From contig JAFXMW010000022.1 in the NCBI GenBank assembly GCA_017530105.1, forward strand, positions 1-36,565: a DNA stretch of 36,565 nt, in the 5' to 3' direction. Positions 1 to 36,565 of this stretch are shown piece by piece. The stretch is from Bacteroidales bacterium (GTDB lineage Bacteria > Bacteroidota > Bacteroidia > Bacteroidales > P3). The translations under genes and the position numbers were made by a program. Under the pieces are notes generated by a model, which did no database searches, had not been told where the DNA came from, and was given only the letters and a program-made list of their open reading frames with translations. Within the stretch, counting starts at the first letter, position 1. Each line of letters begins with the position of its first letter.

Positions 1-1
1 A

Positions 2-166
2 TTGCAAGAATTAAAAGAGAAAGGAATTATTGAAGAGAGAGAGGATGTTGGAGAATGTAAATTCATCATATTTATTCTTAAAGGTACTTTGATTATTTTT
101 CCCATTATCATGATATTGATAATTACGTCAACATTTTTTTTTAATGAATATATTGGGATAGAGTGA
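2..166 (+). CDS. C-terminal end of a small membrane protein (partial)
   Basis: An open frame enters from the left edge and stops at TGA 164-166, giving 54 residues. The first half is charged (LQELKEKGIIEEREDVGE). The second half is a hydrophobic stretch rich in Ile, Leu and Phe that would make one membrane segment, followed by a short tail ending in GIE. I do not recognise the family. It lies 36 bp before an orphan RHS toxin fragment, so it may be the immunity protein of a preceding toxin cassette, which are often small membrane proteins; this is inference from position only. The base composition is AT-rich, like the next two genes and unlike the GC-richer genes after 4 kb. Confidence 0.45.
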   Translation: MQELKEKGIIEEREDVGECKFIIFILKGTLIIFPIIMILIITSTFFFNEYIGIE

Positions 167-202
167 TAGTATCTAATGCACAAATAACTAAATAAATAAT
201 AG

Positions 203-1069
203 TTGAACCAACAAGTCCATAAATACGAAAGACTAAACCGCATTCAAACCATGCGATTTTATCTCTTCGTTTTCACGGGCAAAGAACGGGACGAGGAGAC
301 GGGGTATTCTTATTTCAGTGCCAGGTACCTTGACAACGAGATTCTGACATCTTTCCTGTCGGTAGACAGATACGCATCCAAATATCCCTTTATATCACCG
401 TATGCATACTGTGCGTGGAACCCGATGAAACTAATTGATCCTACAGGGGATACTTTGGTGGCAAAAGAGAGTGGTTCTAAAAAAGATATTAAAGGAGTAG
501 CCGGAAAATATGGAGATAGAATTCAATTTGATGAAAATGGGATAGCATCTATTGATTATTCAGGTATGACAGAAAGCGAAATAAAAAAAATGAAAAAGCA
601 CAAAGGCGTTGCTCTTTTATCAGATATTATCGAGTCAGACAAAAAGATATTATATGAAGCAACAGATATTATCCTAGTAACAACTCTTGATGGGAAAAGA
701 ATCGCTGGAACAATTGCCAACGATAATAATGGCGTGGTAAATCTATCCAGGTATGGACATGACTCCAATAATGGATATTCTTATATGCCTCAGGATGGTT
801 ATGATGGCCAAGTAATCATTTCGGCTTCTGGGGAATGGAGAAACCCACAAGGCTTTGATTGCAGGATTGAAATAGTATCTCATGAATTAGCAGAGAATTA
901 TGCCAGAACACATCTAAATCGAGATTATCGAGGAACAGAGTCAGCGCACAGATATGCGAATGCCAGAATGAAGAATTTGCATGAATATTACACTTATAAA
1001 TCAAATTATGATCCAAGGAAGATTTCACCAGCCGACCAAGAAAAGGTACGTAAGTATTTGGGAAATTAA
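203..1069 (+). CDS. Orphan RHS-core fragment with variable C-terminal toxin-like domain
   Basis: Residues about 25-83 match the end of the RHS repeat-associated core: FTGKERDEETGYSYFSARYL, then the conserved N-P-x(5)-DPTGD boundary. After DPTGD the remaining ~205 residues are unrelated variable sequence, as in polymorphic toxins where a new toxin tip follows the RHS core. The tip has H227-E-L-A-E-N, then H237, then E246-S-A-H249-R-Y-A-N, a pattern that recalls zincin-type metallopeptidase tips (HEL followed by a downstream helix), but the HExxH signature is not complete. The frame opens right after a TAG at 200-202, and upstream sequence is not RHS-like, so this is a truncated, displaced tip rather than a full RHS protein. 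The start is uncertain: TTG 203 or ATG 251. It could be expressed only after recombination with a complete rhs gene. Confidence 0.7.
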   Translation: MNQQVHKYERLNRIQTMRFYLFVFTGKERDEETGYSYFSARYLDNEILTSFLSVDRYASKYPFISPYAYCAWNPMKLIDPTGDTLVAKESGSKKDIKGVAGKYGDRIQFDENGIASIDYSGMTESEIKKMKKHKGVALLSDIIESDKKILYEATDIILVTTLDGKRIAGTIANDNNGVVNLSRYGHDSNNGYSYMPQDGYDGQVIISASGEWRNPQGFDCRIEIVSHELAENYARTHLNRDYRGTESAHRYANARMKNLHEYYTYKSNYDPRKISPADQEKVRKYLGN

Positions 1070-1646
1070 AAAACTGTATATTTTTATCTTTTTTATCTCC
1101 AACATTCCGTGTGGATTATGTATAAATGCTCAATATAGATGGGATTGTAGTAAAAACTATGATAGTCTTCGAAACGACAAAACGTACTCATTCTGCTACA
1201 AGGTCGAGTCAGTTTATCATCCCACCCAACTATATTATGAAATGACTGAAAAAAACGAAAAGGAAAATATTGTAGTCTTTCATAATATTGATTATAACGA
1301 CATCCCTATTTGCTATGGAGCATTGCAAATCTCTATTGATGGACATGACACTATTATTTTTACAGACACGTTAGGAATTGCTCGCATTATATTGCCCTAT
1401 AATGCTCAAACCATCAAAATATCCACATTTACAAGACCAAAGGGATTCCAAATCACCACCACAGATAGGAGTGTTCCATCGCTAATAGAGATTGTGTGGG
1501 GCTCCATCGAAGATGGCTCATCAATTTTGATGTTATATAGCAAAGTACCTTTGAAATTCAAAGAATTAAGAGAAATTAGTAGTTCATTGTTTATGGGAAA
1601 TCATATCGAGTCTGAATCATTTTATTATTTCTTTACTAATGAATAA
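981..1646 (+). CDS. Predicted exported protein, candidate immunity partner of the RHS tip
   Basis: This 221-codon frame overlaps the end of the RHS toxin gene. A hydrophobic segment at residues ~31-48 (LYIFIFFISNIPCGLCINA) followed by QYRWDC looks like a signal peptide, so the true start is probably downstream of ATG 981: ATG 1008, or a non-ATG codon such as ATT 1056, immediately before IKKLYIF. The mature part has a stretch like a carboxypeptidase-regulatory beta-sandwich (GALQISIDGHDTIIF, then TDTLGIARIILP). No family is recognised with certainty. Overlap with the toxin gene and shared AT-rich composition are what one expects of a toxin-immunity pair. Export would place it in the periplasm. 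Confidence in coding is good; the immunity role is inference. Confidence 0.55.
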   Translation: MNITLINQIMIQGRFHQPTKKRYVSIWEIKKLYIFIFFISNIPCGLCINAQYRWDCSKNYDSLRNDKTYSFCYKVESVYHPTQLYYEMTEKNEKENIVVFHNIDYNDIPICYGALQISIDGHDTIIFTDTLGIARIILPYNAQTIKISTFTRPKGFQITTTDRSVPSLIEIVWGSIEDGSSILMLYSKVPLKFKELREISSSLFMGNHIESESFYYFFTNE

Positions 1647-1751
1647 GAATTGGCAAAGGGACGATGGGCAGTAATGAAGTGAATCTATACGTCGTATTTA
1701 ACAATATGGGTTCACTTCAGTACATGTCCCACATCCCATGCCTCATCAGTT

Positions 1752-1837
1752 CCCCGACACCGCGGATGTTCGACACCGTGCCGTTGGTCTGGATTCGCAA
1801 TCCGGCCCCTCTGAGTAACTGGATTTACAATTCGCAA
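1752..1837 (-). repeat. REP-like repeat, left inverted copy
   Basis: The minus strand reads GGCCGGATTGCGAATCC, then CCAACGGCACGGTGTC, then GAACATCCGC. The core GGATT-CGC-AATCC at 1791-1803 is a perfect small palindrome, and a second, imperfect one (GGATTTACAATTC) lies at 1820-1832. The same order of blocks is found at 3437-3524 on the plus strand, so the two copies are inverted around the gene at 1928-3376. This 280-bp interval between 1647 and 1927 otherwise shows no credible gene. Confidence 0.6.
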
Positions 1838-1927
1838 TAAAATATACCGAAATGATACGGTATGGATGGCAATAAAAAACAAACCTTTCGGCATTTTGTC
1901 CGTTGAGACAGTCACCTATCCATAAAT

Positions 1928-3376
1928 TCATTTCGACTTAGCGAAAACGTCTTTCCATTTGTTCACAAGCACCCATCTGCCAGCACTAGTATTACCTTCG
2001 CGAATTAGAACTCCTATTTTTTGCAATGTGGCGAGATCTCGTTGCACGGTTCTGGAATCTACTGACAGAACTACCGACATTTGCTTACTTGAAACAAATG
2101 GATTGTCTTCAATTATTTCACACTCTCTCTTTTGTCTTTCAGTTAGATGAACTTGCGACAAACTTACGACACCACTTACGACAGTATGGCAGCCATTTTC
2201 TCTCTTTGAGATGTCATTCTTGACAATCCTGCCAGTCTTGTCGTCTACGCGTCCTCCTCGCTGAATCTCAGTGAATATCTCACGCTTAATAGTCACAGTC
2301 AGTCCACCAAACTCCTCCTTGAACGTCGGCACCTCCAACTCTTCTTTCCTAAAAGCGTCTGCCACAGTCTCAAATCCACGTCCCCACGCTTCGATAAAGC
2401 CAGCCAAATAGAATGTATTTGCTATCAGTCTGTTTCTCGGCATCGAACTGTGTTCGGAAAACATGTTTGTGACAGTGATACCATCCGGCAGCATACCGTA
2501 ATTCCACAAGGTTATACGGTCATCGAATACTTTCATTTGTATGTCGGGGCCATCATACGACTTGTGAATGATGGCGTTATAAATAAGTTCACGAAGTCCC
2601 AATTCGGGTATTTCGAGTGGTTCTATGCGTTGTAGCCCTTCGTAGTGGATGGGACGGATCAAATACTTGTCGCTTAGGATGGACAAAATCTTGTCTGCCA
2701 TCTGTATAAGGTTGCCTTCAATCAAGTCCTGAGTGAAAAGTTCACTGCCATTTCTTCCAAAGCGTCCGATTTTGAAGCGGGCATTTAGACAGAATTGTTG
2801 TGGGTCTTTACCGAACAGCATAAGAGCAGCCATTGTCAGGCGACCATTATTATCTACCAATCTGAGGTTGGAAAGTATTTTCTGTAGGCTGTCGGTTTTT
2901 GTCTCGGTGGTCAACCTGCCATTATCTACGCCTTTCCTCAGAAAGTATTCAATCGCTGTTGTGTCAATATCATTCAGCGAGGAACGCTCAACAATCTGGC
3001 TATCCCATGTGGCCCCCATCTTCCTCAAAAGGAAATTCTGGGCTGCCGTGCCGTTTAGCTCCTGCAGTGTGCTTCCGGAACGGTAGTATAGTTTGCCATG
3101 ATATGAAATCGGGGTGTTGCTTGGAGTAACCATTACCCGTATATAATCTTTCCCACCCTCATTAAGCAAATCAACATCGTTCACTAAACCCAAACTGTTG
3201 ACAATTTTGTTTGGAATATCCTCCATCAACTTTTTTGCATTATCAACCCCCACTACTCTGCCGTTGTCATCGATGCCGATATAGATGGTGCCCCCTTGGG
3301 CGTTGGCAAATCCGCATATCCATTTCAGGTATTCGTCCTTCCAGAACAGCTTGTATTCTTCATTTTGAGATTCCAT
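1928..3376 (-). CDS. AlbA_2 (Schlafen AAA_4) domain ATP-binding transcriptional regulator
   Basis: The 482-residue protein begins MESQNEEYKLFWKDEYLKW and continues with ICGFANAQGGTIYIGIDDNG, the hallmark of the AlbA_2 / Schlafen AAA_4 N-terminal domain (roughly residues 5-125). The middle carries a GHKL-like ATPase region of the HATPase_c_4 type (LREL-IYNAIIHKSY, then WNYGMLPDGIT, then NRLIANTFYLAGFIEAWGRGF). The C-terminus (about 410-475) is a winged-helix segment (LTERQKRECEIIEDNPFVSS, then SVDSRTVQRDLATLQKIGVL) of the kind that binds DNA. Members of this family are common accessory genes in Bacteroidales and often sit alone or near mobile DNA and defence genes; their targets are mostly unknown. 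Length is typical. It is flanked by inverted REP-like repeats and shows no clear TAnnTTTG promoter upstream. Confidence 0.88.
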   Translation of the reverse strand: MESQNEEYKLFWKDEYLKWICGFANAQGGTIYIGIDDNGRVVGVDNAKKLMEDIPNKIVNSLGLVNDVDLLNEGGKDYIRVMVTPSNTPISYHGKLYYRSGSTLQELNGTAAQNFLLRKMGATWDSQIVERSSLNDIDTTAIEYFLRKGVDNGRLTTETKTDSLQKILSNLRLVDNNGRLTMAALMLFGKDPQQFCLNARFKIGRFGRNGSELFTQDLIEGNLIQMADKILSILSDKYLIRPIHYEGLQRIEPLEIPELGLRELIYNAIIHKSYDGPDIQMKVFDDRITLWNYGMLPDGITVTNMFSEHSSMPRNRLIANTFYLAGFIEAWGRGFETVADAFRKEELEVPTFKEEFGGLTVTIKREIFTEIQRGGRVDDKTGRIVKNDISKRENGCHTVVSGVVSLSQVHLTERQKRECEIIEDNPFVSSKQMSVVLSVDSRTVQRDLATLQKIGVLIREGNTSAGRWVLVNKWKDVFAKSK

Positions 3377-3436
3377 ACTTCAATAACGACTATCGCCACA
3401 ATTTATTGCGTCACCAACAAAAAGCCCATAGCTTAT

Positions 3437-3524
3437 AGATTACAAATCTGGATAATCAGTTAGGCCGGATTTGCAGTCCAGCCCAACGAGAACAACAAGG
3501 GGATACCGAACATCCGCTACGACG
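3437..3524 (+). repeat. REP-like repeat, right inverted copy
   Basis: It contains the perfect palindrome AGATT-ACA-AATCT (3437-3449), then GGCCGGATTTGCAGTCCAGC with an imperfect GGATT-TGC-AGTCC palindrome (3467-3479), then GAACATCCGC. The block order matches the minus-strand copy at 1752-1837. A more diverged third copy may start at 3907 (GATT-TGC-AATC) and share GATGTCCTTGCC with 3515-3526. The whole 3377-3989 interval has no convincing protein-coding gene. Confidence 0.55.
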
Positions 3525-3665
3525 GATGTCCTTGCCGAGGGTGAGAAAGTCTACAACATGTGCAGACTAGTACAGATTAAGAAATACCAACCTAATTTAA
3601 TCGCGATACAATAGGCAGATTATCAAATAATTACCCCCCCCGTCAAAAATATGGTAAATAACTTA

Positions 3666-3695
3666 TTGTCAAATGAAAAAATAGTCGTATCTTTG
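3666..3695 (+). promoter_or_regulatory. Bacteroidota-type promoter without a protein gene
   Basis: TTG at 3666-3668 and TATCTTTG at 3688-3695, separated by 19 bp, fit the phylum's -33/-7 promoter. The next plus-strand protein gene is nearly 1 kb away behind the convergent gene at 3990-4556, so this promoter would drive a non-coding transcript. Confidence 0.6.
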
Positions 3696-3701
3696 CACAC
3701 G

Positions 3702-3900
3702 AAACCGAATGTTAAACAACAGTTGTCTAGCAGATTAATGGGTTCTGTCTGTTTAGATGACCAAAAAGTGAATAAATAGAACCCGCCTTAATTGAATGAT
3801 TGTTGGACGTTTCTTCTATTAACGTCTACATCTCTCTTGTATGCATCCCATCTAACGGCTTATTATCAACGGCTGCATGTTAATCCTATATCTTTCGACC
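3702..3900 (+). ncRNA. Candidate structured small RNA downstream of an orphan promoter
   Basis: Following the promoter at 3688-3695 there is about 200 nt with no credible ORF but several possible stems: GGGTTCT paired with AGAACCC (both within 3740-3784, 31-nt loop), and GGACGTT with AACGTCT (about 3806-3828). I do not recognise the RNA family; 6S-like or species-specific sRNA are possibilities. The 3' end is not defined, as no strong U-tract terminator follows. Confidence 0.3.
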
Positions 3901-3956
3901 GCTCATGATTTGCAATCCTGCTGCAACAACAACCAAAGCCTCACTCATAAAATGAT

Positions 3957-3980
3957 GTCCTTGCCATACATGGCGAGGAC
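3957..3980 (-). terminator. Hairpin just after the TsaC-like gene
   Basis: A 9-bp stem (one wobble) of GTCCTTGCC with GGCGAGGAC around a 6-nt loop lies 10 nt past the minus-strand stop at 3990. The downstream minus-strand sequence ATCATTTTATG is only moderately U-rich, so termination is plausible but weak. The left arm is shared with the nearby repeat (GATGTCCTTGCC). Confidence 0.4.
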
Positions 3981-3989
3981 TTCGTTTTA

Positions 3990-4556
3990 CTATTCTCTAA
4001 TTATCGTGACTAGTCCATCGGGGTTCACCTTCAGTACTCGGCTGGAACCTGTGGGGATGTGGCGGAACTCCGGCAAGTCGGGCAGGCAGCAATCCACACG
4101 TTGCTTCAAAGCCTCGTCGATGTCAGCATAGCACCGGGGAGCAGGATGACCAGAGAGGTTGGCAGAGGTACTCACAATAGGATGCCCCAACCGATGCAAC
4201 AGCTCCTGACAAAAGTCCATGCGTGGCACACGCACACCCACTGTGCCATCGGAAGCCAGCAAGTTCATGGGCAGAGGTAACGCCACATAGCGGGCAGGTA
4301 CCACTACCGTTGTAGGTCTATCGCTCTCCAACAGCAGGGTCTTTACCTCCTGCGACACATCGGGCGAAAGCATATCTGACGCTACCAAAATAAGCATCGA
4401 CTTACTATGGTCGCGCTCTTTGATGGCATATACCCGCTCAATGGCGGAGACATCAAGGGCATCGCACCCGATACCCCAAATAGTGTCGGTAGGATAGAGC
4501 AGTGTTTGCCCCTGTTTAAGGGCTGAAAGGGCAGTCTGAATGGGGTCTTTCACCAT
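3990..4556 (-). CDS. tsaC: Threonylcarbamoyl-AMP synthase (TsaC/Sua5/YrdC family)
   Basis: The enzyme makes L-threonylcarbamoyladenylate from threonine, bicarbonate and ATP, the first step of the t6A37 tRNA modification, in the cytosol. The protein shows the YrdC fold signatures: YPTDTIWGIGCDALD near the N-terminus, the K-x-R-x(2)-SKSMLIL stretch (KERDHSKSMLIL), GVRVPR, and STSANLSGHPAP near the middle-to-end. At 188 residues it is the short TsaC form without the Sua5 C-terminal domain. I chose ATG 4556 (MVKDPIQTAL) because the longer frame would begin at a TTG that lies inside the promoter box at 4578-4585. It is divergent from the peptide transporter gene and shares a palindromic promoter with it. 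Confidence 0.93.
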   Translation of the reverse strand: MVKDPIQTALSALKQGQTLLYPTDTIWGIGCDALDVSAIERVYAIKERDHSKSMLILVASDMLSPDVSQEVKTLLLESDRPTTVVVPARYVALPLPMNLLASDGTVGVRVPRMDFCQELLHRLGHPIVSTSANLSGHPAPRCYADIDEALKQRVDCCLPDLPEFRHIPTGSSRVLKVNPDGLVTIIRE

Positions 4557-4575
4557 GTTTTTTGTTAAATTTTTT

Positions 4576-4616
4576 TGCAAAGATACGAATTATTCAGATT
4601 TATTCGTATCTTTGCA
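4576..4616. promoter_or_regulatory. Palindromic divergent promoter pair
   Basis: A perfect 15-bp inverted repeat (TGCAAAGATACGAAT, 11-nt spacer, ATTCGTATCTTTGCA) contains a TATCTTTG box on each strand: minus at 4585-4578 toward tsaC and plus at 4607-4614 toward the POT transporter. The boxes lie back to back only 21 bp apart. Confidence 0.75.
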
Positions 4617-4683
4617 GGGTAAAAAAAAATACTATAGTTGATTGTAACAAATTCAAATTATTAATAATCAAAAATGTACTATT

Positions 4684-6351
4684 ATGAACAGTATCATTAA
4701 TCTTTGGGAGACCAACCGCCCGTTATGTGTTTTAATAGGCGTTATCATCATTGTCATCCCATTCTTGATTTATTACCTTCGCAAAGCGAGGAAAGAACAC
4801 CCCAAGGGCCTTATTGCGGCAGCCTTGAGTAACATGGGTGAGCGTTTCGGCTATTACATTATGAATGCCGTGCTCGTACTCTTCATCTGCTCTAAGTTCG
4901 GCATCTCCGACGAGGTGTCGGGCATCATGTTTGCCGTTTTCTATTTCCTTATCTATGTGCTCAGCCTGCCTGGCGGCATTATTGCGGACCGCACACAGAA
5001 TTACAAGAGCACCATTATCTGGGGTATTGTGGTGATGGCCTTGGGCTATGCCATTCTTTCTATCCCGGTGTTCAGCGACCACGGTGGATTCTCGTGGGTG
5101 CTGGTCATCACGATGCTTGCTCTGATTCTGATTGCCTGCGGTAACGGTTTGTTCAAAGGCAACCTGCAGGCCATTGTGGGTCAACTGTACGACGACTTTG
5201 AAGCCGAAGCTGCCAAGAAAGGACCCGAAGCACTTGCCTTGGCAAGAAGCAAACGTGACCCGGGCTTCCAGATTTTCTACGTATTCATCAACATCGGCGG
5301 CGTTATCGCTCCCTTTATTGCTCCTCTCATCCGCAACTGGTGGCTGAAGACTCAGCACTACATCTACAATGCCGACCTGCCCCGTCTGTGCCACAAATTC
5401 GTTCAGGGCACTATGGAGGGCAACGATATGGACAACCTCAACACCCTCACTCAGTCTATCCCCCAAGCCACTGAAAACCTGCCTGAGTTCTGCAACAACT
5501 ACCTGACAGTGTACAACACGGGCGTTCATCTGGCCTTCATTGCATCGGTTCTGGCCATGCTTATTTCCCTGTTCATCTTCCTCAGTGTCAAGAACCGTCT
5601 CCCCAACCCCGTAAAGAAAGAGAAGAAAGCCGAAGCTCAGTACACTGAGGCTGAACGTCAAGCCAATGCCAAGGAAATCAAACAGCGTATGTATGCCCTG
5701 TATGCCGTTCTCGGTGTTGCCGTATTCTTCTGGTTCTCGTTCCACCAGAACACTCAGTCGCTCACCATTTTTGCCCGCGACTTTGTTGACACCAGCGCCA
5801 TCCCGCCCGAGATTCTGCAGTGTATCAATCCTTTCTTTGTCATTATCCTGACTCCTATCGTCATGTGGATTTTTGCTGCCTTTGCTCGTAAGGGCAAAGA
5901 GGTTTCCACTCCGCGCAAGATTGCCCTGGGTATGTTCATTGCGGCATGTGCCTACATCTTCCTGATTGTAGTGGCTGCAATCAACAACTATCCTTCTGGC
6001 GATGCCTTCAAGGTTCTGCCCGAAGCAACAAAGATGGCCATGCGGTCCAGCCCGTCAATACTGATTCTCACTTACTTCTTCCTGACGGTTGCCGAGCTGT
6101 TCATCTCGCCGCTGGGCCTCTCCTTCGTGTCAAAGATTGCTCCCAAGCACCTGCAAGGTATCTGCCAAGGTCTGTGGCTCTCAGCCACTGCTATCGGCAA
6201 CCTGTTCATCTTCTTGGGTGTCAAGATGCTCAACGCCTTCCCGCACCAGTGGATGACTTGGGGTGTGTTTGCAATCTTCTGCCTCATCTCCATGGGTGTC
6301 ATGCTCGGAATGCTCAAATGGCTCGAGCGCATCACTGCCGATAATCAATAA
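4684..6351 (+). CDS. Proton-dependent oligopeptide transporter (POT/PTR family, MFS)
   Basis: The 555-residue inner-membrane protein carries the POT motif SNMGERFGYYIMNAVLVLF in its first third (the ExxER-F-YY proton-coupling region) and PGGIIADR right after, and about 14 hydrophobic segments. Near residue 170 it has RDPGFQIFYVFINIGGVIAP, another family signature. It imports di- and tripeptides with protons. There is an insert between the central helices (about residues 225-280) as seen in many Bacteroidales members. Peptide import fits an amino-acid-fermenting lifestyle. It is transcribed alone from the palindromic promoter at 4607-4614, with a ~65-nt leader, and is closed by the hairpin at 6371-6400. 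Confidence 0.93.
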   Translation: MNSIINLWETNRPLCVLIGVIIIVIPFLIYYLRKARKEHPKGLIAAALSNMGERFGYYIMNAVLVLFICSKFGISDEVSGIMFAVFYFLIYVLSLPGGIIADRTQNYKSTIIWGIVVMALGYAILSIPVFSDHGGFSWVLVITMLALILIACGNGLFKGNLQAIVGQLYDDFEAEAAKKGPEALALARSKRDPGFQIFYVFINIGGVIAPFIAPLIRNWWLKTQHYIYNADLPRLCHKFVQGTMEGNDMDNLNTLTQSIPQATENLPEFCNNYLTVYNTGVHLAFIASVLAMLISLFIFLSVKNRLPNPVKKEKKAEAQYTEAERQANAKEIKQRMYALYAVLGVAVFFWFSFHQNTQSLTIFARDFVDTSAIPPEILQCINPFFVIILTPIVMWIFAAFARKGKEVSTPRKIALGMFIAACAYIFLIVVAAINNYPSGDAFKVLPEATKMAMRSSPSILILTYFFLTVAELFISPLGLSFVSKIAPKHLQGICQGLWLSATAIGNLFIFLGVKMLNAFPHQWMTWGVFAIFCLISMGVMLGMLKWLERITADNQ

Positions 6352-6370
6352 TCCGATTTACCCATAAATT

Positions 6371-6400
6371 AAAAGCCGGCCCTTGTTGGTCGGCTTTTTT
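6371..6400 (+). terminator. Intrinsic terminator of the POT transporter gene
   Basis: AAAAGCCG pairs with CGGCTTTT, extended by three further pairs, and is followed by a T-run (TTTTTTCG). It lies 20 nt after the stop codon. Confidence 0.85.
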
Positions 6401-6408
6401 CGTGCCTA

Positions 6409-6448
6409 AGAAAAGCGGGAACTTCCAAAAAGAAGCTCCCGCTTTTCT
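6409..6448 (-). terminator. Strong hairpin terminator of the kal-atoD operon
   Basis: AGAAAAGCGGGA pairs perfectly with TCCCGCTTTTCT, with four more pairs beyond one mismatch and a short A-rich loop. It lies 20 nt past the kal stop; the minus strand continues TTTTCTTA. It would also back up the plus-strand terminator. Confidence 0.75.
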
Positions 6449-6468
6449 AATGCCTTATGTCAAAAAAA

Positions 6469-6861
6469 CTACTTGTTGTAGCGCTGACACTCTTTGGGGG
6501 TGACACAGGTACCCGTGGCACGGCAAACGAGAATGCGTTCCTCAAGCACCTCAGCAGCACTGGCGCTGATTTCGGGCAGGGTGCGGATGACCTTGTAAGC
6601 CTCAAATTTCATTTTGCGCGAGGTATTGCCGACGTGGGTGATTTCGCCGTAAGCCTCAATATAGTCGCCTGCATAAACAGGGGCCTTGAATTCAACCATG
6701 TCGTAGGCGCAGAAGAGTCCTTCGTCGCCGTCCTGTTTAATGAGCAGTTCTGTGGCCACATCGCCGAAGAGGTGAACCATGTGGGCACCGTCGACAAGAT
6801 TGCCGCCGTAATGGGCATCTTTTGCGCTCATGCGAACGCGGAGCATAGAGGTGATAGCCAT
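6469..6861 (-). CDS. kal: 3-aminobutyryl-CoA ammonia-lyase (hotdog fold)
   Basis: The 130-residue protein has the look of the Kal family: [17 protein letters not shown] followed by a hydrophobic helix, then [20 protein letters not shown], typical of small hotdog-fold acyl-CoA enzymes. Kal removes ammonia from L-3-aminobutyryl-CoA to give crotonyl-CoA in lysine fermentation. A generic thioesterase-like hotdog protein is the alternative, but the GGNLVDGA signature and the adjacent CoA-transferase subunit gene 21 bp upstream favour Kal. It is the second and last gene of its transcription unit, followed by a strong hairpin. Confidence 0.82.
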
Positions 6862-6882
6862 GTTATCTTAAGTTTTTAAAGG

Positions 6883-7530
6883 TTATTTCTTGATGATGAA
6901 GTCGACAAAGATGCCAGGAGTCTTGACATTCTCGGGAGCAATGCTGCCGGTCTTGACAATTTCCTGAGGCTCGACAATGACTACGTCGGCAGCGGTAGCC
7001 ATCATGGGGCAGAAATTCTGTGAGGTGCCCTTGTAGACCAAGTTACCGCTCTCGTCGCAGATGTTGGCACCGATAATAGCCACATCGGCACGGATGGGTT
7101 TCTCCAAAAGATACTCCTTACCATCGACAGTCACTTTTTGTTTGCCATTCTCAACCACGGTACCCAAACCAGTGGTGGTGAGGACTCCACCAAGGCCAGC
7201 ACCTGCGGCACGAATCTGCTCGGCCAATGTGCCCTGAGGCTGCAGAGTAACGTTCAATTCTCCTGCATTCATCTGGTCGATGGTGTTGTTGTTGGTGCCA
7301 ATATGGGTGGCGATAAGGTTCTTCACCTGATGGTTGGTGATTAATTTGCCTACGCCAACCTCGGGATAGGCTGTGTCGTTGCAAATAATGGTGAGGTCCT
7401 TGACCCCTTTTTCAACCAGTGCGTCGATTAAAGCAATGGGATTGCCTACACCGAGGAATCCGCCAACCATTACGGTCATGCCGTCGTGAATCTTGTCAGC
7501 AGCTTCTTTTACTGTTACGAATTTGTTCAT
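6883..7530 (-). CDS. atoD: Acetoacetate/butyrate CoA-transferase, alpha subunit
   Basis: The 215-residue protein is a full-length class I CoA-transferase alpha subunit: VGGFLGVGNPIALIDAL near the N-terminus, then NDTAYPEVGVGKLI, then THIGTNNNT, and IIGANICDESGNLVYKGTS toward the C-terminus. With its beta partner it would move CoA between acetoacetyl-CoA and butyrate or acetate, which in lysine fermentation handles the acetoacetate made by Kce. The beta-subunit gene, which carries the catalytic Glu, normally follows directly but is absent here; kal follows instead. The gene has a long leader (about 170 nt) from a promoter near 7708-7715. Confidence 0.9.
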   Translation of the reverse strand: MNKFVTVKEAADKIHDGMTVMVGGFLGVGNPIALIDALVEKGVKDLTIICNDTAYPEVGVGKLITNHQVKNLIATHIGTNNNTIDQMNAGELNVTLQPQGTLAEQIRAAGAGLGGVLTTTGLGTVVENGKQKVTVDGKEYLLEKPIRADVAIIGANICDESGNLVYKGTSQNFCPMMATAADVVIVEPQEIVKTGSIAPENVKTPGIFVDFIIKK

Positions 7531-7707
7531 AATATTACTTTGTTTGTTATTTTATTTTTCTTGTCACCGAATTGCAGAATACGATGAAAAGGTAGCAAAA
7601 AGCCACATTTTTTCATTGCTATCCGCTCTCAAGTGTTCTGTTATCGCCTGTTTTTGAAACCGTTCTAACCAAATTGAGAGTATCGTATCCTATTCGGTAT
7701 CAAATTG
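7531..7707 (-). promoter_or_regulatory. Long structured leader of atoD-kal
   Basis: Between the promoter box and the atoD start lies ~170 nt with no ORF. Visible pairings are CTCTCAA with TTGAGAG (plus-strand 7626-7632 and 7673-7679) and an imperfect GGTAGCAA / TTGCTATCC stem around 7590-7625. It could be a regulatory leader; no known riboswitch class is recognised. Confidence 0.3.
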
Positions 7708-7715
7708 CAAATATA
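7708..7715 (-). promoter_or_regulatory. Promoter box for atoD-kal
   Basis: The minus strand reads TATATTTG, matching TAnnTTTG, between the divergent atoD and the secreted-protein gene at 7845. Confidence 0.55.
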
Positions 7716-7741
7716 TGAATTTTTTCTGACACTGAAAAAAA

Positions 7742-7774
7742 TTTTGTCTATTTTCTAAAATCTGTGTACTTTTG
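7742..7774 (+). promoter_or_regulatory. Promoter of the 7.8-16.7 kb gene run
   Basis: TTTG at 7742-7745 and TACTTTTG at 7767-7774 are 21 bp apart, a good -33/-7 pair, 70 bp upstream of the ATG at 7845. Confidence 0.65.
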
Positions 7775-7844
7775 CAACGAATTTTGAGTTATTATAACGT
7801 TCAATTTTTAACAAAAAATCCGGCATAAAAAACTATCGTACGAT

Positions 7845-8477
7845 ATGAAGAGAACAGCAATGATATTGGCTCTGGCCATGGCAGTCTGCGGAATGGCCAA
7901 GGCTCAGGATTATGTAGTCCCTGTTGAGACTTGGGACTATGAGGAGATTAACGGCAGTAATTACCACGGTTATGCCTTCCACGAAGGCTGGGACGTTGAC
8001 TTCACCATCGAGAATCAAGATGGACGCTACACCCCAACCGAGGAGGATATTGCCGAAGCCGAGCGTCTCATCCAGAAACGCATCGCCTATGTCAATCGAT
8101 ACCACATCAATCAGGAGGGCGACTGCCCCGTGATTGACGAGCACATGCGCAAATACGAACGCCAGTATGTTGGATTTACCGACATTACAGGCTGTCATAT
8201 CGTATGGGTGAATTTCGTCTGGGACGAAAGTGCCGCCGAACGGCTTACCAAAGACATTGTCCTCACCGAGGGCGGCTGCGGACATTACTGGCACATCAAG
8301 GTGAACCTCACTACTGGCAAGGTTTCCGCCCCTGAGGTGAACAGTGCCGGCGATGTCAAGTACCTCCCCCGCCAGAAGAAACCCGCTCACCGCATCAGCC
8401 GTCCCAAGCGTCCGCAACCTGCTGGCAAACTTCGCAAGACAGGTATCCCGCACGACCCCAACGAAGCCCGTTTCTAA
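7845..8477 (+). CDS. Secreted protein of unknown function
   Basis: 210 residues with a clear signal peptide (MKRTAMILALAMAVCGMAKA, cleavage before QDYVV). The mature protein is acidic in the first half, has a conserved-looking stretch GGCGHYWHIKVNLTTGKVS that resembles a small beta-domain, and ends in a basic Pro/Lys/Arg-rich tail (about 175-210). I do not recognise a family. It is the first gene after the promoter at 7767-7774 and may be the start of the long tight gene run, although the 48-bp gap to gtrA is larger than those that follow. Confidence 0.8.
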   Translation: MKRTAMILALAMAVCGMAKAQDYVVPVETWDYEEINGSNYHGYAFHEGWDVDFTIENQDGRYTPTEEDIAEAERLIQKRIAYVNRYHINQEGDCPVIDEHMRKYERQYVGFTDITGCHIVWVNFVWDESAAERLTKDIVLTEGGCGHYWHIKVNLTTGKVSAPEVNSAGDVKYLPRQKKPAHRISRPKRPQPAGKLRKTGIPHDPNEARF

Positions 8478-8525
8478 CCTCACGACTGAATGTCAAGAGA
8501 AGTGTTACTTGATAGTGGCTCACAC

Positions 8526-8939
8526 ATGAAGGCACTACTGCTGAAATTTGTCAAATTCGGCGTAGTGGGGGCAAGTGGCATGGTCATCCATGGTGGTCTG
8601 CTCTTTCTCCTCAAAGAAGTTGTGGGGATGAACCCTTTTATCGCCAACCCCATCGGTTTCATTGCCGCTGCCTCCAGCAACTATTTTCTCAACCGCATCT
8701 GGACTTTCCACAGCCACGAAAAACAGGTGGGGGTGGAATATGTCAAGTTTATCCTCGTGTCGGTAATCGGACTGGGCATCAACAACGGTAGCCTGTGGCT
8801 CCTTAGTCGCCTCTTTCCCTCTTGGGCCGACGACTGGCGTTTCTACATCCTGTGGGTCGTGGCCGTGGGCATCACCACCATTTGGAACTTCTTCGGCAAC
8901 CTACTCTTTACTTTCCGTAAGAATCAGAAAGAAAAATAA
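8526..8939 (+). CDS. GtrA-like membrane protein
   Basis: A 137-residue protein with four hydrophobic segments and GtrA family features: KFVKFGVVGASGMVIHGGL at the N-terminus, FIAAASSNYFLNRIWTF, and the closing NFFGNLLFTFRK. GtrA proteins are thought to help move lipid-linked sugars across the inner membrane. I chose ATG 8526 (MKALLLKF) rather than ATG 8490 because the shorter form begins directly before the first membrane segment as in the family. A GT2-like glycosyltransferase lies two genes downstream, consistent with envelope glycan work. Confidence 0.88.
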   Translation: MKALLLKFVKFGVVGASGMVIHGGLLFLLKEVVGMNPFIANPIGFIAAASSNYFLNRIWTFHSHEKQVGVEYVKFILVSVIGLGINNGSLWLLSRLFPSWADDWRFYILWVVAVGITTIWNFFGNLLFTFRKNQKEK

Positions 8940-8951
8940 ATCTGTCTTAAT

Positions 8952-10184
8952 ATGTTTTTCCCTCTCAACAAAAAAAACGTGGCATTGTGGCGAAATGTCA
9001 CAACTCTCGGTCTTTTCCTCTTCCTTGTCACTATCTCCGCTAACGCCCAAGCTCCACGTCCCGATGCCTTCCCGCCTGCACCCGACACCCTTGAACCCAA
9101 AGCCGTTGTCATGGCTAATACCATAGAAGAGATGCTTACATGGGACAAATACCCCACCTACGATGTCTACGTAGCCATGATGCAACAGTTTGCAGACAGT
9201 TTCCCCACCCTCTGCTACCTCGACACCATCGGCCTCTCCATCCAAGGCAGGCTGATTCTCTCTTTGGCCATTACAGGCTCTTCCGACAACGACCTATACC
9301 GTCCACAATTCTTCTATTCCTCCACCATCCATGGCGACGAACTGACAGGCTTCTACCTCATGCTGCGCCTGTGCGACACCCTCCTGCGCAGTTACGGCTC
9401 ATCCGAAAGCATCACCAAACTGCTCGACCGCACCCGCATTTACATCAACCCCCTCTCCAATCCCGACGGCACCTACCGTGGCGGTGATAGCACCGTGGCA
9501 CTCTCATGGCGCTTCAACGCCGACAGCGTTGACCTCAACCGCAACTACCCCGACCCTTTCGGCACGCCTCCTTTAGACTCCCTCCAACCCGAAAACAAAG
9601 CCATGATAGACTATGTCGAGCAGCATCACTTCCTCCTCAGCGCCAACCTCCACGGTGGCTCCGAGGTGATGAACTACCCATGGGACAGCTTTACCTCTTT
9701 CGAAAGACTCAACGAATACAGTTCCTGGTGGAAACAAGTGAGCAAACGTTTTGTCGACACCTGCCGCCTTCGCAACAACCGCCTTTTCCGCAACGTCTCC
9801 CCCACAGGATACATCAACGGAGGCGACTGGTACGTCATCCACAATGGCCGACAGGATTATTTCAACTATTACCACAACATGCGCGAACTTACCATGGAAC
9901 TCTCCATATCCAAGAAGCTCTCTTCCCATCTTCTGAATCATTACTGGCAAAGCCAGGCTCAGGCGCTTATCAACTACATCGACGAAATCCACCACCTCGA
10001 CGACACCCTTGTCTCCATCCCCACACGGCAGGCCACTTCCTTTAAAGTATATCCCAACCCAACACGCGGAAAAATAACTGTCACCACTCCCCACGCACAA
10101 CGCCATTACGACCTCGGCGACCGTCCAGCAGGCGTATACTTCATCCCTGTGGATGGAAAGGCAGTGAAAGTGATCAAGTATTAG
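8952..10184 (+). CDS. M14 zinc carboxypeptidase with C-terminal T9SS sorting domain
   Basis: 410 residues. An N-terminal hydrophobic segment (about 17-32, ending SANAQA) is a signal peptide. The M14 catalytic domain shows the zinc ligands H127-x2-E130 in STIHGDELTG and H234 in ANLHGGSE, the substrate-binding DLNRNYP (194-200) and the catalytic E316 in RELTMELS. The C-terminus from 363 (SFKVYPNPTRGKITV, then RPAGVYFIPV, then KVIKY) is a type A T9SS sorting domain, so the enzyme is probably exported and anchored or released at the cell surface. The sorting domain is only about 48 residues; the usual middle strands between KITV and the LPAGVY-type end seem to be missing. It would trim peptides outside the cell, feeding amino acid fermentation. 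Confidence 0.9.
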   Translation: MFFPLNKKNVALWRNVTTLGLFLFLVTISANAQAPRPDAFPPAPDTLEPKAVVMANTIEEMLTWDKYPTYDVYVAMMQQFADSFPTLCYLDTIGLSIQGRLILSLAITGSSDNDLYRPQFFYSSTIHGDELTGFYLMLRLCDTLLRSYGSSESITKLLDRTRIYINPLSNPDGTYRGGDSTVALSWRFNADSVDLNRNYPDPFGTPPLDSLQPENKAMIDYVEQHHFLLSANLHGGSEVMNYPWDSFTSFERLNEYSSWWKQVSKRFVDTCRLRNNRLFRNVSPTGYINGGDWYVIHNGRQDYFNYYHNMRELTMELSISKKLSSHLLNHYWQSQAQALINYIDEIHHLDDTLVSIPTRQATSFKVYPNPTRGKITVTTPHAQRHYDLGDRPAGVYFIPVDGKAVKVIKY

Positions 10185-10190
10185 TCCGCC

Positions 10191-11354
10191 ATGCCTCGCT
10201 ACCGCCACCTCTCCGTTGCCATCCCCATGTTGGCCGAAAGTGCCAACCTTCCGTCTTTGCTGCAACAACTCTGTAATCAAACCTGCCAAGACTTCACCCT
10301 CTATGTCTGTGTCAACAACGAAGAAGGCGGCTACGGCTACGACGACAACCAGACAACCCTCCACCTCCTCCGCTCCTACTCCCAATTCCCCATTGTTATT
10401 ATCGACCGCAGTTCCACCGGCCAAGGCTGGACAGGCAAACGCAAAGGCGTGGGCTGGGCACGCAAAATCCTCTTCGACCGCATCCTCTCCGACCACGACG
10501 AAAATGAAATCGTTGTAAGCCTTGATGCCGATACCGATTTCGACAACAACTATTTCGACACCCTCCTCCACACCCTTAACCTCCACAACCAAAGCAACGC
10601 TCTTTGTGTCCCCTACTACCACCCCCTCAGCGGCGACCCTCTCCTCGACCGTCCCCTCCTGCGCTATGAATGTTACATGCGCCACTACCTCATCCAGCTC
10701 CTCCGTATCGGCAATCCCTATGCCTTCACCGCTTTAGGCAGTGCTATGGTTTTCCCCCTTTGGGCATACAAAAAAGTGGGTGGCATCACCCCTCTGCAAG
10801 GCGGCGAAGATTTCTACCTCATGCAAAAATTTGCCAAAACCGGCAGAATAGAGCTGCTACTCTCCACTCCCGCCAACTCCTCCCCCGTCACCGTCCGACC
10901 CCAAGGGCGTCCCTCCCTGCGCGTACCCTTTGGCACCGGTCCCGCAATTGCCTCTGGAATGGCTGAAATGGACAACCGCTACCCCTTCTACTCCCCACAG
11001 GCTTTCGATGCCGTAAAAGCCACCTACGACACATTCCCTGACCTCTACCTCCACGACCTCCCCACCCCCATGTCCCCTTTCCTCTGCCAACAACTCGACA
11101 CCAACGACCTCTGGTCGCCCCTCCGTCGCAATTTCCGCACCCCTCAACATTTCATCCATGCCTGTGCCGAGCGTGTCGACGGTCTACGCATCCTCCAATT
11201 TCTCAAAAACAACCCCTCCTTCCGTCTCACTCCCGATGCCCTTCCCGTCAACTTCCTCTCCGACCCCATCCCACAACTCGACAACTACCGTAACCTCCTT
11301 TTCGCCGAAGAAATGAACCTCCGCAAAAAAAACTCTTTCCTCTCCATCCAATAA
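10191..11354 (+). CDS. Family 2-type glycosyltransferase
   Basis: 387 residues with a GT-A fold pattern: SVAIPMLAESANLPSLLQQL at the N-terminus (nucleotide-binding strand), the DxD-like motif VVSLDADTDF at about 105-114, and GGEDFYLMQKFAKTG around 200-215, which fits the acceptor/catalytic ED region. No transmembrane helices are evident, so it is cytosolic or peripheral. The N-terminal half is standard; the C-terminal 150 residues are not recognised. It starts 6 bp after the M14 gene. Donor and acceptor cannot be read from sequence. Confidence 0.82.
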   Translation: MPRYRHLSVAIPMLAESANLPSLLQQLCNQTCQDFTLYVCVNNEEGGYGYDDNQTTLHLLRSYSQFPIVIIDRSSTGQGWTGKRKGVGWARKILFDRILSDHDENEIVVSLDADTDFDNNYFDTLLHTLNLHNQSNALCVPYYHPLSGDPLLDRPLLRYECYMRHYLIQLLRIGNPYAFTALGSAMVFPLWAYKKVGGITPLQGGEDFYLMQKFAKTGRIELLLSTPANSSPVTVRPQGRPSLRVPFGTGPAIASGMAEMDNRYPFYSPQAFDAVKATYDTFPDLYLHDLPTPMSPFLCQQLDTNDLWSPLRRNFRTPQHFIHACAERVDGLRILQFLKNNPSFRLTPDALPVNFLSDPIPQLDNYRNLLFAEEMNLRKKNSFLSIQ

Positions 11355-11381
11355 ATTACTATTTTCCACGTTACCTATAAC

Positions 11382-11834
11382 ATGGAAGAAAAGAATGTCA
11401 TTGAGATCAAGAACAAACGGGCAGAGTATGAATACTTTCTGCTCGACGACTATACTGCGGGTATTGTGCTTACAGGCACCGAAATCAAATCCATCCGCGA
11501 CGGCAAAGCCAACCTCACCGATGCCTACTGCACCTTTATAGGCAACGAACTTTTTGTCCGCCAGATGCACATCTCCGAATACCGCTTCGGCTCCTACCTC
11601 AACCATGCCGCAAAGCGCGACCGCAAACTACTCCTCAACCGCCGCGAACTCCACAAACTGCAAATCAAAATCAAGGAACGCGGCTTCACCATCATCCCCG
11701 TCAAACTCTTCATCAATCCACAAGGACGTGCCAAACTGCTCATCTCTCTGGCTCGAGGCAAAAAGTTCTACGACAAACGCGAAAGCATCAAAGAAAAAGA
11801 CACCCGCCGCGACATGCAACGGGAATTACGATAA
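11382..11834 (+). CDS. smpB: SsrA-binding protein SmpB
   Basis: The 150-residue protein is full length and carries family signatures: [40 protein letters not shown], the [13 protein letters not shown] helix, and a basic C-terminal tail ([20 protein letters not shown]) that reads the empty ribosomal mRNA channel. SmpB binds tmRNA and is needed for trans-translation rescue of stalled ribosomes. The tmRNA gene itself is not seen in this window. It sits in the tight plus-strand run with an intergenic gap of 10 bp to lysC. Confidence 0.96.
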
Positions 11835-11844
11835 TCATCCACCC

Positions 11845-12984
11845 ATGAAAGTGTACAAATTCGGCGGAGCCTCCGTCAACAGCGCCTCGGCAGTACGCAA
11901 CATGGCCGACATCGTCCGCAGCCACCTCGACAATCAAACCCTCGTCGTCGTGGTCTCCGCCATGGGCAAAACCACCAACATGCTCGAACAGCTTGTCCCT
12001 GGAGTCAACCCCGCTGACCAACACCCTGCACTACTGCAAAAGGTCAAAGACTATCACCATACCATCCTGCACGACCTTTTCCCCTCCCCACAACATCCCG
12101 TCTACAACGCCGTCGGTCAGCTCTTCTCCCAACTTCAACAACAAAACTCACTTCCCCCCACCGACTACAACCTCGACTACAGCCAAACCGTCTGCTACGG
12201 TGAACTCATCTCCACCACCATCATCAGCCACTATCTCGACAGCATCGGCCTCCACAACCAGTGGATAGACATCCGCACCCTTATCCACACCGACAACCAA
12301 TACCGCGAAGGCAATGTCGACTTCACCGCTACCCAGCGCAACGTCGACTCCTCCCAACTCCGCTCCCAACCCCTCGTCGTCACCCAAGGCTTCATTGCCG
12401 GCAGTGCCGACGGCCACACCTCCACCCTCGGCCGCGAAGGCAGCGACTACAGTGCCTCTATACTCTCCTACTGTCTCAATGCCGAGAGCATGACCATCTG
12501 GAAAGACGTTCCCGGATTTCTCAATGCCGACCCCAAATACTTCCCCGATACCGTCAAGATAGAACAAATCCCTTACAACGAAGCCATCGAACTGGCCTAC
12601 TACGGCGCCAGTGTCATCCACCCCAAAACCGTCAAACCCATCCAAAACAAAAACATCCAGCTCCACATCAAATCCTTCCTCAACCCCCTCTCCCCCGGCT
12701 CCGTCATCGGTCCCTTCCCCACCATCCACCCCCTCACCCCCCTCTACATCTTCAAAAAAAACCAAACACTTCTCTCCGTTCTGCCCAAAGACTTCAGCTT
12801 CATAGCCGAAGATAACCTGCAAACCATCTTCGCCGTACTCGCCAAACTAAACATCCGCGTCAACCTCATGCAAAACACAGCCCTCAGCTTCTCCCTTTGC
12901 ATCGACGACAACCCCATGCTCCTCAACCAACTACGCGACAATCTCCAAGAGCAGTTCCTCCTCCGCTACAACCAAGGCCTGTAA
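11845..12984 (+). CDS. lysC: Aspartate kinase, cut short by an in-frame TAA
   Basis: Phosphorylates aspartate at the head of lysine, threonine and methionine synthesis. Start ATG 11845 gives MKVYKFGGASVNSA, followed by VVVVSAMGKTTNML, GREGSDYSAS and WKDVPGFLNADPK, all kinase-domain signatures. After about residue 300 comes an ACT-like regulatory part. The frame stops at TAA 12982-12984 after YNQGL, giving 379 residues, shorter than usual for the family. Directly beyond the stop, in the same frame, LITIRYYTQDIIDRI continues for 36 codons to TGA 13093-13095, matching the usual family C-terminus (NEGLEL-x-TIR-x-Y). The stop thus replaces what is normally Glu. The displaced end overlaps the aroB start as ATGA. 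Nonsense mutation, readthrough or sequencing error are the options; the kinase domain itself is complete. Confidence 0.9.
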   Translation: MKVYKFGGASVNSASAVRNMADIVRSHLDNQTLVVVVSAMGKTTNMLEQLVPGVNPADQHPALLQKVKDYHHTILHDLFPSPQHPVYNAVGQLFSQLQQQNSLPPTDYNLDYSQTVCYGELISTTIISHYLDSIGLHNQWIDIRTLIHTDNQYREGNVDFTATQRNVDSSQLRSQPLVVTQGFIAGSADGHTSTLGREGSDYSASILSYCLNAESMTIWKDVPGFLNADPKYFPDTVKIEQIPYNEAIELAYYGASVIHPKTVKPIQNKNIQLHIKSFLNPLSPGSVIGPFPTIHPLTPLYIFKKNQTLLSVLPKDFSFIAEDNLQTIFAVLAKLNIRVNLMQNTALSFSLCIDDNPMLLNQLRDNLQEQFLLRYNQGL

Positions 12985-13095
12985 CTCATCACCATACGCT
13001 ACTACACACAAGACATCATCGACCGCATTGTTGCCGACCGCACTATCCTCCTCCAGCAACGCACCCGAACCACCACTCAACTCATCATACAATGA
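12985..13095 (+). pseudogene. Displaced C-terminal end of aspartate kinase
   Basis: 36 sense codons in the lysC frame after the TAA, starting LITIRYYTQD and ending TQLIIQ before TGA. Codon use (C-ending) is the same as in lysC, and the TGA overlaps the aroB ATG, so this was recently, or still is, part of lysC. Confidence 0.75.
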
Positions 13096-14147
13096 CCCGA
13101 ACCATTCTCCCTTCTCGCATCTCCTCCCTCGGCCGTCTCAACCGCGTTCTCTCCGGCAAGACTTTCGACAACTCCCGTTTTTTTCTTATCGTTGACGAGA
13201 ACACCTACTCCCACTGCCTCCCTATCCTTATTTCCCACGTCGACCGACTCCATCAGGCCGAATTTATCGAAGTCCCCGCAGGCGAAGAGTGCAAAGACCC
13301 CGCCATCGCCTCTCAACTGTGGCAAACCCTCCTCGACTCCAACGCCGACCGCGATACCGTCCTTGTCAACCTCGGCGGAGGCTGCATCACCGACCTCGGC
13401 GGCTTTGTGGCGGCAAGCTACAAGCGCGGCATCCGCCACATCAACATACCCACCACCCTCATCGGCATGGTCGACGCTGCCATAGGCGGCAAAACAGCCC
13501 TCAATATCAATGGCAGCAAAAACCAAGTGGGTTTCTTCCACCAACCCGCTATCGTCTGCATCGAGACCTCCTTCCTCCACACTCTCCCTGATGCCGAAAT
13601 CATCAACGGCCTCTTCGAAATGCTCAAAACCTTCCTCATCGGCAACCGCAGCCACTTCCAAAGCCTCTGCCAGACAATACTCTCAGGCAGCCTCGACCTC
13701 CAGCCCGGCATGATTGCCGCCTGTGCCGAAATCAAGACCGCCATAGTCAAGCAAGACCCCCGCGACCTCGGCATCCGGCACATCCTCAACCTCGGCCACA
13801 CCTTCGGCCACGCACTCGAATCCTTCAGCCGCCACCCAGGCCAAACCCCTCTCGCCCACGGCACCGCCGTAGGCATAGGCCTCCTATGCACCCTCTATCT
13901 CTCCGTACGCAAACTCGGCCTTGACCCCTCCGTCCTCCAAAACTACCGCGCAGTGGCCGAAAAACTTGTCACCCTCCCGCACTACACCCTCCGCGACACC
14001 GAGGGCATCCTCGCCTACATGCGGCAGGACAAGAAAAACAGCGGCGGCGACATCTGCTGCGTTCTCCTCAGCGACATCACCGCCCCCGTCATCAACCTCC
14101 CAGTCCCTGAAAACGAAATACGCGATGCCCTCCTCAAAATCTCCTGA
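13092..14147 (+). CDS. aroB: 3-dehydroquinate synthase
   Basis: Second enzyme of the shikimate pathway; converts DAHP to 3-dehydroquinate using NAD and a divalent metal. The 351-residue protein shows LVNLGGGCITDLGGFVAA (91-108), the PTTLIGMVDAAIGGKTAL block (120-137), metal-ligand E176 in INGLFEMLK, and ILNLGHTFGHALES (231-244), with the third metal His in AHGTAVGIG (about 255-263; many homologues have HGEAV here). ATG 13092 overlaps the TGA that ends the extended lysC frame (ATGA), a typical coupling arrangement, and the encoded N-terminus MTRTILPSRI is short as in homologues. Confidence 0.94.
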   Translation: MTRTILPSRISSLGRLNRVLSGKTFDNSRFFLIVDENTYSHCLPILISHVDRLHQAEFIEVPAGEECKDPAIASQLWQTLLDSNADRDTVLVNLGGGCITDLGGFVAASYKRGIRHINIPTTLIGMVDAAIGGKTALNINGSKNQVGFFHQPAIVCIETSFLHTLPDAEIINGLFEMLKTFLIGNRSHFQSLCQTILSGSLDLQPGMIAACAEIKTAIVKQDPRDLGIRHILNLGHTFGHALESFSRHPGQTPLAHGTAVGIGLLCTLYLSVRKLGLDPSVLQNYRAVAEKLVTLPHYTLRDTEGILAYMRQDKKNSGGDICCVLLSDITAPVINLPVPENEIRDALLKIS

Positions 14148-14148
14148 C

Positions 14149-14817
14149 ATGCGACACTCCCGCCTTCTCCTCCCCCTACTATTATGCCTCCTGTCGGCCT
14201 TTACCGCCTGCAGACAAACAATCCTGTCCCCTCCCCCCTGCGACTTCGAAACAGGCGACCTCATCTTCATCCACGACACTGCAGGCATGGGCCACGCCAT
14301 CCAGTCCGCCACTGCCTGGGACTCCCTCCAACCCGCCTTCACCCATGTAGCCATCACACAATGCACCGACAGCGGTGTCTACGTCTTTGACGCCACCCCC
14401 TCCTTAGGAGTGGCCCGCCGGACTCTGCGCGATTTCTGCCTCTCATTCTACGACACTAACAGTGACTATGGCTTTACCTCTATGGCGAAATATTACTCAG
14501 TCGGAGTCCCCTACGATTCCGCCACCCTCCTCAAGCGACTCCAAGCCTTCGTCGGCCAACCCTACGACCCCTATTTTCTCCCCGACAACGGACGACTATA
14601 TTGCAGCGAACTGGTGTACGAATGTTTCCTCGACACCTCCGGCAATCACCTCTTCCCACTCCAACCCATGAATTTCTACGCCTCAGACGGCACCCTCCCC
14701 GCCTACTGGCAGCACCACTTCGACAGTCTCGGCACCGCCGTCCCACAGAACGTCCCCGGCACCAACCCCAACGATATGTCGCGTTCACCCATACTTCACC
14801 GTTTCAAAATAGAGTAA
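14149..14817 (+). CDS. YiiX-like permuted NlpC/P60 lipoprotein
   Basis: 222 residues. MRHSRLLLPLLLCLLSAFTAC is a lipoprotein signal peptide with Cys at the lipobox. The mature part follows the YiiX/YebB (DUF830-like, permuted papain) pattern: CDFETGDLIFIHD, then AFTHVAITQ containing the catalytic-type His, then a long linker and GRLYCSELVYECF containing the catalytic-type Cys. Such proteins are thought to act on amide or thioester bonds in the envelope, but the substrate is unknown. The start at 14149 lies 1 bp after the aroB TGA, and the stop is 2 bp before the next ATG, so it is part of the operon. It could equally be a cell-wall amidase or lipid-active enzyme. Confidence 0.82.
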   Translation: MRHSRLLLPLLLCLLSAFTACRQTILSPPPCDFETGDLIFIHDTAGMGHAIQSATAWDSLQPAFTHVAITQCTDSGVYVFDATPSLGVARRTLRDFCLSFYDTNSDYGFTSMAKYYSVGVPYDSATLLKRLQAFVGQPYDPYFLPDNGRLYCSELVYECFLDTSGNHLFPLQPMNFYASDGTLPAYWQHHFDSLGTAVPQNVPGTNPNDMSRSPILHRFKIE

Positions 14818-14819
14818 CC

Positions 14820-16679
14820 ATGCAGCTGGAACTTCTCTCTCCCGCCAAAAACCTTGAACAAGGTCGCGAAGCCATCAACCATGGCGCCGACGCCGTCTAT
14901 ATCGGTGCCCCCGCTTTCGGAGCCCGCGTTGCCGCCGGTAACACCATCGACGACATCGAACGCCTTACCCGCTACGCCCACCTCTATCACGCCCGTGTCT
15001 TCGCCACTGTCAACACTCTCCTCTTCGACAACGAAATAGACGATGCCGTCCAAATGTTGCACCAACTCTACAACGCCGGAGTCGATGCCGCCATCATCCA
15101 GGACCTCGGACTGCTGGAATGTGACCTTCCGCCCATCGAACTCCACGCCAGCACCCAAACCCACAACGCCACCCTTCCTCGCATCCAGTTTCTTCAGCAA
15201 GCAGGCTTCAGCCGCATTATCCTCGCCCGCGAAACCTCACTCCAACAAATGGCCGAAATACGCCGCCACACCACCGTCGACCTTGAGGCCTTCGTCCAAG
15301 GAGCCCTCTGTGTCTCCTACAGCGGACAGTGCTACCTAAGCCAATACCTCACCGACCGCAGCGGCAACCGTGGATGCTGCTCCCAGCCTTGCCGCTCAGC
15401 CTACGACCTCTGCGGCCCCGACGGCACCCCTATCCGCAAAGCACAGCACCTCCTCTCCCTCAAAGACTTCTCCGCAGCCGCCCACCTCCGCACCATGATC
15501 GAAGCCGGCATCACCTCTTTCAAAATCGAAGGACGCCTCAAAGACCTCAGCTACGTCAAAAACGTCACCGCATACTACCGCCAGTTGCTCGACAACATTA
15601 TGGAAGGTCATCCCGAGCACCAACCAGCCTCGTCTGGCTCATACCGTTTCTTCTTCACTCCCGACCTCGAAAAAACCTTCAACCGGGGCTTTACCGACTA
15701 TTTCCTCCGCCAACGCCAGCCCATGGCGTCGTTTCTAACACCCAAATCACTCGGCAAACGCATAGGCAAAGCCACATCCATAAGGCGCAACACCGTCACC
15801 CTGCAAAGCACCGAGCCCCTCACCCCCGGAGACGGACTCTGTTTCTTCAACCCACAGGGACAGCTTGTCGGCTTCCTGATCAACCACGTACAGGGCAACA
15901 CCATCACCCCCAACCAGATGCCTGCCGGACTCACCCCCGGCACACCCTTGTGGCGCAACAACGACCAAGCTTTCGAAAAACAACTTCAAGGCCGTACCGC
16001 CGAGCGGCGCATCCCCGTCAGCCTCACCCTAAACGACACCCCCGACGGCCTCCAGCTCATCATATCCGACACCGACGGCTGCCAAGCCACCGCCGCCATA
16101 GCCTGCACCAAGCAACCCGCCAACAACCCCGAAAAGGCAACAGAACAAACCGGGCGGCAACTCGCCAAACTGGGTGACACCCCTTTCTCTGCCGCCAGCA
16201 TCGAAAACCACTGCCAGCAACCCTGGTTCCTACCCCCCTCACTGCTCAACGACCTCCGGCGACAAGCCACCTCCCGACTCGAACAAACCCGCATTGCCGC
16301 ACACCTCTCCCGTCGCGGCCACTGCCCCACCCTTGCCGAGCGACAGTCAAACACCACCCCCTATTACGAAACCGTCCTCGACTACCGTGCCAACGTCCTC
16401 AACTCCCGCACCGAACAATTCTACCGCCGCCACGGGGTGCAGCAACTGGAATACGGTCTCGAACAAACCCATGCCTACCAAGGCAAAGCCCTCATGACCA
16501 CCCGCTACTGTCTGCGCTACGAACTGGGTGCCTGCCTGCGCGAAAACAAAAAAGCACTCCCCGAACCCCTCTATCTCCACAACAACGGACAATGGCTGCG
16601 GCTCCATTTCGACTGCCGCAACTGCCAGATGCAGCTCTTCGCCGCCCAACCACCCGCCGCCACACCCCCTAAACAATAA
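14820..16679 (+). CDS. U32 family peptidase with DUF3656-type domain (RlhA-like)
   Basis: 619 residues. It starts MQLELLSPAKNLEQGREAI and has the U32 core: GADAVYIGAPAFGAR, ASTQTHNATLPRIQFL, and the signature EAFVQGALCVSYSGQCYLSQ with the Cys-rich NRGCCSQPCRSAYDL around residues 160-195, then FKIEGRLKDLSYV. The C-terminal ~280 residues fit the DUF3656 extension. Members with this layout include E. coli RlhA, which hydroxylates C2501 of 23S rRNA using prephenate; the Cys cluster fits an iron-sulfur site. Proximity to aroB (aromatic pathway) is suggestive, not proof. It is the last gene of the plus-strand run; no strong terminator is seen. Confidence 0.88.
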   Translation: MQLELLSPAKNLEQGREAINHGADAVYIGAPAFGARVAAGNTIDDIERLTRYAHLYHARVFATVNTLLFDNEIDDAVQMLHQLYNAGVDAAIIQDLGLLECDLPPIELHASTQTHNATLPRIQFLQQAGFSRIILARETSLQQMAEIRRHTTVDLEAFVQGALCVSYSGQCYLSQYLTDRSGNRGCCSQPCRSAYDLCGPDGTPIRKAQHLLSLKDFSAAAHLRTMIEAGITSFKIEGRLKDLSYVKNVTAYYRQLLDNIMEGHPEHQPASSGSYRFFFTPDLEKTFNRGFTDYFLRQRQPMASFLTPKSLGKRIGKATSIRRNTVTLQSTEPLTPGDGLCFFNPQGQLVGFLINHVQGNTITPNQMPAGLTPGTPLWRNNDQAFEKQLQGRTAERRIPVSLTLNDTPDGLQLIISDTDGCQATAAIACTKQPANNPEKATEQTGRQLAKLGDTPFSAASIENHCQQPWFLPPSLLNDLRRQATSRLEQTRIAAHLSRRGHCPTLAERQSNTTPYYETVLDYRANVLNSRTEQFYRRHGVQQLEYGLEQTHAYQGKALMTTRYCLRYELGACLRENKKALPEPLYLHNNGQWLRLHFDCRNCQMQLFAAQPPAATPPKQ

Positions 16680-16683
16680 CCCC

Positions 16684-16731
16684 TGTACTACAGACAGAGC
16701 AGTGGAAGCATCAGTGCGGCTATGATAATCC
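16684..16731 (+). repeat. Intergenic repeat copy A
   Basis: CAGACAGAGCAGTGGAAGCA and the following bases resemble the sequence at about 21785-21843 (CCGACAGAGCGGAGGAAACA, then ATAATGATTAT). Both follow the last gene of an operon. The rest of 16680-16993 holds an AAACCC/GGGTTT hairpin at 16856-16880 and an 8-C run at 16955-16962, and no gene that I can support. Confidence 0.4.
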
Positions 16732-16993
16732 AGTTCGTTTTTTTTTCTGTTTATGCCCTTTTCGGCAACTTGACCACACCCCTGTCTCATCGTAGCACGC
16801 TACGCCCTCGACAGCAATGTAACCAATCTACTCAAAACATATACTAATCTGTCATAAACCCTAACAACCGATTTGGGTTTAATTATCTTCCACCTGTTAA
16901 CACATTGCATTTGTGTGAGACAATTGGAGCAAGCTTCACAACAGTACAAATCGTCCCCCCCCGTTACCTAATTCTATTATCTGACGTTTGGTT

Positions 16994-17863
16994 CTATAAG
17001 TGCTCCCTATCCATTTTACTCGGGCTGGTATTAGTGAGGCGCTTGAACCAAGTACCGAAGGCTGATTGATTGGGAAAGCCGAGTTTTGATGATATTTCTT
17101 TAACCGTGAGTTTGCCACTGCGAAGCTGGCGGATAGATTCGTGCAGACGGTGGCGGTCAATCCATTGGGTAGCAGTGCTCCCCGAAGTCTGCTTGACACA
17201 GATGCTGAGCCGCTTTGGAGTGATGTTCATCTGTGAGGCATACCAGCCAATCGAGTGTTGCTGGCGGAAGTTTTGTTCCACCAAACGCAGGAATTGTTCG
17301 GTGTGCATCTCCGCAGCGGTGGCGATGCGCTGACTCTCGGTGCTGTGCAGGTAGGGGCCGAAACCAAAGAACCATGACTCGAAAAGCAGGTGCACCACAC
17401 GGTCGAGGTTGGGGTGTGATGGCAATGTCAATAGCCCTCGTATCATGCCTACAAAGTTAAGCATGGCATCCTCCATGCCAGCCATCAGCGTGACCACAGG
17501 TTGCCGTTGGATAGAAAGCATTATGCGGTAAGAGCTGCCAAGGTTGAGGCTGTCTGTAAAACGTTCAGAAAGGAGCATGGTAGTGGCGCGGAAGTCAGGA
17601 CTCACCTCGAGTGTGTCGATAATCATTCCCGGCAGGGCGATTAGTACTTGTCCCGCAACGAGAGACAACTCATGGTAGTTGAGCCGAATGTGCAGCAACC
17701 CCGAGCGGCACATCAGGAAGACAATCTTATCCGTCATGATTTCGCGGCCCGACACCAAAGGCATCAGTTCGCCCAACGGCTGTCCCTCGTCCAACAGATA
17801 GATGTCGTCGCCGTAATGACACAGCGATACTGTTTGCTCAAATTGTTCATGGATGTTTTCCAT
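16994..17863 (-). CDS. AraC-family transcriptional regulator
   Basis: 289 residues. The N-terminal ~170 residues form a cupin-like sensor region of the kind seen in Bacteroidales AraC proteins (MTDKIVFLMCRSGLLHIRLN, then AGQVLIALPGMIIDTLE). The C-terminal ~100 residues carry the two helix-turn-helix AraC domain: YASQMNITPKRLSICVKQTS, TATQWIDRHRLHES, then TVKEISSKLGFPNQSAFGTW. It is divergent from the envelope operon at 17979-21530; tandem TCAAATTG sites lie just upstream of its start, so it may control itself, the operon, or both. The inducer is unknown. Confidence 0.9.
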   Translation of the reverse strand: MENIHEQFEQTVSLCHYGDDIYLLDEGQPLGELMPLVSGREIMTDKIVFLMCRSGLLHIRLNYHELSLVAGQVLIALPGMIIDTLEVSPDFRATTMLLSERFTDSLNLGSSYRIMLSIQRQPVVTLMAGMEDAMLNFVGMIRGLLTLPSHPNLDRVVHLLFESWFFGFGPYLHSTESQRIATAAEMHTEQFLRLVEQNFRQQHSIGWYASQMNITPKRLSICVKQTSGSTATQWIDRHRLHESIRQLRSGKLTVKEISSKLGFPNQSAFGTWFKRLTNTSPSKMDREHL

Positions 17864-17875
17864 AATTTTATAACG

Positions 17876-17893
17876 TCAAATTGTTCAAATTGG
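17876..17893. promoter_or_regulatory. Tandem 9-bp sites upstream of the AraC gene
   Basis: TCAAATTGT is followed immediately by TCAAATTGG, 13 bp before the AraC start. Direct repeats with near one-helical-turn spacing are common AraC-family operators. The role is inferred from position. Confidence 0.35.
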
Positions 17894-17946
17894 TATATTC
17901 ATTGTCGTGTTTTTCTATTAATTCGAGAAATTACTATCAAATAGTG

Positions 17947-17954
17947 TACTTTTG
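17947..17954 (+). promoter_or_regulatory. Promoter of the 18-21.5 kb envelope operon
   Basis: TACTTTTG matches TAnnTTTG and lies 24 bp before ATG 17979. Confidence 0.6.
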
Positions 17955-17978
17955 CAAACGATTTCAAGAATTGATTAG

Positions 17979-18335
17979 ATGAAAAGCTCATTCAAAACAG
18001 TAATCTTGTTCCTCGCAGCCACTGCCGTGAGCAGTGTGGCAGGAGCACAAAATGAATCAAAGATGGAAAAGAACAACATGAAACGTGTAGCAGACACGGT
18101 GAAAAGCAGCTATCAGAAGGTTGAGGATGGCGTGGTCAAGGGTTACAAGACCATCGAGAATGGTGTAGTTAGCGGTTATACAGCAGTTCAGGACGGCGTG
18201 GTGGAAGGCTTCACCCGCATCAGCGATGCCTTTGTAAAGAAATTCCTCATGCGGGAAGGTGAGACCATTGAGGAAGCCAAGGCCCGCATAGCCCGTGAGG
18301 AGGAGGAACTGCACCGCCAGAATCGAATGAAGTAA
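17979..18335 (+). CDS. Small secreted repeat protein
   Basis: 118 residues with a signal peptide (MKSSFKTVILFLAATAVSSVAGA, then QNESK). Residues ~44-85 contain three near-identical 11-residue units of the form Y-x-x-V/I-E/Q-D/N-G-V-V-x-G (YQKVEDGVVKG, YKTIENGVVSG, YTAVQDGVVEG), then FTRISDAFVKKF and a basic-acidic helical tail. The 11-residue period suggests one continuous amphipathic helix. Similar small proteins occur in Bacteroidota and Firmicutes, but I know no defined function. It is the first gene of an operon with two outer-membrane proteins, so a periplasmic or membrane-surface role is likely. Confidence 0.82.
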   Translation: MKSSFKTVILFLAATAVSSVAGAQNESKMEKNNMKRVADTVKSSYQKVEDGVVKGYKTIENGVVSGYTAVQDGVVEGFTRISDAFVKKFLMREGETIEEAKARIAREEEELHRQNRMK

Positions 18336-18379
18336 TTCAAAATACAGCAAATAAATAACTAAGTGCCATCCACATAATC

Positions 18380-20860
18380 ATGAGGAGCAAACAGGTTCTA
18401 TTACTGATAACACTTTACCTGTTGACGCCGTGCGTATGGGCACAACAGGTACCGCCTGTCACTGGAGCTGAGGGAGTGGTGGTGGACGTGCGGACGGGAG
18501 AGCCGATAGCGTTTGCACAGGTGGTGTTTGTGGGGACGCAAATTGGGACCATGGTCGACGCAGAGGGTCACTTCCAAGTCGAGAACAAACAGGGGTTGGT
18601 GACACTCTCTGTCGGCTTTGTTGGCTACAAGAAGCGGATTGTCACATTACACGCCAACCGAATGACGCGCGGAATGCGTATCGAGTTGGAGCCCGACGTG
18701 TATAACCTCAGCGAAGTAGTGGTCACCGCTTCGCGCCACAAAGACCGCTATAGTCGAAAAAACAACCCCGCAGTGGACTTGTTGAACGACGTGATTGCGC
18801 ATAAGGAACAGCAGCGTCCGCAACGCGACACATCACAATTAACTTACGAGAAGACCATTCTGGCACTCGACCGCTTTGACTTCGACTTCGAACGCAACGC
18901 TCTATTAGAGAAATTTTCTTTCCTGCGCAAATACGTCGATACCGCCCAGTTCAACCAAACCCCTGTACTGACTGTAAGCCTGCGCGAGACACTGAGTGAG
19001 GGAGACCATGAGCTGACTCGCCAGTCGACGGGTGTCGACAAATTGCTCGAAAAGGAAGGGCTCTCGGCCAACCTCGACGCCATGTTCACCCGCATCGACA
19101 TTTTCGACAATACGATAGACTTGATGCTCAACCGCTTCGTCAGCCCGTTATCGTCCACGTTCGCTGTGAGCTACTATCACTACTACATTGAAGACACAGT
19201 AGCTATCGATGGAGAAAGGTGTGTGAAACTGATGTTTGTGCCAGTCAACCGCGAGAGTTTCGGTTTCACTGGTCATCTCTACATCACCGTCGACAAACAC
19301 ATACTGAAACGTTATTCCATCAGCGTTCCACCACAAATCAACATGAACTTTGTCAGCGACCTGAGCCTCGACGAGACATTCTCCGTCGCGCAAGGCGGAT
19401 GCCTGCAATCCAAGGAGATGCACACCTATGCGCGATTCTGTATCTTCAAGAACTGGCGGCAACTATATGCTCACCACGGGGTGTATGTGTTGAACGAAGA
19501 AGACGTTGCCGACGAACCGCCAGTACTCCAAAATGTCCGTCCCATACCATTGACTGCCAAAGAGACAGTGATTGACAGTCTCGTCACCGAATTAAAGCGG
19601 GTGCCTGAGTTCAACGCTGCCATCAAAGCAGTGGAGATAGTAGGTTCAGGATATATCGCCACCTCGTCCGACCGCGAGCAGAGTCTTTTCGACATCGGCC
19701 CCATATACAATATGATAAGCTTGAATCCTGTGGAAGGAGTGCGACTGCGTCTTGGCGGCATGACCACCGCCAACCTCAGCAACCATTGGTTCACACAAGG
19801 CTATCTGGCCTTTGGAACACACGACCAGCGTCTGAAATACTCCGCTACGGCCATCTACAGCTTCCGTCCCAAGGAGTATCACCCCTACGAGTCGCTACGA
19901 CATGCCCTGTACCTTACCACCTCCTACGACCTTGAGAATCCTGGACTGAGTACCGACCTGTTGGATCGCGACAACATCCTTATGTCACGTTGGCCTTCGT
20001 TGCCACCAACGGCCATACAGTATGCCCGACGTGTAGGTTTGCGCTACGAGCACGAATGGCAGAACCGCCTCAGTCTCGATGCATGGGTGCAATATGCCGA
20101 TTTCGAACCTGCAGGGGCATTGGCATATCATCGCATTACCGCCGACGGCACGCTCACCGAAGTGAGTCGCTATGCCGACTGGCAGGCGGGTCTGCAACTG
20201 CGCTATGCACCCGGCGAGCCGCTCTACAACAACCGCTTGGGGCAGGAGTCACCATTCAACCTCAGCAAGGATGCTCCCGTCTTCCGTCTACGCCACACCC
20301 TTGGGCAAACCGACTACCGCTTCACCTACCAGCGTACCGACATTATCGCCGAGAAACGTTTCTGGCTCTCCAGCTTCGGCCATATCGACACCCGTCTGCA
20401 TACCGGCGTGGTATGGAATCGCGTTCCGCTCCCGTCGCTCTTCACTCCGCAAAGTAATCTGTCGCTCTATCTCTCGCCCAATACCTTCACACTGATGCAC
20501 CCGATGGAGTTCGTCGCCGACCAATGGGTGGCACTCCACGCCACCTATTACCTCAAAGGGTGGATTTTGAACCGCATCCCGTTGGTGAACAAACTGAAAA
20601 TGCGCGAAGTGCTCTCATTCAGCGGCATATATGGCTCGCTGTCGCCTAAGAACAATCCTCGGTTCGGGCACGAAGGTCTTTTTGCATTGCCCGACGGCAC
20701 CACACTCTTCACACCAACACCCTACATTGAAGTGGGTTTCGGCATCGAGAACATCCTGCGATGCATCCGCATCGACTATGTACGCCGCCTCACCTACACC
20801 ACCGGACTCAGTGGCCGAGATCTTGGCGGCATTCGAATTGGTTTTCGTTTAACGATATAA
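18380..20860 (+). CDS. DUF5686-type outer membrane protein with carboxypeptidase-like domain
   Basis: 826 residues. A signal peptide (to about residue 21, VWAQQ) is followed by a CarboxypepD_reg-like beta-sandwich (about 30-118: GVVVDVRTGEPIAFAQVVFV, ending YNLSEVVVTASRHKD). The region after that (SRKNNPAVDLLNDVIAHKEQ, then LTYEKTILAL) is the conserved start of the DUF5686 family, and the last ~350 residues are alternating aromatic/polar strands of a beta barrel, ending in GGIRIGFRLTI. It is probably an outer membrane barrel, not a TonB receptor (no plug). The gene is 44 bp after the small secreted gene and 13 bp before the next. Confidence 0.87.
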   Translation: MRSKQVLLLITLYLLTPCVWAQQVPPVTGAEGVVVDVRTGEPIAFAQVVFVGTQIGTMVDAEGHFQVENKQGLVTLSVGFVGYKKRIVTLHANRMTRGMRIELEPDVYNLSEVVVTASRHKDRYSRKNNPAVDLLNDVIAHKEQQRPQRDTSQLTYEKTILALDRFDFDFERNALLEKFSFLRKYVDTAQFNQTPVLTVSLRETLSEGDHELTRQSTGVDKLLEKEGLSANLDAMFTRIDIFDNTIDLMLNRFVSPLSSTFAVSYYHYYIEDTVAIDGERCVKLMFVPVNRESFGFTGHLYITVDKHILKRYSISVPPQINMNFVSDLSLDETFSVAQGGCLQSKEMHTYARFCIFKNWRQLYAHHGVYVLNEEDVADEPPVLQNVRPIPLTAKETVIDSLVTELKRVPEFNAAIKAVEIVGSGYIATSSDREQSLFDIGPIYNMISLNPVEGVRLRLGGMTTANLSNHWFTQGYLAFGTHDQRLKYSATAIYSFRPKEYHPYESLRHALYLTTSYDLENPGLSTDLLDRDNILMSRWPSLPPTAIQYARRVGLRYEHEWQNRLSLDAWVQYADFEPAGALAYHRITADGTLTEVSRYADWQAGLQLRYAPGEPLYNNRLGQESPFNLSKDAPVFRLRHTLGQTDYRFTYQRTDIIAEKRFWLSSFGHIDTRLHTGVVWNRVPLPSLFTPQSNLSLYLSPNTFTLMHPMEFVADQWVALHATYYLKGWILNRIPLVNKLKMREVLSFSGIYGSLSPKNNPRFGHEGLFALPDGTTLFTPTPYIEVGFGIENILRCIRIDYVRRLTYTTGLSGRDLGGIRIGFRLTI

Positions 20861-20873
20861 TAAAGTTCAAGAA

Positions 20874-21530
20874 ATGAAAAAGATAATCATTGCGCTCATC
20901 ATTGCGTCAACACCCTTGTTGATGTTCGCCCAGCAGGCCGTTTCGACCAAAGTTGTCAACTACGGTGTGCGGGTAATGGCAAACCTTTCACAACCCGTGC
21001 TACACGGTATTCCGCGCGACATCATTGCCTCGCCGACGGTAGGAGTCGAGGGCGGTATGTTTCTCGACTTCAACATCGGACGTCAGTTCTTCATTCGATT
21101 CAATACGTTATATGGTCTTCAACGCAGCACATTGACGATGGACGGCAACGCCTGTCCGCTCGTTGCGGCCAGTGTGGAGATACCCGTCTACGCTGCCTGG
21201 CGTTTCGGCAACTCCCACACGGGTTGGGGTTTTGTGGGCGTGGGGCCTTATACCGAGTTTATCACATGGGGACGGCTTACAACAGCCGACAGTCGGTTCA
21301 ACCCATACCACCACGTCATCGATGTGGATGCCACTACAGGACAGGAGACACTTGCCATGTCCGACAGCCACTCTGGTTTCGGAGCCATGGTGGGCTACGA
21401 GATTCCATGCGGTTTTTTTGTCGACGCTACTGCCCAGATGTCCCTCACCGACCTCTTGGCCTTCGACCATGGCGACGGTATGTGGGTTCGCCCGCTAAAG
21501 CTTACTGTAGGCCTCGGCTGGCGCTTTTAG
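20874..21530 (+). CDS. Outer membrane beta-barrel protein
   Basis: 218 residues with signal peptide MKKIIIALIIASTPLLMFA. The rest is a run of beta strands ending in an aromatic residue (LTVGLGWRF), as expected for an OmpA/PorT-like small barrel. Recognisable blocks are GVRVMANLSQPV, ASPTVGVEGGMFLDF and VGVGPYTEF. It is the last gene of the operon, 13 bp after the DUF5686 gene. The specific function is not evident; type IX secretion accessory barrels and adhesion-related barrels look similar at this resolution. Confidence 0.82.
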   Translation: MKKIIIALIIASTPLLMFAQQAVSTKVVNYGVRVMANLSQPVLHGIPRDIIASPTVGVEGGMFLDFNIGRQFFIRFNTLYGLQRSTLTMDGNACPLVAASVEIPVYAAWRFGNSHTGWGFVGVGPYTEFITWGRLTTADSRFNPYHHVIDVDATTGQETLAMSDSHSGFGAMVGYEIPCGFFVDATAQMSLTDLLAFDHGDGMWVRPLKLTVGLGWRF

Positions 21531-21592
21531 GATACATATGTTTTTGGAATAATAATCATTTGGCAGGCTGGGACGTGCCGGAATGAAAGGCT

Positions 21593-21630
21593 TGCGTATC
21601 ATTGCAGAGATACAAAAGATACGATACGCA
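21593..21630 (+). other. Hairpin after the envelope operon
   Basis: GCGTATC pairs with GATACGC, and internal GAGATAC/GATAC repeats lie between them. It is about 60 nt after the operon stop. There is no T-run, so it is a transcript-end stem at best. Confidence 0.35.
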
Positions 21631-21720
21631 GAAGCGGCTTCCTCTTCGGCAGCCAATCCTATATGACCTGTCACTCACCTCAGTCGTATTCCTCACGGGA
21701 TGCTCCCTAGCAAAGCCCCC

Positions 21721-21782
21721 GCTTGTTTTACACTTGTATCACGCTTGTTTTACACTTTAATAGTGTAAAACAAGCGTGATAC
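21721..21782. repeat. 21-bp perfect hairpin with an extra direct copy
   Basis: GTATCACGCTTGTTTTACAC and the next T (21736-21756) form a perfect 21-bp inverted repeat with 21762-21782 around a 5-nt loop. A further direct copy of GCTTGTTTTACACT lies at 21721-21734. It sits between two convergent genes (stops at 21530 and 21860) and could stop transcription from both sides or serve as a recombination or protein-binding site. The downstream tail lacks a T-run. Confidence 0.75.
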
Positions 21783-21784
21783 TA

Positions 21785-21843
21785 TCCTCTTTGCACTGCC
21801 GACAGAGCGGAGGAAACATTAGGGCGAAACCATAATGATTATG
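21785..21843 (+). repeat. Intergenic repeat copy B
   Basis: CCGACAGAGCGGAGGAAACA and the following bases align by eye with the stretch at 16684-16731. It lies just before the stop of the convergent LRR gene. Confidence 0.4.
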
Positions 21844-21859
21844 CTATGTTTAGGAATAC

Positions 21860-23713
21860 TTAGTCAATGGCAAGGCGCACGGAGCGGGAGCCCTGGGGTG
21901 AATGGAGGGTGAGGAGGTAGAGCCCGGCGGGGAGGCTGGAGGTGGGAATGGTGAGTTGCGGTGAAGCAAGGGGAAGCGAGAGAAGTTCCTGGCCAATGGC
22001 GTTGCGGAGGGTGACGCGGGCAGGTCCTTCGGGAAGGCTGGGGAGACTGAGGGTGACATACTCACGGGCAGGGTTGGGGAAGAGGGTGAAACCCGGCATG
22101 GGGTCGGCATAGGTGATGCTGACGGGGTTGCAACTTTCGACAAATACAACGCTTTCGAGGTGGGGAATAGCTTGCTCAAAGGTATCGACAAGACCGCAGG
22201 GAGTATAGACAGTGTCGACAAATTCCAGGGGTGTATCGTAGGTGACGGGTACATGGGGGTCGAGAAAGTGCAGTGCGGCACACCCGAAAGCATTCGTACC
22301 CAAGGTGTCGACAGGTCCCGATAGGAAGACAGCTTTTATGTTTTTTTTCGTCAAGAAAGCGCCCCTGCCTATCCGTCGGAGCGATGGAGGCAGCGTCAGG
22401 GTGGTGTTGGTGTCGAATGGGCAACAGTTGAACGCTCCTTCACACGCGGTCTCTAATTGGTCACCCCACCCGAAAGAGGTCAATTGGCTTAATTGGAATG
22501 CCCAATTATTTATAGTACGGAGAGCCAAAGCACTGTCGACAACTTTTATTGAGCTATGAAAAAAAGCACTGTCGCCCAAGTAGGTCAGGTTCGGGATGGC
22601 GATTCTTTCAGTGCCGGAGTTCTCGGAGAACGCCTGGTTGCCGATACTTTGCAGTGAGGAGGGAATCCGCACATCGGCAGAGCTGAGTGCAAAAGCCTCG
22701 TTGCCTATGGCTGTAACGTCTTCTGGCAGATGTACAGTAGACAGTTTCTGATTGTTATAGAAAAGTCTATTGCCCAGAAAGCGTATATTTCGAGGCACCG
22801 AAAAATCCCCTTCGGCACCCAGTGCCATAAGCAGGGTGTCGCCGTCAAAGCTCAGCAATAGGCTGTCCACCATTTTATAGTGGCGGTTGCCGGGATCGAC
22901 GGTGAGGTTGAACCAGCGGGAGGCCGTGTCGCGCAGAGCCCCTTCAATCCGACAAACCGAGGCGGGGATGTGCAGGTTTTGGAGACGGGTGTCGGAAGCC
23001 ATGCTGTTCCCTATCTCGCGCAGGCCGTCGGGCAAGATAAGGGTGAAAAGGTTGCGGTTGGCAGAAAAGGCACCTTCAGCTATGCGCCGGACTGAGGAGG
23101 GTACAATGTATTGGGAGTCAATTTCCCGTCCGGCATATGCGAGCAGAAGGGTGGTGTCGCTGTTGCAGAGAGCCACCGAGTCCACGGCCACATAGTGACG
23201 GTTGCCAGAGTCCACTACAAAACGATATATCTTGGTTCCGAAGAATGCCTTCTCCCCAATATGTTCCACGCCTGCGGGGATGTGAAATTCAATCAGACTT
23301 CCTCGCATATTGGCGAAAGCCCCATACTCAATAACCTGGACGGAATCGGGAAGGGATATCTGATTTCTGAAACTGCTATAAGCAAACGCTTCCCTGCCTA
23401 TTTCACGGATGGTGTTATGTAAGGTTAAGGATGTGGCACCATCTCTGAGAAAGGCTTCGTCGGCGATGCGGTTGACAGTGTAGGTTTGCAAGCCGATAGT
23501 CACCGTTGGCGGTATGACGACATTCCCCTGCCATGTGTAGCAATGACCGTCGAGGCATTGCTGCGGGCCGACCTCCACCGTGCTATCCGAGGTGATATGG
23601 TAAAACGCGTTTCCGACTTTATGGTACTGTTTTGCCAAGTAATACATGTCATCCTGCCCAATAGCAGCCATTCCGCAGGCCAGCAGGATAAGGGAGAAAA
23701 GTGCTTTTTTCAT
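21860..23713 (-). CDS. BspA-like leucine-rich repeat protein with T9SS sorting domain
   Basis: 617 residues. MKKALFSLILLACGMAAIG is a signal peptide. Residues ~75-500 hold repeated LRR_5-type (BspA/TpLRR) units such as TVNRIADEAFLRDGATSLTL, VQVIEYGAFAN, VRRIAEGAFSANRNLFTLIL and VTAIGNEAFALSS. The C-terminus from about 540 (GFTLFPNPAREYVTLSL, ... LPAGLYLLTLHSPQG) is a type A T9SS sorting domain. It is thus a surface-displayed or released protein, possibly binding host or microbial partners as BspA does, although partners cannot be read here. It is transcribed alone from a promoter near 23769-23776 and converges on the envelope operon. Confidence 0.9.
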   Translation of the reverse strand: MKKALFSLILLACGMAAIGQDDMYYLAKQYHKVGNAFYHITSDSTVEVGPQQCLDGHCYTWQGNVVIPPTVTIGLQTYTVNRIADEAFLRDGATSLTLHNTIREIGREAFAYSSFRNQISLPDSVQVIEYGAFANMRGSLIEFHIPAGVEHIGEKAFFGTKIYRFVVDSGNRHYVAVDSVALCNSDTTLLLAYAGREIDSQYIVPSSVRRIAEGAFSANRNLFTLILPDGLREIGNSMASDTRLQNLHIPASVCRIEGALRDTASRWFNLTVDPGNRHYKMVDSLLLSFDGDTLLMALGAEGDFSVPRNIRFLGNRLFYNNQKLSTVHLPEDVTAIGNEAFALSSADVRIPSSLQSIGNQAFSENSGTERIAIPNLTYLGDSAFFHSSIKVVDSALALRTINNWAFQLSQLTSFGWGDQLETACEGAFNCCPFDTNTTLTLPPSLRRIGRGAFLTKKNIKAVFLSGPVDTLGTNAFGCAALHFLDPHVPVTYDTPLEFVDTVYTPCGLVDTFEQAIPHLESVVFVESCNPVSITYADPMPGFTLFPNPAREYVTLSLPSLPEGPARVTLRNAIGQELLSLPLASPQLTIPTSSLPAGLYLLTLHSPQGSRSVRLAID

Positions 23714-23768
23714 GGCGTGAATTGTTTAGGCTATTAATAATAAGTTTTTTATTTTGTGTTTTTCGATG

Positions 23769-23776
23769 CAAAAATA
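23769..23776 (-). promoter_or_regulatory. Promoter box of the LRR gene
   Basis: The minus strand reads TATTTTTG, matching TAnnTTTG, 55 bp before ATG 23713. Confidence 0.55.
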
Positions 23777-23827
23777 CTATTTTTTCCCCATACAGAGGAC
23801 AAATATCTGTTTTTTTGTCTATGCCTT

Positions 23828-23937
23828 GGAGGACGATGACGAGAGAGCCTGTTGGGTAAAAAATGTTTCACTCCCTGTGTTCCGCCTCCTCAATTCAGCC
23901 CCTGCACAACAGCGCAACAATCTGTGCGGGGCTTTTT
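23828..23937 (+). terminator. Strong intrinsic terminator with a candidate small RNA before it
   Basis: AGCCCCTGCACA (23897-23908) pairs with TGTGCGGGGCT (23923-23933, one bulge), followed by TTTTTG. No plus-strand gene precedes it. Just upstream, GGAGG (23828-23832) could pair with CCTCC (23885-23889), closing a ~60-nt element. Together they may be a short RNA, or the remnant end of a lost RNA gene. The rest of 23714-24266 shows nothing else that I can support. Confidence 0.45.
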
Positions 23938-24232
23938 GCTTTGATGCTCATAGTGTTTTCTTTTTTGTAATGCATACTGTCTTGTCTGCATTGGGGTTAA
24001 CCATTGTGTTTACTGGAGGCGAAATATGAGTATTCGCCGGACTATTTTCGTTTTTGAGTTCTTGTTTCTTGTTAAAGAATTGATATTTATGTCTGTTGCC
24101 GAAAAAAAGATGTTGTTGTTTCCAGTTGCAAAAATACTGCCTTTCAGTTGCATGGAAAAGGAATAATACATGGTAAAGATGGTAAAATACACGGAACAAT
24201 TCCGCATTATTCTCCACTTCAAATTTTTTTTG

Positions 24233-24240
24233 TATCTTTG
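24233..24240 (+). promoter_or_regulatory. Promoter of the interrupted AraC gene
   Basis: TATCTTTG lies 26 bp before ATG 24267. Confidence 0.6.
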
Positions 24241-24266
24241 CAATTCATTTAAAGATTTGTTGTGCA

Positions 24267-25160
24267 ATGCAAAAGAATGATAGCCATAGTGTCCACGTTA
24301 TTGACAACCAAGTCAGAGAAAAAATGCATATATTAGACCACTTGGGGGACAATTATTTCAGTGACACAATATCGTTGATAATGAACTTTGAGCCGTATGT
24401 ACACAAGGTTGTACTGGGACGCCCAACCCGCACCCCTGAACACCGCATTATTCTTGTGCGTCAAGGTTCTACAACAATCACTGTCAATTATAACGACTAT
24501 ACTTTGAAAGAAGGTCATTTATTGATTATTCCTGCCAATAGCGTGCTGATTAAGTAAGCCCAGTCTGATGGATACAATGTTTTTTGTGTTGCTTTCCGCA
24601 TTCCAGAAATCGAACACCTTGGACTGATAGACTACAAGGAGAGCCATGTCGTGCTGCCCGACAGCGACCGCCGTGTGGTGGAGAATTATTTTAGGCTGAT
24701 GAGTCAGATTATCAAATCCAAGTCCTTCAATCAGCAGGGTGCAAAATACCTTATCATTTCACTACTATACGGCATCCACGCTCTTTATCGTGAGCTTGAT
24801 TGCCCTGTCCACCCTGCACAGCCAGACCGTGCTTTGGAAATCTTAAACAACTTTATACGTCTTTTGTCGACGCAGGAATACCCCGTCCGCAAACCAGAAT
24901 ACTACGCCAACGAACTAAACATTACAAAAGGCCATTTGGCAGATGTCGTTAAAAAGAAGTCGGACAAGACAACGATGGACTGGATTAACGAGCGCACTAT
25001 CCTTTTGGCAAAGGCAATGTTAGTTTCTTCTGATGAAACAATAGAAGCTATTGGAGAGAAATTACACATCAGCGATGCTTCGCAATTTGTCAAGTTCTTC
25101 AAGAAATATACAGGCGATACCCCCCATGAATACCGTAGGCGAATGCAGACCGAAAATTGA
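24267..25160 (+). pseudogene. AraC-family regulator interrupted by an in-frame TAA
   Basis: One frame runs 24267-25160 with a single TAA at 24555-24557. Before it, 96 residues fit the cupin-like sensor part (HRIILVRQGSTTITVNY, then HLLIIPANSVLIK). After it the same frame continues without a shift: AQSDGYNVFCVAFRIPEIEH and on to the C-terminal AraC helix-turn-helix domain (YYANELNITKGHLADVVKKK, TMDWINERTILLAKAML, EAIGEKLHISDASQFVKFF). The total of ~297 codons is the normal family length, and no other lesion is visible, so the stop is recent, read through, or a sequence error. If it is real, the DNA-binding half would need an internal start (for example GTG 24651). Its promoter is intact. Confidence 0.8.
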
Positions 25161-25294
25161 TATCGCCATAATCCGCAATAGGCAGAACTGTCGGCAGGGA
25201 TACCTCTTCGAGGAAAAAAGGAAGCGACTGTTGACAAGAGCAGGGTTATCAAGAGAGAGTTGCGTGTAATCGGAACAGATGACAGGGTTTGAGC

Positions 25295-26311
25295 CTATGA
25301 CAAACCACATCGCATTACATCGTAGACAGGACACTGGAGGACTTCGGAGAGTTGTAGGCAAGCCTGGTCGGAGTTGAGGGTGTAGCCTTGGGGAGAAGTG
25401 GGGTTAAGACAGACGGCTATAAGACGCGAGCGTTGCAGCACTTGGATGGTACCGCCCCGGCGGGTAAAGTCGGCATAGGCGTCGGGGGTGATGAAAAGTT
25501 TGGTGAAGTCACGGACAATAAGAACGATGTCGCGGATGTTGGGCTGCGACGAGAGGAATTTGAGCAGACGGTTGCTGACGGCACCCGAGACGAAGAGGGT
25601 GTTGCCTTGGGAGAAGAGTTCTTTGCTTTCGGGACCAAGAAGAAAAACAGACTGAATGCCAAGGGGGTGGATTTTGCTATCACTGTCGACTATCCATAGG
25701 CCATCGTCGATGGAAGAGAGTTTGACCCTAAGGGTGTCGGAGACCTCGGGGAGGTTGATAAGGCGGAAGACAAAACGGGTGCGGGAAATGAGTTGCTGGA
25801 GATTGGGCGAGACAGCAGCACCCGTGGCGAGAATCATGGCTTCGGTGACTGTGGGGGATGCCAGGCTGAGACGCGAGAGGGCACCGTCGACAATGGAGAG
25901 TTGCACTCCGTTGCTGCGGAACTGGGAGATTTGCTGACGGAGGACACCCGTGGTGGCAGCCCCGGAAAGGAGTATACGGCCTGGACAGAGCACCTGGGCC
26001 GTGACTAATTGGCCAAGAGCGGTACGCCGCTCGTCGACGGCAAGGATGCGCGAGACGAGCCGCCGCTGGAGGTAGTGTTTGTGGGAGGTGATGAACTGCA
26101 TGCCCTCGTAGAGGGTGATTTCAGGTTTGGCGGTGGCATAGACAGAGTCGACCTGCTCGCCGTCGACACCGATGGAGGTGACGGCAGTGGAGATGCCCAA
26201 CTGGTGCAGACGACCCAAAAGATAGTTAAGGCAAACGGTCTTTCCGGTGTTTTTTTCAAGGCCTACGATGGACAGGCTCCGATAGTTGCGTAAGTTCTCT
26301 ATGAATGGCAT
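25295..26311 (-). CDS. kamB: P-loop protein resembling KamB (lysine 5,6-aminomutase reactivase subunit)
   Basis: 338 residues. The N-terminus LRNYRSLSIVGLEKNTGKTV contains a Walker-A-like loop (GLEKNTGKT), followed by LNYLLGRL and TSIGVDGEQVD. Later blocks are SIVDGALSRLSLASP and TEAMILATGAAVSPNL. This order matches my recollection of KamB, which is encoded in lysine-fermentation clusters and, with a MutS-like partner KamC, is linked to reactivation of B12-dependent lysine 5,6-aminomutase. It is divergent from phosphate butyryltransferase, a terminal enzyme of the same route, which supports the call. The usual neighbours kamC, kamD and kamE are not here. Its promoter box ends 8 bp before the ATG, so the mRNA may be nearly leaderless. 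Confidence 0.72.
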   Translation of the reverse strand: MPFIENLRNYRSLSIVGLEKNTGKTVCLNYLLGRLHQLGISTAVTSIGVDGEQVDSVYATAKPEITLYEGMQFITSHKHYLQRRLVSRILAVDERRTALGQLVTAQVLCPGRILLSGAATTGVLRQQISQFRSNGVQLSIVDGALSRLSLASPTVTEAMILATGAAVSPNLQQLISRTRFVFRLINLPEVSDTLRVKLSSIDDGLWIVDSDSKIHPLGIQSVFLLGPESKELFSQGNTLFVSGAVSNRLLKFLSSQPNIRDIVLIVRDFTKLFITPDAYADFTRRGGTIQVLQRSRLIAVCLNPTSPQGYTLNSDQACLQLSEVLQCPVYDVMRCGLS

Positions 26312-26319
26312 AGCGTGTG

Positions 26320-26327
26320 CAAAAATA
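26320..26327 (-). promoter_or_regulatory. Promoter box of kamB
   Basis: The minus strand reads TATTTTTG; only 8 bp separate it from ATG 26311. Confidence 0.55.
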
Positions 26328-26358
26328 CGAAAAAAAGTCGTATGTGAAAGTTTTTTTG

Positions 26359-26366
26359 TAACTTTG
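26359..26366 (+). promoter_or_regulatory. Promoter box of ptb
   Basis: TAACTTTG matches TAnnTTTG and lies 57 bp before ATG 26424, back to back with the kamB promoter. Confidence 0.6.
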
Positions 26367-26423
26367 CAGACGGTTGGAAAAACCGAAACCCTATTGTTAT
26401 ATTATTAATAAATTAATAGCAAG

Positions 26424-27332
26424 ATGATTACAAAATTAGACGACCTTTTGGAATTGGTCAAGACCAAAGGAAAGAAAAGACTTGTGGTCGCTTATGCCAA
26501 CGACGACCATACTGTTTGCGCAGCGAGTGCCGCTGTGGACAAAGGGATTGTTGACGCCACCCTGGTAGGCGACATTGAGACCATCAAGAAAATCTGCGCC
26601 GAAGAGGGTATCAACCCCGACAAATTTGAGATGGTGCAGGAGGCTGACGAGACCAAGGCCGGTGTGAAGGCTGTAGGCCTGATACGCGAAGGCAAGGGCG
26701 ACATACTGATGAAGGGCCTGCTTTCAACCGACAAGTATATGCGTGCCATCCTGAACAAGGAGACTGGCCTGATGCCCGGCAAAAAGAACGATATGCTGAC
26801 CCACATGGCTGTGTTTGAAATCCCGCGCTACCACAAACTGTTGGTGTGCAGCGACGTGGCCATCGTACCCGCTCCCGACATGAAGCAGAAGCAGCAGATT
26901 TTAAGCTACCTTATCAGCACTGCCAAGAGCCTGGAGATTGAGAAGCCGAAGGTGGCTTTGATTGCCGCTACCGAGCAGGTGTCGACAGGTATGCCCGCCT
27001 GTGTGGAAGCTGCCATCATCAGCAAGATGGGCGACCGCGGTCAGATAAAGGGTGCCGCTATCGACGGACCTCTTGCTCTGGATGTGGCCATTGACGCCGA
27101 GAGTGCCAAGACCAAGAAGGTGGGCGGCGAAGTGGCCGGCAACGCCGACTGCCTGCTGTTCCCAAACATTGAGAGCGGTAACGTGTTCTACAAGTCATGC
27201 ACCAAGTTCGGCGGTGCCGAGTTGGCCTGCATGGTGGTGGGAGCCAAAGTGCCCTGCATCCTCACCAGCCGTGGCGACAGCGCCAAGACAAAGCTGTACA
27301 GCATTGCCCTGGCTGCCATCAACGCCAAATAA
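26424..27332 (+). CDS. ptb: Phosphate butyryltransferase
   Basis: Converts butyryl-CoA and phosphate to butyryl-phosphate, from which butyrate kinase makes ATP. The 302-residue protein is a typical PTA/PTB family member: RLVVAYANDDHTVCAASAAV at the start, then DILMKGLLSTDKYMRAILNK, LTHMAVFEIPRYHKLLVCSD, and near the end DCLLFPNIESGNVFYKS. Length and motif spacing fit Ptb rather than the longer phosphate acetyltransferase. Butyrate kinase often follows ptb but is not downstream here; a PAS-domain gene is. A strong palindrome at 27350-27410 lies in between. It fits with kal and atoD as part of a butyrate-forming lysine fermentation. Confidence 0.9.
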   Translation: MITKLDDLLELVKTKGKKRLVVAYANDDHTVCAASAAVDKGIVDATLVGDIETIKKICAEEGINPDKFEMVQEADETKAGVKAVGLIREGKGDILMKGLLSTDKYMRAILNKETGLMPGKKNDMLTHMAVFEIPRYHKLLVCSDVAIVPAPDMKQKQQILSYLISTAKSLEIEKPKVALIAATEQVSTGMPACVEAAIISKMGDRGQIKGAAIDGPLALDVAIDAESAKTKKVGGEVAGNADCLLFPNIESGNVFYKSCTKFGGAELACMVVGAKVPCILTSRGDSAKTKLYSIALAAINAK

Positions 27333-27349
27333 CAGCAAAGTAGAATGAC

Positions 27350-27410
27350 ATATTGGTTACAGACGGCAAACCACACTCCAAGCGGGAAGGTCACTGTCTG
27401 TAACCAATAT
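27350..27410 (+). other. 15-bp perfect inverted repeat with 31-nt loop
   Basis: ATATTGGTTACAGAC pairs perfectly with GTCTGTAACCAATAT. It begins 18 nt after the ptb stop and ends 27 nt before the PAS gene. There is no T-run longer than 3, so it may act as an mRNA stabiliser, attenuator or binding site rather than a standard terminator. Confidence 0.6.
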
Positions 27411-27436
27411 TTAATGCATCATGAAAAATAAACACT

Positions 27437-27781
27437 ATGGACAAGTATTTTGAAGGACTGAAAGGTATGGCCATCACGGTATGCGACAAGGATGGCAACA
27501 TACTGGACATGAACCAGTGCTCGGCTGACGTGAACAGTCACGGACAGAAAATAATAGGCAACAACCTTTTCGACTGCCACCCACCCCGTGCGGCAGCCAT
27601 TCTGAAAGATTTGTTGGAAAACGAGAAGTTGAATGCATACACAATCGAAAAGAACGGGAAGAAGAAACTGATATACCAAGTGCCTTGGTACGACGGTGAG
27701 GAATTTGGGGGTCTGATAGAGTTTTCACTGCCCATCCCCTTCGATATGCCCCATTACGTGCGGCAACCCAAGACGGAATAG
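27437..27781 (+). CDS. Small stand-alone PAS-domain protein
   Basis: 114 residues that form one PAS-like domain with nothing else: GMAITVCDKDGNILDMNQCS near the start, IIGNNLFDCHPPRAA in the middle, and YTIEKNGKKKLIYQVPWYDG then GLIEFSLPIPFDMPHYVRQ at the end. PAS domains bind small ligands or cofactors and sense redox state or metabolites. The lack of any output domain means it must act by binding a partner protein. Similar stand-alone proteins occur in anaerobic Firmicutes and Bacteroidota, mostly annotated only as PAS. It follows ptb, so a link to fermentation status is possible but unproven. Confidence 0.8.
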   Translation: MDKYFEGLKGMAITVCDKDGNILDMNQCSADVNSHGQKIIGNNLFDCHPPRAAAILKDLLENEKLNAYTIEKNGKKKLIYQVPWYDGEEFGGLIEFSLPIPFDMPHYVRQPKTE

Positions 27782-27838
27782 CACAGCAAGGAGCAAGCAC
27801 AATGGTTGATTATTGATAATAGCATACCCAATTTATAC

Positions 27839-30409
27839 ATGACCAAGAGACTGTTATTATGGATGTGCTGCATGGCCGGAATGATTTGCCCAGCCATGGC
27901 ACAGGGAACAATTAGCGGACGGGTGTACGACAGCAAAACGGGACACCCCATTGAATACGCCACGGTAGCCATCTTGAAAGCAAAGGACTCGTCGCTGGTG
28001 ACAGGCACGGTGTCCGAGGCCAACGGGTCGTTCAGTACCAAGGCCAACAACGGCACCTATCTGGTGAGAATATCGTTTATGGGGTACCAGACCTATTTCC
28101 ATCCCCACCACGTGACGCTGAACGAGAAACACAACGCAGTGAACCTCGGAAAAATACAGATTGCACCCAGTGCAAGGATGATGCAAGAGGTGCAAGTGAC
28201 GGCACAGCGTACCATGGTAGAGTACCAGTTGGACAAAAGGGTGGTGAATGTGGACAAGAACTTGGTGACAAGTGGCGGAACGGCAACCGATGTGTTGGAG
28301 AGCGTGCCGAGTGTGTCGGTTGACAATGACGGAAACGTGTCGCTGCGGGGTTCCTCAAGCGTGAAAGTGCTTATCAACGGTCGGCCATACGAAATGATGG
28401 GAAATGACTTGGAGACCTTGCTGGAACAGATACCAGCCAGCTCAGTGGAGAGCGTGGAAGTAATCACCAACCCCTCGGCCAAGTACGACCCCGAAGGAAT
28501 GTCGGGCATCATCAACATCAAGCTGAAAGAAAAGACTACGGGAGCATTAGGACTGAACGGTGTGGCCAACCTGAACATTGGAGGCCCACTGCCATTTGTG
28601 GTTCCCGACCCGCTGCCCAAGCTCATCCCCACCACTATGGGCAGCCTGAGTCTCAACTATACCACTGAGAAGTACAATCTATTCTTCACTCTCGATGGCG
28701 GAATGCGTAGCCGGGGCAGCCACGGCCATTCAATGATTAAACGAATGAGGGACAGCATCCCTTATTCGCATGACACAATAGACCAATACGGCCTGAGACG
28801 GAACTCTATGGGCAGTATGAAAGTGGGCGGCGAGTACTATTTCAACGACAAGAACAGCCTGCTTTTCTCCTATCAATTGCGTGGCGGAAAACGAATGAGA
28901 ACCAGCGACATCTTCACAAACGACCTGATGTATAACGGCCTGATGGACTACAGGCAAGTCGACACCAACGACAATATGAATGTGAACCATGTGTTCAATC
29001 TCAGCTATATTAAGAAGTTTGAGGAAAAGGACCGTGAATTGACAGCTGATGTCTCTTTCTCGATGCGGCACGTGAAAGGTGATGGATTCCAAGAACAGAT
29101 TTATCGAGACACCATTGTCAACCTGCCCTATCTAACAGGGAATCCCTTGTGGGACAACTATTACCTGCGCAAGACAGAGACCGAGAACCACCATCAGGCT
29201 CTGAACATTAAGGTGAATTACGTTCATCCCTTTGCCGAAAACTGGAAACTGGAGACCGGCTATGAAGGACGACTGGACTGGCCCAACCAGAATGCTGTGT
29301 ATTACCGTACAGAATTTGACAAGACGACACATCAACTAAACAAACCCTATTATGACTCTGTTTCCTCAACCCATTTCGACTACAACCAACAGACACACGG
29401 AGTTTACGCCACCGTGGGAGGGAAGTTCACCGACAAACTGTCGGCACAGGCAGGACTGCGCGTAGAATACTCTTACCTGTATGGCTATGACATGAACCAC
29501 CGCAACACCACGCCAGTACACAAAAGTTACTGGGAACCCTACCCCACCCTGCACCTTTCGTATGAATTCAACGAGGCCAACAGCATGCAGTTGAGCTACA
29601 GCCGCCGTGTGCGCCGCCCGCACATGTGGGACCTGAACCCCTACCTCGACGTGCGCGAAGGCCAGCAGATGTCGTTCGGCAACCCGAACCTGGACCCCGA
29701 GTTTACCAATGCCTTCGAACTGTCGCACAACCTTAGCCTTGACAAATGGAATCTTTACACCTGCGCTTACTACCGACAGACCAATAACATGATGACGCGC
29801 TACGGCTTTGTGTGGGATTCGCTGTCGCGGAACCACTATAGCCCCTGGATGCCCTACAATTCGCAATACGATGGCTACTGGGCAAGCACCTGGCAGAACC
29901 TTGACAAAGGCTACAACTACGGACTGGAATTCATCGTTGACTGGCAAGTGATGAAATGGTGGAAACTGAATCTGAGCGTAAACCTGTATCATAGCACTAT
30001 TCAAGGCACAGAACTGCTCAATAACAAAATCCACTCAGCATGGCAAGCCAGTAGCAAATTCACATCCTTTATGACCCTCCCAAAAGACTGGACAATCCAA
30101 TTCTCGGGACAATATTTCGCTCCCTGGCTTGACCTCCAGACAACCATGCTTCCCTCCTATTGGTTCGACTTGGCTGTGAAGAAAGACGTGCTGCAGAAAC
30201 GCGGAACCATCAACATCCGTGTTGGCGATGTGTTTTCAACTGGTGGATGGGGACACACTACGTATACCAACCAACTGGTACGTGAAGTAAACTCCCGCCG
30301 CATTTCTCCCACCATCACTGTCGGCTTTTCCTATAAGATTAACAACGGCCTCAAACAGAAACCCCAAAACGAGGAGGAAGAAGACAGCGGGTCGGAGAAT
30401 GTCTATTAA
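27839..30409 (+). CDS. TonB-dependent receptor-like outer membrane protein
   Basis: 856 residues. ATG 27839 (MTKRLLLWMCCMAGMICPAMA) gives a clean signal peptide, while the earlier ATG 27806 would add an unrelated leader. Next comes a CarboxypepD_reg-like domain (about 22-105: GTISGRVYDSKTGHPIEYAT), then the plug (VEYQLDKRVVNVDKNLV, VLESVPSVSVDNDGNVSLRG, SVKVLINGRPY, ITNPSAKYDPEGMSGIINI), then a long beta barrel of the OMP_b-brl_3 type with SYSRRVRRPHMWDLNPYLD, and an acidic tail (NEEEEDSGSENVY). These receptors import ligands too large for porins, driven by TonB. The substrate is not evident, as no SusD-like partner is present. Confidence 0.92.
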   Translation: MTKRLLLWMCCMAGMICPAMAQGTISGRVYDSKTGHPIEYATVAILKAKDSSLVTGTVSEANGSFSTKANNGTYLVRISFMGYQTYFHPHHVTLNEKHNAVNLGKIQIAPSARMMQEVQVTAQRTMVEYQLDKRVVNVDKNLVTSGGTATDVLESVPSVSVDNDGNVSLRGSSSVKVLINGRPYEMMGNDLETLLEQIPASSVESVEVITNPSAKYDPEGMSGIINIKLKEKTTGALGLNGVANLNIGGPLPFVVPDPLPKLIPTTMGSLSLNYTTEKYNLFFTLDGGMRSRGSHGHSMIKRMRDSIPYSHDTIDQYGLRRNSMGSMKVGGEYYFNDKNSLLFSYQLRGGKRMRTSDIFTNDLMYNGLMDYRQVDTNDNMNVNHVFNLSYIKKFEEKDRELTADVSFSMRHVKGDGFQEQIYRDTIVNLPYLTGNPLWDNYYLRKTETENHHQALNIKVNYVHPFAENWKLETGYEGRLDWPNQNAVYYRTEFDKTTHQLNKPYYDSVSSTHFDYNQQTHGVYATVGGKFTDKLSAQAGLRVEYSYLYGYDMNHRNTTPVHKSYWEPYPTLHLSYEFNEANSMQLSYSRRVRRPHMWDLNPYLDVREGQQMSFGNPNLDPEFTNAFELSHNLSLDKWNLYTCAYYRQTNNMMTRYGFVWDSLSRNHYSPWMPYNSQYDGYWASTWQNLDKGYNYGLEFIVDWQVMKWWKLNLSVNLYHSTIQGTELLNNKIHSAWQASSKFTSFMTLPKDWTIQFSGQYFAPWLDLQTTMLPSYWFDLAVKKDVLQKRGTINIRVGDVFSTGGWGHTTYTNQLVREVNSRRISPTITVGFSYKINNGLKQKPQNEEEEDSGSENVY

Positions 30410-30827
30410 ACTGCGCGATACAGAAGGCCACAGAGAGATATTTGACATAGTACGCCAACGCTATGTGGCATTGACCCCTGAAGAATGGGTGCGCCAGCAT
30501 TTTATCCTTTATCTACACGAAGAGTTGAACTACCCTCTCGAACTAATACAGGTGGAAGGGGCCATCACCCTGAACGGGATGACACGGAGATGCGACATAG
30601 TGGTATACGACAATGAGGTGAAACCTTTCATCATTGTTGAATGTAAGAAAGAGACCGTCGCCTTGACCCAAAAGGTGTGGGATCAAGCCTGTCGATACAA
30701 CCTCGTGTTGCAGGTCCCTTACCTCTGCCTTACCAACGGTGCACAACAGCTATGCTGCAAGGTCGATTTTGCCAAGCAACACCTGATAAACATCCCAGAG
30801 TTGCCGCAATATCATAAAAAATGTTAA
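30399..30827 (+). CDS. HsdR-N-like (type I restriction R-subunit N-terminal) domain protein
   Basis: 142 residues. The block FDIVRQRYVALTPEEWVRQH and the nuclease-fold pattern RRCDIVVYDNEVKPFIIVECKKE (D, then E-x-K, the PD-(D/E)xK arrangement) match the HSDR_N_2 domain. The protein is only this domain and is widespread in Bacteroidota as a stand-alone gene, so it is unlikely to be part of a restriction system; no hsdM or hsdS is nearby. Its real function is unknown. It overlaps the TonB receptor gene by 11 bp. Confidence 0.85.
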   Translation: MSIKLRDTEGHREIFDIVRQRYVALTPEEWVRQHFILYLHEELNYPLELIQVEGAITLNGMTRRCDIVVYDNEVKPFIIVECKKETVALTQKVWDQACRYNLVLQVPYLCLTNGAQQLCCKVDFAKQHLINIPELPQYHKKC

Positions 30828-30833
30828 ATCTCC

Positions 30834-30861
30834 ACCCTTGGGGGGTATCAAAAACAAGGGT
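30834..30861 (+). promoter_or_regulatory. Inverted repeat upstream of the ECF sigma operon
   Basis: ACCCTTG and CAAGGGT are perfect 7-bp arms around a 14-nt loop (GGGGGTATCAAAAA), 37 bp before the sigma gene and 7 bp after the previous stop. It could be a weak terminator, or an operator/autoregulatory site of the operon. Confidence 0.5.
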
Positions 30862-30897
30862 AATGACTCTATTAGGCATAAACACTAACAAAACTAT

Positions 30898-31380
30898 ATG
30901 CGAGAAAGCGACAAACAGATGCTGGCCGACCATTACCTGGACTTTTACCGGATAGCATACTCATTGTTGCACAACGAAACGGATGTAGAGGATGTTGTAC
31001 AGGATGCATTGGTTGAGACAATGTCTCAACCCTTTGTGAGAGACCCTTATCACTATTGCGCGAAGGTGGTGACAAACAACTGTGTGAAACTACTGAAAAG
31101 AAATCGACTGCTACTAACCAACGACCTGCCCGACATCCCATACACCGAAGACTCTAAAGATGAACAGTTGATGAAAACCCTTTGGGAGTACAAAGACAGT
31201 CTACCCAACAGAATGAGAGAGGCATTTGACCTATACTACGAAAAAGGCTATTCGAAACAAGAGATTTCGAGAATGACCAACACTCCCCTGCCTATGCTCA
31301 GGAAACTATTCCAGAAAGGGCATACAAAACTGAAGAAACAGATGATTGAAACTATTAAGAAAACGAAACCCGACATATAA
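30898..31380 (+). CDS. ECF-type RNA polymerase sigma factor
   Basis: 160 residues with region 2 (LADHYLDFYRIAYSLLHNET followed by DVEDVVQDALVETM) and region 4 (LPNRMREAFDLYYEKGYSKQ, then EISRMTNTPLPMLRKLFQKG). It has no region 3, as expected of ECF sigma factors. The next two genes encode a membrane protein in the position of an anti-sigma factor and a small secreted protein, with gaps of 13 and 15 bp, which is the usual Bacteroidota ECF operon layout. The target genes are not visible; auto-control through the inverted repeat upstream is possible. Confidence 0.92.
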   Translation: MRESDKQMLADHYLDFYRIAYSLLHNETDVEDVVQDALVETMSQPFVRDPYHYCAKVVTNNCVKLLKRNRLLLTNDLPDIPYTEDSKDEQLMKTLWEYKDSLPNRMREAFDLYYEKGYSKQEISRMTNTPLPMLRKLFQKGHTKLKKQMIETIKKTKPDI

Positions 31381-31393
31381 AAAAACATAGAAT

Positions 31394-31945
31394 ATGAAAC
31401 AGATAGAAATACTCCTCCAGCGGTATGCCGAAGGGGTAATAACCCCTGAAGAGCAGTCGGAGCTGAACAAGCTAACCCATCGCGACGATGTACTCCATTC
31501 CGCTTCGATTCAGGCCACCAAAATACGTCGCCGCCGAAACACCATGGTTACAGCCACGGCCTCCATATTACTTGTCGTAGGATTGTTCCTCACACTTAAC
31601 ATTTCAGGCAATCAGAACACAACACAAGCCCCTCTTCTGGCAAAGGCCAACCCCAGCCTTCTCGACACCTCACCCACTGTTGCGCCCACTCTTGAACCTG
31701 CAGGCACCACAACTACAATATCCTCTGTTCAGTCCCACGAAACCACTCTGGAGCCGGCTCAAATAACCACCGAACCCACTTCCACACCTGCACCCCGCCG
31801 TCAAGTTGTTGAGACCTCACAACCTCAAATACACTCCGAAACAGAGCCTATGGCCCACGTGGCCAACGACCCTGTCGTGGCCTGCAACACACAATGCTCT
31901 CCCGACTCAGTAATCAACGACATTTGGAATTTCCTCAATGCCTAA
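31394..31945 (+). CDS. Predicted anti-sigma-like single-pass membrane protein
   Basis: 183 residues. An N-terminal helical part (QIEILLQRYAEGVITPEEQS, residues 3-22) resembles the cytosolic end of Bacteroidota anti-sigma proteins; then RRRRN and a membrane segment (MVTATASILLVVGLFLTLNI, about 51-70), then a Thr/Pro-rich periplasmic region and a Cys-containing end (VACNTQCSPDSV). Position directly after an ECF sigma gene supports an anti-sigma role. The low-complexity Pro/Thr region may be a spacer. I see no known sensor domain. Confidence 0.75.
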   Translation: MKQIEILLQRYAEGVITPEEQSELNKLTHRDDVLHSASIQATKIRRRRNTMVTATASILLVVGLFLTLNISGNQNTTQAPLLAKANPSLLDTSPTVAPTLEPAGTTTTISSVQSHETTLEPAQITTEPTSTPAPRRQVVETSQPQIHSETEPMAHVANDPVVACNTQCSPDSVINDIWNFLNA

Positions 31946-31960
31946 ACAACAATAGCCCTT

Positions 31961-32440
31961 ATGACAATAGCCAAGCATATCTTGTTCCTCACCCTGTCAT
32001 TGCTTGCCGTGTCCGCCGCAGCACAGACCGACCTCTACAAACGTTATGCATCGCGACAGGACATACGAGTGGCCAGTGTCACAAACTTCACCCTCGACAC
32101 CGGCATCACCGCAGATGTCACCCTTTTAGAGGCCATCGATGATGAAGGATGGGCTTGGCTTTGCCACGAATTCAACCTTGCCTCTCCCACCAAGGAACAG
32201 CAACAACAAATGGCGGAAGGATGGGACGTAGCCATGTTCACCCAACGCGACAGACAAGACCCCACCAAACCGGCTCCCATCATCAATGAACAAATCGACC
32301 ACAACAAATCATGCTATGTGGGCGTATCTTACTTGTCTCGTACACTCTATATCTTTTGCTGCAGCACCGACCGACAGTCCGATGTGGTGGTGAACTACCT
32401 CATTGAGAAAATGCGTCGTTCAGTGCAAAACAAAGAATAA
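31961..32440 (+). CDS. Small secreted protein of the ECF operon
   Basis: 159 residues; signal peptide MTIAKHILFLTLSLLAVSAA then AQTDLYKRYASRQDIRVASV. The mature part has a mixed alpha/beta look. Small secreted proteins of the DUF4252 type often sit in this third place of ECF operons, and the LYKRYASRQDI start is compatible, but I cannot confirm the family. It converges on birA with a 9-bp gap. Confidence 0.7.
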   Translation: MTIAKHILFLTLSLLAVSAAAQTDLYKRYASRQDIRVASVTNFTLDTGITADVTLLEAIDDEGWAWLCHEFNLASPTKEQQQQMAEGWDVAMFTQRDRQDPTKPAPIINEQIDHNKSCYVGVSYLSRTLYIFCCSTDRQSDVVVNYLIEKMRRSVQNKE

Positions 32441-32449
32441 GCCCCTCGC

Positions 32450-33193
32450 CTACACTCCCAAAAATTTCAATTCCTTTAATTGGCACGTAATTGTGTCGCC
32501 GCTGTCGGTAACAAGTTCCAAATGACCAAAACGGTTTACCCCGACAATGGTGGCCTTGATTTCTTTTTCGTGATACTTATATGGCATCTCCCTGCCGAGG
32601 AACAACAATCGCGACAAATATTCTTTATCCATTTCTTCCACTCCGCTGAACCATCCATCCCTCAACTGAATATAGCGCAATTCAACAGCATCAACCACCC
32701 TCTTCAACACCACTTCCAACGACTCATCTCTGCCCGACACCTGTTTTATCGACACAGGGTTCGGCACCCAGTCAGGGAATACTGTCTGATTTACATTCAA
32801 CCCTATTCCAACTATCGAAACCGACAGGTTGGTACCCTTAACCTTGTTGGATATCAAGATGCCGCAGATTTTCTTATTCCCCACATAAATATCGTTGGGC
32901 CACTTTATCCTCACCGTTGTATTAGGCAAATACGGCCCAATTCCATCCACCAGTCCAAGCGACACCGCTTTAGTCAACATATACTGGTTCTCGACCGGAA
33001 GAAACTCCGGTTTAAGCACCATACTGAAAGTAAGGTTACTGCCAGCCTCCGCGTGCCAGCAATTCCCTCTCTGACCTATACCCGCAGTTTGCTCGCGGGC
33101 GCAAATTACAGTGAACTCCTTGACCTCGTTCATGTCAAGGAGTTCACAATATTTATTGGTCGACTCCAGCGAGTCGAACATACACAAATCCAT
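32450..33193 (-). CDS. birA: Biotin--[acetyl-CoA-carboxylase] ligase
   Basis: Attaches biotin to biotin-dependent carboxylases via biotinyl-AMP. The 247-residue protein has the ligase core: DSLESTNKYCELL, the adenylate-binding loop TAGIGQRGNCWHAEAGSNLT, the RIKWPNDIYVGNKKICGILI block with the active Lys, and GIGLNVNQTVFPDWVPNPVS. It has no N-terminal helix-turn-helix, so it is a simple ligase and not a repressor. A short C-terminal SH3-like part (IKATIVGVNRFGHLELVTDS) is present. It is the third gene after pyrH and frr on the minus strand, 21 bp after frr. Confidence 0.94.
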   Translation of the reverse strand: MDLCMFDSLESTNKYCELLDMNEVKEFTVICAREQTAGIGQRGNCWHAEAGSNLTFSMVLKPEFLPVENQYMLTKAVSLGLVDGIGPYLPNTTVRIKWPNDIYVGNKKICGILISNKVKGTNLSVSIVGIGLNVNQTVFPDWVPNPVSIKQVSGRDESLEVVLKRVVDAVELRYIQLRDGWFSGVEEMDKEYLSRLLFLGREMPYKYHEKEIKATIVGVNRFGHLELVTDSGDTITCQLKELKFLGV

Positions 33194-33214
33194 AAACCAG
33201 TGCGGATAACTGGA

Positions 33215-33778
33215 CTATACGGTCATTATCTCTTTTTCCTTGGCGGCAAAAATCTTGTCGCATTCACCTATAAACTTGTCCGTAATGTCCTGTATCTCCT
33301 TCTCCACCTGCTTTACCTCGTCTTCCGGAACCGACTTATCCTTCAGTTTCTTCACCTTGTCCATCACATTGCGGCGGGCATTGCGGATATTCACCTTGCT
33401 GTTCTCCACTTCCACCTTAGCGGCCTTGGAAAGTTCTTTACGGCGTTCCTCGGTCAACGGAGGGATGACAATACGCAAAATGTCGCCCTCATGACGCGGG
33501 GTGAAACCCAGATTAGCATCCAAAATAGCCTTGTTGATGGCACCGACAATATTCTTTTCCCACGGCTGAATGATAATGGTGCGTGGGTCGGGAGTGTTGA
33601 TATTGGCAGTCTGACTGATTTCGGTCGGTGTACCGTAATAATCAATCTTCACACCGTCAAGCATACCGGGGTTAGCCTTACCGGCACGGATTTTCTCAAG
33701 CTCCTTCTCCAAAAAATGGATAGCGGACTGCATGCTGTTTTTAGCCTCGTCAATACAGGCTTTCGATAAATCGTTCAT
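33215..33778 (-). CDS. frr: Ribosome recycling factor
   Basis: 187 residues, full length. It has the three-helix bundle signatures: AIHFLEKELEKIRAGKANPG near the N-terminus, DYYGTPTEISQTANI in the hinge domain, and RRNVMDKVKKLKDKSVPEDE near the C-terminus. It splits post-termination ribosomes together with EF-G. The gene follows pyrH as in many bacteria, here with a 165-bp gap in which I see no gene or clear promoter. Confidence 0.96.
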   Translation of the reverse strand: MNDLSKACIDEAKNSMQSAIHFLEKELEKIRAGKANPGMLDGVKIDYYGTPTEISQTANINTPDPRTIIIQPWEKNIVGAINKAILDANLGFTPRHEGDILRIVIPPLTEERRKELSKAAKVEVENSKVNIRNARRNVMDKVKKLKDKSVPEDEVKQVEKEIQDITDKFIGECDKIFAAKEKEIMTV

Positions 33779-33943
33779 ATAGCTATATTATTTGTTATTA
33801 TTATCATTGAATGAATAATTGAGGAAAGAACTGGAAGAATTAATGGCAACAGGGCATTAAGGTTCACGACATTATCACCAATCCGACCCACTTTATTATT
33901 CCAACCGTTCAATTCCTGTCTGCCTCTTCACCGACAGTCACTC

Positions 33944-34654
33944 TCAGTCTTTGGTAACTTCCGTTCCGATAGGCTCGCCGGCAACCACCTTCATCAGATT
34001 TCCCGGCTTGTTCATGTCGAAAACATATATCGGCAGGTTATTCTCCTCGCACAGGGCAAAAGCCGTAAGATCCATAATCTTTAGTTTCTTTCCCAGAGCC
34101 TCCTGGAATGAGAGCCTCTCATATTTCGTTGCAGTGGGATCCTTCTCGGGGTCGGCTGTGTATACACCGTCCACACGGGTACCCTTCAAAATCACATCGG
34201 CCTTTATCTCAATGGCGCGGAGTGTCGAAGCGGTATCGGTGGTGAAGAACGGATTGCCTGTACCACCCCCGATAATAACCACACGTCCCTCCTGCATGGC
34301 CTCGATAGCCCTGCGGCGCGACATCTCTTTGCATATAGGCTCAATGGCCAACCCCCCGAGCAACTCGGTTTTCAGCCCCTGCTTCTCCAACTCGGCCTGC
34401 AAAGCCATGCTGTTGATAAGCGTGGCCAGCATACCCATATAGTCACCCTGCACACGATCCATCCCCTTCGAGGCTCCGCTGAGGCCGCGGAAGATATTCC
34501 CGCCGCCAATCACTATGGCAACCTCCACACCGCCTTCAACCACCTGTTTTATGTCGGCGGCATATTGTTCCAACATGGCCGGCGAAATGCCGTAACTCTG
34601 CTCTCCCATGAGCGATTCACCGCTCAATTTTAAAAGGATACGATTGTATTTCAT
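33944..34654 (-). CDS. pyrH: UMP kinase
   Basis: Phosphorylates UMP to UDP. The 236-residue protein has the amino-acid-kinase fold motifs [39 protein letters not shown] and [17 protein letters not shown], as well as [18 protein letters not shown] chose ATG 34654 (MKYNRIL); the longer frame would need a TTG that lies within the promoter box at 34658-34665. That box ends 3 bp before this ATG, so the transcript could be leaderless. Confidence 0.96.
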
Positions 34655-34657
34655 ACA

Positions 34658-34665
34658 CAAAAATA
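34658..34665 (-). promoter_or_regulatory. Promoter box abutting the pyrH start
   Basis: The minus strand reads TATTTTTG, and only three bases separate it from ATG 34654. Confidence 0.45.
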
Positions 34666-34887
34666 TTATAACTTCCTATTAACATGAATAATACGGGCTT
34701 CCACCCTTCTGAAAACAATTTACTAAAGTACCAAAAAAAGTGGAAATGGCAAAAAAAAATAACAAGGAATGTTTCAATATACAAGTATCATCCACACAAT
34801 CAAACAGTAACACACCAAAATAATAAAAAAAGGAATAATTGGGGAAAAATAGGGTGACGGAATGGGTTTTTCCCGAAAAAAAGGTCG

Positions 34888-34895
34888 TACTTTTG
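34888..34895 (+). promoter_or_regulatory. Promoter of the Ser-rich protein gene
   Basis: TACTTTTG lies about 100 bp before ATG 34996. The rest of 34661-34995 is AT-rich with no gene that I can support. Confidence 0.55.
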
Positions 34896-34995
34896 CATTG
34901 TGAAAAAAGGATACACAGCACTTACCACAAAGCCTGAGTACCCAGATATTAACAAAAAAAACAACTGAACAACAATAACAGAAAGGAGCAACATT

Positions 34996-36096
34996 ATGAA
35001 AATGTCCCGTTTAATGAGCATCGCAATTTTAGGAGCCGCCTTAGCACTAACCCCGGTTTACGCCCAACGCGGCGGTGGTGGTGGACGCAGTGGCGGAGGA
35101 AGCCACAGCAGCAGCGGCAGTGTCAGCCGTGGAGGTGGCGGTTTCTCGAGCAGCAGTTCAAGCCGCAGCAGCGGTTCCAGTTTCTCAAGCAGCCGCAGTT
35201 CCAGCCCCTCAAGCAGTCGCAGCAGCTTCTCAAGCAGCTCGAGCCGCAGTTCCAGTCCATCAAGCAGCCGCAGCAGCTTCTCCTCCAGCAGCTCAAGCCG
35301 CAGCTATAGCCCCTCAAGCAGCCGCAGCAGTTTCTCCAGCAGCCGCTCAGGCTCCGAAGGAGTTTCAAGGTCATACAGCAGCAGTTCGCGTTCCGAAAGT
35401 TCGATGAGGTCTCGCACAGGAAGCGTCCCCAGCCAAGTCCGCACCCGCGAAGACGTACGCAGAAGTGGTGACGCCGAAGGTCCCTCTCGTGGCGGCCTCC
35501 ACAGCAGTGGCAACCGTGTCGGTCAACCTGCCGGAGAGAGAGGCCGTGTAGCAGCAACCCATGGCCGCCCCTCAGGCATAGCCCCCGAACCCACTCCCGG
35601 CTACGCCCGTCCCGGCCACCCCGGCCCCCTGCCCCCCTCGCATCGTCCCATACACCCCGCACCCTATTTCTGGCATCCCCATCACCACTGCATGGTTCAT
35701 TGCCACAGACTCTTCTGGGATCCCTTTATCCCACGTCCCTACTACTGGCCTGGCTTCTGGGTCTACTGCGACAGCTACTGGTATGACTATCACGTAACCG
35801 ACGTGGTTGTGGTGAGAGAATACGTCCGCAACACCTATAAACTCGACCTCGTCACCTACGCCTTCAGCGGCAACTACATGTACGCCATCGTCAACGACCC
35901 CGACGGCCACACCTACCTGCAAATCTACGACAAGAACGACAAACTCTTGGCCGAGCAACAGATAAGCCGAAAATACTGCAAAATCGAAGTCGACCCCGAA
36001 AACGGCGGTTGCTGGATAATGAAGAAACGCGACAAAGATCCTCTCCTCTTCTTCTACACCGAGGACGGCCAACTCCTCATCTACGAAGCCGACTAA
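34996..36096 (+). CDS. Ser-rich repeat secreted protein
   Basis: 366 residues. Signal peptide to about residue 23 (MSIAILGAALALTPVYA then Q). Residues 24-37 are Gly-rich; residues ~38-140 are almost only Ser, with Arg, Phe and Pro in tandem units of 15-18 residues (the SSSPSSSRSSFSSSS type). Next comes a Pro/Gly/His region (about 180-225), an aromatic- and His-rich stretch (PYFWHPHHHCMVHCHRLFW, about 223-241, which could bind metal), and a folded C-terminal domain of ~130 residues with beta-strand character (YVRNTYKLDLVTYAFSGNYM). I know no family. It is likely a surface or periplasmic protein; the Ser tract may be flexible or glycosylated. Confidence 0.85.
   Translation: MKMSRLMSIAILGAALALTPVYAQRGGGGGRSGGGSHSSSGSVSRGGGGFSSSSSSRSSGSSFSSSRSSSPSSSRSSFSSSSSRSSSPSSSRSSFSSSSSSRSYSPSSSRSSFSSSRSGSEGVSRSYSSSSRSESSMRSRTGSVPSQVRTREDVRRSGDAEGPSRGGLHSSGNRVGQPAGERGRVAATHGRPSGIAPEPTPGYARPGHPGPLPPSHRPIHPAPYFWHPHHHCMVHCHRLFWDPFIPRPYYWPGFWVYCDSYWYDYHVTDVVVVREYVRNTYKLDLVTYAFSGNYMYAIVNDPDGHTYLQIYDKNDKLLAEQQISRKYCKIEVDPENGGCWIMKKRDKDPLLFFYTEDGQLLIYEAD
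35182..35331 (+). repeat. Three tandem units inside the Ser-rich gene
   Basis: Units of 45, 51 and 54 bp each begin TTCTC and encode F-S-S-S...P-S-S-S-R-S-S. Length change by slippage or recombination here would keep the frame. Confidence 0.7.
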
Positions 36097-36138
36097 TCCT
36101 GTCAACATCTTTTTGAAAAAATAAAGTTATCTACCTTG

Positions 36139-36177
36139 CAGGGTGCCGAATAAAAAACGGCACCCTGTTCCTTTTTT
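36139..36177 (+). terminator. Terminator of the Ser-rich protein gene
   Basis: CAGGGTGCCG pairs perfectly with CGGCACCCTG (9-nt loop), followed by TTCCTTTTTT. Confidence 0.88.
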
Positions 36178-36222
36178 ACATCCACCCTGAAAAAAAGTTC
36201 TGCTCAATTAAAAAAAAATGTG

Positions 36223-36230
36223 TATCTTTG
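36223..36230 (+). promoter_or_regulatory. Promoter of the tryptophanase unit
   Basis: TATCTTTG lies 194 bp before the tnaA ATG, giving a long leader of about 190 nt. Confidence 0.65.
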
Positions 36231-36240
36231 CAAATCCAAA

Positions 36241-36321
36241 ATGAATACAATCAGTCAACATATCAACCCACGTAATTGTTTCTTAAACATAAAGAAACGT
36301 GACGTATATGACTGTATTTAG
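36241..36321 (+). CDS. Leader uORF 1 upstream of tnaA
   Basis: ATG 36241, only 10 nt after the promoter box, opens 26 codons ending at TAG 36319-36321. The peptide begins MNTISQHINP and has C-F-L-N-I-K-K-R-D in the middle. The order recalls the W-F-N-I-D core of E. coli TnaC, but there is no Trp. Translation is unproven. Confidence 0.4.
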   Translation: MNTISQHINPRNCFLNIKKRDVYDCI

Positions 36322-36400
36322 CCCCATAGGAAGAGACCTCATCCCGTGGGACAGCACCATGCTACAACATGCACAAAACATTTTGGAAATCATTTTTTAA
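36308..36400 (+). CDS. Leader uORF 2 upstream of tnaA with one Trp codon
   Basis: ATG 36308 opens 30 codons ending at TAA 36398-36400, 24 bp before tnaA. The peptide begins MTVFSPIGRD and contains P13-W14-D15. It overlaps the end of uORF 1 by 14 nt in another frame, an arrangement that allows one reading to affect the other. Translation is unproven. Confidence 0.4.
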   Translation: MTVFSPIGRDLIPWDSTMLQHAQNILEIIF

Positions 36401-36424
36401 TTAATAACATAAAAACTTTATACC

Positions 36425-36565
36425 ATGGAATTACCATTTGCTGAAGCGTGGAAAATCAAGATGGTAGAACCCATTAAGAAATCCACCCGCGAACAACGCG
36501 AAAAATGGCTCAACGAAGCACACCAGAACGTGTTTATGCTGAAGAGCGACTACGTCTACATCGAC
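36425..36565 (+). CDS. tnaA: Tryptophanase, N-terminal part (runs off the window)
   Basis: The first 47 residues (MELPFAEAWKIKMVEPIKKS, then TREQREKWLNEAHQNVFMLK) match the start of Bacteroidales tryptophanase, the PLP enzyme that splits tryptophan to indole, pyruvate and ammonia. Tyrosine phenol-lyase is a close relative with a similar N-terminus, but the MELPFAE...KMVEPI start fits tryptophanase better. The catalytic part lies beyond the edge. The leader of ~190 nt holds two small ORFs. It fits the amino-acid-fermenting picture. Confidence 0.82.
   Translation, partial: MELPFAEAWKIKMVEPIKKSTREQREKWLNEAHQNVFMLKSDYVYID

Follow-up and report, generated by a model that had tools for sequence, protein, structure and literature searches.

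An in-frame TAA ahead of the conserved C-terminus in the single aspartate kinase gene detected in a Bacteroidales genome, possibly a recent nonsense change

In-frame stop codons of this sort have been described in bacterial genes and, according to Belinky et al. 2021 (PMC7918605), are mostly short-lived; the same study reports that bacteria widely carry in-frame stops under purifying selection. In E. coli reporters, the mean readthrough of TAA, the least leaky stop, was 0.01 to 0.05% of wild type, and readthrough was detected for 0.23% of TAA-ending proteins (PMC11126739, excerpts). Here, we analyzed a 36,565-nucleotide stretch of a Bacteroidales genome (hereafter the window), in which the aspartate kinase (AK) gene lysC ends at a TAA with a conserved continuation of its frame behind it (Table 1). 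The window comprises bases 1-36565 of contig 137 in a 2.75 Mb assembly of 146 contigs with 82.7% completeness and 3.7% contamination, and the TAA base at 12982 is known from one assembly consensus of one genome. Of the explanations weighed below, a recent nonsense substitution is the most likely, a consensus error comes a close second, and maintained readthrough is less likely than both.

Table 1. Features of the smpB-lysC-aroB region (window coordinates)
Feature	Position	Strand	Description
smpB	11382..11834	+	Intact, 150 aa as in relatives; TAA terminator at expected length
lysC (aspartate kinase, AK)	11845..12984	+	379 codons closed by a premature TAA; encodes the catalytic and first ACT domains
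Premature in-frame TAA	12982..12984	+	Residue 380; CAG or CAA (Gln) in close relatives
Remnant of ancestral C-terminus	12985..13095	+	36 codons; most of second ACT domain and original TGA
aroB, 3-dehydroquinate synthase	13092..14147	+	TIGR01357 297.8 bits, slightly below cut-off 305

The frame of lysC opens with an ATG, and its TAA directly follows ...RYNQGL. The codons past this stop (12985-13092) encode LITIRYYTQDIIDRIVADRTILLQQRTRTTTQLIIQ and are followed by TGA 13093-13095. Thus, the initial annotation, which had reported a TAA at 12982 after YNQGL, a 36-codon continuation, and a TGA overlapping the aroB ATG, was correct on the sequence itself. A separate small gene in the tail was ruled out, because an in-frame ATG, GTG, or TTG was sought within its 36 codons and none was present. 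As an open run alone, the tail is unremarkable: in-frame extensions of at least 36 codons occur in 93 of 317 ORFs sampled from the window and from 20 stretches of its genome, many of them entering a neighboring gene, and the other two frames across the tail are likewise open. It was judged real because it is conserved. The shortened LysC itself matches the TIGR00657 profile at 253.6 bits, above the curated cut-off of 208.7, and in alignments with relatives it retains the AK columns that are invariant among them (e.g., K5-S10, G196-D201, and H259-P260).

To describe the codon at the stop site, 145 AK loci were reduced to 109 distinct contexts, the TAA of the window included. All nine distinct relatives with at least 75% identity (the window apart) have Gln at this position, encoded by CAG in seven and CAA in two. 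Gln is also found in 44 of 50 relatives at 55-75% identity, and below 55% identity Glu is the commonest residue (27 of 49). The Glu that had been proposed as the lost residue is therefore not borne out among close relatives, and the proposed single base change from GAA or GAG fails for the latter codon, since GAG to TAA needs two changes. Because close relatives all carry Gln, the most probable path to the stop, as judged from these alignments, runs from CAA to TAA; CAA was seen at this site in L032 and L035. In a separate comparison of 110 loci (L013 and L045 end before the site), as in every locus examined, we looked for relatives ending lysC at the same TAA, which the initial annotation had named as a refuting case, and found none. 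The closest loci belong to uncultured Bacteroidales or Bacteroidetes genomes, several of them from ruminants by title. Exact 24-base pattern and protein searches of viral_contigs for the same species gave no match.

We also searched 120 genomes of the genus. An AK match was obtained in 105, of which two (G006 and G126) stop short of the C-terminus. Among the remaining 103, a stop inside the match occurs only in the window's own genome, and its absence from the other 102 indicates that the AK C-terminus is normally kept. Recurrent truncation among relatives was accordingly rejected, and the view that the longer form is ancestral is upheld by the relatives' full C-terminus and their site codons. 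As the stop is confined to one genome rather than common to at least two, it was filed as a nonsense variant and not as a maintained readthrough stop. In two other genomes, the AK matches (G064:C31:130991-132279 and G041:C161:27714-28846) fall into two pieces in different open frames, which may reflect frameshifts.

The tail is well preserved. It shares 35 of 36 residues with L035, from which it differs by seven synonymous and one nonsynonymous changes (dS 0.30, dN 0.013). Against L031, eight synonymous and three nonsynonymous differences were counted, and against L036, which gives the highest ratio among the seven relatives L031-L037, 10.2 and 8.8, respectively (dS 0.49, dN 0.119). Across these relatives, dN/dS in the tail ranges from 0.04 (L035) to 0.24 (L036), compared with 0.14 to 0.26 in the lysC body; the region past the stop thus lies well under 1, as in the reported cases of purifying selection after an in-frame stop. 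Relative to the same seven loci, the tail has five window-private codons with a shared amino acid and one with a private amino acid, and the body has 33 and 22, respectively. Had the tail been unselected over the whole private branch, approximately 13.9 amino acid changes would be expected and one is observed (Poisson P of 1.4e-5 for one or fewer). The selection-free period covers at most approximately 35% of the private branch at P 0.05, a rough bound drawn from six private changes. A tail so well kept implies that the stop is young, that it is an assembly error absent from the living cell, or that it is read through.

Readthrough, whether by leaky termination, codon bypass, or a suppressor tRNA, would let full-length and short AK coexist and keep the tail under selection. 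The low dN/dS of the tail and the reported spread of selected in-frame stops are consistent with it, as is the detected readthrough of some TAA-ending E. coli proteins. However, an intact tail is equally well explained by a young stop, and of the stops in E. coli reporters TAA leaks least. Moreover, no suppressor tRNA with anticodon tta, cta, or tca occurs among the 39 tRNAs found in this 82.7% complete genome, which leaves the suppressor suggested by the initial annotation unsupported in that set. Slipping by +1 or -1 would likewise fail to bring the ribosome into the tail frame; the intact tail sits in the original frame, and programmed frameshifting was therefore rejected. On the whole, we regard readthrough as unlikely. 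It is more doubtful still that the stop is both real and kept, so that one gene, in a lineage that seems to use AK for diaminopimelate and lysine only, would yield a 379-aa AK freed from control by the second ACT domain and, where termination leaks, small amounts of the full-length enzyme. A reassignment of TAA to an amino acid would account for a single in-frame TAA that is followed by conserved sequence, and is contradicted by terminator usage: TAA ends 171 of the 317 sampled ORFs (mechanically defined, lysC included), smpB terminates with it at the expected length, and the asd and dapA matches are free of internal stops. A genetic code change was rejected on these grounds and is extremely improbable.

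More weight is due to the idea that this metagenome-assembled genome carries a consensus or assembly error at the site, or a base from a minority strain, and we consider this a real possibility, not far behind the preferred reading. The living population would then carry Gln at the site and a full-length AK. The assembly is fragmented, incomplete, and slightly contaminated as given above, the stop occurs once among the 103 genus genomes in which the C-terminus is covered, constraint on the tail resembles that on the lysC body, and lysC is the only AK gene found and leads to diaminopimelate. On the other hand, homopolymers and repeats are absent from the stop site, and similar lesions are at least not common elsewhere, as read by eye from a reference-free screen of 317 mechanically chosen ORFs (artefact ORFs included) drawn from the window together with another 386 kb of its genome. 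This screen was judged without homology, and a downstream piece with an ATG followed by at least 40 codons is clipped at that ATG. Of 71 gene ends extended by at least 20 codons, lysC ranked 6th, and the other six extensions scoring at least 10 appeared by eye to be antisense or composition artefacts. In a variant halting at any overlapping ORF, the score of lysC was zero; the top one of eight extensions enters smpB, two of the remaining seven enter separate genes, and five resemble antisense artefacts.

The flanking genes say less about ancestry than had been thought. The aroB ATG (13092-13094) overlaps the ancestral lysC TGA as ATGA, and a conserved coupling of this kind had been offered as an argument that the longer form came first. 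Among the 13 closest loci (L031-L043), lysC ends in ATGA in eight, and aroB is overlapped in this way only in L040 and L041; as evidence of ancestry the motif is weak, and by this comparison ATGA is no steady lysC-aroB coupling. In L035, the lysC terminator is a TAA located 17 bases upstream of the aroB ATG. In G017, an 849-aa gene (L155:5190-7739) lies between lysC and aroB and overlaps the lysC stop as ATGA. A related gene occupies the same place in L031, L032, L034, L037, L157, and G027, a large gene follows lysC as far as the contig reaches in L033, and tblastn detected no relative of the 849-aa gene in the window.

Whether a broken AK could be tolerated depends on the pathway it serves. 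No second AK was detected in this genome at E values up to 10 (82.7% complete assembly). Each of eight genus genomes tested, the window's among them (G000, G017, G020, G026, G069, G110, G123, and G129), carries asd and dapA, so loss of the pathway was rejected. Homoserine dehydrogenase (PF00742) was found in none of the eight, with 14 of 14 controls positive, which suggests that there is no ordinary branch to threonine and methionine. It seems from this gene content that AK is used here for diaminopimelate and lysine only. A dead AK should then be costly, which makes a null allele less likely than a shortened AK that works or an error in the sequence. Counting against such a cost, an AK match is absent from 15 of the 120 genus genomes, three of which are 93-98% complete. 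These three (G020, G069, and G129) have no AK match, yet keep asd and dapA, perhaps owing to an assembly gap or a different AK.

The fold predictions drew on 66 of 78 distinct relatives in one case and on 48 in another. In the model, the stop lies in the strand (371-385) that joins the two ACT domains, and termination at residue 380 removes helix 389-396 and strands 401-406 and 410-415. In the AlphaFold model of the 379-aa form (mean pLDDT 94.6), the catalytic domain and the first ACT fold are kept and strand 300-306 is no longer assigned. The predicted loss of the regulatory ACT end thus holds, in the model, for the second domain, and the first is retained. The two C-terminal ACT domains of the aspartokinase III kind are not both encoded by lysC as written, which by its modeled fold descends from that kind and is not a member of it.

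The reading that we prefer, at even confidence, is a recent nonsense change near the end of the only AK gene found, leaving a shortened and probably still active kinase. A C-to-T substitution would have turned CAA (Gln) into TAA at residue 380, and ribosomes halting at 12984 would release a 379-residue AK that retains the catalytic domain and the whole of the first ACT domain and lacks the second. This enzyme probably still works, given that we found no second AK to supply diaminopimelate synthesis; its feedback control by lysine may be weakened or lost. aroB would lose its stop-start overlap with lysC and might be started independently or less well. The nonsense mutation or sequence error considered from the outset is supported by the singleton stop and by Gln in close relatives, as revealed by the comparison of related genomes.

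As it stands, the lysC stop has little consequence: it adds either a probably young nonsense variant or a base error to those seen in metagenome-assembled genomes. If real, it would offer a natural test of whether AK can function and remain under control once its second ACT domain is gone, in a bacterium whose one AK seems to serve cell-wall and lysine synthesis only. Within the accessible portion of the open-licence PMC literature, we found no report of an AK that has lost its second ACT domain alone. Compared with the lysine-sensitive aspartokinase III of E. coli (2J0W, 2J0X), the AK of the relatives is shorter at its end, and the window lysC as written is without the second ACT domain altogether. 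In contrast to the stops on which Belinky et al. 2021 (PMC7918605) focused, which are common to at least two species, the lysC stop is confined to one of the genomes compared and lies in the last tenth of a biosynthetic gene present as a single copy.
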